Assembly: GCA_013298955.1 (NCBI GenBank) | Contig: JAAFJT010000008.1 | Span: 1 to 64,000, forward strand | From: Chitinophagales bacterium | GTDB lineage: Bacteria; Bacteroidota; Bacteroidia; Chitinophagales; Saprospiraceae | Reading direction: 5' to 3' | Length of the DNA stretch: 64,000 bases | Shown here: piece after piece, positions 1 to 64,000 of the stretch | Layout: each line of letters opens with the position of its first letter | How positions within the stretch are numbered: the first letter of the stretch is position 1 | The notes under the pieces: model-generated | Told to the model about the DNA's origin: nothing | Database searches by the model: none | Seen by the model: only the letters and a program-made list of their open reading frames with translations | Program-made: the position numbers and the translations under genes

Positions 1-123
1 AAAGCATCCTTACAATCCTTCACATCATCAGCATCCTATTTCAAAAGCATCCTTACAATCCTTCACATCATCAGCATCCTAATTCAAAAAGCATCCTTCA
101 CATCATCAGCATCCTAATTCAAA
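1..123. repeat. Array of right-arm copies of the 'aatccttcacatcatcagcatcctatttc' family (family T)
   Basis: Three adjacent copies of (at)ccttcacatcatcagcatcctA/Tttc read directly; abuts the stop codon of the GxxExxY ORF. Confidence 0.9.
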
Positions 124-688
124 CCTTCTTGCCTTTTCGTTTATCATATTGCATCTTATGAAGCACCCACGCAGGAATATAATTGCGCAATTCAAATAAA
201 TCATCGGACGGTTCGCCGACCATTTCGGGCGTAATCGGTTGCGTTAGGGCATCGGGTTGAAAGCGATTGTTGAAAAGATGCTTAAATTGAAGTTGAATCG
301 TACCGAAATTGTAAAGCAGCCCCGCAGGAATATTCAATTGTTGCAGCGTATTGATAGCTTGCACAAAATCAACATCCGTTAATTGGCTTTTGGCTTTGAC
401 TTCAATAGTGACCTTGCCTTCGCAGAGAAAATCGACCCTTCGGTAAGCAATACGCAAGTTTTTGTAATGAATCGGCAACCAAACTTCTCGTTGAAAAGCA
501 ATCCCTGCTAAATTCAGTTCGATTGCCAACGCTCGACAATAAACATACTCCATATTGCCGATGCCCAAAGTCGTGCTGACACGCATAGCACAGGCATTGA
601 GTCGGTAGGTTAAATCCCCTTTTTCCATCATAGTTGTTTGTAATGGGTGAATAAAGCCCAAAAGTAACGCGTTTTTGATATTGGGCAA
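119..688 (-). CDS. GxxExxY family protein (PD-(D/E)XK nuclease-like, PDDEXK_3)
   Basis: Signature GNMEYVY (GxxExxY), then RRVDFLCEGKVTIEVKAK, matching a D...ExK nuclease core; initiation could be at the internal MMEKGDLTYRLN. Confidence 0.85.
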   Translation of the reverse strand: MPNIKNALLLGFIHPLQTTMMEKGDLTYRLNACAMRVSTTLGIGNMEYVYCRALAIELNLAGIAFQREVWLPIHYKNLRIAYRRVDFLCEGKVTIEVKAKSQLTDVDFVQAINTLQQLNIPAGLLYNFGTIQLQFKHLFNNRFQPDALTQPITPEMVGEPSDDLFELRNYIPAWVLHKMQYDKRKGKKV

Positions 689-696
689 CGTTTTTG

Positions 697-908
697 AAAT
701 AGGATGCTGATGATTTGAAGGATTGAAAGGATGTTTTGAGTAAAAATTTGCGCTTTTCAGTAGAAAATATCCTTCAAATCCTTCAAATCATCAGCATCCT
801 ATTTCAAAAAATATCCTTCAAATCCCTCACATCATCAGCATCCTATTTCAAAAAATACCCTTCACATCATCAGCATCCTATTTCAAAAAGCATCCTTTTG
901 AATCCTTT
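697..908. repeat. Family T palindrome (697-~810) followed by extra tandem right arms
   Basis: gaaataggatgctgatgatttgaaggattgaaaggatgtttt pairs with aaaatatccttcaaatccttcaaatcatcagcatcctatttc; further copies follow to ~908. Confidence 0.9.
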
Positions 909-1030
909 TTGCCCTGTTGAAGGCTTTGAGGAGTGCTTTTTTCTGAGTTTCAGATAATACGCGTTCTGCCTGTTCAGCTATTGGAATTGCTTCTTGAACT
1001 TCTCGTTTCCTGCATCATTGCCTTGATGCG

Positions 1031-1430
1031 TTATCTCAAATCGTTCCAGCTCGCTTCATCATGTAACGATTTGAGATAACGTTCATATTCCAAGCCTTTG
1101 CGTTTCGGGAGTTTGGCAATGGCTAATTTTTCTTTCGCCTTGTCTATGCCTTTGGCGGTGAAATCATCCTCGACTTTAGCATTTTTGAACAAATACACCC
1201 ATTCATCCAACGTATCGTTGATTTCGCCTGAAAATTCTAAGGCTTGAACCAAGTAATATTCGGTATAAATTCGAGAAAATAAAATTTTGTTTGCTATTCC
1301 TCATTCAAAACGAGTTCATCGTTGAGATGCATGCCTTTGAAAACGGTATAGCCATGATAGATATAATCATCGACACGATTCCATTTGGCTTTTTTGCGCG
1401 ATTGATTGCCTTCGCTCTCTTAGATTTCTA
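1031..1430 (-). pseudogene. Rpn-family (PD-(D/E)XK transposase/nuclease) C-terminal remnant, frameshifted
   Basis: Conceptual translation ...YTVFKGMHLNDELVLNEE(frameshift)NKILFSRIYTEYYLVQALEFSGEINDTLDEWVYLFKNAKVEDDFTAKGIDKAKEKL... resembles Rpn C-terminal regions; no intact catalytic N-terminus found. Confidence 0.65.
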
Positions 1431-1796
1431 AAATGAGGATCTTTTTCCAAAAGAAAGTGGTATCCAAATTCAACTTTTTGCGTTTGCTTACGCAATTTTT
1501 TTGTACAAAAATCGTTTTGGAAACGATATAATGCCATTTGCGGCATGATTTTTTCTGCAAACGAAAAGTTCCTTCTTCGCCAGCAAACAAAGCCTCCGAC
1601 TCCAACCAGAATTAATTGTTTATCAACAAATCCCAAGCGTATTTCGCACACTTCATAATAACTATTGTAGGGTGCTGCATTTCAAATGCGGTGCTGCAAC
1701 ATCGTTATTAGGTTGTATGGTCATTGATTATCAAAATATTGGTAATCAATAATTTCAATATTAAAAAAAAATAATTTCAAAAAACAAATGTTCTTT

Positions 1797-1804
1797 TATC
1801 TTTG
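1797..1804 (+). promoter_or_regulatory. Candidate Bacteroidota -7 element TAtcTTTG upstream of the coiled-coil gene
   Basis: tatctttg match to TAnnTTTG; -33 box weak. Confidence 0.4.
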
Positions 1805-1935
1805 CCAAAAGCAAACATAACCAAATTTTATTTTAAGTTTTCATTAACGTAACGAGTGTGTGACGAGACCTTTTAAAGATAGTCTTTAAAACGTAATTCT
1901 TATTCCACACTAAAAAAATCAAAACAAACGTCATT

Positions 1936-3174
1936 ATGAGTAGTTCTCAAAATCAAGATTCGAGAGGCAAATTGTTACCTTGGGCGGGCGCGATTATTGT
2001 AGCTTTGTTAGGCACAAACGCGTATCTTTGGACCAACAAGAGTACGACCGAAACGAAATTAGGCGAGACCGTCAAAGTTTTGGATGACACCAAAACCGTA
2101 AGAGATTCATTACAAAGGGTTTATGAAGCGGCTGTCGTTGAATTGGAAGGCATGAAAGGTAAAAACTCCGAGTTGAACCTTGCCATTGATAAGCAAAAAG
2201 CAGATTTGCAATCGCAAAAAAGTAAGATTGATGCGGCTTTATCGTCTGGTAACAAGGACAAAAAAGCATTGCAAGAGGCTTTGCGTCAGATTGAGGAGTT
2301 GAAATCGCAAGCAGCAGGCGCGTTGGCACAAGTGAGCGATTTGCAAAACAAATTGGGCGTTGTCCAAGAACAGTTGAAAACGGAGGTGAAGGCAAAAGAG
2401 GAAGTCACCGCGAAATTAACAGAAGTCACCACTGCGCACAAGGAAACGGAAACCAAATTGGCTACGACTTCCGAAGCAAAAGGCAAATTGGAAGAGGAAA
2501 AAAAGAAATTGGATAATAAGGTGGATGTCGCAAGTGTCGTCCGCGTGAACAATTTCGATGACCCACAAGGGTTTGAAGTGAGCAAGAAAAATGGCAAAGA
2601 AAGCTCTGTCAGCAAGGCGCAAAACATGGAAAGAGTGCGTTTTTGTTTCGATGCACAGGAAAATCATGTGGCAAAAGCGGGTTCTGAGTCGTTTTATGTA
2701 GCCATACAAGATGCCACTGGGGTCACGATTGAAGGACCGGGCGGCGGCGTAACGAAGTTGAATGACGGTACGGAAGCGAAATACACGTTTGTTCAAACCC
2801 AAGAATTGTCCAATGCAGCTCATAAAGTTTGTACGCAATGGGATCCAGCTACGAAATTACAAAAAGGAAGCTATAACATTTCGTTCCAACGCCCATCAAG
2901 TAACGCGGTTTATCCGCAGGCAGGATGTTACAAACCAAATCCGTCATGGCATACATGTCTTCCGCAGGTTCGCCAACGGATAATCCGCCAATCGCATTGC
3001 CTTCTCTGCCAAAACTCGCTATCGTCTCTGCGGACTCTATGCGCAAATCTTTATACGTACTGCCTTGAACAATCGGGAAAAACGCTTGTGGATAATCATA
3101 ATGCGATTCCGTCGAATCAAAACGCTCACAACACCGCTTCAACCAACGATGCGTTAAACCTAATGAATTTTTAG
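1936..3174 (+). CDS. Coiled-coil membrane-anchored protein; the last ~95 aa are out-of-context sequence antisense to tgt
   Basis: N-terminal TM segment (LPWAGAIIVALLGTNAYLW), long K/E/Q coiled coil, then a beta-type domain; the frame runs into tgt antisense after ~2881. Confidence 0.7.
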   Translation: MSSSQNQDSRGKLLPWAGAIIVALLGTNAYLWTNKSTTETKLGETVKVLDDTKTVRDSLQRVYEAAVVELEGMKGKNSELNLAIDKQKADLQSQKSKIDAALSSGNKDKKALQEALRQIEELKSQAAGALAQVSDLQNKLGVVQEQLKTEVKAKEEVTAKLTEVTTAHKETETKLATTSEAKGKLEEEKKKLDNKVDVASVVRVNNFDDPQGFEVSKKNGKESSVSKAQNMERVRFCFDAQENHVAKAGSESFYVAIQDATGVTIEGPGGGVTKLNDGTEAKYTFVQTQELSNAAHKVCTQWDPATKLQKGSYNISFQRPSSNAVYPQAGCYKPNPSWHTCLPQVRQRIIRQSHCLLCQNSLSSLRTLCANLYTYCLEQSGKTLVDNHNAIPSNQNAHNTASTNDALNLMNF

Positions 3175-3652
3175 CATATTTGTAATCGCAAGGATAGGGC
3201 GTACATTCGTCAAAAGCCATGATGATGTCGCCGCCAATCGTGCGTTGAATGTCAATCGCAATTTCAGGTGAAAAAAAATGTTTCGACCCGTCAATATGCG
3301 ATTGAAACGTCACGCCTTCTTCTTTGATTTTGCGGCGGTGCGCCAATGAATAGACTTGATAACCGCCTGAATCGGTCAAAATCGGATGATTCCAACCATT
3401 GAAACGATGCAAACCGCCCGCTTTGCGCAAAATATCCAATCCGGGACGCAAATAAAGGTGATACGTATTGCCTAAAATGATTTGTGCTTGAATGTCGTTT
3501 TCCAATTCGCGCTGATGTACGCCTTTGACCGTTCCGAGTGTGCCAACAGGCATGAAAATAGGGGTTTCAATCGTGCCGTGCGCTGTTTCGATGCTTCCAG
3601 CGCGGGCTTTTGATTGTAAATCTGTATGGAGTAATGTAAATTTGAAACACAT
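2849..3652 (-). pseudogene. tgt: Truncated tRNA-guanine transglycosylase
   Basis: Tgt motifs GNTYHLYLRPG, LTDSGGYQV, FDECTPYP, VQGSTYKDLR, GGLSVGE, PRYLMGVGT; ends ~10 aa after MGVGT, lacking the FDCV...zinc-binding C-terminus. Confidence 0.85.
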
Positions 3653-3757
3653 AGGTCACATAGGTTACATAGGACACATAAGGGAAATTCATTGGGAAAG
3701 CAGCATTTTCAACGAATGCCCTATGTGTCCTATGCTTCCTATGTGTCCTATGTGTTA
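3644..3757. repeat. Family C palindrome (cacatagga nonamers)
   Basis: Left arm cacataggt/cacataggt/tacatagga/cacataagg; right arm ccctatgtg/tcctatgct/tcctatgtg/tcctatgtg. Confidence 0.9.
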
Positions 3758-3828
3758 AAAAAAAAGCGGCATTTTACAAAATTAAATTTTGAAAAATGCC
3801 GCTTGATAGCTTTTAAAAAGGGTGGAAA

Positions 3829-5421
3829 TTACTTTACGAAAAAGTTCATACCACCAATATCACGCGCAACAGCATCTCCCGGACACCGCGCTTTGATGTT
3901 GTAAAAGTTGTATAAATCGCCCGGTTTTGCTGCTTGCACCAAACGTTGTGCTTTTTCATCAAAAGCACCACCGTTGACGACCGCAGGCACAGGGTCTTCC
4001 CGACGCGGAATCCGCACCATCGTAAAACTTTGAATCGAACATTTTGCTTCAAAATCAAAGCCTTCCAATACTGGAATGATACCCATTTGCGCACCCATTT
4101 CACCAGAACCCATCGCACCACCTTTTTTCATACTTAAAGTGGGGACTGGACTTGGAATCAATTTCACACGGAAATCAAAAGTTTGGTTCAAACCACCGCC
4201 CGAAACCGCAATTTTAGCAATCCCAACACTGGAAGCTGTTGCAACATATTTGCCATTGCCATTCGGTCTCAACGTACAACCCGAACCATTCACTTGTAAT
4301 TGATTGCTCGAAACACCCGCCGCCGCAATCGAAATCGGATTATCAACGCCAATGTAAAGCACATTCATCTTATCCGCAGAACATGCCACAGAACGTTGAC
4401 CCACTTCGTATTTAAATTGCTTAGAAAAGTTATCCGTTTTTCCTGTAAATGGATTCGTTAAAGAAATATCTACTTTATAAGTCTTTTCACCTACGCCACT
4501 TGCCGTTGCTTCATAGACCCCTTTGCCATCTTTGATAGGCAACGAAGAACCATCCACCCGGTAAGACATACCGCTTTTCAACTGTTGAGAAGACGCACTC
4601 AAAAAGATTTCAGAAGTAAATTTTTCGCCAGAAATGACATATCCTTTTTCAGCCGCACTCACAGGCTCGAATTTGTCAAATTGAATGACATTCGCACCGA
4701 CTTTACTCGCCAAATAATTGATGATAGAAGCCTCTGCCGTACGCGCATCGTTTTGAAACTTACTCAAAATCGGATAACACGCCGCAACAGGCATGTAACC
4801 AAAGGTGAATTGTTCCCAACTTTTTTTGCCATACGTTTTCCAATCATTTTCATCAATGTTCAAAGGCAATTGATCTTTCATTTGTTTCAACTCCGCTTCA
4901 GCGTTACCGCCTTTGCCTTTGACCAAACCGCTAATTGATGAAATTAGACCTAACAATCTATCCCGCGTTTCAAGGACTTTGCCTTTCATTTCAATCCCTT
5001 TACCCGGTTTTTTCGCATCACCTACGAAGAAACGTTGTGGAATTTCCTTATCTTTGTACCGAACAGGTTTACCAGCCTTCGTTTTATCGGGGTCTGTCAT
5101 CGGGACAAGACCACCTGCCTCTTTATCCAATTGCATTCTGATACCATCGATGTATGCGATAAAATCCTTAACAATCAAAGAGGCTTTCACCGCCGCTTCT
5201 GCCAAAGGTTTATCTTCAGGACGATTTTTCACCTCATTATCCATTGACTTTTGAGACTTTTGATTGGAACTATCCAACAAAAGGTTTGTGCCAACGATAC
5301 TTTTATCAATGCGAAAGAAAGCGTTAATAATTTCGGCAGATACGTTCAGAGCCAACATGGCAGTCAAGACCAAATACATTAAGTTGATCATTAACTGCCG
5401 GGGTTCCTTTGGTATTGACAT
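3829..5421 (-). CDS. gldM: Gliding motility / T9SS protein GldM (PorM)
   Basis: N-terminus MSIPKEPRQLMINLMYLVLTAMLALNVSAEIINAF; size and adjacency to gldL. Confidence 0.95.
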   Translation of the reverse strand: MSIPKEPRQLMINLMYLVLTAMLALNVSAEIINAFFRIDKSIVGTNLLLDSSNQKSQKSMDNEVKNRPEDKPLAEAAVKASLIVKDFIAYIDGIRMQLDKEAGGLVPMTDPDKTKAGKPVRYKDKEIPQRFFVGDAKKPGKGIEMKGKVLETRDRLLGLISSISGLVKGKGGNAEAELKQMKDQLPLNIDENDWKTYGKKSWEQFTFGYMPVAACYPILSKFQNDARTAEASIINYLASKVGANVIQFDKFEPVSAAEKGYVISGEKFTSEIFLSASSQQLKSGMSYRVDGSSLPIKDGKGVYEATASGVGEKTYKVDISLTNPFTGKTDNFSKQFKYEVGQRSVACSADKMNVLYIGVDNPISIAAAGVSSNQLQVNGSGCTLRPNGNGKYVATASSVGIAKIAVSGGGLNQTFDFRVKLIPSPVPTLSMKKGGAMGSGEMGAQMGIIPVLEGFDFEAKCSIQSFTMVRIPRREDPVPAVVNGGAFDEKAQRLVQAAKPGDLYNFYNIKARCPGDAVARDIGGMNFFVK

Positions 5422-5470
5422 TTTTTGATATTTTAAACAGTTAAAAATGAATTTATACCTTCAAAAGACA

Positions 5471-5604
5471 AATTGAAACACGGATGACACGGATAGGGCG
5501 GATTTTCGCGGATTTTAATTGTTTTTTGTTTTAAATGATTTTTAAAATCAAGAAACAAAAATCAGTGAAAATCCGCCCTATCTGCGTCATCTGTGTTTCA
5601 ATTT
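5471..5604. repeat. Family G palindrome (ggatgacacggatagggcggatttt)
   Basis: aattgaaacacggatgacacggatagggcggatttt...aaaatccgccctatctgcgtcatctgtgtttcaattt; lies between gldM and gldL. Confidence 0.9.
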
Positions 5605-5607
5605 ATC

Positions 5608-6234
5608 TTATTTACCACCGCGCATAGCAGACAACATACCACCATAGACACCATTCAAAGAGGTCAAATTATCGTTCAATTTTTTGATTTGCTCTTTGTA
5701 CATCTCCATTTGTTGCTTGTACATTTTGGTATCTTCAATCGATTCCGTCATGCTTTCCATCGCCATTGTCAATTTATTATAGACGCTGTTCATGGTTTTG
5801 ACTTTATCTTGTACGCCAGAGAAATCTGCTTGACGCAATGCGTCTAAAGAACCCAAAGTCGCTGATTGTTTTTTCAACTCCGTCAACATGCCCACTAAAT
5901 TTTGCTCTACGATTTTACCGTCCAAACCCGGCAGTTGTGGTTGAGGCGCGCCGCCACCACCGCCACCGATGAACTCAGGCGTGATTGCAGACACTTTCGC
6001 ATTGTAATCCGCCAAACCCGGATACAATTTATCCCAATAGTAATCAGGATCAGGTCCTAAAATACCCAACATCAAGAATAAACCTGCCTCAACAGACAAT
6101 CCTAAAATTAACATCTCACTCGCGTAAGGCCAGCTCTCGATTTTGAATAAGGCACCCATCAAAACGATGGCAGCACCCACACCAATAATCAAGTTTTTTA
6201 GATACTTAAAAAATTTTGATTTGAAGAAATTCAT
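5608..6234 (-). CDS. gldL: Gliding motility / T9SS protein GldL (PorL)
   Basis: Two TM helices; ALFKIESWPYASEMLILGLSVEAGLF; adjacent to gldM. Confidence 0.95.
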   Translation of the reverse strand: MNFFKSKFFKYLKNLIIGVGAAIVLMGALFKIESWPYASEMLILGLSVEAGLFLMLGILGPDPDYYWDKLYPGLADYNAKVSAITPEFIGGGGGGAPQPQLPGLDGKIVEQNLVGMLTELKKQSATLGSLDALRQADFSGVQDKVKTMNSVYNKLTMAMESMTESIEDTKMYKQQMEMYKEQIKKLNDNLTSLNGVYGGMLSAMRGGK

Positions 6235-6933
6235 CTTTCTAATACTTTAAAAGTTAGTGAATGATTTTATTAAACAATAATATGACTTTCCTATATAAAC
6301 TTTTGGCACTTAAAAAAAAGAGTACACTTGACCGCCAACCCGTCAAGTATAAGCACTGCCCCTTCTGTGGGAACAGACATAATTTTTTTTGATGCTTTTT
6401 TGAATATTGTTTACCAGCGACAACGAATAGAGGTGGTCGAGTCTTCTCGTTCCAAGTTCATCGGGCGTTGTTTTTGAATCGGTTGTGGACTTTCAAAAAA
6501 AGTACCAATGGAACGTCCTACCTCAAAAAAAATAGATTAAATGGCTTTAAACCACCAAAATTAATTTGAAAACTTATGTAAGTAATTGGTAATCAATTTG
6601 TTTGGTTTAAAAACTTTTTTTAATTATTTTCTAAATGGTATTATAATTTGGACTGTTTCACGAGATTCGCCTACTTGTTTTTTTACTCCCTGCTTTTAAT
6701 TTTCAATGCTTCTGGCATGGAACTGAACTTTGCAGTGCAAATATCTAAAAAAGTATTCAGAAAAGAGGTATTTTTTTTTCTTAAAATATTGTTTTTTTTT
6801 ATTATTATGATTTTTCATGTTGGAATGGAAGTGTTCTTGAACACAAGTTACGGTACATTAACGGGATATAAATAGGGAAATTGCGCCCATTTTCTTAAAG
6901 AAATGTGAAAACAGGCGCGATTTTTCTTAAAAT

Positions 6934-8202
6934 TTAGTTAAAATCGTTGATTGAACGCCCTAAAAATGTCAATACGCATCTAAAACCAATATATGATTTT
7001 GTGGTGTCTTGATACTCATAAGCCCGCGTTCCAGTCTGCAAATAATAAGCAATATCTTTCCAAGAACCGCCCCGAATTACTTTTCGTTTTTTTGCAATCG
7101 GGTCATTTTCTTTGGCATCATACCGATAATCAGGGTCTAAATCGTGCAAACCACTTGTATTATCAACATAGGCTGTAATCGTCCATTCCGCCACATTGCC
7201 AGACATATTGTATAAGCCAAAATCATTTGGGAAATACGCATCTGCTTTCACCGTATATTGCCCGCCATCTTCTGGATAATTACCACGTCCGGGTTTAAAG
7301 TTTGCCAGCAAACATCCTTTCGAGTTACGTGTATAGTAACCACCCCAAGGATACGGTGCTAAATCATGCCCACCACGAGAAGCATACTCCCACTCTGCCT
7401 CTGTTGGCAAACGGAAATCTTCGATATTGACCCCATCTTTACCACTACCGCGATAAGTATTCCATAATTTCGTTCTCCACCAGCAAAAAGCCTTCGCCAT
7501 TTTCCAATTGACCCCAACAACGGGATAATCATCAAACGCAGGATGCCAAAAATAGTTCCGCGTCATCGGCTCATTATACGCATAGGCAAAATCCCGAATC
7601 CAAACTAAAGTATCAGGATAAATCGCCACTTTATCTCTGGCAATATATTTCGAGCGCGATTGACGACGTTTAGGGTCACGCACATCATGTGCTGCTTCTT
7701 GCCATTTGTACTCCTCATAATTGACGATAAATTTATCGACATTCAATTCTTTTTTACCAGAAAGCCGGTCTCCGCCCTGATAGTACAAATCTTTTAACGA
7801 CTCATCCGTCCAGTCGATATCTTGTTCCCAGTCCAACACCGTTTCATTGGCACCGCCATCTTCCACTTCCTGTTTGTGGTCGAGGATGGTGTGGGCAATC
7901 GAATCCTGTACCCATTCAACGAATTGACGATACTCATTATTCGTAATTTCCGTATCGTCCATAAAGAAACCTTGAATCGAGACCGACTTAGGGCGGTTAA
8001 CGAAAGTGTTGCTCACATCTTGGTCACTGGGCCCCATGTGGAAAGAGCCAGATGGGATATAAACCATGCCGTAAGGATTGATGCCCTTCCAGGTAGGTCG
8101 ATTCCGCGAGCCGACAAGTTGTCCGTTCTCCTTCTTACCGCATGATGCGAGCAATGACCCCACCGCAAGGGTCCCGAGAAGTGTTCTTAATTGTTTTTTC
8201 AT
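6934..8202 (-). CDS. gldK: T9SS lipoprotein GldK (PorK), formylglycine-generating-enzyme-like fold
   Basis: Lipobox LLASCG; MVYIPSGSFHMGPSDQD, TEAEWEYASRGG, VIRGGSW; first in K-L-M order; start taken at MKKQLRTLLG. Confidence 0.9.
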   Translation of the reverse strand: MKKQLRTLLGTLAVGSLLASCGKKENGQLVGSRNRPTWKGINPYGMVYIPSGSFHMGPSDQDVSNTFVNRPKSVSIQGFFMDDTEITNNEYRQFVEWVQDSIAHTILDHKQEVEDGGANETVLDWEQDIDWTDESLKDLYYQGGDRLSGKKELNVDKFIVNYEEYKWQEAAHDVRDPKRRQSRSKYIARDKVAIYPDTLVWIRDFAYAYNEPMTRNYFWHPAFDDYPVVGVNWKMAKAFCWWRTKLWNTYRGSGKDGVNIEDFRLPTEAEWEYASRGGHDLAPYPWGGYYTRNSKGCLLANFKPGRGNYPEDGGQYTVKADAYFPNDFGLYNMSGNVAEWTITAYVDNTSGLHDLDPDYRYDAKENDPIAKKRKVIRGGSWKDIAYYLQTGTRAYEYQDTTKSYIGFRCVLTFLGRSINDFN

Positions 8203-8552
8203 TGTTGACACTCTGTTTTCCTTCAAATGGAAATGAGGCAATTAATACCTCTAAATGAATACTTTTTTTGTTATATGTCAGTTGCTACCAAACGGTCTTT
8301 TTGGCTATTTAGACTATTTGTGACAACCATCTAAACTTGTTCTTTCAAAAAACGCGCCATTAGAAAAGGTTTTTTTTCGCAAAACACCTCCAAAAAAGCC
8401 ATATGAAAGCCCCTTTTTTGATGCATCAAGCGGTTTGGTGTCCGAACAGTTATCAAAACGACACTTTTCGGCTAAAATTATGTTGATTAAAAATTTTTTT
8501 TTCGGAGGCAACGAAATAAACTTTCATAGGAACTGCGATAAGACTCCCATAA

Positions 8553-9560
8553 CTATAAACCGATTTTAGCGGATATATCCAACATCTTATCAATGCAAAC
8601 ACGTCCTTCTCGAATCACGCGCTCTGATAACGTGATTTCGGGTAATTCATATTTTAAACACAAATACAATTTTTCTAATGTGTTTAAACGCATATGAGGG
8701 CATTCATTGCAAGCGCAATTGTTGGTTGGCGGTGCGGGAATAAACAATTTGTGTGGAGATGCCTTCTGCATTTGGTGTAAAATGCCCGGTTCGGTTGCTA
8801 CAATGAACTCTTTTGCGGCATCTGTTTGTGTAAATTTCAATAAACCAGAAGTCGAACCAATATAATGGGCTTTCTCCAATAAAGGAGCTTCACATTCGGG
8901 ATGCGCAATCAACTTCGCTTGCGGATGCCGCACCATTAATTTGGTAATTTTTTCATTGGAAAAAATCTCATGTACCATACACGCGCCATTCCACAAGACC
9001 ATCTTTCGACCCGTTTGCTTGATAAGATACGCTCCAAGGTTTTTATCAGGCGCGAAAATAATTTCTTTATCGGCGGGAATGCTGCGAATAATGGCTTCCG
9101 CGTTGCTCGAAGTGCAACAAATATCGGTCAATGTTTTCAATTCCGCCGTACAATTGACGTAACTCACCACCACATGATTGGGATGTTTTTCCTTAAATTT
9201 GCGAAAAAGCGGTGCAGGCGCGGAATCCGCTAACGAACAACCCGCTTTCAAATCAGGTAACAACACTTTTTTTTGGGGCGAAAGCATTTTAGCCGTTTCC
9301 GCCATAAAATGTACGCCCGCGAATACAATCATATCCGCTTTGGTTTTGGCAGCCTGTTGCGAAAGTTGCAAACTGTCGCCGATGTAGTCGGCTACATCTT
9401 GAATTTCGGAATCTTGGTAATAATGCGCCAAAATGACGGCATTTTTCTGGGTTTTAAGCAATTGAATCTCCTCCAACAAGTCCAAAGTGGGACTTATGTG
9501 CATGTCTAAATAGCCTTTTTGCTTTAATTTAGATTTTGCGGCAGTAATCGTAGTCTGCAT
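8553..9560 (-). CDS. nadA: Quinolinate synthase NadA
   Basis: [48 protein letters not shown]. Confidence 0.95.
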
Positions 9561-9734
9561 GGTTTTATATTTTTTTTACGATGGGTTCTGTGATTTGCTT
9601 TCTCAAACCTATTAACGTGAATTGCGGGAAAATAGTTTAGTTCGTTTAATTAAAAAACAAAGTGCGTTTGGAGCAAAGAAAATATTATGAGGGCGCAACA
9701 GTCAAGAAATCAGCCATTTCTTTTTTTTGAAAAT

Positions 9735-9871
9735 GCGATACAAATTGGAACACGGATGACGCGGATTGGGCGGATTTTCGCGGATTTTCGCGGATTTTTC
9801 ATTTTCGTACAAAAATAAAAAATCCGCGAAAATCCGCCCAATCCGCGTCATCTGTGTTCCAATAGTATCGC
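9735..9871. repeat. Family G palindrome
   Basis: gcgatacaaattggaacacggatgacgcggattgggcggatttt...aaaatccgcccaatccgcgtcatctgtgttccaatagtatcgc. Confidence 0.9.
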
Positions 9872-9977
9872 AACTTTCTCAAAAGCGAAAATTGCTATTG
9901 GGAAATAAATTACCCGACTACGATGCGTTTTGCTACTTTTGTGCTTGCAACTTTTGTTTCTCAATTATCTAAAAATC

Positions 9978-10091
9978 ATGGAAGATAAACCACCTCTTTT
10001 TCGTACTTGGCAACAGATGTACGTATTTGTCCTCTGTTTTCATGCCGTATTATTAACGGCATTTTACCTAATTACCAAAATATTATCTTAA
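9978..10091 (+). CDS. 37-aa single-TM small protein, translationally coupled to the downstream symporter
   Basis: Manual translation MEDKPPLFRTWQQMYVFVLCFHAVLLTAFYLITKILS*; its TAA overlaps the ATG at 10091 (TAATG). Below the ORF-track size cutoff. Confidence 0.7.
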   Translation: MEDKPPLFRTWQQMYVFVLCFHAVLLTAFYLITKILS

Positions 10092-11791
10092 TGCACTACA
10101 TTGATTGGTCTATTTTAATTGGCTCACTCGTTTGTATCACGGCTTACGGGCTTTGGAAAACGCGAGGCAAACAGGATATGCACACGTATCTCGTCGGACA
10201 TAAAGACCTCAAATGGTGGACGATTGGGCTTTCCATCATGGCAACTCAGGCAAGTGCTATCACTTTTCTATCGACCACAGGGCAAGGTTATGAAGATGGG
10301 ATGCGTTTTGCCCAATTTTATATTGGTTTGCCAGTGGCAATGGTGGTTTTGAGTGCGTTTTTCCTGCCGATTTATTATCGCCTCCAAGTAATGACCGCAT
10401 ATCAATACCTCGAACAACGGTTTGATTTGCGCTTGCGGAGTTTCACTGCTTTTTTGTTCCTCGTGCAGCGCGGCATGGGGGCAGGTTTGACGATTTCCGC
10501 GCCTGCCATTGTCCTTTCGACCTTATTAGGCTGGGATTGGGTGGCGACCAACCTTTTTTTAGGCACATTTGTCATCGTTTATACTGTTTTTGGCGGTTCA
10601 GATGCCGTCAGTGTTACGCAACAGCAACAAATGATTGTCATTTTGGGTGGTTTATTATTCGCTTTCGCGCTGATGATAGCCCGTTTGCCGCCAGATGTTT
10701 CGGTTTTGGACGCGGCAAGAGTCGCAGGTAAATTAAACAAAACCAATATATTAGATTTCAGTTTTGATTGGCAAAATAAATATACGTTTTGGTCAGGAAT
10801 GTTGGGCGGCACGTTTTTATTTTTGAGTTATTTCGGCACAGACCAATCCCAAGTACAACGCTATTTATCTGGAAAAACGATGATAGAAAGTCGTTTGGGG
10901 TTGTTATTCAATGGTTTAGTAAAAGTGCCGATGCAATTTTTAGTGTTGATGGTGGGTGTCATGATGTTTATTTTTTACCAATTCAACCGCGCACCGATTC
11001 ATTTCAATGAAAAAAATGTAGCTAAAATTGCCACTTCTACCGAATTTAAACAATTGGAAAACCAATATCAGCAAGTTTTTGAGGCAAAAAAAACAGCCGT
11101 GTATCAGATGATAGATGGTTTTCACCAAAAAAATCCTGTTATCGTGGATGCTGCCAAAGCCAAAGTATTGGATTATCAAAAACAAGAACAACAAATTCGG
11201 ACGGCGGTTAAAAAATCCATCAAAACCGCAGATGCAAGCGCGGAAACCAATGATAGAGATTATACATTTATCACTTTTGTCATGCAAAATTTGCCTGTGG
11301 GCGTGATTGGTATTTTATTGGCGGTGATTTTTGCGGCGGCGATGTCTTCCACCGCTGCCGAATTGAACGCATTGGCAACCACGACGATTGTTGATTTTTA
11401 CCAACGCCAAATCGCACCGAATCGAACAGATGCACACTATATGCTTGCTTCTCAATGGTTTACGATTGGTTGGGGGATTTTAATCATGCTTTTTGCGATG
11501 GGTTTTGCCCTGTTTCAAAACCTGATTGAAGCGGTGAATACGATTGGTTCTTTGTTTTATGGGACGATATTAGGAATTTTTGCGGTTGGTTTTTTCTTGA
11601 AAAATGTAGGTGCAAAAGCCACTTTTTGGGGCGCAGTCGTTTGTGAAACAGTGATATTATTGGTGTATCTGCATTACGGATTTGGCAATAAAGATTTTCC
11701 TTTTTTGTGGTTGAATCCTGCGGGAGCCTTTTTGACGATTGGTTTGAGCTGCCTTTTTGAACAATGGCGTAGTTCCAAAGATTTCGTTTAA
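10091..11791 (+). CDS. Sodium:solute symporter (SSS) family protein
   Basis: YLVGHKDLKWWTIGLSIMATQASAITFLSTTGQGYEDGM; multiple TMs; start moved from 10007 to the ATG at 10091. Confidence 0.9.
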   Translation: MHYIDWSILIGSLVCITAYGLWKTRGKQDMHTYLVGHKDLKWWTIGLSIMATQASAITFLSTTGQGYEDGMRFAQFYIGLPVAMVVLSAFFLPIYYRLQVMTAYQYLEQRFDLRLRSFTAFLFLVQRGMGAGLTISAPAIVLSTLLGWDWVATNLFLGTFVIVYTVFGGSDAVSVTQQQQMIVILGGLLFAFALMIARLPPDVSVLDAARVAGKLNKTNILDFSFDWQNKYTFWSGMLGGTFLFLSYFGTDQSQVQRYLSGKTMIESRLGLLFNGLVKVPMQFLVLMVGVMMFIFYQFNRAPIHFNEKNVAKIATSTEFKQLENQYQQVFEAKKTAVYQMIDGFHQKNPVIVDAAKAKVLDYQKQEQQIRTAVKKSIKTADASAETNDRDYTFITFVMQNLPVGVIGILLAVIFAAAMSSTAAELNALATTTIVDFYQRQIAPNRTDAHYMLASQWFTIGWGILIMLFAMGFALFQNLIEAVNTIGSLFYGTILGIFAVGFFLKNVGAKATFWGAVVCETVILLVYLHYGFGNKDFPFLWLNPAGAFLTIGLSCLFEQWRSSKDFV

Positions 11792-11821
11792 ACAACGCCA
11801 AAGTCGCAGTTGCAACCTTAT

Positions 11822-11851
11822 CGTTTGGAGGATTTTAAAATCCTCTAAACG
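11822..11851. repeat. Perfect-type palindrome cgtttggaggattttaaaatcctctaaacg
   Basis: Self-complementary; similar elements at 16841, 33067 and 55941. Confidence 0.85.
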
Positions 11852-11875
11852 TTGCTGTCAATTCTTTCAATTGAA

Positions 11876-12050
11876 CTATACTTTGCATCGGGTGGTTTTG
11901 GATACAATTGAAACGCGGACGACGCGGATTGGGCGGGTAAGCGCGGATTTTTTTTGGAATTCAGTGCAACATTCGTGAAAATTCCCAAAAAAATCCGTGA
12001 ACATTCGCCCAATCCGCGTCATCCGCGTTCCAATTGTATCCCAAAAACTT
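11876..12050. repeat. Family G palindrome with tatactttgc flank
   Basis: tatactttgcatcgggtggttttggatacaattg...caattgtatcccaaaaac. Confidence 0.85.
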
Positions 12051-12077
12051 ATCGTGCGTGAAGTGCAATTATTCACT

Positions 12078-12605
12078 TCACTTAGCTTCGTATAGCCTAA
12101 TTTTGAGTTCCAAACGAGCTTTCAACACCGCATTGCCCGCCCCCAAAGCGGCTAAAATCACTTTTGCTTCTGCCTTGTACGCTTGTCGTTTTTCAGTTGA
12201 CCAATAGGCGGGTGGCTCTTGCAAGTTGCAAATGCGGTCTGCCAATTTCACTGCCCATACCTCAATTGGTTGATTTTGAATGCGTTGCAAACTATCTTGC
12301 ATTTGTTGATGCTTGGGCAAATCCGCATTTTTGGTCAATGCCGACACGCCCGCAGCCACTCGTGCGCCAAAATGGGCTTCCACCGTTTCCAATCCAATCG
12401 GCGTATCCTCCACAACATCGTGTAATAAGGCACAAGCAATTGCCAAATCCCAATCAAAATCGGGTGTTTGCTGTCCTGCATCCATGATTTCGGCGGCTAC
12501 CATAGCCACATGAACCATGTAAGACGTTTGTTGAGTGCCGGGAAACCGTTGTTGTCCATGCGCTGCTCCAGCAAAACGAATGGCTTTATGATAAATTTCT
12601 TTCAT
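12078..12605 (-). CDS. HD-domain phosphohydrolase (RelA/SpoT HD-like, MESH1-like)
   Basis: CALLHDVVEDTPIGLETVEAHFG, VKLADRICNL. Confidence 0.85.
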   Translation of the reverse strand: MKEIYHKAIRFAGAAHGQQRFPGTQQTSYMVHVAMVAAEIMDAGQQTPDFDWDLAIACALLHDVVEDTPIGLETVEAHFGARVAAGVSALTKNADLPKHQQMQDSLQRIQNQPIEVWAVKLADRICNLQEPPAYWSTEKRQAYKAEAKVILAALGAGNAVLKARLELKIRLYEAK

Positions 12606-12607
12606 AT

Positions 12608-14773
12608 TTATCGAATAATAGAGAATTTTTTAGTCGAAACTTTTCCATCCTGTTTGCTCGTCGCGTAATACACGCCACTTGCCCAAGTGTTGACCGCGAT
12701 TTCTTTCGTCCCCGCTTTCACATCATAAAAATCTTCCATAACTTGTCCATGTACATTGGTAATGCGCAACGATTCAACCTCTTTTTTCATCTCAATATAA
12801 ATCACCGTCGAAGCAGGAATTGGGGTCAATTGAAAAGTACCCAAATCGACTTCGCTCGCAGCCGTTTTTTCGGCAAGGCGGCGACACGCATCCACATCGG
12901 TCGCATCGCGGATAAGGCGCACCATCAAATCGTTTAAATGCTCCACTTCATGTTTTTCGGTGGTTGCCTTGATGTGACCGCCGCCGATACCCGAATCATC
13001 CGTTAAGAAAACATAGGTTCCGCCAGTGGTTACGCCCAATGTTTTCATCAAATATTCGACATTTTTATCAATGCCAGAAGCAGTGATTGGGATGATGCGA
13101 ATGCCTTTCAAAGCTGCTTTTTGCATCAAAACGTGGAGTTTTTCAATATTTTTGGCTTCTAAATGCGGTGGCGCGTCCAAAATCAAGAACATAATCCGCG
13201 CTAAAGCATTTTCAGACCATTGCAAAGAATCAATCGCGGATTCTAATCCTTCTGGCACGGCTTCCTCGAAATCGCCGCCGCCATTAGCAGATTGATTGCG
13301 AATAAAATTCAAATTTTGTTTCAAACTCTTGCCAAATGGGAAAATCCGTGTCACGTATTCATCTGTAAAATCGCGGTAAAAAACACTCGCCGTGCGAATT
13401 TGCAACGCTTGATTGTTCATTTTCACGCGCCGAATCACATCCACCACTTCCGATTTGAGGTAGGCAATCTCATCGCCCATCGAACCCGTCGCATCCACCA
13501 CAAACGCAATGTCCAAACCCATCAAATGGCTGCAACTCGCAGGTATTTTCAAGGTATTAACGCTGGTTTTAAACGTTTTAGCGTTTTTAAAATCAAACGT
13601 TTTGCCTCCAAGTGCCACTTTAAACACCAAATTGTAATATTTTTCACCAAACAAACCAGACCATAATTCGGCTTTGCCCTGATTATCCGTCCGCGCTTCC
13701 CATACATTTTTGCCATCTGCGGTGTATAAACCCACTTTGGCATCCGCAATCGGTTGATTTTCATTGCCAACCACCTGCACCGAATACCGATTATCAAAAT
13801 TAAATTGCCAATTTTTATGATATGTACCAAAAGCTGTATCAAGGGAACGCAACCAAAAATCCCAATTTTTGAGGTCAGACCATTCACCTGCGGTGAGTTG
13901 ACCCGCTTTTTGTTCAGGTTCATCGGGGATAGCATCTTCGGCTTCGTCGGTTGGTTTGACAGGCATTTTTGCTTTTTCAGCTTCTGCCTTTATTTTCGAT
14001 GCTTTTTCTTCTTTTGCGGTGCTTTTCTCCTCAAACATTTTTTTAGTTTCAAGCGGAGTAAAGACTTCTTTCGGCTCCATTTTGGAGTCGAATGCCTTAT
14101 CCATTGCAGGTTCGGCAGGTTTTGCGGTTTCACTGACGACTGTTTTGCCATCCCAAGTATAATCGCCTCCGACGGTAGAAGTCGTGCTACCTATAACCGT
14201 TGTTGAAGTAACCGAAGTGCCTGATGCTGCGCCTGTTATCATCGTTGAGTAGGTAGTGGAAGCGGGCGGTGGCGGTGGAGCCGTAGGTGCCGCAGCAGTC
14301 GGTGTAACAGGGCGCGCGCCCGCTTTGCCTGTAGGCGTTGAAATGCCTCTGCTCTTTTTGGGTATTACTGCTATTGCTTTGCTGGTGATAGTCGTAGGAG
14401 CAGAAGAACGGTCCATGCTTCTTCTTTCAACCTTTCTGCCCACGACCACGACTTCGGATAATTCACTTGCATTTTTTAAAACAAAATTACAAAGCGTAAA
14501 TTTGCCTTTTTCCACCTTGACACGTTCCAATTTCTGGCTTGCAAAACCAATAAAACTGGCTTCAATCGTGTAAATGCCCTCAGGCAATGCCAATTGATAC
14601 TTGCCATTGAGGTCGGTTTGCACGCCGCGTTTGCTGGCATCCCCGACGATTTGCAAGGTTGCGCTGATTAAACCCGCGCCCGAATCGTCTGTAATCGTGC
14701 CTTGAATGCCGCTTTGCGCCTGCAAACCATTCAAAAACAAGCAAAAACTTAGAAAATAGAGTACTTTTTTCAT
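12608..14773 (-). CDS. Secreted protein: carboxypeptidase-regulatory-like domain + Pro/Thr linker + VWA domain + T9SS-type C-terminal sorting domain
   Basis: GIQGTITDDSGAGLISATLQIVG; LDIAFVVDATGSMGDEI; C-terminal MEDFYDVKAGTKEIAVNTWASGVYYATSKQDGKVSTKKFSIIR; start moved to MKKVLYFLS. Confidence 0.85.
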   Translation of the reverse strand: MKKVLYFLSFCLFLNGLQAQSGIQGTITDDSGAGLISATLQIVGDASKRGVQTDLNGKYQLALPEGIYTIEASFIGFASQKLERVKVEKGKFTLCNFVLKNASELSEVVVVGRKVERRSMDRSSAPTTITSKAIAVIPKKSRGISTPTGKAGARPVTPTAAAPTAPPPPPASTTYSTMITGAASGTSVTSTTVIGSTTSTVGGDYTWDGKTVVSETAKPAEPAMDKAFDSKMEPKEVFTPLETKKMFEEKSTAKEEKASKIKAEAEKAKMPVKPTDEAEDAIPDEPEQKAGQLTAGEWSDLKNWDFWLRSLDTAFGTYHKNWQFNFDNRYSVQVVGNENQPIADAKVGLYTADGKNVWEARTDNQGKAELWSGLFGEKYYNLVFKVALGGKTFDFKNAKTFKTSVNTLKIPASCSHLMGLDIAFVVDATGSMGDEIAYLKSEVVDVIRRVKMNNQALQIRTASVFYRDFTDEYVTRIFPFGKSLKQNLNFIRNQSANGGGDFEEAVPEGLESAIDSLQWSENALARIMFLILDAPPHLEAKNIEKLHVLMQKAALKGIRIIPITASGIDKNVEYLMKTLGVTTGGTYVFLTDDSGIGGGHIKATTEKHEVEHLNDLMVRLIRDATDVDACRRLAEKTAASEVDLGTFQLTPIPASTVIYIEMKKEVESLRITNVHGQVMEDFYDVKAGTKEIAVNTWASGVYYATSKQDGKVSTKKFSIIR

Positions 14774-14797
14774 TAGAACAAGATTTTTTAGATTTTT

Positions 14798-15014
14798 TAA
14801 ACACATAGTTCACATAAGGGGACATAGGACACATAGGACACATAGGGGCAATAGGGGCAATAGGGGACATAGAGGCAACCCTTCTATTTTTGGATGTAAA
14901 ATGATCAAAATCAATGTATTGAATCTAAATCATAAACAAATACATTAAAAATTTAAACTATGTGTTCTATGTCCCCTTATGTGTTCTATGTTCCCTTATG
15001 TGAACTATGTGTTT
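14798..15014. repeat. Family C palindrome
   Basis: acacatagt/tcacataag/gggacatag/gacacatag/gacacatag/gggcaatag ... right arm ctatgtgttctatgtccccttatgtgttctatgttcccttatgtgaactatgtgttt. Confidence 0.9.
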
Positions 15015-15203
15015 AAAAGGAAGATGCAAATCCTGCCTAAATTGCACACGACAAAAATTTGAAAAATAAAAAAAGGGGACTGTCCCTGCGGCAGCCCCCG
15101 AAATGCTTGGTTTAGTTTGCAATGGTCGTAATAACGGATACTTAAAAAAAATATTGTGTAAATAATTATAAAAAATAATATTATGTAAAACATTATAAAA
15201 TAA

Positions 15204-16652
15204 TTACTTAGTATTTTTAGCAACTTGAAGGACTTGCCCAAGTTTATTCATAATCACTTTTGCGATTTGCTTACCCTGTTCTTTTCCATTTTCGACAGCA
15301 TCTTGAAAATGAATCCCGCCGTACAATCGAGAAGCACTTGCCTCATTTGCAGCAGCTTGGAACGACGCAAATCGACGCGCAGGCATGCCCGCATATTTTT
15401 CGGAATCGTCTGTAAATGCGATGTTATCCCCAAAACATTGGGTCAAAACAGCTGCAACAGCCATCGAAATCACGCTATGACCACTCACATACTCTGGAAA
15501 CGCGGGCGTGTGCAAAAACGATTCCCAATCTTTATCAAGATGAGCGCGAATGACAGTTATCGGACGGACGCGTTCAGAACGATATTTTTCTGCCCAAGTC
15601 GATATAAAACCATCATGTATCGTAAACGCGACTAACATGTGTACCCAAATCGTCTTGTCAAAATCCGTTTTCAACGAATCCGTCATATGACTTGTAATCT
15701 TCATCCAATGCGTACCGGGCGTTTGTCTTAATTGGTTTTTTGGAGCCTTTGTTCCAATTTTATGAAACGTATAAGAAGTATTTTCCCAAAAAAGGGCAAT
15801 TTCTTTTTGTTCTGCGGTCAGATTTTGCTGCGTTTCAACAACACTTTCCACCATTTTTCGGAAGGCACTGCCTTCTACCATTGAATACTCCGTTGCAGGG
15901 GCAGGTTTGCATTGCCGTGCCGAATCCAACACAAACGTCCGCAAATTTTGCCATTCCCACTCCACCGCAGGGAAAAATTCTGGCGGCGTGCGTTGCCATT
16001 TATCCGCGCCTAATTTAGGTGCATAAACTTTCATCTGCTTTCGGATGTCGCGGAAACTGTCTCGATTCGCATAAGCGATGACGGCATTGCAAACATTTTG
16101 AGCATATTTGTCAGAATTATCCACCACGAATTGCGCCAATCCATGCTTCAAAGCATCTGTTTTCAACTGTTTTTGTGCGATTTCTAAATCGGCGGTGATG
16201 TGCATCAACTCGCAAGCGATTTTCAAACTGGCAAGCATGGCACTTAAAGGATAGTCCATTTTGCCTCCAGCGTATTGAGTAACTCCTTGATAACCAAGTA
16301 GTTGCCCTTTGAGGGAAGGATAGTCGCGGTTATTTTGCGACACGATTTCGTATGCTCCAAGCAGCGCGTAAGCGTAAAATCTGCCTGCATGAGGCGCACC
16401 CACTCCCGTCCGATACATCAATTGCGTCATGCCATTGAGTTCCTTTCGGAAACGCGCTGCTTGCTCTTCGTTTGAACGGGCTTGCGACTTGTTTGAAGGT
16501 TGACCAGTCGCTCCACTCGCCAAAAATAAACAAAAGAGGGGGAATAGCAGCTTCATTGAAGGGAGCATACCCATTTTTTTAGAACTGTTTTCAAGGAATT
16601 GAATGCCTTTTAAATAGTACATTTTTATAATGTTATTAATGACATTTATCAT
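15204..16652 (-). CDS. Vanadium-dependent haloperoxidase-like / PAP2-superfamily protein
   Basis: FPEYVSGHSVISMAVAAVLT and SRLYGGIHFQDAVENG. Confidence 0.85.
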   Translation of the reverse strand: MINVINNIIKMYYLKGIQFLENSSKKMGMLPSMKLLFPLFCLFLASGATGQPSNKSQARSNEEQAARFRKELNGMTQLMYRTGVGAPHAGRFYAYALLGAYEIVSQNNRDYPSLKGQLLGYQGVTQYAGGKMDYPLSAMLASLKIACELMHITADLEIAQKQLKTDALKHGLAQFVVDNSDKYAQNVCNAVIAYANRDSFRDIRKQMKVYAPKLGADKWQRTPPEFFPAVEWEWQNLRTFVLDSARQCKPAPATEYSMVEGSAFRKMVESVVETQQNLTAEQKEIALFWENTSYTFHKIGTKAPKNQLRQTPGTHWMKITSHMTDSLKTDFDKTIWVHMLVAFTIHDGFISTWAEKYRSERVRPITVIRAHLDKDWESFLHTPAFPEYVSGHSVISMAVAAVLTQCFGDNIAFTDDSEKYAGMPARRFASFQAAANEASASRLYGGIHFQDAVENGKEQGKQIAKVIMNKLGQVLQVAKNTK

Positions 16653-16840
16653 GCCAATTTTGTTAATGAGATTTTAATGATATGATTTTGATTGAAAAAA
16701 ATATTATTTTTTATGAAAATGAATTGTGGAAGGGTCTCTTTTGCAATATACCGCATTTAAGGTGCTTTTTTCATGCCAATAATTCCAAAACGAATCTGTA
16801 AATTTGTGTTTTATTCACGAGCGATACCATTTCGCGATAC

Positions 16841-16870
16841 CGTTTGGAGGGGTTTCAAACCCTCCAAACA
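16841..16870. repeat. Palindrome cgtttggaggggtttcaaaccctccaaaca
   Basis: Near-perfect self-complementarity; just upstream of the S46 peptidase. Confidence 0.8.
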
Positions 16871-16895
16871 GTGTAGAACAGTCTATTTATTTAAA

Positions 16896-19088
16896 ATGAA
16901 AAGAATAACAACATTTTTTGTTTTATTATTGGCAACGATGCGCGTTTTCGCAACGCCGCCTGTCACCCCACCTGTGGATGGGGAAGGGATGTGGTTGCCC
17001 ATTCTTTTGTCGCAACTCAATGAGGCAGAAATGAAAAAAATGGGGATGAAAATGTCAGCAGAAGACATTTACAGCGTCAATAAAGGCTCTTTGAAAGATG
17101 CGATTGTCTTATTTGGCGGCGGTTGTACGGCGGAAATGATTTCGGATAAAGGCTTATTATTGACCAATCATCATTGTGGTTATGACGCGATTCAACAACA
17201 TAGTTCGTTGGAAAACAATTACTTAGATAATGGTTTTTGGGCAAAAGAGGGCATGAAAGAGTTGCCTAACAAAGGACTTACTGCGACTTTCATTATCAGT
17301 ATGGCAGATGTTTCCATCGCTGTTTTGCAAAACGTCACGCCCGAAATGAATGAGAAAGAACGCCAATCCCAAATAGACAAAAATCTCGCGGAGGTGCGCA
17401 AAACGACGACTTTATTGGCAGGACAGGATATGCTCATTCGGTCGATGTTTGAAGGGAATCAATACTTTTTGTTTATAACGGAAACGTTTAAAGATGTTCG
17501 TTTGGTGGGTGCGCCGCCTTCGAGCATTGGGAAATTTGGTTCGGATACAGATAACTGGGTTTGGCCCCGACATACAGGCGATTTTTCGATATTTCGGATT
17601 TATGCAGATAAAAACAATCGTCCTGCCGAATTTTCTACGGAAAATGTGCCGTATAAACCTAAAAAATTCTTGCCCATTTCTTTAGATGGCGTTGAACAAG
17701 GTGATTTTACAATGGTTTTTGGTTTTCCGGGTCGGACGCAAGAGTATTTGCCTGCGGCAGCAGTGGCGCAAACGGTTGAAACGATTAATCCCACTCGGAT
17801 TCGATTGCGCGATAAAGCGTTGAAAATCATGGATATAGATATGCGTTCGGATGCTAAAACGAAAATTCGATACGCTGCCAAATATGCCCGCATTGCCAAT
17901 GCTTGGAAAAAGTGGATTGGCGAAAATCAAGGTTTGAAACAGACGAATGGGGTCGATAAAAAATTGGCTTTGGAAGCCGATTTTCAAAAAAGAGTGGATG
18001 CGAATCCGACTTGGAAAAAAAATTATGGGTCGCTTTTAACAGATTTCAATCTTTTATATAAACAATTTGAACCTTATGCGCAAGCAAGGGAGCATTTTAA
18101 TGAAACGATTCGCAATTGTGAATTATTGACCTTGATTTCCAATTTGAATGGTTTTGTAGGCGCGTATGAGAAAAATCGCAATAATCCGATGGAGGAACGC
18201 CGCCAAAAAGCCAAACAATTGCTCAAAAGTTTTTATGAAGATTATTCATCTACGACCGACCAAAAAGTGTTTGCTGGTTTATTAGAAATTTATTTAAATC
18301 ATGCGGATACCAATTTGATTACTGCGCCTGTGCGCAAAATCGTGACCTCTTACAAAAAGGATTATACAGAATTAGCTGCTGCGTTTTTTAAAACCTCCAT
18401 TTTATTAAAAAAGGATAGTTTAATCGCCCTTTTTGACCAAAAACCTGCGGAAATTGTAGAAAAATTGAATCAAGATGTCGCTTTTGGGTTTGCCAAAAGC
18501 CTGATTGACCAATATGCTGCCCTCATCGAACCTAAAATAGCGGATTTACAACCGCGCATCAATGCGTTGCAGCGACACTATATGGCAGCTTTGATGGTGG
18601 TTTTCAACAAAGAAAAGCGATTTTTTCCTGATGCGAACAGCACTTTGCGGGTGACTTATGGTCAAGCAGAAGGCTATCAACCGCGAGACGGCGTGATGTA
18701 TCAACATTACACGTACTTAGATGGGGTTATGGAAAAATATGTTGCGGGCGATTATGAGTTTGATGTACCCCAAAAATTGCGCGATTTGTATGCAAAACGC
18801 GATTTTGGAACGTATGCTGCGAAAAATGGAAAAATGCCCGTCTGCTTTATCGGCTCGAATCATACAACAGGTGGCAATTCGGGTAGCCCTGCGATTGACG
18901 CACAAGGCAATTTGATTGGGTTGAATTTCGACCGCGTTTGGGAAGGCACGATGAGCGATATTCACTATGACAAATCCATTTGTAGAAATATTATGGTGGA
19001 TGCGCGATACATTTTGTTTATTATTGACAAATTTGCAGGTGCGGGACACTTGATTCAAGAATTGAAATTGGTGCATCCGAAACGGTAG
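16896..19088 (+). CDS. S46 family dipeptidyl-peptidase (DPP7/DPP11-like)
   Basis: GGGCTAEMISDKGLLLTNHHCGYDAIQQHSS; GGNSGSPAIDAQGNLIGLNFDRVWEG; start moved to MKRITTFFVLLL. Confidence 0.93.
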   Translation: MKRITTFFVLLLATMRVFATPPVTPPVDGEGMWLPILLSQLNEAEMKKMGMKMSAEDIYSVNKGSLKDAIVLFGGGCTAEMISDKGLLLTNHHCGYDAIQQHSSLENNYLDNGFWAKEGMKELPNKGLTATFIISMADVSIAVLQNVTPEMNEKERQSQIDKNLAEVRKTTTLLAGQDMLIRSMFEGNQYFLFITETFKDVRLVGAPPSSIGKFGSDTDNWVWPRHTGDFSIFRIYADKNNRPAEFSTENVPYKPKKFLPISLDGVEQGDFTMVFGFPGRTQEYLPAAAVAQTVETINPTRIRLRDKALKIMDIDMRSDAKTKIRYAAKYARIANAWKKWIGENQGLKQTNGVDKKLALEADFQKRVDANPTWKKNYGSLLTDFNLLYKQFEPYAQAREHFNETIRNCELLTLISNLNGFVGAYEKNRNNPMEERRQKAKQLLKSFYEDYSSTTDQKVFAGLLEIYLNHADTNLITAPVRKIVTSYKKDYTELAAAFFKTSILLKKDSLIALFDQKPAEIVEKLNQDVAFGFAKSLIDQYAALIEPKIADLQPRINALQRHYMAALMVVFNKEKRFFPDANSTLRVTYGQAEGYQPRDGVMYQHYTYLDGVMEKYVAGDYEFDVPQKLRDLYAKRDFGTYAAKNGKMPVCFIGSNHTTGGNSGSPAIDAQGNLIGLNFDRVWEGTMSDIHYDKSICRNIMVDARYILFIIDKFAGAGHLIQELKLVHPKR

Positions 19089-19111
19089 TGCTTTAAGTTC
19101 TACAATCATCA

Positions 19112-19177
19112 AGAAATGGTTCACCTGTTTGTAGTTTGGAAAATGTTTCAAACCACAAACGGGTGAACCATTTTTTA
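19112..19177 (+). terminator. Long hairpin followed by T-tract
   Basis: aaatggttcacctgtttgtagtttg...caaaccacaaacgggtgaaccatttttt. Confidence 0.8.
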
Positions 19178-19249
19178 GAATTTCATGTAATGTTTTGAAA
19201 ATCAATTTTTTAGTATCTCTCATTTTTACTAATGTTTCATTTTAACGCC

Positions 19250-20779
19250 TCAAATTGGCACACGCAAAAGCACGGTCGTTCCCTCGTTAGGTGTCGATGT
19301 GATTTCTAAAACCCCACCCAATCGGTTGGCTCGTTGCTGCATATTGCGCAAACCAGACCCTGTTTTGACTTTTGCTTGCTCGAAACCTTGTCCATTATCC
19401 ACAATCGTCAAGCAGATTTGCCCTAATTGTTTTTCCAAGCGAATTTGTAAATGTGTTGCATGGGCATATTTGGACGCATTATAAGCGGCTTCTTTGAAAA
19501 TCAAATAAAACTCTTTGTTTTTTTGAATATTAAAATTTAGATTATTTAAATCTGTATCGACCTGAAAATCAATTGTTGTATTTTTATGTGCCGATAAATC
19601 TTGCACATATTGTTGCATTTGCGTCATAATATCTTCAAAACGAGTATCTTTTTTAGTTGATGAACCAATAATTTGTTTTATAATATCAATCAATAAACGC
19701 GCTTTATCGCCAATATTTTCAATGATATGGGCGGTTTGTGGATGCGTTGCTTGCACCTGCGTTTGCGCAATGCTGGCAAAAATAGAAATGCCCGCCAAAG
19801 TACCTTGCACATCATCATGCAAATCTGCCATGATGCGTTTTCGTTCAGAGAGGCGTTTTTTTTGTTCATTGAGCCAAGCCTTTTCAAATTCTAAGGCTTC
19901 CACTTTTTGTAGAAAAAGAGCTTCTTCCATCTTATTACGTTCAATACCAATGAGTTGCATTTGATAGGAAAGCCCTGCGGAAAAGCAAACCACTTCCATA
20001 ATCACCCCAATTTGGATAAAAAAGACACTATTTTGAATCCAAGGGGATCTCCATAGATGATGAAAATACGGAATTTCATACAAAAATCCAATCGAAGACC
20101 AACCAAAATAAAAACAAGCACCTGTCAAAAAAATCCGCGCTAAACGCCCTTCCAACGTTTTCAAACAATCAAAAAGCGTGTAAGCACCTATCGGAATGCA
20201 GCAACCGAGTAAACCTTGAAGGCAACGAATCCAGCTAATTTCATCCACTACCAAAAGGTTGACCACCGTATAAAGTATTAGAATAACCCCATAAAGACGG
20301 ATATAAATTTTGAATCGTTGGTAGAAATCAGTATAATAAGTGGCTATTTTTAAAAAATGAATTACAAAAAAATTGTATAATAAATAACCGCCTATCAAAC
20401 AGTATCCAAATAAAAAATGTATGATGGGTGGAAAAAGCCTTAATTTTTCAACTTGGGTGGGCGCACCCGTCTTACCCAGAAAGACGGCGTAGTGGAAATA
20501 CACCACATTGCACAATAAGTAGAGGCTATAATACCAAAATGCCTTGTTTTTGAGGAGAAAATATTGAGTCATCGTCATCACAAAAAGGACAGAAACGACA
20601 ATAATCGCAATATTGCCATGTAATAAGGGCAGCCATAAAGTATGCTTCGCTTGGGTGCGAATGCCTGTAATCGTGACCAAGAGGAAAAAAAAACAAACTC
20701 CAACTGCCAAAATCGGATACCCTTTTTGTAGATAAAGTCCGCATTTTAAGAGTTGTTCCATGATTTTAGGAGCTTTCAT
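19250..20779 (-). CDS. Membrane sensor histidine kinase (HisKA_3/HATPase; 7TM-like N-terminus)
   Basis: ERKRIMADLHDDVQGTLAGISIFA; VDNGQGFEQAKVKTGSGLRNMQQRANRLGG. Confidence 0.9.
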   Translation of the reverse strand: MKAPKIMEQLLKCGLYLQKGYPILAVGVCFFFLLVTITGIRTQAKHTLWLPLLHGNIAIIVVSVLFVMTMTQYFLLKNKAFWYYSLYLLCNVVYFHYAVFLGKTGAPTQVEKLRLFPPIIHFLFGYCLIGGYLLYNFFVIHFLKIATYYTDFYQRFKIYIRLYGVILILYTVVNLLVVDEISWIRCLQGLLGCCIPIGAYTLFDCLKTLEGRLARIFLTGACFYFGWSSIGFLYEIPYFHHLWRSPWIQNSVFFIQIGVIMEVVCFSAGLSYQMQLIGIERNKMEEALFLQKVEALEFEKAWLNEQKKRLSERKRIMADLHDDVQGTLAGISIFASIAQTQVQATHPQTAHIIENIGDKARLLIDIIKQIIGSSTKKDTRFEDIMTQMQQYVQDLSAHKNTTIDFQVDTDLNNLNFNIQKNKEFYLIFKEAAYNASKYAHATHLQIRLEKQLGQICLTIVDNGQGFEQAKVKTGSGLRNMQQRANRLGGVLEITSTPNEGTTVLLRVPI

Positions 20780-20799
20780 AGTATTGATTTATATCCAAC

Positions 20800-20834
20800 C
20801 AAAAAACCGTTTAAGAAACCTTAAACGGTTTTTT
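20800..20834 (-). terminator. Bidirectional-looking terminator hairpin
   Basis: aaaaaaccgtttaagaaaccttaaacggtttttt. Confidence 0.7.
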
Positions 20835-20916
20835 GGGCGTACAGAAAATGATTATTCTGTTTTAAACAGAAAAACAAAATAATACAAACTACCGCACTTT
20901 AAAAATAAATATATAA

Positions 20917-21513
20917 TTATTGCAGCATCATTTCTTTTTCATCCACCATGCGTCGAATGTTAATCAAAGCATAGCGCATCCGACCCAAAGCAGTGTTGAT
21001 ACTCACCCGCGTCAGTTGTGCGATTTCTTTGAAACTCATATCGGCATAATGACGCAAAATCACCACCTCCCGTTGCTCGGGTGGGAGCGCGTCAACTAAA
21101 CGCCTTACGCGGTCGTGCGATTGACTCCGCATAATCTTCTGTTCAGCCGACTCATCACTGAGGCTCAATACATTAAATATATCAAATTCCTCTGTCGGCG
21201 ACACATGCGGACGGCGTTTGTTGCGACGAAAATAGTCGATACAAAGGTTGTGCGCAATACGCATCGCCCATTGTAGAAACTTGCCTTCGTGGTTGTACTT
21301 GCCTGAACGCAATGTATTGATGATTTTGATAAAAACTTCTTGAAATATGTCCTCTGCCAAAGATTGATCTTTGGTAAAAAGGTATATAGCCGTATAGATT
21401 TTGGTCTTATGACGGTGTAATAATATTTCAAACGCTTTTTCTTCACCATCGAGATAGGTGCGAATTAATTGCTGATCACTCAGCGGAGCCACTTGCATCA
21501 CTTGCATTGTCAA
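20917..21513 (-). CDS. ECF-type RNA polymerase sigma factor
   Basis: DIFQEVFIKI, IAHNLCIDYFRR, LPPEQREVVILRHYADMSFKEIAQLTRVSINTALGRMRYAL. Confidence 0.93.
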   Translation of the reverse strand: MTMQVMQVAPLSDQQLIRTYLDGEEKAFEILLHRHKTKIYTAIYLFTKDQSLAEDIFQEVFIKIINTLRSGKYNHEGKFLQWAMRIAHNLCIDYFRRNKRRPHVSPTEEFDIFNVLSLSDESAEQKIMRSQSHDRVRRLVDALPPEQREVVILRHYADMSFKEIAQLTRVSINTALGRMRYALINIRRMVDEKEMMLQ

Positions 21514-21777
21514 CTAAACGATTTAAATTTTCGTTAAGAGAAAATTATGTAATGTAGATGTAGCGTATAGGCAATTATTATTTTGTTGAGATGAATAAAG
21601 TAAGCAATTGTCAAAAATTGGTTTTTGTTTTTCAATTCTTTACTACAAAGTAAACACTTTTTTGCGAACTGTGCAAGTATTTTATTATAATTTTAATTTT
21701 TTTTAACACTTTTTTAACGAGCATGCCAATTGAGTATTATGCTTCGCGTCGGGTGGTTATCGAAAAACTATTGTGCG

Positions 21778-21826
21778 TCAAATAGAACTTGCGTCAAGTT
21801 TTAAACTTGACGCAAGTTCTATTTGA
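21778..21826. repeat. Palindrome tcaaatagaacttgcgtcaag...cttgacgcaagttctatttga
   Basis: Self-complementary arms read directly; 'gcgtcaagttt' motif recurs at 33020, 38320 and 54830. Confidence 0.85.
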
Positions 21827-21828
21827 TT

Positions 21829-21876
21829 CGGAACGGGCGTTTTAAAAAATAAAATATTTTAAAACGCCCGTTTCCG
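21829..21876. repeat. Palindrome cggaacgggcgttttaaaa...ttttaaaacgcccgtttccg
   Basis: Arms read directly; adjacent to the previous palindrome. Confidence 0.8.
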
Positions 21877-21904
21877 AAATGGATACTTATTCAAATAGCC
21901 TCCT

Positions 21905-22657
21905 TTATTGTCGATGTGCGGGCGATAAATCTAATTTCAACACATTATTACCTGTCGTTCCGCCTTGTTTGCCGCGATAGATAATACTGTGAATCCGCCC
22001 TTTCGCAAATTTATTGATGAAACTCGGAGTCGCAGCACTATACGCCGTTATGCTACCTGCTTTGCGCACAAAAAACGTGTCTGTAATCTCCGAACGGATT
22101 GGCAACCAAGCACTTGCGTTTTTCACCCGCGCATTGCCGAGTATCGCGCCATCCGTTTTCCGAACCAATTCCATCGTATCAGGACTGTTGACCAAAGCAT
22201 GTACGAAGCGAACTCGTGCCGCCGTATCCGTCAAAACGGGAATGTCCAAAGCACCATTATCCACCAAAAAATGGCTCATTACTTTGAATGAATCGGTCAA
22301 AATAACATTGTAATATTTGCCATTTTCAACATTCACAGTGGCTTCATAATACGTTGAATCTGTGATAGTTGTGGTTGTAACGCGTCCAAAACGGACTTTC
22401 AATGCGCCCGCAGGTGCAATCGCGTAATCCACCGATGGAACCATCGTCGTCGTACTCAAACCAAAAGCTGCCGCTTGAGAGGAGACCTTATTGCCATTCA
22501 TATAGACCAACGTAGCTGGACAATCTGGACAATGGTTGATAAAACGCAACCGCGCTCCCTCTGGATTGACGGTAAAAGGATGCGTGATTTCAAATTTCTC
22601 TTTGCACGCGCCCAAAATACTCATCCCTATTATCGAAAGAAAAAGATATTTTTTCAT
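21905..22657 (-). CDS. DUF4397-type lipoprotein
   Basis: Lipobox SILGACKE; RLRFINHCPDCPATLVYMNG. Confidence 0.8.
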   Translation of the reverse strand: MKKYLFLSIIGMSILGACKEKFEITHPFTVNPEGARLRFINHCPDCPATLVYMNGNKVSSQAAAFGLSTTTMVPSVDYAIAPAGALKVRFGRVTTTTITDSTYYEATVNVENGKYYNVILTDSFKVMSHFLVDNGALDIPVLTDTAARVRFVHALVNSPDTMELVRKTDGAILGNARVKNASAWLPIRSEITDTFFVRKAGSITAYSAATPSFINKFAKGRIHSIIYRGKQGGTTGNNVLKLDLSPAHRQ

Positions 22658-22684
22658 TGAAAATCAATTATTTAGAATTTAAAA

Positions 22685-23034
22685 GAATGTTACGAAGTGC
22701 GATACTATTGGAACACGGATGACGCGGATTGGGCGAATTTTCGCGGATTTTTTTCGATTCAATTGAAATTTTATCTTAAAAAAGATAAAAAGTAAAATAA
22801 AATTTTGTCTAAAACTCAAAAAATTCGTGAAAATCCGCCCAATCCGCGTCATCCGTGTTCCAATTGTATCCTAACTTTCCAAAGCGGAAATTGCTGAATG
22901 TTACGAAGTGCGATACTATTGGAACACGGATGATGCGGATTGGGCGAATTTTCGCAGATTTTTTTATTGAAAAATGAAAAAATCCGCGAAAATTCGTCCA
23001 ATCCGTGTCATCCGTGTTCCAATAGTATTCTTTT
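22685..23034. repeat. Two directly repeated family G palindromes
   Basis: gaatgttacgaagtgcgatactattggaacacggatg starts at 22685 and again at 22896 (211 bp offset). Confidence 0.9.
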
Positions 23035-23045
23035 CCCAATCAACC

Positions 23046-24647
23046 TTACGGTTTGGAAAACCACATTTCTACGGTATGGAAGTCGCCTGCCAAACCACCA
23101 ATTTTATTCAACGCCTCTTTATTCCAAACATATTCGGAATTGTAACGCGGACGTAGCCGATACGCTGGTTTCTGACCTGCATTCCCAATATACCAAGAAG
23201 TCGAAAATTTAAATTCTTGATACACTTGTTTGCCTTGATACGCATCCGTCAAATAATGGTAACGCCGCAAATCCGTCCAAGTCTCGATATGATTCCATCC
23301 ATATCCAATGATGTATTTTTGTAACATGATACGGCTCATATCCAACGAATCCGCCACTAAAGGCACTATTGTTGGGCGTTTGGTCAATAAAGTATCCTTC
23401 ATCGCCACACTCAAAGTCGGATTATTGAACGCTGTTGCATACGCATTTAAAAAATCAACATGCGCACTGACTGCGTTTTTATACGAAATTAACGCACCTG
23501 CTTTGTCGCCTTTGCGATATTGCGCCTCTGCCTTGATGAGTTGAATCTCGGAATACGTCATAATCGGCATTTTGGCATTGTCACCAAACATATATCTGCC
23601 TTTGTAACCTGCTGGCACTAAGGTATCGCGCAACGTATTGAAAACGCCCGGAATCAATTGATTCCAAAGCGTGGAAACGGATTCGCCCACAACGGGATCC
23701 ATGCCGCGATAATTTCCATCCCGACTCGGCATCAACATCAAGGGCAAACGCGGATCCACGCCGCGCAACGAATCAGGATGATTTTTGAAAATCACATTTC
23801 GACCCGTCAATAGATTGGTTAAATACGTCGATTGGCGAAATAACCGAATATTATTCCGTAAAGGTCCGTAAAAATTGGCATCATCGGTTGTATTGCCATT
23901 GTAAGGCACATACGCATCATCCGCACCTGCTGCACTACTCATTGCTGCATTGCAATGCGCAATAACCGAATCCGCATTGAAAGTAGCTTTATTCGTCAAG
24001 CGTATTTGATTGCGTGCCAATACGCCTTTGACAAATTTACGCCATTTCGAGGCATCGCCTTTGTACAATTGGTCAGAAGTTGCAATATATGCGTCTGGTG
24101 CAGAAGTTTGATTTAAATAATACATCGCAGAATCCGACATCCGCCGCACTTCTCCATAAATGTCTTCTTGCGTATCATAATCGAAAATAATGCGTTTTTC
24201 TTCCCATGCTTGGCGCAAAATCGCTTCGCCATGTACGTCGGTCAACATTTGCCAAGACCATGCGCGAATCGCATATGCAATCCCAACATAGGTATTTTTG
24301 CCTTTGGAACGTGCATCTTCAATGATTAAATCTAAGTTTTTGCCCAAATTCCAATAGTGATTCCGCCAAATTTGCCCACCATTGTCCGAACCGGGGTCAT
24401 AACCGTGTAAATCCCAATTGTTGGAAGCCACTCTATCGACCCAATATTGGACATATTTGCCGACATACCGCGAGTCGAATTGAATCCCAGTTGCCATTGC
24501 CTGCTCTGCGGCGGGCAATAAAAACGCCGCTTCGGTCGAAGTCGGTAGATTTGGGTCTGTGTTGACATCCAAATAGTCTTTGCAAGCGGTGATGCTGCCT
24601 ATCAACAGCACCAATAAAAACCAATTATTTTTATATATCTTTTTCAT
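23046..24647 (-). CDS. SusD/RagB-like outer-membrane nutrient-binding lipoprotein
   Basis: Lipobox SITACKDYLDVNTDPN; downstream of a SusC homolog; start moved to MKKIYKNNW. Confidence 0.92.
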   Translation of the reverse strand: MKKIYKNNWFLLVLLIGSITACKDYLDVNTDPNLPTSTEAAFLLPAAEQAMATGIQFDSRYVGKYVQYWVDRVASNNWDLHGYDPGSDNGGQIWRNHYWNLGKNLDLIIEDARSKGKNTYVGIAYAIRAWSWQMLTDVHGEAILRQAWEEKRIIFDYDTQEDIYGEVRRMSDSAMYYLNQTSAPDAYIATSDQLYKGDASKWRKFVKGVLARNQIRLTNKATFNADSVIAHCNAAMSSAAGADDAYVPYNGNTTDDANFYGPLRNNIRLFRQSTYLTNLLTGRNVIFKNHPDSLRGVDPRLPLMLMPSRDGNYRGMDPVVGESVSTLWNQLIPGVFNTLRDTLVPAGYKGRYMFGDNAKMPIMTYSEIQLIKAEAQYRKGDKAGALISYKNAVSAHVDFLNAYATAFNNPTLSVAMKDTLLTKRPTIVPLVADSLDMSRIMLQKYIIGYGWNHIETWTDLRRYHYLTDAYQGKQVYQEFKFSTSWYIGNAGQKPAYRLRPRYNSEYVWNKEALNKIGGLAGDFHTVEMWFSKP

Positions 24648-24662
24648 TGTTTTTAATTTTTT

Positions 24663-24895
24663 TAACACATAGGTTACATAGAAGACATAGGACACATAGG
24701 TTACATATACTTTGCGTTGAGTGGTTCTGTACTATTGGAACGCGGATGACGCGGATTGGGCGAATTTTCACGGATTTTTCCTAATTTTTGCACTGAATTT
24801 CAAAAAAAATCCGTGCGAATCCGCCCAATCCGCGTCATCCGCGTTCCAATAATACAGAACCACTCAATGCAAAGTATATGTGACCTATGTGTTTA
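24663..24895. repeat. Composite nested palindrome (family C outer, tatactttgcg middle, family G inner)
   Basis: Outer aacacataggttacat.../...gtgacctatgtgttt; middle atactttgcgttgagtggttctgta/tacagaaccactcaatgcaaagtat; inner ggaacgcggatgacgcggattgggcg. Confidence 0.92.
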
Positions 24896-27800
24896 AAAGG
24901 TAACATTCAAACCAACATTAAATCCTCTCGGTGTTGGCAATACGCCGTAATCAAAACCGGCACCGCCTGAACCAAACGAACCGGGATTTAAACCATTCAC
25001 ATTCGGATCCATGCCTGAATAATTCGTCCACATCCATACATCGGTCGCGCTCGCAAACATCGATACCGCTTTTATCATCGGAGCAGCTTTCATATACGCC
25101 GCAGGGACGACATAGCTCAATCGAATGTCTTTCAACCGCACCCAATTGATGCCTTTTTCAATGAAATCTTCATTCGCAAAACCAACGGTTCCTAAATTGT
25201 AATACGTAGTACCTTGATACAAAGGCGTTTTCTGAATGGTATTGCGTACAGGATTGGTTTCCTCATTGCCATCTTTTAAAACGCCGTTGAAGACCAAAGG
25301 CGTTTCACGGTTCAGCGTCCGCAAACTCAAACCGCGTTGAAATAAGTATAATTCATTGCCATTGAACACATCGCCGCCTTTGCGCATGTCCAAAGTGAAT
25401 TGCAAACTCAACCCTTTATACGCAAATCGATTGCTCAAACCGACCGCAAAATCAGGATTTCTATCGCCAAGCGGTGTGAAATTGGCATCAACCAGTGGAT
25501 AACCATTGCTTGGGTCAATCAAAATATCGCCTTTCGTATTGCGCTGATATTTGTAACCGCCGAAAGAGGTCAACGATTGTCCTTGAATCACACTCGCCCG
25601 AACATTGCCAAATATCCATGAATCGGAATTGTAATATTCTTTAATGTCAGAACGCAATTCGACGACTTTGCTCGTGCCTTGTGTGAAATTGATATTGGTT
25701 GTCCATTCAAAATCTTTGGTTTTGATGGGTTTTACAATCAATGTTGCTTCAACGCCTTGCACTTCACAGATACCGCCATTATAATTATTCAAAATATAAC
25801 CCGTTCCGTAACTCGTCCGCACATTGCGCAATAATTGATTGGAATTGCGTTGTTTGAAGTAAGAAATGTCTAAATCAACCCGTCCATTGAAAAAACCGAC
25901 TTCCATTCCCAAATTTTGAGAGGTTAAAACCTCATATTCCAATTTATTATTCGTTCCATTGAAACCCAAAGCATATCCACCGCCTGTGGTCAATTGCGGA
26001 GCCAACCGAGAATATAAACTGTATGGCACGAAATCGCGCGGCGCATTCGCTACCGCAAAACGCAATTTGCCATGACTCAACCAATCTTTTTTCAATAATT
26101 CTGAAAACACAAAACTGATATTCGCGCCAGAAGTGCTTACTTTATTGCGGTCTTGCGGCAAAGTGGAGGTAAAATCCGTCCGACTCGTCAATTGCAAGGT
26201 CAAAAAACGATGATAATCCAACGTTACATCGCCATAATACGCCAAACGGCGCAATTGCTCCAAATAAGAACTCGACCGTTGTGTGGTTGCATCCGTGTTA
26301 TTGATGGCGTAAAAATCAAAATTATAGAATCGTTGTCCCAAAAAGGATTGAATGGATTGTTTTCTATCGTCAAAAGAGCCACCTACACGCACCGATAAAT
26401 TCAAATTTTTAGCAATATCTTTATGGAATCGCGCCCAACCATTGCCATTGACAAAGCGGGTTTGGTCGCTATATTGCTCAATCTGCCCGCGAGACGTGAG
26501 AAAAAGCACGGATAACGGGTGATAAGCGCGCATCCCATCCACTGCGGCGAAATCCGCCCCAATCGTACTGCCCAAATCCAACCATTTCGCCGCCTCATAT
26601 TTCAAAGAAACGGAGCCAAAAGTGCGATTCACCACATCTTGATTGCGATTATACTCTTTGTCGAACAACGGATTATCAATCAACTCCGCAGAAGTGGTGG
26701 CAGGACGCTTAGGCGTACCATCCAAATTTTTATAATCTCTAATATCAAGATTAGCAGGCCAAGTCAATAAACCCAACATAACGCCCGAAGGACCTTTACT
26801 GGATTTTAAATTTTTAGAATTGGAATAACTCAAAGAACTCTCCACCCGCAATCGGTCGCTCACTTGTGCCGAACCACCAATTTTCAAAGAAACGCGGTCT
26901 AAGGTCGTATTGGGAATCACGCCTGAACTCTTTAAGTAATTGGCATTCAATCGAAAAGAAGTTTTTTCCGTCCCATTTTCAAAACTCAAATCATGGGATT
27001 GACGCTCGCCCGATTGGAAATAATTGGCATTATTATCAAAAAAAGTCGTTCCCGCAGGGTATTTTTGTCCCAAAAAGACCCATCTTGCAGGGTCTGTAAC
27101 CCCCAAATTGCCCCTATCATAGACTTTTTGAACGGCTGGAAATCGGGTCAATTCAGTCGTACCATACGTCATATTGTAACTGACGCGGCTGCCTTTATTC
27201 CCTTTTTTGGTGGTAATCATAATGACCCCATTGACCGCATCGGGTCCGTACAACGCCGCGCCTTCCGCGCCTTTGAGGACGGTGACACTCTGCACATCTT
27301 GTGGATTGATGTCGGCAGCGCGATTCGTGTAATCATTGTTACGGTTATCGCCGTTACTGACCAAATTGTGTTGATTCGTGGTATTATTGTTTAAAATCAA
27401 ACCATCCACCACAATCAAAGGCTGATTGCTGCCCGAAAACGAAGTTGGTTGCCGCAATTGAATCGAAGAGGAAGCACCCGGCGCACCACTTGTCGAAGTC
27501 ACATTCAAGCCCGAAATCCGTCCTTGCAAGGATTCAAAAACGTTATCGCGTGCCACATTTGCCAATTCATCGCCTTTGACACTTTGCGAACTGTACCCTA
27601 ATTGTCTTTTTTCTCTGGAAATGTTCTGCGCTGTGACGACTTGTTCTTGTAAAAAAGTAGCATCCGCCAACCGAATCATCATCGGACTTGCCCCAACCGC
27701 CACTTCTTTCTGCCGAAAACCGACAAAAGAAACGACAAATGTTTCGCCAGAAGCGGCATTGAGGGTGAAATTGCCCTCTATATCGGCGGAAGTGGCTCGA

Positions 27801-27952
27801 TTCGAGCCTTTGACGACAATGGTTGCGCCCGGAATGGCGTTCCCATCTGCATCCGACACCACCGTTCCTGAGACAGGTTGCGATTGCGCCATCACCGTTA
27901 GACTCGCCCACAATAAGCCGAATGCTAACAAATGAGCATTGATTTTTTTCAT
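24893..27952 (-). CDS. SusC/RagA TonB-linked outer-membrane protein
   Basis: CarbopepD-like N-terminus, GFRQKEVAVG, VVDGLILNNN, VLKGAEGAALYGPDAVNGVIMITTKKG; start moved to MKKINAHLL. Confidence 0.95.
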   Translation of the reverse strand: MKKINAHLLAFGLLWASLTVMAQSQPVSGTVVSDADGNAIPGATIVVKGSNRATSADIEGNFTLNAASGETFVVSFVGFRQKEVAVGASPMMIRLADATFLQEQVVTAQNISREKRQLGYSSQSVKGDELANVARDNVFESLQGRISGLNVTSTSGAPGASSSIQLRQPTSFSGSNQPLIVVDGLILNNNTTNQHNLVSNGDNRNNDYTNRAADINPQDVQSVTVLKGAEGAALYGPDAVNGVIMITTKKGNKGSRVSYNMTYGTTELTRFPAVQKVYDRGNLGVTDPARWVFLGQKYPAGTTFFDNNANYFQSGERQSHDLSFENGTEKTSFRLNANYLKSSGVIPNTTLDRVSLKIGGSAQVSDRLRVESSLSYSNSKNLKSSKGPSGVMLGLLTWPANLDIRDYKNLDGTPKRPATTSAELIDNPLFDKEYNRNQDVVNRTFGSVSLKYEAAKWLDLGSTIGADFAAVDGMRAYHPLSVLFLTSRGQIEQYSDQTRFVNGNGWARFHKDIAKNLNLSVRVGGSFDDRKQSIQSFLGQRFYNFDFYAINNTDATTQRSSSYLEQLRRLAYYGDVTLDYHRFLTLQLTSRTDFTSTLPQDRNKVSTSGANISFVFSELLKKDWLSHGKLRFAVANAPRDFVPYSLYSRLAPQLTTGGGYALGFNGTNNKLEYEVLTSQNLGMEVGFFNGRVDLDISYFKQRNSNQLLRNVRTSYGTGYILNNYNGGICEVQGVEATLIVKPIKTKDFEWTTNINFTQGTSKVVELRSDIKEYYNSDSWIFGNVRASVIQGQSLTSFGGYKYQRNTKGDILIDPSNGYPLVDANFTPLGDRNPDFAVGLSNRFAYKGLSLQFTLDMRKGGDVFNGNELYLFQRGLSLRTLNRETPLVFNGVLKDGNEETNPVRNTIQKTPLYQGTTYYNLGTVGFANEDFIEKGINWVRLKDIRLSYVVPAAYMKAAPMIKAVSMFASATDVWMWTNYSGMDPNVNGLNPGSFGSGGAGFDYGVLPTPRGFNVGLNVTF

Positions 27953-28092
27953 ACGTAATAGGTTGTTTGCAAACAAATTATGAGTTAATGATTCGTTTCA
28001 TTCCAAATGATTTTAAGATAAAAAATAAAACGCAGGGAAAATTACAGCTTTTTTTTAAAACGCCAACTATAAGTGAAATTATTTTTTATTAA

Positions 28093-28270
28093 TATACTTT
28101 GCGTCGGGTGTTTTTGCGATCCAATGGGAACACGGATAACGCGGATGGGGCGAATTTTCACGGATTTTTTCCTGAATTGGCACTGAATTTCAAAAAAAAT
28201 CCGTGCGAATCCGCCCCATCCGCGTCATCCGCGTTCCAATAGTATCCAAAACCACCCGACGCAAAGTATA
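28093..28270. repeat. Family G palindrome with full tatactttgcgtcgggtg outer stem
   Basis: tatactttgcgtcgggtgtttttgcgatccaatgggaacacgg...ccgcgttccaatagtatccaaaaccacccgacgcaaagtata. Confidence 0.93.
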
Positions 28271-28528
28271 GATGAAAAAGAGAGATATTTAGCTTTCAAA
28301 AGGAAACCTTTTCGTTGTATCGAACACTTTCACATTTTATGTGATAAATTGTAAAAGTTGCGTCACAATTTTGTAGTTAACATTGTGTTATCTGCAAAAA
28401 AGCCTGTACTTTGCACCATGAAAACAATTGTATGAACAAACCTTGTTTCGAGGGTTTCCCAGACTTGCCAATCAAATTACGAAAAAAAGAACTATTATTA
28501 CAAACGAACTAAAATTTCAATTGAAAAA

Positions 28529-30310
28529 ATGACACGTATGAGAAAAATACTGTTTCTATGCCGTCTCTATGCACAAAAGAGTTTTTTGTGTGGATGCTTG
28601 TTATTCGCTTTGGGCTGTAACCAATCTCCGAAAACAGCCAACCAAGTGCGTTCCCGTTTGTCCGCAGACCCTGAACGATTAAGCCCATTCTTATCGGTGG
28701 ATGCGGTAACGCAACAATTATTATCCAATTTATTTCAAAAATTAACCGATTTTGACCCTGTTTCGTTGGAAAGGAAGGCGGTTTTGGTCAAAAACGTACC
28801 CGATTTGGTGCGGGTGGACACAGGACGTTGGAAAGGAGGTATCTCCTTAACCTACGAATTAAAGGACTCTGCTCGTTGGGATAATGGGACACCTATTACC
28901 GCAAATGATTATGTGTTTTCTTTAAAAATTATTTTAAATCCTTATGTGAATGCCAGTGTTTGGCGCGGTTATTTAGAAAATTTATTGGGTGATGTGCAGT
29001 TATATCCTGAAAATCCTCGAAAATGGACGGTTTTCTTACGCCGCCCGTACATCAATGCGGAATCGTCGGTGGGCGATATTTTTATCTTACCTGTGGCATT
29101 TTACGATTCAAATAAAATGTTGGAAAAATACAGCATTGCTCAATTAATGGATACATCAACCGTCAAAAAATGGATGGCTGACACGATTGCACGCAAATCA
29201 TTGAAAGATTTTGCCGATTTATACCAATCGAATGCCTTTTTCATGAACCAAAAAGGGATTTCAGGCAGTGGCGCGTATGAATTATCGGAATGGTTGCCCA
29301 ATCAGAAAATCCATTTTCAACGCAAAACGAATTGGTGGGCGCAACAAGATTCCAGCAAAATGTTGCGCGCTTGTCCCCAACAATTAAATTACTTGATTGC
29401 AAAAGAGGATTTAACCGCCTTGACGATGGTGAAAAATGGGTTATTTGACGTTTGTACGCGATTGCCTTCCAGCGAATTTTTGGAATTATCCAGACAACCC
29501 AAGTTAAAAAACAAATACGATTTTATTTCTTTTCCACAATTAACCATCGCAAGTGTTGGTTTCAACCTCAAAAATCCGAAATTATCGGATAAACGGGTTC
29601 GACGCGCCCTTGCCCTCCTATTTGATACCGATGCGATTATTAAAAATCTGATGGACGGTTTCGGCGAACCGGTGACGAGTGCCATTTCCCCCGAAAAATC
29701 CTATTACAATACGCGTTTGAAACCCTTAAAATTGGATTTGGAAGCGGCTAAAAAAGCCTTAGCGGAAGCAGGTTGGGCGGATTCAGACCAAGATGGCATC
29801 TTAGACAAGATGATTCATGGACAAAAAACACCCTTAGTGTTGCGTTACACCTATGGAACGAATGGGGTGATGCCTAAAAATTTAGGCATTTTATTGAAAG
29901 AAAACGCTCAAAAAGTGGGCATTTTGATAGAATTGGACGGTGTAGATATTTCCATTTTGAAAAATGCTTTGAAAAAACGCACGTTTGAATTGGTTTTAAA
30001 ACCCATTGGAGGGCAATATGATTTGGATGACCCCAAGCAATTGTGGCATACCGCAAGTGACCGTGTTGGCGGCAACAACTATTTTGGTTTTGGAAATGCA
30101 CAGTCCGATGCACTGATTGAGCAGATTCGGACGGAATTAGACCCCGAAAAACGGGATGCGTTGTATGGGCGTTTCCAAGAATTGTTGTATGAGGAACAGC
30201 CCGCCGTTTTTCTGTTTGCAGTTCGAGAGCGATTGGCGATTGATAAACGGTTTCATGCCGAAGTCTATAAATTATCGCCGGGCTATATACCGCGTTTTTT
30301 GTGTCCTTAA
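28529..30310 (+). CDS. ABC transporter substrate-binding protein, peptide type (SBP_bac_5), lipoprotein
   Basis: Lipobox FALGCNQ; SYELKDSARWDNGTPITANDYVFSLK; followed by two permeases. Confidence 0.9.
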   Translation: MTRMRKILFLCRLYAQKSFLCGCLLFALGCNQSPKTANQVRSRLSADPERLSPFLSVDAVTQQLLSNLFQKLTDFDPVSLERKAVLVKNVPDLVRVDTGRWKGGISLTYELKDSARWDNGTPITANDYVFSLKIILNPYVNASVWRGYLENLLGDVQLYPENPRKWTVFLRRPYINAESSVGDIFILPVAFYDSNKMLEKYSIAQLMDTSTVKKWMADTIARKSLKDFADLYQSNAFFMNQKGISGSGAYELSEWLPNQKIHFQRKTNWWAQQDSSKMLRACPQQLNYLIAKEDLTALTMVKNGLFDVCTRLPSSEFLELSRQPKLKNKYDFISFPQLTIASVGFNLKNPKLSDKRVRRALALLFDTDAIIKNLMDGFGEPVTSAISPEKSYYNTRLKPLKLDLEAAKKALAEAGWADSDQDGILDKMIHGQKTPLVLRYTYGTNGVMPKNLGILLKENAQKVGILIELDGVDISILKNALKKRTFELVLKPIGGQYDLDDPKQLWHTASDRVGGNNYFGFGNAQSDALIEQIRTELDPEKRDALYGRFQELLYEEQPAVFLFAVRERLAIDKRFHAEVYKLSPGYIPRFLCP

Positions 30311-30346
30311 AGCCTGTTTTTCCAAATTAAAATCACACATGAGCAA

Positions 30347-31708
30347 ATGTTTCAATTGATAATCAACAAATTAGGTATCTTTATTCCCACTTTTTTAGCC
30401 ATCACGTTACTCTCTTTTAGTTTGCAGGAGGCGGCTCCCGGCGATCCTGTCGAAAGGATTTTAGGTCATAACAGCACGAGTGCCATCTCCGAAGAAGCAT
30501 ATCATGCAACGGCGATTCAATTGAAGCGGGATAAACCTTTTTTTTACGGCACGCTTTCGACCCAAGCCTTTCCAGATACACTGTATCGGTTGGTGCGCAA
30601 AGACCGAATCACGGCGTTGTCTTCCAAAATCATCGCTTTTGGAAATTGGACGCTTATTGCCGCTTATGACCGACAATTGATGGCATTGAAAAACGCATCG
30701 AAAGGCGAAAATATACAAAAAGTGTTAGAACGATGCGCCATCAATGAGCATCCACAACAAGAACAAACGCTTTTGAAGGAAGCCGCACAATTAGCATCTG
30801 CTTCGCAAAAGTTTCAAACGGAAGTCGCTGATTTACAAACAACTTATCAAACATTAAGTCAAAATTCGACTTTATGGAAATTATATATTCCAAAATTAAA
30901 TTGGTATGGCATTGATAATCAATATCATCACTGGCTTTGCGCCATGCTTCGCGGCGATTTTGGCATCTCGCACACCACGAAACGGAGCGTTTTGGCAACC
31001 CTTTATTTCCCCCTCAAAGTGACTTTATGGATGAGCTTAGGTGCGATTGTGGGAGCTTTTTTGGTGGGTACAGGGTTTGGCATTTGGCTGGCGCGAGTGC
31101 GTAAAACGGGTGTTAGCTACTTTATTTCAAACTTTTTGTTTATTTTACATGCGTTACCAACTTTTTTAGTAGCGACGTGCATGGTGCTTTTTCTGACCAG
31201 TGGATTTTTCATAGAACCCGTCAATATGATTGGTTTGGCGGCAGATACCGTCGAAACGGATGAATTTAGCACTTTTTTGTATAAAAATGGCTTATTACTT
31301 TTATTGCCAACGGTTTGTATTGGGTATCGGTTGATGGTCGTGGTAGCGCGCCATTTACAAATGTCGTTATTAGATGAGTTTAAAAAAGAATATGTCCAAA
31401 CGGCGCGGGCAAAAGGCATGCGCGAACCCCAAATTGTTTATTACCAAATGTTAAAAAACGCCGCATTTCCTTTGATAACCTTGTTTGGGCAGACGTTTCC
31501 CTTAGCGGTGGCGGGTTCAGTGGCGGTGGAAATCATATTTAACATTCATGGCATGGGTTCGGCTGCTTATAATGCTTTGGCGGAGCATAATTATCCTGTG
31601 ATTTATGTGATAGTGCCGTTATCGGCGTTGGTTGCGATGACGGGCAGTTTGATTGCGGACGTATTATATAGGTATGCGCACCCCCAAAAAGGCAGCAATT
31701 TGAATTAG
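30347..31708 (+). CDS. ABC transporter permease (OppB-like) with enlarged periplasmic region
   Basis: LLSFSLQEAAPGDPVERILG; EYVQTARAKGMREPQIVYYQMLKNA. Confidence 0.9.
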   Translation: MFQLIINKLGIFIPTFLAITLLSFSLQEAAPGDPVERILGHNSTSAISEEAYHATAIQLKRDKPFFYGTLSTQAFPDTLYRLVRKDRITALSSKIIAFGNWTLIAAYDRQLMALKNASKGENIQKVLERCAINEHPQQEQTLLKEAAQLASASQKFQTEVADLQTTYQTLSQNSTLWKLYIPKLNWYGIDNQYHHWLCAMLRGDFGISHTTKRSVLATLYFPLKVTLWMSLGAIVGAFLVGTGFGIWLARVRKTGVSYFISNFLFILHALPTFLVATCMVLFLTSGFFIEPVNMIGLAADTVETDEFSTFLYKNGLLLLLPTVCIGYRLMVVVARHLQMSLLDEFKKEYVQTARAKGMREPQIVYYQMLKNAAFPLITLFGQTFPLAVAGSVAVEIIFNIHGMGSAAYNALAEHNYPVIYVIVPLSALVAMTGSLIADVLYRYAHPQKGSNLN

Positions 31709-31726
31709 GATTTTTAAGAATCGGTC

Positions 31727-31824
31727 GAAATAGGATGCTGATGATTGGAAGGATTACAAGGATATTTTGAGTTCTTCAAACAAAATATCTTTGTAATCCT
31801 TCCAATCATCAGCATCCTATTTCG
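31727..31824. repeat. Family T palindrome
   Basis: gaaataggatgctgatgattggaaggattacaaggatattttg / caaaatatctttgtaatccttccaatcatcagcatcctatttc; one mismatch. Confidence 0.95.
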
Positions 31825-31896
31825 GAAATTTTCCAAAGTGGAAACTGATGCCTAATTCCAACTTTACCATTTCTTACAATCATAACCAATATACCA

Positions 31897-33009
31897 ATGT
31901 TAAAACCCATTTTATATTACCAATATATCAAAAATGATTTAAGGCGACAGCCTTTTGCCAAATATCATTTTTATATATTTTGTTTTTTGATTTCAGTAGC
32001 AATTACGGCTCCTTTTATCGCTAAACAACCCACAATGACCCAATTTTTGCCGCCCTGCATCCCTTATGATGCCATGACAACCCGTTTGAGCGACAAATTA
32101 TTAAGTCCATTCGACCCGCAAGCGAATTTATCTTGGTATCGGCGGCATTGGCTTGGCACAGACGGCATGGGGCGCGACATCGCCGCAGGTTTGGTCGCGG
32201 GTACGCGGATTGCACTCCAAGTAGGACTGGGTTCTGTTGCCCTTGCTGCCGTCATTGGCTTATTTGCAGGTTTGATGAGTGGTTATTACGGCGATGAACG
32301 CTTTCGGATGGAACGCCGATGTGTGCTTTTATGGCTATTGGGCTGGGCGATTTGGGGATTTTACCTCCATGTTTTTGCACAACAAGATTGGTGCGCCACC
32401 CAGTTTTATACAACGACTATAGTTTTTACAATATTGTTAATCATCGTATTACACATTTTAGAAAAAATAATTACGAGTATTAAACACCAACAACTGGTTT
32501 GGATAATACCGATTGATTATTTCGTGATGCGAAGCATTGATTTATTACAAGCCATTCCTTTTTTGATTATTTTATTGGGTTTAATGCCTTTTATCAAACA
32601 AAAAAGTGTATCCAATGTCATTTTAATCATTGGTTGTGTCACTTGGATGCCGATTGCCCGCATGATTCGAGCGCAAGTCATCCGATTGCGGACGCGTGTT
32701 TTTATCCAAAATGCAGAGGCATTGGGCTATCCGACTTGGCGCATATGGGTTTTTCATTTAATACCTAACTTATTGACACCCTTATTAGTAGCCATGTCAT
32801 TTGGGGTTGCGAATGCGATTATGGCAGAAGGCTTGCTTTCTTTTTTGGGCGTAGGTTTGCCCGATGATTTGGTGACTTGGGGTTCGATTTGTCAAGCAGC
32901 GCGGGCAAATGCGACGCATTGGTGGTTGGTGCTTTTTCCGAGTGGGGCGATTTTATTGACAGTCTTGATTTTCAATTGGTTAGGAGAACATTTGAAGCAA
33001 TTGAAGTAG
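31897..33009 (+). CDS. ABC transporter permease (OppC-like)
   Basis: LGTDGMGRDIAAGLVAGTRIALQVG; FIQNAEALGYPTWRIWVFHLIPNLLTPL. Confidence 0.9.
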   Translation: MLKPILYYQYIKNDLRRQPFAKYHFYIFCFLISVAITAPFIAKQPTMTQFLPPCIPYDAMTTRLSDKLLSPFDPQANLSWYRRHWLGTDGMGRDIAAGLVAGTRIALQVGLGSVALAAVIGLFAGLMSGYYGDERFRMERRCVLLWLLGWAIWGFYLHVFAQQDWCATQFYTTTIVFTILLIIVLHILEKIITSIKHQQLVWIIPIDYFVMRSIDLLQAIPFLIILLGLMPFIKQKSVSNVILIIGCVTWMPIARMIRAQVIRLRTRVFIQNAEALGYPTWRIWVFHLIPNLLTPLLVAMSFGVANAIMAEGLLSFLGVGLPDDLVTWGSICQAARANATHWWLVLFPSGAILLTVLIFNWLGEHLKQLK

Positions 33010-33066
33010 TATTCACAAAGGTGCGTCAAGTTTGAAACTTCAATTACACAAAAGGTGGATAGTATA

Positions 33067-33099
33067 ACGTTTGGAGGGTTTTAAAACCCTCCAAACGTT
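33067..33099. repeat. Perfect palindrome aacgtttggagggttttaaaaccctccaaacgtt
   Basis: Self-complementary. Confidence 0.85.
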
Positions 33100-33131
33100 G
33101 TTGTTGTTTATTTAAATTTAACTATTTATGG

Positions 33132-33593
33132 TCACTCTAATTCCGTTTCAAGTCGAGCAATACTCGCATCCGCAGCCTTATCCAACAATTGATATACGTG
33201 TTCAAAACGATTGTCATAATACGGGTCAGGCACATCTGCATCGGTATTGGGATGGGCAAAATTCAATATTTTTGCCACTTTTTGTTGTTGTTCGGTTGTT
33301 TTTGCTAATTTCAGAATGTGTTGATAATTCATTTCATCCATTGCTAAAATTAAGTCAAATTGTTGCAAATCAATGGATTGCAATTTTCGAGCGCGTTGAT
33401 AACGGAGGTCAATCCCATATTTTTGAGCGATTGCCATCGAACGGTGGTCAGGCAATTCGCCTTCATGCCAACCGCCCGTTCCCGCCGAATCGACGGTCCA
33501 ATCCAATCCTTTTTCGGCAATTTTATGTTTAAAAATGCCTTCTGCCAAAGGCGACCGACAAATATTGCCGAGACAAACCATTAAAATTTTCAT
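33132..33593 (-). CDS. Low-molecular-weight protein-tyrosine-phosphatase
   Basis: MVCLGNICRSPLAEGIF; DVPDPYYDN. Confidence 0.95.
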   Translation of the reverse strand: MKILMVCLGNICRSPLAEGIFKHKIAEKGLDWTVDSAGTGGWHEGELPDHRSMAIAQKYGIDLRYQRARKLQSIDLQQFDLILAMDEMNYQHILKLAKTTEQQQKVAKILNFAHPNTDADVPDPYYDNRFEHVYQLLDKAADASIARLETELE

Positions 33594-33605
33594 ATTTTTT
33601 TTGAA

Positions 33606-34307
33606 TTATAAATCGCCTAATTGTGGACGCATAACAATTTCTTCTATAACAGCAGATGGACTTAGTTGAGTGGCTGCCAACAATGCTTTTGCAACATCTT
33701 GGGCTTGCATCAACCGCGATTCGGGCAAGGTAACACCTGCCCATGAATCAGTCCAAGTCGCTCCCGGCAAAATGGCGGTGACTTTGATACCTTTTGTTTG
33801 TAATTCTTCGCGCAACACTTTGGAAAAACCCAATAAGGCAAATTTAGAAATCGTATAAGAACCGCCATCAGGATAGGCTTTCAAACTGGCAATCGAACAC
33901 ATATTGAAAATATGTCCGCGTTTTTGTTTGAGCATCAACGGAATAAGAGCGCGAGTCAAATAGTACGCACTATACAAATTGGTTTCCATCAATTGTTCAA
34001 ACAGTCCATCCGGTTCTTGATGAATATTGCCGGGCGTAAAAACACCTGCGTTATTGACCAAAATATCAATCGTTGACCAACAATTTGTTATTTTGGTAGC
34101 AAAAGCAATGACTTGATTTTTATCGCGTACATCGGTCACTTGCGTTAAAATCGTAATTTTGGGGAATTTTTTGGCAAAATCGGCTTTCATCGCCTCCAAA
34201 TCGGCAGCATTTCGAGCGCAAACGGCAATATCATAACCTGCTGCGGCAAGATTTTCGGCAATAGCCCGCCCTATGCCTTTGGTCGCGCCTGTGATAACTG
34301 CTTTCAT
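33606..34307 (-). CDS. SDR-family oxidoreductase
   Basis: TGATKGIGRAIAENLA; NNAGVFTPG; SYTISKFALLGF. Confidence 0.93.
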   Translation of the reverse strand: MKAVITGATKGIGRAIAENLAAAGYDIAVCARNAADLEAMKADFAKKFPKITILTQVTDVRDKNQVIAFATKITNCWSTIDILVNNAGVFTPGNIHQEPDGLFEQLMETNLYSAYYLTRALIPLMLKQKRGHIFNMCSIASLKAYPDGGSYTISKFALLGFSKVLREELQTKGIKVTAILPGATWTDSWAGVTLPESRLMQAQDVAKALLAATQLSPSAVIEEIVMRPQLGDL

Positions 34308-34325
34308 ATTTTTTTATATATTTTG

Positions 34326-34400
34326 AAACACATAGGACACATAAAACACATAGGACACATAGATTTCATAGGACACATAGATTTCATAGGACACATAGGG
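34326..34400. repeat. Family C single arm, eight consecutive nonamers
   Basis: cacatagga/cacataaaa/cacatagga/cacatagat/ttcatagga/cacatagat/ttcatagga/cacataggg. Confidence 0.9.
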
Positions 34401-34539
34401 ACAATCTTTATAACGATACTTCTATCAATGCCTTTTGGAATTTCCCATTCCATAAAGAAATAATCTATAACGATTGTTTCTATGTTTTATATGCAATTTT
34501 ACACGGAGTTTTCCAAAATCCGCGCTCATCCGCCAATCC

Positions 34540-35613
34540 TTATATTTTAAAAGTTAATAATTTTTCTTTCACATAAGTATTAAAATCTTGATTCCCATCG
34601 GAATGAAAATGCACCTGTATCGGCAAAATATAAATAGGTAATTGATTTTCAATCAAATAGGAAAAATGTTTTTCCAAACGGGCAGCATCTTTTTCAGTCG
34701 TAATGATCATTTTTTCAGGGGCAGGCAAATGTTTAAAGGCTTCATGTGTTTGGGCAATATCGTAATTGGTGAAGGCACGATGGTCTTCAAAATCCATCAT
34801 TTTAACCGATTTGACTTGGGATTTCAAATATTGTTCTAAATAAATAGGGCGGGCAATCGCACATAATACAATGACTTCCAATGATTTAGTTAATTCAATC
34901 GGATGAGATAGTGGAAACAATGGATACGGATTGCCATATTTCAAATAAGAAAAAAACACCTTTTGATAATGAAAAGGCGCAAGTTCTTTTACCATTGCTT
35001 GTCGCTGTGTGTCATCCAATATTTCTGGACATTTTGTAACTATCATAACATCTGCTCGCCGATAACCTGATTGCCACTCGCGCAATCGTCCTACAGGAAA
35101 CATCCAATCTCGATTAAAAGGCTCATTATATTCGGTTAAAAGAATATTTATAAAAGGTTGTACAGCAAGATGTTGAAACGCATCATCCAATAAAATAACT
35201 TTAATTTCTGGAAAGGCGTGCATCAACTGCGGAATTGCCAAATCACGTCGTTCACCAACCGAAACTGGCACTTGTGGATATTTGGTTTTAAATAACCAAG
35301 GCTCATCGCCGATGTCCTCTGCTATGTGTTCGGGTTGCGCAATACGAAATCCGCGCGTTTTGCGTCCATATCCTCTGCTCAACGTAGCAACTTGAAAATA
35401 AGGGTTTAATAATTGAATTAAATATTCAATATGAGGTGTTTTACCAGTTCCGCCCACCGTCATATTGCCAATAGAAATAGTTGGTATATCGAATCGGGCA
35501 GGGCGTAGAATCCGCATTCGGTACAAAAATAGACGCAAACTCGCCGCCGCACCGTATAAAATAGCGATAGGAAATACTAAAATTTGAATAATCCGAGTAC
35601 GCAACATGAGCAA
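34540..35613 (-). CDS. lpxK: Tetraacyldisaccharide 4'-kinase
   Basis: ISIGNMTVGGTGKTPHIEYLI; LSRGYGRKTRGF; ILLDDAFQHLAV. Confidence 0.95.
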   Translation of the reverse strand: MLMLRTRIIQILVFPIAILYGAAASLRLFLYRMRILRPARFDIPTISIGNMTVGGTGKTPHIEYLIQLLNPYFQVATLSRGYGRKTRGFRIAQPEHIAEDIGDEPWLFKTKYPQVPVSVGERRDLAIPQLMHAFPEIKVILLDDAFQHLAVQPFINILLTEYNEPFNRDWMFPVGRLREWQSGYRRADVMIVTKCPEILDDTQRQAMVKELAPFHYQKVFFSYLKYGNPYPLFPLSHPIELTKSLEVIVLCAIARPIYLEQYLKSQVKSVKMMDFEDHRAFTNYDIAQTHEAFKHLPAPEKMIITTEKDAARLEKHFSYLIENQLPIYILPIQVHFHSDGNQDFNTYVKEKLLTFKI

Positions 35614-35697
35614 AAAATATTAAATTAATTTAAACAAAAAAATGCGTCAAAAGTTGCTTAAAACTTTTGACGCATTCCGACAGACTCAATCATTAAA

Positions 35698-37206
35698 TTA
35701 TTTATACCGTCTTTTCGGCGTTTTTCGCTTATTTTTAAAGCGATTTCCACCTGTATCATCATTGCCCGCAGCCCCGCCATTTCGGGTCATCGCGCAACGG
35801 AAGCCCAACGTTCTATCCGATTTATCTTCATCCTTGAAGCGACGTGCGCCTGGAGACAACCAAAAAGCCCTATCTGCCCAAGAACCACCTTTGATAACCC
35901 GCGCTTTATCGCTAATCAAAGTCGATTTTCCATAGCGATTGACATAATCCACATTCGATTCCTTGTCACCGTCCATATAATCATACAATTTCGCACGCTT
36001 ATAGTTGTCCCGGTTTGCCACTTCATCATCTTTCACGTCTTGGTAGCGAATGCGCCCCAAACTGTCTTTTTCAACTGGCTTGCCATTTTCGTCCAATACT
36101 TTCTTTTGAAAAGAGTTTCCACGAAAAGGGTTCAAATCATGAGCATCGCCATCACGCAACGCCAAACTCGTCATCGGGCGATAAACATCCATCGTCCACT
36201 CATTGACATTGCCCGCCATATTGTACAACCCAAAATCATTCGCCATAAACGACCGAACGGGTGCCGAAACAGAGGCATGGTCATTCAAATTACCCGCCAT
36301 ACCCATGTAGTCACCACCACTTTTACGGAAGTTCGCCATGATATCACCTTGTTGTTTGTCATGTCTTTGGTAGCGAACCGTATTGCCATTCCAAGGATAG
36401 ATTCGACGGTCTGTGATGCGTTCATCTTGTTGCGAAGCCATGTTGCCTTGCAAACCCAATGCTGCATACTCCCATTCCGCCTCTGTTGGCAACCGATAGG
36501 ATGGCAATAAAATGCCATCTTCATAACGCACTTGGCGTTCTGTACCCGTTTGCGAACTTTTTTTATTCTTACGGACGTTGCCTTGATATTGACCCGCCAA
36601 ATAAGATTCTGTATTAAAATTATTAGCTTCTTTTTGTTCTGCGTCAGGATTCAAAATACCCCGTTCAATCAAAATCATCTCATTCACACGGTCAGTTCTC
36701 CATTTGCAATACTCATTGGCTTGCAACCAATTGACCCCAACGACTGGATAATCATCATAGGAAGGATGGCGAAAATAATTTTCCACATACGGTTCGTTGT
36801 ACGACAATTCGTCGCGCCAAACCAAGGTATCTGGCAAGGCTTTTTGCATGACCTCTGGATAAGCACTCCCGAAAACGCGGTCTAACCAATACAAATATTC
36901 TCGATAATCCGTATTGGCGACTTCCGTTTCATCCATATAGAACGACGAAACCGTCACGCGACGAGGGACGTTGTTCCATTCGTACGTTACGTCCTGTTCG
37001 CTAAGCCCCATCGAAAAGGTGCCACCTTCCACTAAAACCAAATTGGGTCCAGTAGCTTGTCCTTCATAATTTAATTTTTCGTAGCCACCCCATTTTTGGT
37101 CGTTATAGACCCAGTTGGTCGTGGATGAACGCTCTTTAGGTTTGCAAGAGCCGAACGCCAACACGCCCAAGACTACTGCCGCGCCAAACTGCAACGTTTT
37201 TTTCAT
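35698..37206 (-). CDS. gldJ: Gliding motility / T9SS lipoprotein GldJ
   Basis: Lipobox LAFGSCKP; LVEGGTFSMGLSEQDVTYEWNNVPRRVTVSSFYMDETEVAN; FGE-like fold; C-terminal RRFKDEDKSDRTLGFRCAM. Confidence 0.88.
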   Translation of the reverse strand: MKKTLQFGAAVVLGVLAFGSCKPKERSSTTNWVYNDQKWGGYEKLNYEGQATGPNLVLVEGGTFSMGLSEQDVTYEWNNVPRRVTVSSFYMDETEVANTDYREYLYWLDRVFGSAYPEVMQKALPDTLVWRDELSYNEPYVENYFRHPSYDDYPVVGVNWLQANEYCKWRTDRVNEMILIERGILNPDAEQKEANNFNTESYLAGQYQGNVRKNKKSSQTGTERQVRYEDGILLPSYRLPTEAEWEYAALGLQGNMASQQDERITDRRIYPWNGNTVRYQRHDKQQGDIMANFRKSGGDYMGMAGNLNDHASVSAPVRSFMANDFGLYNMAGNVNEWTMDVYRPMTSLALRDGDAHDLNPFRGNSFQKKVLDENGKPVEKDSLGRIRYQDVKDDEVANRDNYKRAKLYDYMDGDKESNVDYVNRYGKSTLISDKARVIKGGSWADRAFWLSPGARRFKDEDKSDRTLGFRCAMTRNGGAAGNDDTGGNRFKNKRKTPKRRYK

Positions 37207-37411
37207 TGTGTATCCAAAATAGGTTGTTTAAATAGCTTTATTGCTTCTGCGCCCGTCATCTAATCGCTCCCCGACCGATGGCATGATTTGCGCGATTCTA
37301 TTCATTAGGCTTTTTAACGTTTGGCGAAGCGGTTTATTTTGCATTAAGATAAAATATTTGTGGCGGCTGTCGTTTAGAGGCTAAATCCAAAATTATATTT
37401 TGCAAAAATCA

Positions 37412-37448
37412 AAAGGGTACAATCCATGAAGATTGTACCCTTTTTTTA
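37412..37448 (+). terminator. Intrinsic terminator hairpin
   Basis: aaagggtacaatccatgaagattgtacccttttttt. Confidence 0.8.
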
Positions 37449-37635
37449 AAAAAAACTCAAAATTAAAATTAAATCGGTTTTTGAAGGACTCAACTCTTGA
37501 AAGACCGTGAGCTGATGGAGCAAGCTCTACCCCCCGATGAACTTGCTCCGGCTCACTCTTGAAATTCCGTTGAACTCCAATATCTTAAATATTTTTTATA
37601 CTTTTATTAAGCATATGATTATTTATTAGGAAAAA

Positions 37636-37875
37636 TCATGCCACTCTTGACATTACGGGAAGGTTATTTTGCATTACCTTGATTTTACCTTCTACCGCTA
37701 ATTGTTGATGCAGTTTGTGATACTCGGCGCGATATTCGCTGTAATCTCTATATTCTGCATAAACTTCAGTGCCGCAATTGTTTTCTACCAAGATTTGAAA
37801 AAACAAAAAATTGTCTTTATAAAAAAACTTGGTCAATAATTTTTCTACAGCATATTGCATCTTACCGTTTTCCAT
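37636..37875 (-). CDS. Small hypothetical protein
   Basis: 79-aa ORF in otherwise non-coding DNA; no recognised family. Confidence 0.4.
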   Translation of the reverse strand: MENGKMQYAVEKLLTKFFYKDNFLFFQILVENNCGTEVYAEYRDYSEYRAEYHKLHQQLAVEGKIKVMQNNLPVMSRVA

Positions 37876-38426
37876 TCGTTTCTATTTGGCTTTTCGGAAA
37901 TTATTGTTCCCTTTCTTTTCGTTTGATAATACAAATGTGCAGGGGTGTATCTTATTTTTCATGCACAACTTGTCGTAACTTGTGACATGATTCTTTAATT
38001 AAATCAATATTTAAAATATATTTAAAATATTGATTTAAAAAGTGATTTTGATTATATCAACAACGTTGATTATACCAAAAAGCCCATAGTTGCGGGCGTT
38101 TTTTTTTTGATTTAAATAGGCTAAATGAGGATTTTTTTAAAATTATTAGGGTTTTAAAGCCCATTCCCCTTAAAAAAAAATCCAAATTGAAAAAATGTTT
38201 GAAAAAGACTCGAATCTAATTGATAACAAATTCAGACATAGAAATACCTCTTTTCGGCGGCGAAGCCCTTCGTCGCTCCACTCATATACTTGTCCTATAT
38301 CAGTTGGTAAACGAAACTTGACGCAAGTTATGCTCGAAATTTATTTTCAACTCATTTAGCAAAGGTATATTAGTAAAATGTCAATTATTTTTTGATTATT
38401 TAGATATTCATAATTGATTTTTGGGA

Positions 38427-39182
38427 TTATTTCAAAACGTCGTATCCGTACCGCAATATCATTCCGATGATGACTATTAAAAAAATATTTCTAACAAAAA
38501 GGTTGCCTTTCAAAATCGCCATGCGAGTGCCGACAATGGCTCCTGCGATATTAAATACTGCCATTGGCAACGCATACTGCCATAAAATATGGTCATTCAT
38601 CCAAAAAACGCCAATCGCACCAACATTCGACGCAACATTGACGACTTTGGCATGTGCGGAAGCCGTCAAAAAATCAAATCCCATCAAACTAATGAATGCC
38701 AATACCAAAAAACTCCCTGTGCCAGGCCCAAAAAAACCATCGTAGAAACCAACAATAGACCCAATTAAACTCCCATATATCAAAGCCTTGTTTTTTGAAA
38801 CCGTTTTGGTTTCAAAAGAGCCAAAATCTTTTTTCCAAAACGTGTAAATGGCTACTGCAATTAAGATGAAAAGCATCAATGGTTTTAGTTTTTGCGGGTC
38901 TAAATGACTCACCATTCGCGCTCCTAAAATGCTGAAAAGCATCGTCAATACACTTGTGATTAATAAAAATGTTTTATGAAAAGACACTTTTTGAGCATAT
39001 TGAATTGCCGCCGTTCCTGAACCCAGAACCGAAGGAATTTTACCCGTTCCAAGCAAGGCTGGAATGGGCATATTCGGTAAATTTATCAAGAGTGCAGGAG
39101 TTTGAATCAGTCCGCCGCCGCCCACAATGGAATCAATGAAGCCCGCTAAAAAAGCGAAAAAACATAATATAATACTGGTCAT
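38427..39182 (-). CDS. TauE/SafE-family sulfite exporter-like membrane protein
   Basis: FLAGFIDSIVGGGGLIQTPALL; GFYDGFFGPGTGSF. Confidence 0.93.
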   Translation of the reverse strand: MTSIILCFFAFLAGFIDSIVGGGGLIQTPALLINLPNMPIPALLGTGKIPSVLGSGTAAIQYAQKVSFHKTFLLITSVLTMLFSILGARMVSHLDPQKLKPLMLFILIAVAIYTFWKKDFGSFETKTVSKNKALIYGSLIGSIVGFYDGFFGPGTGSFLVLAFISLMGFDFLTASAHAKVVNVASNVGAIGVFWMNDHILWQYALPMAVFNIAGAIVGTRMAILKGNLFVRNIFLIVIIGMILRYGYDVLK

Positions 39183-39267
39183 AAAGGATAAACGATGATT
39201 TTAATTGTTTGATAATCAAGGAATTGCAAAAATAAGCAATTTCCGCCAGCAATTTTCCAAAGCATTT

Positions 39268-39657
39268 TCATAAGCGTTTTTCAGCTTCATCATCCTTTTT
39301 TTGTTTGCGTTGAGCGCGAAATGCCAAGACTTCCCACCGTTTCAACGTCGGCAAACGCGGACCTTCCACCACAAATGCTTTTTCAATTTGCGCAATCAAT
39401 TTTTCAATTGCCAACGCATGGTTCTCTAATTGCGAGCGAGTGGTTTGGTCCACCGCCGACAAAATGCCTTTTTTAGAAAGTTGATTGTTGAGTTTTTTCA
39501 AAACCAACTCTTTTTCGGTTTCGGTAAAAGCCTCCGATGCGTTCACATCGAACAAGACTTCGACTTTGGTTTCGACTTTATTGACGTTTTGTCCACCTTT
39601 GCCGCCACTGCGCGAAGTGCGAAACGTTAATTCTTTTTTGAGGATTTCGATATTCAT
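39268..39657 (-). CDS. arfB: Peptidyl-tRNA hydrolase ArfB (GGQ)
   Basis: FRTSRSGGKGGQNVNKVETKVEV and basic C-terminal tail. Confidence 0.93.
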   Translation of the reverse strand: MNIEILKKELTFRTSRSGGKGGQNVNKVETKVEVLFDVNASEAFTETEKELVLKKLNNQLSKKGILSAVDQTTRSQLENHALAIEKLIAQIEKAFVVEGPRLPTLKRWEVLAFRAQRKQKKDDEAEKRL

Positions 39658-40002
39658 GAATGCGTAAATGGTTTGTTAAAAGAATGCATACAATTATGGC
39701 TCGGATTCTTGTCTGAGTTCCGCCCGCACTTTCATTGACATTATAAAATTGAATCGTTTCTTCCATTTTTTTTAAACGTAATTTAGATTCCGTTTGTACT
39801 TTTGTTTTCAACTGTTTTTTTTAAGATGGGTTTTGGCAAGTAGTATTTTAATTCAACTAAAAAACTGATTTATACGAATTGTATTTTGCGAGCATTATAC
39901 ATAGATGAATAAAAATTTGTTATTCGGCTCCCTATTAACATTGGTTTGTAAAAACCTTATGTACATTTGCTATATCATTCAAGTTAAACGTAATAAAATA
40001 AA

Positions 40003-40506
40003 ATGCTTATGGCTGCTTTTACTGCAACTTATGTCATCCAAGCACCCGTGAATACGATTCAATCTTTCATTGAAGCGCGTTCTCAACAAGCGACCACCGT
40101 GCAAATGCCTTCTTTAAAGCATGAAAAAGCCTTTTTGAAAATCTGTAACCGACTTGTAATGGATATGCAAGCAGAAGCAATGAAGTTGACTTCGGAAGAA
40201 GCATCCAGCATCTGGAAAAGTATTCAAAAGGATATGCAACCGTTTTCCAAAATGGATAAAGCGATCCGAAATATGGTACCGATTTACGTAGGCGAAAAAG
40301 AATTGATATTAATTATCAAGTCTTTGTGGTTGAATATCAATCAATTGACTCAAGATATTAAATTAATTGCTCAATTGCCCGAAGTAGATGAAACAACGGC
40401 GGCATACGCTGATTATTTTGGGGATATGTTGCAAAATGCGATTCAAGACCCATCCAATACGCGGGTGATGGGCAAAAAAGCTTTATTGTACCTATTTGAA
40501 GACTAA
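40003..40506 (+). CDS. Hypothetical helical protein
   Basis: 167-aa ORF with plausible codon use; no recognised family. Confidence 0.65.
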   Translation: MLMAAFTATYVIQAPVNTIQSFIEARSQQATTVQMPSLKHEKAFLKICNRLVMDMQAEAMKLTSEEASSIWKSIQKDMQPFSKMDKAIRNMVPIYVGEKELILIIKSLWLNINQLTQDIKLIAQLPEVDETTAAYADYFGDMLQNAIQDPSNTRVMGKKALLYLFED

Positions 40507-40518
40507 TCTATGCCTTAC

Positions 40519-40585
40519 AACCGACATTCCGCACCCTAATTTTTAATTCCTTAAAATCAAAAATTAAGGTGCGGAATGTCGGTTT
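40519..40585. repeat. Long hairpin accgacattccgcaccctaatttttaa...
   Basis: aaccgacattccgcaccctaatttttaatt / caaaaattaaggtgcggaatgtcggttt. Confidence 0.85.
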
Positions 40586-40661
40586 AAATGAAGCATAAAT
40601 GTAATTCAAAAACGAAAATGGAGTGTATTTTTTGAAAAAAATTGAATTTCATTCGGCGAAT

Positions 40662-40717
40662 TAAAAAAGGCTCCGTTTAGGAAACGTTGAACGTTTCCTA
40701 AACGGAGCCTTTTTTAT
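40662..40717. terminator. Bidirectional terminator
   Basis: aaaaaaggctccgtttaggaaacgttgaacgtttcctaaacggagcctttttt. Confidence 0.85.
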
Positions 40718-40734
40718 TTAAATTTGAAAAAACG

Positions 40735-41505
40735 TTAAGGCGCAAACTCAATCTGCACTGTATCATCCACTTTCAAACCCAACATTTCACTTGCACGCCC
40801 TGTATGAATCGCGATTTCCAAATAATCGGTGTTAAACAAACAAAGCGTATCGCCCATCGAAACCTCATTATAATGTCTCGACAATTTGCGAATCGGGTCA
40901 TGGCGTTTGAAAAAGAGTTTAAACGCTCGATTTTTGCCCACGCGCTCAAACAACGTGCGCGTAATATTCAAAACCACATTTCCATAATCATCAATATGAA
41001 TGACACTTCCACGAATCTGCGTTTGCGACGTAACGGGTTGAAACATAAGGCGTTGTAAAATATCGCCTGCGGGTTTGCCCACCGTTTCAATCGGATTGCC
41101 TTTGACAATATGCCCTACTGCATGCGCCAATACATCCCGTATCGGCTCAATGCTCAAACCCGAAAACGGCAATTCATACGCCACCTGCGGCAAAGTCGGA
41201 AATATCAACGATAGCAACCCATTATCAGGCACCACAAAGTAATGATTTTTATAAACCGTTACTAAAAACCGATTGCGGTCTCCTCCCATATTATTGACGC
41301 TGATAACATGAATCGTGCCTTCAGGAAAGCAATGCCAACAATTTTTCAACGTAAATGCCGCTTGTACAATATCATGTTTTTTAATCTGGTGCGTAATATC
41401 TATCAAATTGAGTTGGCGGTGACGAGTCAGCATCGCCCCTTTGATGCTCGGCACATAATAGTCCTTGTCACCAAAATCTGTCGTCATCGTTACAATAGTC
41501 ATCAA
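40735..41505 (-). CDS. SAM hydroxide adenosyltransferase (DUF62 family)
   Basis: IVTMTTDFGDKDYYVPSIKGAML; PDNGLLSLI; HIDDYGNVVLNI. Confidence 0.93.
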   Translation of the reverse strand: MMTIVTMTTDFGDKDYYVPSIKGAMLTRHRQLNLIDITHQIKKHDIVQAAFTLKNCWHCFPEGTIHVISVNNMGGDRNRFLVTVYKNHYFVVPDNGLLSLIFPTLPQVAYELPFSGLSIEPIRDVLAHAVGHIVKGNPIETVGKPAGDILQRLMFQPVTSQTQIRGSVIHIDDYGNVVLNITRTLFERVGKNRAFKLFFKRHDPIRKLSRHYNEVSMGDTLCLFNTDYLEIAIHTGRASEMLGLKVDDTVQIEFAP

Positions 41506-41812
41506 AAGTAATTTGGGAATTGAGATGAAACAATCATTGGTGGAATTACACTTAAAAAATTGATTTTAAACTTTTTACCCTTTACAAATTCCATTCACAA
41601 GTTCGCTTAATTTTATATTTTTTTAAAAAATTTGTATAAAAAAATTTGCTTTTCTCCTATCTTTTTCTTTATTTTACACAAAAATAAGACTTCATTACAT
41701 TAAAAGATGCTTTTATGAAAAAAAATTTTGCTTTTCATCACATATTTAACAATAGAAATACACAAAGGAGGGCTGTGCCATGATTGTTTTTTAAAATGTA
41801 TGAGCCAATCAA

Positions 41813-41936
41813 GATACAATTGGAACGCGGATAACACGGATAGGGCGGATTTTCACGGATTTTTTTGAATCAAAAAAAATCCAATTAAAAAAATCCGTGA
41901 AAATCCGCTCTATCTGTGTCATCTGCGTTCCAATTC
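41813..41936. repeat. Family G palindrome
   Basis: gatacaattggaacgcggataacacggatagggcggattttcacggattttttt / aaaaaaatccgtgaaaatccgctctatctgtgtcatctgcgttccaatt. Confidence 0.9.
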
Positions 41937-42012
41937 GCTCCACATTGGATAACCTTGTACGCATTGTTTAACCATTAAACATCAAAAGTTCAACCAAAAA
42001 ATTCAAAAAAGT

Positions 42013-43056
42013 TTGAGCGAAATCATTTTGACCATTGATGGAGTTGATTTGTTAGCCCTTTACGGTGAAAATAACTCCAAATTGAACCTTGTCCGCAAGG
42101 CGTTTCCCGATTTGACGATTACGTCTCGGGGTAATAATTTGAAAATCGCAGGAGCCAAAAGCGATGCGCAGACCGCCAAAGCCACGATGGAAATGATGGT
42201 GCGGATGCTCAAAGACCATAAAGAATTGTCTTCTCAAACCGTGACGGACATGTTGAAAGGCGAAAACCCGTATGAAGTGCGGCTGCCCGCAGGCGAAAGT
42301 AATGCTACTATCGTCTATGGACGCGATGGCGCACCCATCAAGGCGAAAACCCGCAATCAACGCAAACTCGTCGAAGCCATTGACCAACATGATATTGTGT
42401 TTGCGCTCGGTCCCGCAGGAACGGGCAAAACCTATACGGCGGTTGCGATGGCAGTACGGGCGTTGAAGCACAAAATTGTGAAAAAAATTATTTTGACGCG
42501 CCCCGCAGTGGAAGCTGGTGAAAATTTGGGTTTCTTGCCCGGAGATTTGAAGGAGAAAATTGACCCGTATTTGCGCCCGTTATACGACGCGCTGGACGAT
42601 ATGTTTCCTGCCGACAAACTCACGCAAATGATGACGAGTCGTACGATTGAAGTGGCACCGTTAGCGTTCATGCGCGGTCGGACGTTGAATGATGCGTTTG
42701 TCATCCTCGACGAAGCGCAAAATGCGACTCCGCAACAGATGAAAATGTTCTTAACGCGGCTCGGTCCGACGGCTAAATGTGTGGTGACGGGCGATTTGTC
42801 TCAAATCGATTTGCCGCGCAATATTCAGTCTGGCTTGGTGCAATCGTTGGATATTTTGAAAAATGTGGATGGGATTGCACAAGTGTTTTTGTCTGCGGAG
42901 GATGTGGTGCGGCATCGCTTGGTGAAGGAAATCATCAAAGCGTATGAAGCCGACGACGAAGCTTGGCGACAACACAAAATGGCGCAAGACGCTCGACGGA
43001 ATAATACCACTCGAAGCATGCCCGATAAAACGGAAGAAGCGAGTACGAATGAATAA
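42013..43056 (+). CDS. PhoH-family ATPase
   Basis: FALGPAGTGKTYTAVAMAVRAL; ILTRPAVEAGENLGFLPGDLKEKIDPYLRPLYDAL; TTG start at 42013. Confidence 0.95.
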   Translation: MSEIILTIDGVDLLALYGENNSKLNLVRKAFPDLTITSRGNNLKIAGAKSDAQTAKATMEMMVRMLKDHKELSSQTVTDMLKGENPYEVRLPAGESNATIVYGRDGAPIKAKTRNQRKLVEAIDQHDIVFALGPAGTGKTYTAVAMAVRALKHKIVKKIILTRPAVEAGENLGFLPGDLKEKIDPYLRPLYDALDDMFPADKLTQMMTSRTIEVAPLAFMRGRTLNDAFVILDEAQNATPQQMKMFLTRLGPTAKCVVTGDLSQIDLPRNIQSGLVQSLDILKNVDGIAQVFLSAEDVVRHRLVKEIIKAYEADDEAWRQHKMAQDARRNNTTRSMPDKTEEASTNE

Positions 43057-43091
43057 TTAATTATAATTATAAAAGATTGATTGATAAGGAC

Positions 43092-43126
43092 AACGGCATT
43101 CGTTTTGGAAACGGATGCCGTTTTTG
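43092..43126 (+). terminator. Terminator downstream of phoH
   Basis: aacggcattcgttttggaaacggatgccgttttt. Confidence 0.8.
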
Positions 43127-43146
43127 ATTAGATGACCTACATTTTT

Positions 43147-43177
43147 TTTGCAAAAAAGTTTCAAATGATTATCTTTG
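43147..43177 (+). promoter_or_regulatory. Bacteroidota-type promoter TTTG-N19-TAtcTTTG
   Basis: tttg at 43147-43150 and tatctttg at 43170-43177, ~37 bp upstream of the next ATG. Confidence 0.65.
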
Positions 43178-43213
43178 CTATAAATTTGCCCCAAATTTAA
43201 AAGGTATCAAACA

Positions 43214-43687
43214 ATGAAATTACAATTTAACCAGCGCGGCTATCTTGAACCGAATGATGTCATTGAGATAAGCCCTACGGATTTTAAAGAATTATTTGTT
43301 TTTAATGACCATCGTCAAATGCTTTTTGAAGCCTATTGCGATTTTTTAGCAAAACTTCAAGCCTTAGAACTTGGCACTTTTCGACAATGGGTCAATGGCA
43401 GTTTTACCACTAAAAAAGTGCAACCGAATGATATTGATGTGGTTACATTTGTGGATCATGTTTTATTTGATAAGCATGAATCCGTTTTTCGAGAATGGTA
43501 TCGGAATCGAAAGCAAGGCAAAATAGATTGTTATTTTGTACGCGTTTATCCAGAAGGGCATCAAAATTATTTTTTAACGCAATTCGATACCCTTCAATTT
43601 TGGCATGATTTCACAAGAGATTATAAGAAAAAAAGTGAAAAAAAAGGATTCATTCAACTCAATTTTCCAACCAATGAAATTAAGTAA
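43214..43687 (+). CDS. DUF6932-like nucleotidyltransferase-type protein
   Basis: WVNGSFTTKKVQPNDIDVVTFV, i.e. GS...DxD arrangement. Confidence 0.75.
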   Translation: MKLQFNQRGYLEPNDVIEISPTDFKELFVFNDHRQMLFEAYCDFLAKLQALELGTFRQWVNGSFTTKKVQPNDIDVVTFVDHVLFDKHESVFREWYRNRKQGKIDCYFVRVYPEGHQNYFLTQFDTLQFWHDFTRDYKKKSEKKGFIQLNFPTNEIK

Positions 43688-43922
43688 AAAAGATACTACA
43701 TTCATATTGTTGCAATTTAAACGCATTGAATCGCTCAATCAGTTGATTGAAGCCCATCATAAAATAGATGAACCGAGCCTATTGATGATGGAACAATATC
43801 ATGATATGCGGGAAGAGTCGATTAAATTGATTTTAAATTACTTTTTTCAATTAGGCGTTCAAAAGGATTTAGCTAAAGTCCTCCAAAAAGATTTTAAAAA
43901 TTTATGGGCAGTGGCTTCATAA
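43674..43922 (+). CDS. Small helical partner ORF overlapping the DUF6932-like gene
   Basis: MKLSKKDTTFILLQFKRIESLNQLIEAHHKIDEPSLLMMEQYHDM...; 14-nt overlap with the upstream gene; ORF-track start at 43605 shortened. Confidence 0.7.
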   Translation: MKLSKKDTTFILLQFKRIESLNQLIEAHHKIDEPSLLMMEQYHDMREESIKLILNYFFQLGVQKDLAKVLQKDFKNLWAVAS

Positions 43923-44061
43923 CCTGCATGAACCTCTTTAGCTTGATAAGCAAAAGTGCGCTGAACCGCAAGAAATCATACTTTTCATGAATGGTTTTGT
44001 CTCTCGTTTGAAGTCATTTTTTATTTACAAAATGGTTTTGGTTTGAAAACGCAATAAAAAA

Positions 44062-44093
44062 TGGCATTTGTTCCCAAACGGATGCCGTTTTTT
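44062..44093 (+). terminator. Terminator after the DUF6932 pair
   Basis: atggcatttgttcccaaacggatgccgtttttt. Confidence 0.7.
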
Positions 44094-44104
44094 ATATAAA
44101 TTAT

Positions 44105-44290
44105 TCACTTAGAATTTCCTGATAAGCATTCAATAACTCTATTTGATACCGTTTCATCAAACCATAATTTTTTTTTCAATCTTTCATTGTCTTTTGTAAA
44201 AGAAAACATAAAATTAGGGTTTGCCATATGCAATCCTTTCAAATATTCATAAAGCCTATCATGTAAGAGCAGTATTTCATTTTCGGTCAT
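44105..44290 (-). CDS. Small hypothetical protein downstream of hemW
   Basis: MTENEILLLHDRLYEYLKGLHMANPNFMFSFTKDNERLKKKLWF...; start shortened to ATG at 44290. Confidence 0.55.
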   Translation of the reverse strand: MTENEILLLHDRLYEYLKGLHMANPNFMFSFTKDNERLKKKLWFDETVSNRVIECLSGNSK

Positions 44291-44369
44291 AATGGATTTT
44301 ATTTTGGGTTTGAAAAGGCAAAATAAAACATTTTTATCAAAAAATGCCCGTTCTGACGAAACAGGTTTG

Positions 44370-45497
44370 TTATATAAACAATTCCGCAGCAATTCCATCT
44401 GCTAAAAATTTGCCTGATGCACTTAATATATAATGATTTTTATTTTTTATAATATTTTGATTATCAATAAAAAATTGAACCATTTTTTCAAAAAAACATC
44501 GTTTTTCAAAACCATATTTCAACTCAATGATTTCAATATCAATACCCCAAATCGTGCGCAAAGCGGTCATCACATACTCGTTATATTGTTGATTGATTGT
44601 CAAGATTTCTTTTTCAAAATTCAAATTTTCGATGGCAATCCCGTTTAAATATTGGTGATTATTTGCCACATTCCATTGCCGACTCGCGCCGTCAAAAGAG
44701 TGCGCAGATGGTCCAACGCCCAAATACGAAACCCCTTTCCAATAATTTGCATTGTGTTTGGAATACCAACCCGCTTGCGCAAAATTGGAAATTTCATAAT
44801 GAACATAACTTTTTTGCGCCATTTGTTCCATCAGTACTTCAAATTGAGTGGCGGCATGCTCATCACTCACAGCTATTTTTTTTTGCAAGCGTATCTGTTT
44901 GTCTAACGGCGTTTTAGGTTCTACCGTGAGCGCGTAACAGGAAATATGCGGAATTTTATAGTCAAAAATCGTATTCAAATTCGTCAACCATTGCGCATGT
45001 GAAGTGGTTGGTGTACCGTAAATCAAGTCAACCGTCAAGTTTTGGAAACCAATTGTCAACGCATTTTCGAGGCAATGACGGGCTTCTTGCGCATTATGAG
45101 CGCGATTCATATATTTTAAATCATTATCTGAAAAAGATTGAATACCAATACTTAATCGATTGATAGGCGTATCTCTTTTCAACATTTGAAGGTAGGCAAC
45201 CGATAAATCATCTGGATTTGCCTCCAAAGTGATTTCCGCTGTTGTGGAAACATCATATGTTTTAAAAATAATTTCAAATAAAACGGTCAATTGTTTTGCC
45301 TCCAAAAGAGAAGGCGTGCCGCCGCCGATGTAAATGGTGTTGATTTTTTCATCCTTCAAATAAGTGCGTCTTAAAGACAATTCGCGCCCAATCGCTTCCA
45401 TCATCACCGTTTGTTGCCGCAAGGAAGTGGAAAAATGAAAATTGCAATAATTGCATGCCTGTTTGCAAAATGGAATATGTATATAAATGCCTGCCAA
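44370..45497 (-). CDS. hemW: Radical SAM heme chaperone HemW
   Basis: GIYIHIPFCKQACNYCNFHFS; INTIYIGGGTPSLL; YLGVGPSAHSF. Confidence 0.93.
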   Translation of the reverse strand: MAGIYIHIPFCKQACNYCNFHFSTSLRQQTVMMEAIGRELSLRRTYLKDEKINTIYIGGGTPSLLEAKQLTVLFEIIFKTYDVSTTAEITLEANPDDLSVAYLQMLKRDTPINRLSIGIQSFSDNDLKYMNRAHNAQEARHCLENALTIGFQNLTVDLIYGTPTTSHAQWLTNLNTIFDYKIPHISCYALTVEPKTPLDKQIRLQKKIAVSDEHAATQFEVLMEQMAQKSYVHYEISNFAQAGWYSKHNANYWKGVSYLGVGPSAHSFDGASRQWNVANNHQYLNGIAIENLNFEKEILTINQQYNEYVMTALRTIWGIDIEIIELKYGFEKRCFFEKMVQFFIDNQNIIKNKNHYILSASGKFLADGIAAELFI

Positions 45498-45540
45498 TGC
45501 TTTATGATTTTAAAGATTCATTTAAAAACTTGGATTTGTG

Positions 45541-45673
45541 AAACACATAGGACACATAGGTTTCATAGAACACATAGGCATAAGCATTTTTTTTCGTTCA
45601 AGAAGCGAAAAAAGAAACACTTGCGCCTATGTGTCCTATGTGTCCTATGAAACCTATGTGTACTATGTGTTTT
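45541..45673. repeat. Family C palindrome
   Basis: aaacacataggacacataggtttcatagaacacatagg / cctatgtgtcctatgtgtcctatgaaacctatgtgtactatgtgttt. Confidence 0.92.
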
Positions 45674-45767
45674 AAAAATGCAATAAATCCAATTTTAACT
45701 TTGAAAAAAAACAAATCTACTGTACTTTTGAGGAAAAATTGCAATCATTTCAAATAATTCTATCTAT

Positions 45768-46292
45768 ATGTTTCAAAAAATCCTATTATCCATGAGTCTT
45801 GCCGCCTTTTTAGGCATCGGCTGCACCCCGAAAACGAGTAAAACCGCACCATCGGAAGACCAGGCTTATCAAATTTTTAAAGCCAAAGCCCATGATGGCA
45901 AGGCTTTTGGCGCGAAATTCGACCCAAAAGGTGCGATTCCATATGATGCTTTGGTTTCCAAAATTGAAAAAGGCGATAAAACCGAAAGTGTGACCGTCAC
46001 AGGCAAGGTCGAAGCCGTTTGTAAAGCAAAAGGTTGTTGGATGAATATCCAATCGGAAACGGGGAAACCGTCGATGTTTGTAAAATTCCAAGATTATGCG
46101 TTTTTTATGCCAAAAGATCTTGCTGGTAAAAAAATCGTCATGACTGGAAAAGCCTTTACCGAAACAACTCCTGTGGAACAATTGAAACATTTCGCGGAAG
46201 ATGACGGCAAATCGCCCGCCGAAATCGCTAAAATTACGAAACCAAAGACGGAAATGAAATTTATGGCAACAGGCGTTGTCATTGTGGATTAA
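45768..46292 (+). CDS. DUF4920-type lipoprotein
   Basis: Lipobox LGIGCTPK; VTGKVEAVCKAKGCWMNI; KFMATGVVI. Confidence 0.85.
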   Translation: MFQKILLSMSLAAFLGIGCTPKTSKTAPSEDQAYQIFKAKAHDGKAFGAKFDPKGAIPYDALVSKIEKGDKTESVTVTGKVEAVCKAKGCWMNIQSETGKPSMFVKFQDYAFFMPKDLAGKKIVMTGKAFTETTPVEQLKHFAEDDGKSPAEIAKITKPKTEMKFMATGVVIVD

Positions 46293-46327
46293 CGAAGTAA
46301 GTAGTTCAATTGAAAGAACCGATCCAA

Positions 46328-46359
46328 AAGGTCGGCGAGGTTGCAACCTCGCCGACCTT
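46328..46359. repeat. Perfect 32-nt palindrome
   Basis: aaggtcggcgaggttgcaacctcgccgacctt. Confidence 0.9.
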
Positions 46360-46477
46360 GATTCGATACGAATACACTGATTATCAATCATTTACATTTT
46401 GGTCGCTTATTTCAAATCAACTACTTAGCTTTTGATTTTTCAAGCCCTATTTTTTAGACTCTTTTAACAAACGCATC

Positions 46478-47068
46478 ATGAAGTATCGAGCAGCTAAAGC
46501 CTTCATTCTCAATGAGTTGAAAACGAAATTAACACCCAATTTATCGTATCATGGCGTACACCACACGTTAGATGTGTTGGCAACGACCCGCGCTTTATGC
46601 ACATCGGAGAAGGTGGGTCGGCGCGATAAATTGTTGTTGAAAACGGCTGCTTTATTCCATGATGTCGGATTTACGCGCAGTGTCCGCGAACATGAACGGC
46701 ATGGTTGCGAGATAGCGCGTTCTTTTCTACCCTATTTTGGGTATCAAACAAATGATATTGAATTGATTTGTGGGATGATTATGGCAACTAAAATCCCGCA
46801 ATCGCCGCAAACGCGTTTAGAAGCCATTTTGTGTGATGCCGATTTGGATTATCTTGGCAGAAATGATTTTTATTCGATTGGACAAACGCTGTTTGAAGAG
46901 TTAAAATCATTGGGTATTCTTTCCACCGAACAGGCTTGGAATCGACTGCAAGTTAATTTTTTAACGGCGCACCGTTTTTGTACGCATACGAATCTCGTGT
47001 TACGAGAACCCGTTAAACAATTGTATTTGAATGAGTTACGTCATTTAATCGCTACTTATTCCATCTGA
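46478..47068 (+). CDS. HD-domain phosphohydrolase
   Basis: SYHGVHHTLDVL; KTAALFHDVGF; CDADLDYLGR. Confidence 0.85.
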   Translation: MKYRAAKAFILNELKTKLTPNLSYHGVHHTLDVLATTRALCTSEKVGRRDKLLLKTAALFHDVGFTRSVREHERHGCEIARSFLPYFGYQTNDIELICGMIMATKIPQSPQTRLEAILCDADLDYLGRNDFYSIGQTLFEELKSLGILSTEQAWNRLQVNFLTAHRFCTHTNLVLREPVKQLYLNELRHLIATYSI

Positions 47069-47079
47069 ATACTTGGTTT

Positions 47080-47182
47080 GAATTAGGATTTATGAAATTA
47101 TTGGGATTCAATTCGGATTGATTTTTTAAGATTTTATCCTAAAATTCAATCCGAATTGAATCCTAAAAATCCTAATTCAGAC
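47080..47182. repeat. Family R palindrome (gaattaggattt)
   Basis: gaattaggatttatgaaattattgggattcaattcggattg / caatccgaattgaatcctaaaaatcctaattc. Confidence 0.88.
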
Positions 47183-47237
47183 CGTACCGCAACTTGAGTT
47201 AAATATTAAAAATCAAGCCCTTAATCATCTATCAACA

Positions 47238-47840
47238 ATGATACATATCGCTATTTTTGCTTCGGGCGGGGGCAGTAATGCACGCCGTATTTTGGAACAT
47301 TTTCAAAACCATCCATCTATTCGCGTCGCGCTTGTTGCGTCGAATCGCAAAGCGGCTTTTGTATTGGAAATCGCCGCCGAATATGGCGTTGAAACCTTCG
47401 TCATATCCAAAAACATGCTCACGCAACCCGCCGAACACCCCGATTTGAGTGAAAAATTAACCAAATTGGGTATTGACTATATCGTTTTGGCAGGTTTTTT
47501 GGTTTTGATGCCAAAGGAATTGGTGCATCTTTACAACGAACGCATTTTTAACATTCATCCCGCGCTCTTGCCCAAATTTGGTGGGCAGGGCATGTATGGC
47601 AAACACGTTCACGAAGCTGTCTATGCCGCAGTGCAGGCAGGGACGGAAACCGAATCAGGCATCACGATTCATTTAGTCAACGAATTTTATGATAAAGGCG
47701 CACCTTTATTTCAAGCCAAAATCGCCTTACAACGGACGGATTCGCCTTCCGAAATCGCTCGAAAAGTCCTTACATTGGAGCATCATTACTACCCACAAAC
47801 TATTGAAAATCAGATTTTAAAAGATAATTTAAAAATATAA
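47238..47840 (+). CDS. purN: Phosphoribosylglycinamide formyltransferase
   Basis: IAIFASGGGSNARRILEHF; FNIHPALLPKFGGQGMYG. Confidence 0.95.
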   Translation: MIHIAIFASGGGSNARRILEHFQNHPSIRVALVASNRKAAFVLEIAAEYGVETFVISKNMLTQPAEHPDLSEKLTKLGIDYIVLAGFLVLMPKELVHLYNERIFNIHPALLPKFGGQGMYGKHVHEAVYAAVQAGTETESGITIHLVNEFYDKGAPLFQAKIALQRTDSPSEIARKVLTLEHHYYPQTIENQILKDNLKI

Positions 47841-47910
47841 TTTCATATTTCGCCCGACTCGAATCACTCCAAAAACGCGCTGGTCGAAATGTTCTAAAAC
47901 GGTAACTATT

Positions 47911-49884
47911 ATGAGAACATCTTTTTCAATACTTGCTTTAAGCGTCCTTTGGTTTCTGCCTGCTACTCATTTTGCAAACGGCGCAGACCGCGAACAACCG
48001 CGTTTGACGTGGAAAGAGCATCGCCGTCAGGCAGAAAAATCGGTCGAAACGGGCAAACTTTTAGAAGCCGCTTTCCATTTTGAAGCCGCTTGGAAACAAA
48101 AGCGGACTCAAAAAGAGTTGGTCTATCAAGCAGGCATGTTGTATGCCCAAGTGCGGGATTATGCCAAAGCGGTGCAACTTTTAGCGTATGTCAAAGATGA
48201 TGTAAAAGCATTTCCATCAGCGCGTTATAAATATGCTTTATCTTTAAAGCAATCGGGTCAATACGATGATGCTTCTCGCGAATTGGTGATTGCCATCAAT
48301 ACGTACATGGGCAAAGACCGCAATGAAGTGGTTGAAAAATTGCAAAATGAGTTGTCTGGATGCAGTTTGGGGATTCAAATGGAGGCTGCCGCAACCGCCT
48401 TGGCAACCAACGAAAATGCAGGCAGGCCGAAAGTGAAATTGGAACATTTGAATGAAAATATTAATTCGATTGGGTCGGATTTCGCGCCTGTTTTGTTTGG
48501 AAATGACATTTTGTACTTCACTTCGGATAGAAAAGGCAGTTTGGGCATTCATCGGAGTCAACAAATGGTGGGCGAATGGCGGGCTTCGGATATGCCAAAA
48601 TTCCCATTAGACCATAATTTACCGTTTGGAAATGGGTGTTTTGCGCCCGATGCGAGTCGTTTTTACTATTCTCAACAAGAAACGGATAAAAAAGGGAATA
48701 AATTTTCAGCGATTTATGTCATCAAACGGGCGGGTTTGAGTTGGGCGCAACCGATGCGCTTGCGCAATTACATCAATGCGGATGGCGCAACTACCACACA
48801 TCCTTTTGTGGTGCATCAAGACGGGGTGGAAACCTTGTATTTTTCGAGCAATCGGCGCAATGGACAAGGCGGGATGGATTTATGGAGCGCGACCCGCGAG
48901 ATTAGTAGTCCTGATATTGACTTTACGGTGCCGCGCAATCTGGGCAAAACGGTCAATTCTTCGGCAGATGAAGTGACTCCTTTTTATGATTTGGAAACAG
49001 AAATGTTGTATTTTGCTTCTAATGGAAAACAAAGTATTGGTGGATTGGATATTTTCAAAACTAAAAATGTTGGTGGTAAAAATTGGAACGTGCCTGAAAA
49101 TGTAGGTTTGCCTTATAATTCGGCGGCGGATGATTATTATTTCATCCAAAATCGGGCAAAAACAGGTGGTTTTTTCACCTCGAATCGCCGTTTTGCAGGC
49201 GAAAAAGTAACAACAGTGGATGATGATATTTTTGGATTTTCCATTGAAAGCAGTCAACCCTTGCAAGTAAAAGGAACCATTACAACTAAAAGTATTGGAA
49301 AACAAGTTAATACAAGTTTTAATATTGCATTATATGAAAAACGAGGAAAAGATGATCTTCGACTTTTGACGGCTGAAACCTTTGGAAATGGGGTCTATCA
49401 ATTGTTGATTATGCCCAATAAAACGTATCGGATGGAAGTGGAGCAAGAAAATTATAAAGTCGCAACCTATGATTTTAGTACGCAAGACACGTCGAAAATG
49501 GTTGTGAAAAATTTTGTTTTAGAACCAATCGGCGAATTAGCATCGAAATCAGGCGAAAAAACGGAAAAACCAATGGGTCCCGCAGGCGATTCTGCCTTAG
49601 AACCAACTGAAAATGAAGGAAATATCGTTAAAAAAGGCGTTTTGTATCGGGTGCAATTGGCTACGACTAAAAATTTGGATGCTTCGTATCGACGGCGATT
49701 GGAACGCGTAGAATCTTACGGGCGTTTTGACATCGAATGGGCGGCGAATGAGGAGAAAAAATTGATGATAGGCGAGTTTGAAAGCCTTGCCAAAGCCAAT
49801 CAAGCGTGTAAAGTGATTCAAACGAAAAGTTTTAAAACGGCATTTGTCGTAAAATATGAAAATGGAAAACGGGTTGGTAAATAA
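47911..49884 (+). CDS. PorE-like protein: TPR + PD40 propeller + carboxypeptidase-regulatory-like domain + SPOR-like C-terminus
   Basis: TPR-like N-terminus; DILYFTSDRKGSLG and YFSSNRRNGQGGMDLW propeller repeats; VKGTITTKSIGKQVNTSFNIALYEK; C-terminal LYRVQLATTKNLD...GEFESLAKANQACKVIQ. Confidence 0.75.
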   Translation: MRTSFSILALSVLWFLPATHFANGADREQPRLTWKEHRRQAEKSVETGKLLEAAFHFEAAWKQKRTQKELVYQAGMLYAQVRDYAKAVQLLAYVKDDVKAFPSARYKYALSLKQSGQYDDASRELVIAINTYMGKDRNEVVEKLQNELSGCSLGIQMEAAATALATNENAGRPKVKLEHLNENINSIGSDFAPVLFGNDILYFTSDRKGSLGIHRSQQMVGEWRASDMPKFPLDHNLPFGNGCFAPDASRFYYSQQETDKKGNKFSAIYVIKRAGLSWAQPMRLRNYINADGATTTHPFVVHQDGVETLYFSSNRRNGQGGMDLWSATREISSPDIDFTVPRNLGKTVNSSADEVTPFYDLETEMLYFASNGKQSIGGLDIFKTKNVGGKNWNVPENVGLPYNSAADDYYFIQNRAKTGGFFTSNRRFAGEKVTTVDDDIFGFSIESSQPLQVKGTITTKSIGKQVNTSFNIALYEKRGKDDLRLLTAETFGNGVYQLLIMPNKTYRMEVEQENYKVATYDFSTQDTSKMVVKNFVLEPIGELASKSGEKTEKPMGPAGDSALEPTENEGNIVKKGVLYRVQLATTKNLDASYRRRLERVESYGRFDIEWAANEEKKLMIGEFESLAKANQACKVIQTKSFKTAFVVKYENGKRVGK

Positions 49885-49968
49885 AAAGGTGAACGATTCG
49901 GTGGATTTCGGAGTGTTGCGATAGCGGCATGCAGCACGCTATCAAAAAAGTGGAGATACTTTTTGTTT

Positions 49969-50029
49969 TAAAACGCGCAAGGGACAAAGCGAACCAAAGG
50001 CAGGTTCATTTTGTCCCTTGCGCGTTTTA
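49969..50029. terminator. Long hairpin with nested inner stem
   Basis: aaaacgcgcaagggacaaa...gaaccaaaggcaggttc...tttgtcccttgcgcgtttt. Confidence 0.75.
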
Positions 50030-50121
50030 GACGGATACACATTCCAATCAGTTTTTACAAAATCGTAACAATCAGCGTCTTAAAACTGATTTCCCGACTC
50101 CTGTTTTCAATTTGCCTATAT

Positions 50122-50778
50122 TTAAAATACCTTTTTCAGCGCATCTGCCAATTCATAGCGGTTATCAATCTCTAAAATCGCATAAATATTCTTCAAATGG
50201 AATTTAATCGCATCCACTGTGATGCCTAACTCTTCCGCTACCATTTTATAACTCTTCCCGGTGGCGATGCTTTCCGCCACTTTAAGTTGACATTTGGTCA
50301 ATTGTTGCGTATTTGATTTTGTTTTAGGAGATAAAACCGACGTTAATTGGGCTTTGCGCAAAAGTTCCATCATTTTTTTGGCTATAGGCGGGCTCATCGA
50401 CGCGCCCCCTGCGGCTGTATCCGCAATCGCTTCCAATAATTTGGTCGGTGGAATATTTTTCAACACATAACCTGCCGCGCCCGCATCAATTGCTTGGCAA
50501 ATCCTTTTTTCATCCTCGAAAATCGTCTGAATCAAGATATAAATATCAGGAAAAGTGGCGCGTAATTGTTGTGTCGCATCAATACCATTCATTTTACTGG
50601 GCAAATCAATGTCCATTAATACGACTTTCGGCGCGACGCGGCGGATGTTATAGACAATATCTGTTGCATCGGGATACGCGCCGACGCATTGAAAACCCTG
50701 CGTAAAATTCAAAAGAGAAGTCATCCCTTCTCGCAAATAGCGATTATCTTCGATGATAGCAACTTTAATAGGTTCCAT
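50122..50778 (-). CDS. NarL/LuxR-type response regulator
   Basis: IKVAIIEDNRYLREG; VVLMDIDLP; C-terminal HTH SYKMVAEELGITVDAIKFHLKNIY. Confidence 0.93.
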   Translation of the reverse strand: MEPIKVAIIEDNRYLREGMTSLLNFTQGFQCVGAYPDATDIVYNIRRVAPKVVLMDIDLPSKMNGIDATQQLRATFPDIYILIQTIFEDEKRICQAIDAGAAGYVLKNIPPTKLLEAIADTAAGGASMSPPIAKKMMELLRKAQLTSVLSPKTKSNTQQLTKCQLKVAESIATGKSYKMVAEELGITVDAIKFHLKNIYAILEIDNRYELADALKKVF

Positions 50779-51188
50779 GTTTGTTTAACATTTTGGCGAA
50801 GTAACAACTGGTAAAACAGGGTCTTTGGGAAATTAGTTCCTATATTTTGCGGCGGTCACAACTGTTAACTAAACTTTAACGGGGGGGGGACTTTACGTAA
50901 GTGTTCTTAAAGATTTTAAAAACACTTACGCAAAGTCTTCATCATATTTTCAAAAAAAAATGAAAGTAAAAGCAATTAAATTTATTCTCCTAAAAACATA
51001 AAATGTTGATTATCAATGTTTTATATTTTTAACAAAAATAAAAATTGCTTTTTTTTTCATTTTTTTTTAAAATTGTGGAAGTAAAATTTGGATTTTGTTT
51101 AACTCTGACCTAATTTTGCTTCGACAAAACAGGTTCTACAAAAACTTGTTGGAAATCACCCGAATTTTTTTTTATATAAATCTTACGC

Positions 51189-51752
51189 ATGATGTCAACG
51201 CTCGAATTCAACAACCGTTTAGATGGAATGAGTGCTTTGTTACACGCTTTTGCCTACAATCTGACCAAAAATATGGAGGATGCAAAAGATTTGTTTCAAG
51301 AAACTGCGTTTCGTGCTATGACCAATCGGGATAAATTTCGGATTGGAACGAATTTCAAAGCATGGACTTTTACGATTATGAAGAATATTTTCATCAATAA
51401 TTATCGTAAAAAAGTCAAGGCAAATACCATCACGGATGCAACGGATAACCAATTTTACATCAATTCTCCGATGGTTTCGATTCCGAATCAAGCTGAATCC
51501 GATATTATGATGCAAGAATTGACGGGCATGGTGGAGGCTTTGGATGCGAGTATTCAAGTGCCGTTTGTGATGCATTATCAAGGTTATAAATATCAGGAGA
51601 TTGCCGATGATTTAAAATTGCCTTTGGGGACGGTGAAAAGTCGGATTTTCTTTGCGCGCAAGGAGTTAAAAGATAAGATAAACCATCGATACGACAATTT
51701 AGGCAAATTGTATGAGCGCAATATTATGGAAGAAGTCGAAGAAAACGGGTAA
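51189..51752 (+). CDS. ECF-type RNA polymerase sigma factor
   Basis: DAKDLFQETAFRAM; FKAWTFTIMKNIFINNYRK; YKYQEIADDLKLPLGTVKSRIFFARKEL. Confidence 0.93.
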   Translation: MMSTLEFNNRLDGMSALLHAFAYNLTKNMEDAKDLFQETAFRAMTNRDKFRIGTNFKAWTFTIMKNIFINNYRKKVKANTITDATDNQFYINSPMVSIPNQAESDIMMQELTGMVEALDASIQVPFVMHYQGYKYQEIADDLKLPLGTVKSRIFFARKELKDKINHRYDNLGKLYERNIMEEVEENG

Positions 51753-51809
51753 AATCCGCTTAAAGATATTAAAGATTAGTTTGATTTTTCATAATAGAGG
51801 GTGTAATTG

Positions 51810-51845
51810 GTGACGACAGTGTGTACTGTCGTCACTTTTTATTTT
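51810..51845 (+). terminator. Intrinsic terminator after the sigma factor
   Basis: gtgacgacagtgtgtactgtcgtcactttttatttt. Confidence 0.88.
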
Positions 51846-51884
51846 CTTTGTGTTTTATTTCCAAATTTTCTAAATTAAAACAAA

Positions 51885-53747
51885 ATGGCACAAGGCAGAT
51901 GGCGGGTGGCAGATGACGCGCCGAAAACCAAAGTTACCAAAGAATCCTTTCGGGAAGCCCTCCAAATTTTTGAATTTGTGCGCCCGTATAAATGGTCGAT
52001 TTTGGGTGGTTTGGTCATGTTATCTTTATCGACTTTTTCGTTTATGATTTTCCCGAAATTGTCGGGGGTGATGGTGGATATTGCACAAGGCAATCAAAAA
52101 CAATTGCCTACGTATATTCAAAAAGTTACTTTGAGCGATATTGGCATTTTTTTGACCTTGTTATTGGCGGTTCAAGGGATTATTTCGTACAGTCGGGTCT
52201 TGCTTTTTGCGGAAGTGAGTGAACGCGGTATTGCGGATTTGAAAGATCATTTATATCAAAAAATCATCACGTTACCGATTTCGTTTTTTGAAAAAAGTCG
52301 GATTGGAGAATTGATTAGCCGCATCAATTCAGATGTAGATAAGTTGTATAATGTTTTTTCGGTTACGTTAGCCGAATTTATTCGCCAAGTGATTATTTTG
52401 GTGGTTGGGATTTCGATTTTGGCGGTGACGACTCCGCATTTGGCAATTATCATGTTGTTGACCTTTCCGTTTATCGTGATTGGCGCGGTTTTTTTCGGCA
52501 AGTACATCCGCAAAATGGCAAAAGAGCGTCAAGACCAAATCGCTGAAACGAATATTATTTTAAATGAAACGATTACGGCTATCAATTCCGTCAAGGCGTT
52601 TACAAATGAAGGCTTTGAAGCGGCGCGATACAGCAAGGTCAATCGCAAATCGGTGGATATTTCCATGAAATTTGCCCGGGCGCGGGGCATTTTTGCAGCA
52701 TTTATCGTCGTTTTGCTGTTTGGCGCGATGTTTTATGTGCTTTGGCGCGGCGCGGTGATGGTTCAAAATGGCGAAATGAGTGCGGGCGATTTGATTGCAT
52801 TTTTCGTTTATACGATGGTGATTGGAACGGCAATTGTGGGTTTGAGCAATTTTTATTCTGAAATATTGGGCGCGATTGGTGCAACGGAGCGTGTTCGTGA
52901 GATTTTAAATACGCCCTCAGAAGTGGATTTGAAGTTTTCAAATTATGAATTATTATTGAATGATAATCCGTTGAAAGGACAAAGTACGACCCCCACAAAG
53001 CGTTTGCAAGGCAATATTGAATTTAAAGGTGTGACGTTTCGGTATCCGACTCGGACGGATGTGGAAGTATTGAAAGGCTTGGATTTGAGCATTCAGGCGG
53101 GACAAAAAGTCGCCTTAGTCGGTCCGAGTGGGGCGGGCAAATCAACGGTTGTTCAATTGTTATTAAAATTTTATGAACGCGGTGGTGGCACGATAACCAT
53201 TGATAATCAATCGATTGAAAGTTATGAAATTTCTAATTATCGTTCTAATTTAGCGATTGTACCACAAGAAGTGTTGCTATTTGGTGGCACGATTGGTGAT
53301 AATATTCGCTATGGAAAACCCGATGCAACCGAAGCGGAAATCATCGAAGCGGCGAAAAAAAGCAATTCTTGGGAATTTATCAGCAGTTTTCCAGAAGGTT
53401 TGAAGACGATTGTGGGCGAGCGCGGCATTAAATTGTCGGGCGGTCAGCGACAACGGATTGCGATTGCACGAGCGATTTTGCGCGACCCTGCGATTTTATT
53501 GTTGGATGAAGCGACGAGTTCCTTAGATGCTGAATCCGAAAAAGTGGTGCAAGAAGCCTTGAACGAGTTGATGAAAGGGCGAACAAGTATTATTATTGCG
53601 CACCGATTGGCGACGATTCGGGAAGTGGATAAAATTTGTGTGATTGACGGCGGCAGAGTTGTTGAAACGGGGACGCATGAAAGTTTATCGGCGATTCCAA
53701 ACGGTTTGTATAACAATTTGGCGCGATTGCAGTTTGATAATGAGTAG
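51885..53747 (+). CDS. ABC transporter, fused TM and ATP-binding domains (exporter type)
   Basis: ALVGPSGAGKSTVVQLLLKFYE; LSGGQRQRIAIARAILRDPAILLLDEATSSLDAESE. Confidence 0.95.
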   Translation: MAQGRWRVADDAPKTKVTKESFREALQIFEFVRPYKWSILGGLVMLSLSTFSFMIFPKLSGVMVDIAQGNQKQLPTYIQKVTLSDIGIFLTLLLAVQGIISYSRVLLFAEVSERGIADLKDHLYQKIITLPISFFEKSRIGELISRINSDVDKLYNVFSVTLAEFIRQVIILVVGISILAVTTPHLAIIMLLTFPFIVIGAVFFGKYIRKMAKERQDQIAETNIILNETITAINSVKAFTNEGFEAARYSKVNRKSVDISMKFARARGIFAAFIVVLLFGAMFYVLWRGAVMVQNGEMSAGDLIAFFVYTMVIGTAIVGLSNFYSEILGAIGATERVREILNTPSEVDLKFSNYELLLNDNPLKGQSTTPTKRLQGNIEFKGVTFRYPTRTDVEVLKGLDLSIQAGQKVALVGPSGAGKSTVVQLLLKFYERGGGTITIDNQSIESYEISNYRSNLAIVPQEVLLFGGTIGDNIRYGKPDATEAEIIEAAKKSNSWEFISSFPEGLKTIVGERGIKLSGGQRQRIAIARAILRDPAILLLDEATSSLDAESEKVVQEALNELMKGRTSIIIAHRLATIREVDKICVIDGGRVVETGTHESLSAIPNGLYNNLARLQFDNE

Positions 53748-53857
53748 AATTAGGATTTTTGGGATTTTTGAGGATTCAATTAGGATTGATTTTTTAGAAT
53801 GATTAGGATTTAAAATCCTAATTGAATCCCCAAAATCTTAAAAATCCTAATTCAAAC
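53747..53857. repeat. Family R palindrome
   Basis: gaattaggatttttgggatttttgaggattcaattagg / cctaattgaatccccaaaatcttaaaaatcctaattc. Confidence 0.9.
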
Positions 53858-53907
53858 GAACATTCGTCTTGAAAAAAGACATTACCTTTGCATTGAAATT
53901 TATAACT

Positions 53908-54792
53908 ATGATATTATCTATGACTGGCTACGGTCGGGCAACAAAAACCTTTGGCGACAAGACTTTGACGGTTGAAATCCGCGCCCTCAATAGCAAATTG
54001 ACCGATGTGCGGTTCAAAATGCCGCCTTCTTATAAGGAAAAAGAATTGGACTTGCGGCGCATCCTCAACGAGCATACCGAGCGCGGGAAAGTGGATGTTT
54101 CTATCACCCTTAAAACCTTGTCGGGCGAAGATGATTTTGTTTTTAACCACGATTTGTTTGAAAAGTACCTCAAAGAATTGAGGTCGCTTTCACATAAATT
54201 GCATTTGAAAAATAGTGATGGCGATTTTATTCATGCGATTTTGCGTTTGCCCAACATTGTCGGCGGTGAACCAGAAACGCTTTCCGACTCGGAATGGCAA
54301 ATCGCACAATCGACGGTTCGAGATGCCGTAACCGAATTTAATAAATATCGCCGCATCGAAGGCGAATCAATGGAGCGCGACCTCAAAGAACGCATCGAAC
54401 AAATTGCACAAAATTTGCAAGCGATTGAGCCTTTTGAACAAGAACGGGTGACGAAATTGCGCGGGCGATTGAAACAAAATTTGGATGAATTTATGGGGCG
54501 CGAGAATATTGATGAAAATCGTTTTGAACAAGAAGTGTTATTTTATTTGGAAAAAATCGATGTTTCCGAAGAAAAAGTTCGTTTAGCACAACATTGTCGC
54601 TATTTTTTAGACCAAATTGCAGAAAAAGGCGGCAATTCCAAAGGTCGTACGTTGAATTTTATTACACAGGAAATTGGGCGCGAAATCAATACGTTGGGTT
54701 CTAAAGCGTATTCGCATGAGATTCAAAAACTCGTGGTGCGGATGAAGGATGAATTGGAAAAAATGAAAGAATTGATTGCGAATTTAGTCTAA
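53908..54792 (+). CDS. YicC-family endoribonuclease-like protein
   Basis: MILSMTGYGRA; VEIRALNSKLTDVRFKMP; C-terminal QNLDEF...KGRTLNFITQEIGREINTLGSKA; start moved to MILSMTGYG. Confidence 0.93.
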   Translation: MILSMTGYGRATKTFGDKTLTVEIRALNSKLTDVRFKMPPSYKEKELDLRRILNEHTERGKVDVSITLKTLSGEDDFVFNHDLFEKYLKELRSLSHKLHLKNSDGDFIHAILRLPNIVGGEPETLSDSEWQIAQSTVRDAVTEFNKYRRIEGESMERDLKERIEQIAQNLQAIEPFEQERVTKLRGRLKQNLDEFMGRENIDENRFEQEVLFYLEKIDVSEEKVRLAQHCRYFLDQIAEKGGNSKGRTLNFITQEIGREINTLGSKAYSHEIQKLVVRMKDELEKMKELIANLV

Positions 54793-55080
54793 GGTGTTTC
54801 TATCCATTAAATATACCAAACCTGCGTCAAGTTTCAAATTTGACGCAAGTTATGCTCGCATTAATTTACATTTAAAAAATGTATAGCTCTAAAATTGTCC
54901 CTCATTTTTTAATCAGTAAGCCCAAAAATCACCAGAAAGTGTTTGGCAATGGCACAAGATATTGTCAACTTAGCGCGTAAAGCCTTGAAAAAATTATACG
55001 CTGTACTATATTGAAAAATTATTATTGACTAAAATGTAGAACGGATTTGAATAAAGGTACATCTAAATCATCAAAAAAAC

Positions 55081-55860
55081 ATGCCTGCCCTATCCATTAT
55101 CATCGCCGTTTATAAAAATATAGCCGCGCTCGACCTCGTTTTCAAAAGCCTTGCGCAACAGTCTTTTCAAGATTTTGAAGTCATCGTTGCTGAAGATAAT
55201 GACGGTATAGCGATGCGAAATTTCATACAAAACGTTGAAAATCAATTCTTTTTTAAAATAAAACACATCTCGCAACCGGACATTGGTTTCCGAAAAAACA
55301 AGGCTTTGAATCAAGCGATTCGCGTATCGGCGGCGGATTATTTGGTTTTTATTGATGGTGATTGCCTCCTGCATCCGCAATTTTTGGCGGCGCATTATCG
55401 ACATCGGGTGAGTGGATTTGGGTTGTTTGGTCGGCGCGTGATGTTGTCCGAAACCTTGACGAATCGTTTGTATGAAACCTGTGATTTAAACTCAATTTCT
55501 ATTTTTAATTTAATTGTAAATCATTGTCAACGAATTGATTGTGCTTTTTATATCCCTTTTTTGAAACCTAAAATTCATGTTGAAACAGGGATTTGGGGTT
55601 GCAATTGGAGCATTCATAAAAGCGCGTTACAGGCAATTAATGGGTACGATGAAGATTATGTTAAAGCAGGGATTGGCGAGGATACGGATTTGGAATGGCG
55701 GCTTTTTGCCACAGGGATTCAACTGAAAAAAATAAAACATTTGGCAATTCAATATCATTTGTATCACGTTGAAAACTATGCTTCTACGCTCGAAAATGAA
55801 GAAATTTTAATCGAAAAAAGAAAATTAGGCAATGTTTTTTGTCTGAATGGTTTGAATTAG
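55081..55860 (+). CDS. Glycosyltransferase family 2
   Basis: LSIIIAVYKNIAALDLVFKSLAQQSFQDFEVIVAEDN; FIDGDCLLHP. Confidence 0.93.
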   Translation: MPALSIIIAVYKNIAALDLVFKSLAQQSFQDFEVIVAEDNDGIAMRNFIQNVENQFFFKIKHISQPDIGFRKNKALNQAIRVSAADYLVFIDGDCLLHPQFLAAHYRHRVSGFGLFGRRVMLSETLTNRLYETCDLNSISIFNLIVNHCQRIDCAFYIPFLKPKIHVETGIWGCNWSIHKSALQAINGYDEDYVKAGIGEDTDLEWRLFATGIQLKKIKHLAIQYHLYHVENYASTLENEEILIEKRKLGNVFCLNGLN

Positions 55861-56022
55861 GTTTTTTTGGGATAAGTAGTTGAAGTTAAAAAATCGACAA
55901 AAAAGAATGTTGACTAAAAATTTGATTATCAAGGCATTATACCGTTTGGAGGGTTTCAAACCCTCCAAACGGTGTTGTCAATTATTTAACATTAACCACT
56001 TAATCCTATAAAATCCTAATTC
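55857..56022. repeat. Nested element: family R-like outer arms around the cgtttggaggg palindrome
   Basis: gaattagg...accgtttggagggtttcaaaccctccaaacggt (55941-55973)...aaaatcctaattc. Confidence 0.7.
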
Positions 56023-56033
56023 AAAAATTCAAA

Positions 56034-57236
56034 TCAAGCGGTTTCTAATTTAGAAGCCATTGCAAATTGCACTGCTTTTGCCGCCGCTTCGAGTTCTGCA
56101 ACCGTATTGTAATAGTGTGGCGAAAAGCGAATTGCCCAATCCACCTTTTTTTTATTATAATCCAATAATGCAAAATTTCTAAAACTCATTGAAAAATTCA
56201 AATGATGTTTTTTTAGAATATCTTTCATCGCTTCCGCCGAAATATTTTCCACTGCAAACGTCACGATACTGCCCAATCGAACGCCTTGGTCTAAGACACG
56301 CACACCTTCAATTTTGCTCAATAATTGTCGCATGGTCGCACCTAATTGGACATTTATTTTCTCTACTTCATTGATATTCAATTGATTAACGTAACGCAAG
56401 CATTCTGCTAAACCAATGACATTTGCATTCGCATTTTCCCATAATTCAAATCTTCGAGCGGTCGGATGGAGGCTATATTCGTTGTCACCAACCCAATCTG
56501 CACCGCGCATATCTAAAAATAGTGGATGCAAACCTGCCGTTAACGCCTTATCGGACACATACAAAAAGCCAATTCCTCTCGGACCGCGCAAGAATTTACG
56601 GGCTGTTGTCGTCAAAAAATCGCAATGAATGGTTTGAACATCTACCGAAATCTGTCCAACTGACTGACAAGCATCCACTAAATACCAAATATTTTGCTCG
56701 CGACACATTTCACCAACCGCTTCCACAGGTTGTATCAACCCAGAATTGGTCGGAATATGCGTCACGGCGACCAAAATTGGCTTATGTTTCAACATTAATT
56801 GTTTAAAATGAACCAAATCCAAATCGCCTTCGGGACGATTGCCGCCGCGCACGATTTCAATGCCAAACCGTTTTTGCAAAGACAAAAAAGCAATTTGATT
56901 TGAAATATAATCATCATCTGTGGTCAAGATGACATCACCTGATTTGAAGACAATGGCGGACAAGACTTTATTGTATGCATCAGTTGCACTACTTGCAAGC
57001 GCAATATTTAAAGCCTTGGTATTCAATAACTTAGCTGCTTCGTCGTAAAAAGCAAGGAGCGCGTTTTGACGCAAATCACTGAGTTCGTACCCACCCACTT
57101 CGGCTTCTTTTTCCAAATATTCCGTCATTGCCCGCGTAACGACGGTGGGCGGAAGGGATGCACCTGCATTATTGAGGTGGATTTGGGTAAGACAGTGAGG
57201 CGTTTCCTGCCGAATTTTTTTAAGATTCATCATCAC
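56034..57236 (-). CDS. Class V aminotransferase (PLP)
   Basis: HLNNAGASLPP; AVTHIPTNSGLIQPV; LVDACQSVGQISVDV; FLRGPRGIGFLYVS. Confidence 0.93.
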   Translation of the reverse strand: MMMNLKKIRQETPHCLTQIHLNNAGASLPPTVVTRAMTEYLEKEAEVGGYELSDLRQNALLAFYDEAAKLLNTKALNIALASSATDAYNKVLSAIVFKSGDVILTTDDDYISNQIAFLSLQKRFGIEIVRGGNRPEGDLDLVHFKQLMLKHKPILVAVTHIPTNSGLIQPVEAVGEMCREQNIWYLVDACQSVGQISVDVQTIHCDFLTTTARKFLRGPRGIGFLYVSDKALTAGLHPLFLDMRGADWVGDNEYSLHPTARRFELWENANANVIGLAECLRYVNQLNINEVEKINVQLGATMRQLLSKIEGVRVLDQGVRLGSIVTFAVENISAEAMKDILKKHHLNFSMSFRNFALLDYNKKKVDWAIRFSPHYYNTVAELEAAAKAVQFAMASKLETA

Positions 57237-57329
57237 AATTTTTTTTAAATGAAACGATTGGTTTTTACATCAGCACGGAGCAAATATAGTCTTAAATTAT
57301 AAATCACCAAGCAAAAGAAGATTTTTTAT

Positions 57330-57337
57330 TATCTTTG
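57330..57337 (+). promoter_or_regulatory. Candidate -7 element TAtcTTTG upstream of the truncated hydrolase
   Basis: tatctttg ~20 bp upstream of ATG 57358; no clear -33 box. Confidence 0.35.
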
Positions 57338-57357
57338 TTTCAAAATTTCAATAAAAT

Positions 57358-57561
57358 ATGAATCATCATCAAATTAAAATAGAAAAAACCGTCCATTATT
57401 ACACACATGACACTATTTCACCTTACGTGAAGTATTTTTGGATAGTGGCGCATGGTTACGGACAGTTGGCAAGTAGCCTCCTGCGCAAGTTTCAACATTT
57501 AGACGAGGCGCATTTTGTGGTTGCGCCCGAAAGTTTGTCCAATTTTTATTGGGATAGCTGA
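57358..57561 (+). pseudogene. N-terminal fragment of an alpha/beta hydrolase
   Basis: YYTHDTISPYVKYFWIVAHGYGQLASSLLRKFQHLDEAHFVVAPESLSNFYWDS*: start of an esterase fold (HGYGQ) ending before any nucleophile elbow. Confidence 0.65.
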
Positions 57562-57564
57562 TTT

Positions 57565-59529
57565 TCAAAATTTATCCAAATGAATCAATGCTCGTATCAC
57601 AATATCTACATCACGCCAAACATCATAATCTTTTGCATATAAAAAATCAATTCTTTGTATGGTGGGTTGATTCAATGGTTTATCGCGGGCGAGTCCATCA
57701 GAAGGTGTATAAATACCCGGTTTCAATCGGGGCAATTGATTGGGATAAACGGCGTAACCAACCCATGTTTTGCGCCCGAACAAAATTTGAATACTATTTG
57801 TTAAAAACGATTTTTTATTTTTTATAAACCAAATTATAATTGGGAATAGCACCAAAAAACAAATAGATAAACTGATGTCTAATAATCGTTTATTGCGCCG
57901 ATGTGCGGTTGTATCAATTTTAAATTGGATGTCAATGGTATAAACAGCTCCTGCGGTATTTTTATCACTGCTACCAATAATGCTTAAACTTTCCTCTGGC
58001 AAGATTTTATATTCAATGCTCGAACCCAAAGTCGTCATTTTTGCCATCATATCATTGGCTAAAACATCTTTTGAGCAAAATATAATTTCGTTTATTTTGT
58101 AAATTCTGACAATTTCATCCAATTGCGCCAAACTGCCGAGACAGTGGCGGTGGTCGATTTCTAATTCATTGGGTTCAACCCGACCAATGAAATTTTTAAA
58201 AACTTGTGCTTGATGAAGCAAGTTTTGAGCGCGTTCCGTCTCGGCAACAGAACCAATAATTGCCAAATTTTGAATGGTTTCAACCCCGATTTTAAAGTTT
58301 TTATATTGCAAAAAGTGTTTGCAGACGCGCCAAATCCCAATCGCCAAAGCCGTCCAAACGGCACCCAATAAGAGCAACATCCGCGAAACCCGATATTCCA
58401 AAGGCAATAATCCATAAATCGCCGATAAAAAAACCGTTCCCCAAAAAATACCGCGCAAAATCCGTTTCAATGAAACAGGTGAATCATACCCACCACTAAA
58501 ATAAATCGATGTTAACCAACCTATTACATACAATGGAATATTTAAATATAAAAAAGAAGTAGGATAATAATTCGGCATTTGAAAATAGTAATTTGCCCAC
58601 CAATCTTTCAATCCATACATGCCGATAAAAATTAATATCGCATCCGATACAGGCAAAAAAAGTTGTTGAAAGAGGTTGGAAAACAAGGTCAATGCGGCTC
58701 GAAACCATATCGCTCCTTGCATCAGCGCGATGAAAGCAGTGGCTTGATTGCCTTTAAAATGCTTTCGAGCGAAAATCATCATCGCGTTGTAAAACGTTTT
58801 GACATAATTCAAACTCCCTTTTTTGGTGCTTTCTCCTTTGTAATGAATAATCGTCGTATCTGCAAAATAGTAATTTTTAAATCCTTCTAATACAATTCGA
58901 TATGACAAATCAATGTCTTCTCCATACATAAAAAACGCTTCATCCAACAAGCCAATTTTATCCAAAACGCTCTTTCGCATCCACATAAAGGCTCCTGCTA
59001 AAACCTCCACTTCATGGGTTTCGTCAGGGTCGAGATGCCCCAAAGCATAGCGATTGAAACGCGGACTTTTCGGAAAAAGGGCTGCCAAACCAAACGCTTT
59101 GTAAAACGCAACCATCGGCGCGGGAAAACCGCGTTTACTTTCAGGCAAAAACGCGCCTGAACCGTCAATCATTTTCACGCCCAAGCCCCCCGCTTCTGGA
59201 TGCGCATCCATAAAAGCCGTACATTTCGCAAAAGTATCTTCGCGCACTACCGTATCGGGGTTCAATAACAGGATATATGCGCCTTTTGCAACACGCATTG
59301 CCTGATTATTGGCAACCGCAAAACCCGTATTTTGTTTGTTAGCAATCAAAATTGCCTCTGGAAACTTCTCGCGCACCATTTCCACCGAGTCATCTACCGA
59401 ATTATTGTCCACGACGAACACTTCCGTTGACAGGTGCGGAGCCGCTTCTTGGGCGCGTCGAACCGACAATAATGCCTGCTCTAAAAAATAGCGGACATTG
59501 TAATTGACAATGATGATGGAAAGTTTCAT
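57565..59529 (-). CDS. Glycosyltransferase family 2 fused to a C-terminal membrane/sugar-transferase-like region
   Basis: MKLSIIIVNYNVRYFLEQALLSVRRA; LLLNPDTVV; FMYGEDIDLSYRI; C-terminal LFGRKTWVGY; start taken at MKLSIIIVNYN. Confidence 0.88.
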   Translation of the reverse strand: MKLSIIIVNYNVRYFLEQALLSVRRAQEAAPHLSTEVFVVDNNSVDDSVEMVREKFPEAILIANKQNTGFAVANNQAMRVAKGAYILLLNPDTVVREDTFAKCTAFMDAHPEAGGLGVKMIDGSGAFLPESKRGFPAPMVAFYKAFGLAALFPKSPRFNRYALGHLDPDETHEVEVLAGAFMWMRKSVLDKIGLLDEAFFMYGEDIDLSYRIVLEGFKNYYFADTTIIHYKGESTKKGSLNYVKTFYNAMMIFARKHFKGNQATAFIALMQGAIWFRAALTLFSNLFQQLFLPVSDAILIFIGMYGLKDWWANYYFQMPNYYPTSFLYLNIPLYVIGWLTSIYFSGGYDSPVSLKRILRGIFWGTVFLSAIYGLLPLEYRVSRMLLLLGAVWTALAIGIWRVCKHFLQYKNFKIGVETIQNLAIIGSVAETERAQNLLHQAQVFKNFIGRVEPNELEIDHRHCLGSLAQLDEIVRIYKINEIIFCSKDVLANDMMAKMTTLGSSIEYKILPEESLSIIGSSDKNTAGAVYTIDIQFKIDTTAHRRNKRLLDISLSICFLVLFPIIIWFIKNKKSFLTNSIQILFGRKTWVGYAVYPNQLPRLKPGIYTPSDGLARDKPLNQPTIQRIDFLYAKDYDVWRDVDIVIRALIHLDKF

Positions 59530-59557
59530 ATATGATTTCGATAGACGTTTGAGGTTT

Positions 59558-59797
59558 GAATTAGGATTTATAAGATTTGTAGGATTGTTATTATACTTTG
59601 CGGCGAGTGGTTTTGCGATACAATGGGAACGCGGATAACGCGGATTGGGCGAGTTTTCACGGATTTTTTTTGATTTTTGCACTGAATTTCAAAAAAAATC
59701 CGCGCTCATCCGCTTAATCCGCGTCATCCGCGTTCCCATTGTATCGCAAAACCACTCGCCACAAAGTATAACAAGAATCCTACAAATCTTAATTCGA
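59558..59797. repeat. Composite nested palindrome (family R outer, tatactttgcg middle, family G inner)
   Basis: gaattaggatttataagatttgtaggatt...atactttgcggcgagtggttttgcgatacaatggg...cccattgtatcgcaaaaccactcgccacaaagtat...aatcctacaaatcttaattc. Confidence 0.92.
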
Positions 59798-59805
59798 GTC
59801 GTTAT

Positions 59806-60972
59806 TTATGCATGCAAAGGTGCAAAAGTCAAGGGTGTTTCAGGCGTTTCGGCAGGTGTGCGCCCTTGTTCGACGGATAATTTGACATTTGGCAAGTGCG
59901 GCAACACGTATTTTCCAAATAATTCGCATTCCTCCATCAATGGATAACCCGATAAAATGAACGAGCGAATCCCCATATCCATATACCGATTCAACTTTTT
60001 AATAATTTGTTCAGGCGTACCCACTAACGCGCCCCCGCAACCTGACCGCGCTCGACCAATGCCCATCCATAACATCGGTTCTACAAAATCGTCTGGATCC
60101 GCATTTTGGCGAAACGCATCTTGACGCAAAACGCCTGCGGATTTGGAATCCTGTGTCCGATGTTTGAGTTGTTCGGCAACTTTGGCATCGAATTTTGACA
60201 TTAATTGTTTGGTATAAGCCTTCGCTTCTGCCTCCGTTTCGCGCACAATCACATGAATCCGCAACCCAAAATCAATCGTCCGCCCCTGTTTGGCAGCACG
60301 CTCACTCATATCTTGCATGGTCGCGTAAATGCTCTCTTCGGGTTCGGGCCACATCAAAAAAACATCGCAATATTTAGCACAAACTTCTTTGGAACCGGGC
60401 GAAATACCTCCAAAATAAAGCAGGGGTCCGCCATTTTGTTGATAGGATTTTACAGGATTGGATTTCATTTTGAAATTATATATTTCTCCTTGAAAATCAA
60501 TGTAATCTTGCGTCCAAGCCTGCTTTAAAATCTCAATCACTTCACCACATCGTTTGTACCGCAACTCATGATCTTCCTTCAAACCCGGCAAATCCGAATT
60601 GATGATATTGACCGTTAGCCTGCCTTGTAACATATGGTCTAAAGTTGCCAAATGACGCGCTAACATCGGCGGATGAATTTCGCCTGTGCGAATCGCAGCA
60701 AGCATATTAATTTGACTCGTTTGAGACGACATCGCTGCGGCAAAAGGAAGTACTTCTTGTCCAACTACATAAGAAGTGGGCAATAAAATATTTGTAAATC
60801 CTTGCTTATCAGCAAGTTGCATAATGTCTCGGCAGTGTTCGTAACTACTTCGGCGCGTCGGATCTACGGTGCCAAGAAACGCAGTGTCACCACCACAAAG
60901 GTCATCGAACCAAGCCACTTCGCAAATGCGTTTGGTGGTTCGAGCTGGAACGGATTGAATAGGTTCTATCAT
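59806..60972 (-). CDS. LLM-class flavin-dependent monooxygenase (SsuD-like)
   Basis: INMLAAIRTGEIHPPMLARHLATLDHMLQGRLTVNIINSD; GTPEQIIKKLNRYMDMGIRSFILSGYP. Confidence 0.88.
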   Translation of the reverse strand: MIEPIQSVPARTTKRICEVAWFDDLCGGDTAFLGTVDPTRRSSYEHCRDIMQLADKQGFTNILLPTSYVVGQEVLPFAAAMSSQTSQINMLAAIRTGEIHPPMLARHLATLDHMLQGRLTVNIINSDLPGLKEDHELRYKRCGEVIEILKQAWTQDYIDFQGEIYNFKMKSNPVKSYQQNGGPLLYFGGISPGSKEVCAKYCDVFLMWPEPEESIYATMQDMSERAAKQGRTIDFGLRIHVIVRETEAEAKAYTKQLMSKFDAKVAEQLKHRTQDSKSAGVLRQDAFRQNADPDDFVEPMLWMGIGRARSGCGGALVGTPEQIIKKLNRYMDMGIRSFILSGYPLMEECELFGKYVLPHLPNVKLSVEQGRTPAETPETPLTFAPLHA

Positions 60973-60983
60973 GGTTTTATTGA

Positions 60984-61721
60984 TTATTCTACATATATAA
61001 TTTTTCTCAAAAAATGGATGCCCAAAGACAATTCGACCGATACATTCCGAATCGTTTGAGACGGGAGCGTCACCGTCTGCCCATTGCGCTCGTCATATTC
61101 GTTGCGAATTATCACATTTCTGATTTCTGGACTAAAATATTGGCGCGAAATATCGGGGCTAATGCTCAATTCAAGGATGCCTCCGATAAATTCGGATAAG
61201 GGAAAATCCAAGCCGCCACTCAAATATAATCCATAATTGAAATGCTTAACATTCTCAGGCACAGGATATTGAATGTAATAACCTGCATATTGTGCATTCC
61301 CAAGAGAAGTGCCAATCGTGTATTCGCCCCGAATCCCTAAGCCGTAAAACGCATTTTTAATATTTAAAATATCTTTTTGCTTCACACCAACCGTTAAAGC
61401 AACATTTTTAAATTGAAATTCGGTCAAAGTGGCAGGAATGTCCACCGCCGTAAACGTATTGGGGTCAATCCATTTGTACGGACGTGTGCGAATCGCGCTG
61501 CCGCGAATGTGGTAGCCCGCTTGCGCAAAAACCGATAATTTGCCATTCGTCGGCACGGTTTCGACGAATCCAATGCCATGATATTTGTATAAAAGGTTGC
61601 GCTCGCCCTCATTCCAACGCTGATTGCCGACTGAAAGTCCGCCTTTTACACCAAAAACGTAGCTTTGCGCTGATAATTGCAACGCACATAGTGTGATAAA
61701 TAGAATATTTAAAAATTTCAT
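60984..61721 (-). CDS. Outer-membrane beta-barrel protein (PorT-like family)
   Basis: Signal peptide then YVFGVKGGLSVGNQRW; alternating beta pattern. Confidence 0.75.
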   Translation of the reverse strand: MKFLNILFITLCALQLSAQSYVFGVKGGLSVGNQRWNEGERNLLYKYHGIGFVETVPTNGKLSVFAQAGYHIRGSAIRTRPYKWIDPNTFTAVDIPATLTEFQFKNVALTVGVKQKDILNIKNAFYGLGIRGEYTIGTSLGNAQYAGYYIQYPVPENVKHFNYGLYLSGGLDFPLSEFIGGILELSISPDISRQYFSPEIRNVIIRNEYDERNGQTVTLPSQTIRNVSVELSLGIHFLRKIIYVE

Positions 61722-61757
61722 TTAAAATAATAATTTTTAGTTCGTATGGTCTGAAAA

Positions 61758-62435
61758 CTATCTTTTCCGAGCAATCATCAATCCATCCCGCAAAGGCAAC
61801 AAAAGCGTTTCCACACGCGGGTCTTGATGCAACTTTTTGTTGAATTTATCCAAAAATTGAGTATCTTTATCGTGTTGAGCAGGGTCTGTCGTTACTTTTC
61901 CACTCCACAATACATTATCCGCAATGATAATACCACCAGACCGAACTTTATCAATCACTAAATCAAAATACAAAGCATAATCCCGTTTTCCAGCGTCAAT
62001 GAACACTATATCAAACATTTCGTTTAAATCAGGAATCACTTTCAAGGCATTTCCGATGCAAATCTTAACTTTTTGTTCTAATTCAGCCGATTTTACAAAT
62101 TTTTGTATCAAATATTCTAATTCTTCATCTGCCTCAATTGTGTAAATCAAGCCATCCGCCGCCAATCCTTCTGCCAAACAAATCGTGGCATATCCTGTAA
62201 AAGTGCCGATTTCCAAGATGCGGCGCGGGGATATTAATTTGCTCAAAAAACTTAAAAATCGTCCTTGCGCCGCGCCCGATAACATGCGGGGACGCAACGT
62301 TTTCAAATGCGTTTCGCGTTCCAACGCTTGTAAAACAGGGGAAGGCATTTCGGAATGCGCTTCCGCATAATCATACATTTTTTCTACTAAAATATTTAAA
62401 AAATCCATAAATATTGTCTTTAAACTAAAAGACAA
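61758..62435 (-). CDS. O-methyltransferase (class I SAM)
   Basis: RILEIGTFTGYATICLAEGL; FDIVFIDAGKRDYALYFDLV; GGIIIADNVLWSGKV. Confidence 0.93.
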   Translation of the reverse strand: MSFSLKTIFMDFLNILVEKMYDYAEAHSEMPSPVLQALERETHLKTLRPRMLSGAAQGRFLSFLSKLISPRRILEIGTFTGYATICLAEGLAADGLIYTIEADEELEYLIQKFVKSAELEQKVKICIGNALKVIPDLNEMFDIVFIDAGKRDYALYFDLVIDKVRSGGIIIADNVLWSGKVTTDPAQHDKDTQFLDKFNKKLHQDPRVETLLLPLRDGLMIARKR

Positions 62436-62470
62436 AGGTAAAAAAGTTTAGAACAAAAGTAAGTATTTTT

Positions 62471-62810
62471 AAAACACATAGTTCACATAGGGGACATAGA
62501 ACACATAGGGGCAATCTTTTATAAATGCGTTTTTTAAAACACATAGGGGGACATAGAACACATAGGGGCAATCTTTTATAAATGCGTTTTTTAAAACACA
62601 TAGTTCACATAGGGGACATAAAACACATAGGGGCAATCTTTTATAAATGCGTTTTTTAAAACACATAGTTCACATAGGGGACATAGAACACATAGGGACA
62701 ATCTTTTATAAATGCGTTTGTTTTTGAATTTTTACATCCAGCAAACAAACAAACCCATGAAAGATTACCCCTATGTGTTCTATGTACCTCTATGTGAACT
62801 ATGTGTTTTA
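62471..62810. repeat. Family C element with four tandem 57-65 bp units plus an inverted copy
   Basis: aaaacacatag(ttcacata)gggga... starts at 62471, 62536, 62593 and 62658; inverted ctatgtgttctatgtacctctatgtgaactatgtgtttta at 62771-62810. Confidence 0.92.
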
Positions 62811-63980
62811 CAACTCGTCCAAAAAGGATTGATAAAATTTGCAAGATTGCATGCTTTTTGCTCGTACTTTCCCGCCAAAACGCTTTTGCAAATCTTCTAT
62901 ATAAGGATTTTTAAACTTTATTTCATTATCTTTCTCATCTTCTTTAAAATCTTTAGTCGTTAACCGGCGGCAATCTTCTTGGTATATCAAATTATTTTTT
63001 TCACAAATACCTGCCATATAACACGCCGCCGATGCAATTGACGGATTATCGGATTGCATCGCCTTCAAATACCAACTTTTCGCCCGACTACAACTAAAAT
63101 AATCTTCCTTATCGGCTGAAAATGCATATTGTTTCGGAGCCGCATCCGCCCGACCCGACTGATAACTGTAATACGCCGCACCCAAAATGCCCAAACCAGC
63201 TACTACAAACACTGTTTTAAACATTTTTTGCCAAATTAAACCGCCAAACAATGCAATTACGCCTAAAATTGCCAATACTTGTTGCCATATCGGTCGCTCA
63301 TTCGTGCTTGTATTTTCGCTTTGAAATGAATTTTTGACCTTCACTTTCTCAATACCACAATTAGGTGAGTTGGAAGAATAAACCCGACTCATCAACCATG
63401 CTTTTCCATCTTGCGTCATATTGTAATAGACATTGCCCAATAAAAAACAACTTTCAGCTTGTTTTTCCTTATTTTGTGTGGCATCCTTTTTCAAATCAAT
63501 GATTTTTTGAAGCAAATCCGCTTTATTATTGCATTGCAACAAGGTATCATTCAAAGGACTTTTGCTTTCAATCCGCACACCTGTTATAAACGGATTGTTG
63601 GAAAGATAATTTTTATACGGGAAATCCGACCAAAAACTCGTTGGAATCGTCTTGAAAATCGCTAAAGCCTTTTCCAAATCATCATTTAAAAGATAATACG
63701 TTCCATAATAATCCTTGATTTTATCAACAGACCATCCTTTCGGAACACCTTTTGTCTTATGTCGCAACCCACCTATTTTTTCATCATATTCCACATTTTC
63801 ATCATCATAAGACAGTCCATATGGTTTCGGGTCTGATACTAAAAAGGATTCAAACGGGGTCAAACCTACTTTTTTATCCAATAACGCCAGAATCGTTTCA
63901 TAATCTTTGGGCGTTGCCAAACCCATTAATTTGGAATAAAAATTGCCCGCGCCCATATCCAAATGGTGTTTGCTCGTCAA
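62808..63980 (-). CDS. Hypothetical membrane-anchored protein with TPR/Sel1-like helical repeats
   Basis: AESCFLLGNVYYNMTQDGKAW; TM segments VLAILGVIALFGGLIW and TVFVVAGLGILGAAYYSY; may extend past the window. Confidence 0.65.
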   Translation of the reverse strand: MTSKHHLDMGAGNFYSKLMGLATPKDYETILALLDKKVGLTPFESFLVSDPKPYGLSYDDENVEYDEKIGGLRHKTKGVPKGWSVDKIKDYYGTYYLLNDDLEKALAIFKTIPTSFWSDFPYKNYLSNNPFITGVRIESKSPLNDTLLQCNNKADLLQKIIDLKKDATQNKEKQAESCFLLGNVYYNMTQDGKAWLMSRVYSSNSPNCGIEKVKVKNSFQSENTSTNERPIWQQVLAILGVIALFGGLIWQKMFKTVFVVAGLGILGAAYYSYQSGRADAAPKQYAFSADKEDYFSCSRAKSWYLKAMQSDNPSIASAACYMAGICEKNNLIYQEDCRRLTTKDFKEDEKDNEIKFKNPYIEDLQKRFGGKVRAKSMQSCKFYQSFLDEL

Positions 63981-64000
63981 TAAAACACATTTTGTTAAAT

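Follow-up and report, generated by a model that had tools for sequence, protein, structure and literature searches.

The closest described counterparts of the locus considered here are the REP and REPIN repeats with their RAYT (TnpA-REP) proteins, in which a gene lies amid palindromes of its own, gene-less hairpins occupy intergenic positions by the hundreds, and repeat and protein co-evolve (PMC3116915, PMC8266576, PMC3733652). A second relevant system is that of the intervening sequences of 23S rRNA, whose protein is S23 and which are excised by RNase III (PMC4990558). GxxExxY proteins, the subject of this study, form a large family with an essentially undescribed function, hardly named, and then in passing, in those parts of the literature that were accessible to us. 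Our search, which did not extend to most subscription journals or to any preprints, returned no literature linking GxxExxY to repeats, and the repeat strings of the arms reported below were likewise not found in the literature.

Here, we describe GxxExxY loci that suggest a mobile element of a kind not described before, which would spread hairpins and whose logic is like that of REP/RAYT. The starting point was a window comprising the first 64 kb (64,000 nucleotides) of contig C183, from a draft genome of 4.68 Mb, in which a GxxExxY gene is embedded in palindromes of one family, termed T. The features of this locus, together with a distant copy of the palindrome, are as follows (palindromes and arms are given without strand):

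1-123: family T right arms, three in tandem (1-43, 44-86 and 79-121), at the gene's 3' end
119-688, minus strand: GxxExxY gene (PD-(D/E)XK, Cas4/RecB-like), clade A, 189 aa from a TTG start
691-810: family T palindrome in full, at the gene's 5' end, with arms at 691-737 and 764-810 around a loop at 738-763
808-889: two more tandem family T right arms (808-854 and 843-889)
31727-31823: solo family T palindrome without a gene, immediately downstream of the ORF at 30347-31708

This architecture is largely as the initial annotation had described it. The 3' end of the gene does run into three T right arms, the third of which contains the stop codon (119-121); a full palindrome does lie close to the 5' end, with more arms behind it; and the window does hold a single other, gene-less T palindrome, at about the position given. 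The two arms of the complete palindrome are 94% complementary and enclose a 26-nt loop, and T-arm matches number 9 in the window versus 0 expected in shuffles. As position 1 is also the start of the contig, the left side of the T array is cut off. An Rfam scan of window positions 1-2000 yielded nothing above the gathering scores and no rRNA, and miRNA-like sub-threshold matches in this interval were set aside because they reflect the long hairpin only. On the minus strand at 901-1740, we noted a frameshifted remnant similar to the C-terminus of a PD-(D/E)XK nuclease family transposase, with a sub-threshold match to PF12784 (E=0.001).

The GxxExxY signature and the D...ExK core, both previously proposed for the ORF at 119-688, were confirmed by matches to PF13366 (2.3e-27) and TIGR04256 (6e-28), with scores of 97.6 and 96.1 bits that exceed the curated cut-offs (35 bits for TIGR04256 and 22 bits for PF13366), as well as by the presence of both GNMEYVY and RVDF...IEVK in the protein; internal ATG codons are located ~20 residues downstream of the TTG start. 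More specifically, the PD-(D/E)XK core residues D, E, and K do not vary in GxxExxY alignments of 31 and 47 rows, and the window protein has all three. The Q and Y of the QxxxY motif are nearly invariant across the alignments, and in the window protein this Tyr is replaced by Thr. Because the protein is also divergent, with a long end branch (0.91) in the protein tree, it may be decaying. A structure model reached a pLDDT of ~90 or above across most of the core, and its best fold matches, with modest E-values, were the Cas4 family (Cas4 SSO0001, 4ic1, probability 1.00, E 4e-3) and MGME1/exonuclease folds; no relatives were found in the PDB by sequence search. Judging by this model, the GxxExxY protein is akin to the DNA nucleases of Cas4/RecB/MGME1 type. 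It shares with Cas4/RecB nucleases the D, ExK, and QxxxY motifs, and differs from them in being encoded by a stand-alone gene of ~130 aa, for which no CRISPR or RecBCD context was seen.

With REP/RAYT systems, GxxExxY loci have in common genes flanked by their own palindromes, hundreds of gene-less intergenic hairpins, and the co-evolution of repeat with protein. They differ in the protein, which is of the PD-(D/E)XK type whereas RAYT is an HUH tyrosine transposase, and in the arms, which are arrays of ~9-bp words extending over 40-50 bp, often with the gene inside the hairpin. Between the window repeats, we found no HUH/Y1 tyrosine transposase; the PD-(D/E)XK protein is the only one there, and a Pfam scan assigned no other domain to it. 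Neither a GTAG nor a CGTC tag is present in the T arms at 691-737 and 764-810. Since the element has no HUH protein and T has neither tag, the window element is not a member of REP/RAYT. A resemblance also exists to MITEs and small insertion sequences, which are likewise short inverted-repeat units of high copy number in intergenic positions, the difference being that the GxxExxY element is without a DDE or HUH transposase inside.

The initial annotation had regarded T as one gene-bearing locus plus one solo copy, which does not hold for the genome as a whole: we counted 197 T-arm matches genome-wide, against 0 for a reversed-pattern control. All 29 of the 29 distinct paired T copies examined in this genome lie outside ORFs of at least 120 aa, and the genome has one clade A GxxExxY gene, such that T constitutes a population of high-copy intergenic palindromes tied to a single gene. 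Many T copies, in both orientations, have a loop sequence in common, indicating that the hairpin is copied as a whole unit.

The genome contains three GxxExxY genes; each has a palindrome family of its own on its flanks and falls in a separate clade of the protein tree, i.e., clade A (the window gene), clade C (on contig C140), and clade D (on contig C71). Palindromes of the word CGCGGATGA surround the gene on C140 and palindromes of the word CACATAGGA that on C71, and all three words (T, C, and D) repeat with a ~9 bp period. Dispersed arm matches amount to 646 for family C and 447 for family D. Both families have many copies in the window, with their cognate genes on other contigs:

9747-9860: family C solo palindrome (word CGCGGATGA), cognate to the C140 gene
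11910-12031, 22710-22861, 22921-23020, 24737-24847, 28127-28237, 41822-41931, 59626-59736: further family C copies
14802-15011: family D palindrome (word CACATAGGA), cognate to the C71 gene
3648-3754, 45544-45669, 62475-62805: further family D copies
24684-24701, 34329-34400: family D single-strand arms

These correspond to 17 family C arms (0.02 expected) and 29 family D matches (0.01 expected) in the window.

GxxExxY genes were carried by 59 of 101 genomes of the same family and order. We assembled the GxxExxY loci of these carriers together with 80 loci from public genomes, covering more than 10 phyla; the cross-phylum sample has a bias towards clade B, because the collection scan was run with a clade B alignment, the broad one (A1) being too diverse for this purpose. 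With a spanning inverted repeat defined as one scoring at least 16 with 400-bp flanks, such repeats enclose 85/152 GxxExxY genes, versus 5/388 intergenic-flanked control ORFs (from ATG-only ORF calling) and 0/760 shuffles. The expectation that GxxExxY genes sit beside palindromes more often than random genes was therefore correct (odds ratio 97 relative to control ORFs, p ~4e-50); for 44% of the GxxExxY genes, no spanning repeat was detected at the cut-off of at least 16. Spanning repeats occur in Bacteroidota, Cyanobacteriota, Acidobacteriota, Planctomycetota, Verrucomicrobiota, Chloroflexota, and others, and the arm arrays include CACTAAGGG, CGCAAAGGC, ACACGGATGA, and TTGTCTGAATTAGGATTT. GxxExxY flanks have an excess of self-matches at lags of 8-9 bp that control flanks do not show; the aggregate signal is modest because words and phases vary by locus. 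One locus in viral contigs and 8 plasmid records led us to discard the idea of a typical phage or plasmid gene. Among the 80 loci L064-L143, 11 have a contig end within 600 bp of the gene, as would follow from arms interrupting short-read assembly.

The word of the arms matches the clade of the protein. The words of clades A-D are of the GGATTT, CGCAAAGG, ACACGGATG, and CACATAGG types, and among 107 elements arm-word similarity correlates with protein similarity (r=0.55, 0/2000 permutations). When words were permuted among genes of the same genome, the observed value of 0.51 compared with 0.29 +/- 0.06 (0/5000), so host background is not the source of this correlation. The two arms of an element are moreover kept in concert, as they match one another better than arms swapped within the clade among independent loci (four clades, 0-1/5000 permutations each). 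For orthologous Flavobacterium elements, left/right arm covariation was not significant (own pairs 24.5 versus swapped pairs 23.2, 718/10000), because the orthologues are too similar. The clade A outer end motif is present in 15/21 genomes with a known clade A gene versus 11/80 others (p=6e-7), and the word of clade C in 5/5 genomes known to carry that clade versus 12/96 others (p=8e-5).

On our best reading, these loci would represent a counterpart of REPIN/RAYT that relies on an unrelated nuclease, and we consider it probable that the gene-bearing element in the window belongs to a class of hairpin elements that is widespread. The earlier suggestion of REP/RAYT-type logic with a nuclease fold is supported in that the word matches the protein clade and the fold is unrelated to RAYT. 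In these elements, a small Cas4/RecB-like nuclease is encoded between inverted arrays of ~9-bp words, with a word particular to each protein clade and the two arms of each element kept matched. In the mechanism that we propose, the nuclease would recognise its own word array in the folded (single-stranded or cruciform) hairpin and cut it, and repair or strand transfer would then copy the unit, with or without the gene, to other intergenic sites. We infer this sequence of reading, cutting, and copying as somewhat better than an even prospect. One gene per family could in this manner sustain a large non-autonomous hairpin population, as RAYT is thought to do for REPINs, and the tandem arm arrays at 1-123 and 808-889 might represent local amplification through the same cut-and-repair process. 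Tandem amplification of arms beside the 3' end of the gene is seen in the three T arms at window 1-123, and in another genome (L382 in G232, ~577-931) a tail-plus-arm unit is repeated ~3 times beside the 3' end of the gene. These findings provide the GxxExxY family with a concrete context and with a candidate, testable substrate, namely its own word array. If the proposal is true, it would account for periodic intergenic repeats that form a large class in environmental bacteria and would add a second protein fold to the question, familiar from REP/RAYT, of how hairpins spread in genomes.

The units are present at some sites and absent from the orthologous sites of relatives. Sphingomonas parapaucimobilis carries an element between fabD and fabG, its arms being TTCACGCGAAGGCGCGAGGACGCGAAG and TCTTCGCGGCTTCGCGTGAA, and the site in S. 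paeninsulae is empty; similarly, Bacteroides finegoldii has a similar element between radA and an FAD gene, and Parabacteroides distasonis is without it. At one orthologous Flavobacterium site (query L246:4300-6100; L345-L384), searched in 150 Flavobacterium genomes, some species have GxxExxY elements carrying the gene, others have gene-less palindromes of a similar word or of a clade C-like word, an alternative occupant is a GIY-YIG gene with a different palindrome, and elsewhere the site is empty. The occupants of this single intergenic slot have turned over repeatedly. At the empty sites found for fabD-fabG, radA-FAD, and Flavobacterium, the flanks are too diverged to define a target-site duplication.

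The main rival to our reading is homing into palindromes that were spread otherwise, whereby the nuclease would cut existing palindromes of its own word and repair would copy the gene only, the palindromes themselves being spread by another agent (RAYT, another transposase, or replication errors). Such a passenger would fit the position of the gene between two complete palindromes, as if dropped into an array, in the window, on C140, and in Gemmatirosa, as well as the gene-bearing and gene-less forms of a similar word at the Flavobacterium site and the occupation of that slot by two nuclease folds (GxxExxY and GIY-YIG). Free-standing homing endonuclease genes (GIY-YIG and PD-(D/E)XK) are comparable in being small nuclease genes in intergenic slots, for which the GIY-YIG occupant in Flavobacterium is a case in point; they are not known, however, to lie within inverted arrays of words or to have large families of dispersed copies without the gene. 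In their simplest form (Bacteroides, Sphingomonas, and Flavobacterium), GxxExxY elements consist of one arm, the gene, and one arm where relatives are empty, such that gene and arms can arrive jointly, and the shared T loops imply copying of the hairpin as a unit. Given this evidence, we regard homing as unlikely.

An RNA-level role may be considered because the same architecture, with 7-bp words, encloses S23 genes. In related genomes (L144-L173), S23/four-helix-bundle (TIGR02436) genes lie within inverted arrays of 7-bp words, e.g., AGGTTAG, GACGGTT, and TGGGTAT; 19 of 29 TIGR02436 genes have a spanning repeat scoring at least 14, and their flanks have strong autocorrelation at 7, 14, and 21 bp. 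The genome of the window has no TIGR02436 match. The likeness to 23S rRNA intervening sequences extends to a small gene within an inverted-repeat element and to inverted word arrays around TIGR02436 genes outside rRNA, whereas the S23 protein is unrelated to GxxExxY, the words measure 7 rather than 9 bp, and the window site is intergenic and not in rRNA. If the arms acted in transcripts, in the manner of these intervening sequences, they could be RNase III substrates or protective hairpins that render insertion into operons harmless, with the protein handling RNA or being a passenger. Elements do lie inside operons between co-directional genes, and S23 genes belong to RNase III-excised elements (PMC4990558) with the same inverted arrays. 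Set against this, the GxxExxY protein is similar to DNA nucleases, and an RNase III stem needs no clade-specific periodic words, leaving an RNA-level explanation quite improbable.

Since S23 genes encode non-nucleases and share the architecture, nuclease action is not the whole explanation of the class. It is conceivable, at somewhat less than even confidence, that GxxExxY and S23 proteins together define a new class of hairpin-borne elements, in which the proteins read periodic DNA words of ~9 and 7 bp, respectively, in the folded arms and, by a route unrelated to known transposases, cause hairpins without the gene to spread in many bacterial phyla, the 23S rRNA intervening sequences being the branch inserted into rRNA. 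The long-unexplained intervening sequences may in this way be linked to a general class of elements.

The distribution of families across genomes bears on whether the nuclease spreads its repeats or restrains them. Family T was absent from all 60 other genomes searched, including a same-genus genome without GxxExxY, and family C was also absent from this latter genome. The prediction that genomes without the gene lack dispersed copies held to this extent and failed in genomes G014 and G077, in which palindrome copies of other families are present and no GxxExxY gene was detected. As such gene-less genomes keep copies, the relationship is a strong association and not a rule. The copies in G014 and G077 are possibly relics after gene loss. 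GxxExxY might instead be a nuclease, of the host or of the element, by which the cognate repeats are cleared or kept in check rather than spread, and its word specificity and Cas4-like fold would be suitable for such a task too; very high copy numbers in the genome with three genes, and the lack of both T and C (the two families searched there) in the same-genus genome without the gene, make this a remote prospect. That GxxExxY genes just happen to sit in repeat-rich intergenic regions is hardly credible, even in a genome full of palindromes and with contigs often ending near these genes, as the intergenic-flanked control ORFs and shuffles were negative and the adjacent word is that of the gene's own clade beyond within-genome permutation.

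Small GIY-YIG nuclease genes were also seen between palindromes such as CCTGAACTAGTTTCAGGATC / GATGCTGAAATAAATTCAGCAT or GTCATCCCGAACTTGTTTCGGGATCTT (L374-L377; L385, L387, L409, and L410). We considered them as an equal partner class and rejected this, given that 7/28 have a spanning repeat of at least 14, a weaker signal from an ordinary type of palindrome. Lastly, the genome of the window (G000) contains a further family, TGGTCTGAATTAGGATTT and its variants, with 21 copies, which resembles the clade A end motif TTGTCTGAATTAGGATTT of other genomes.
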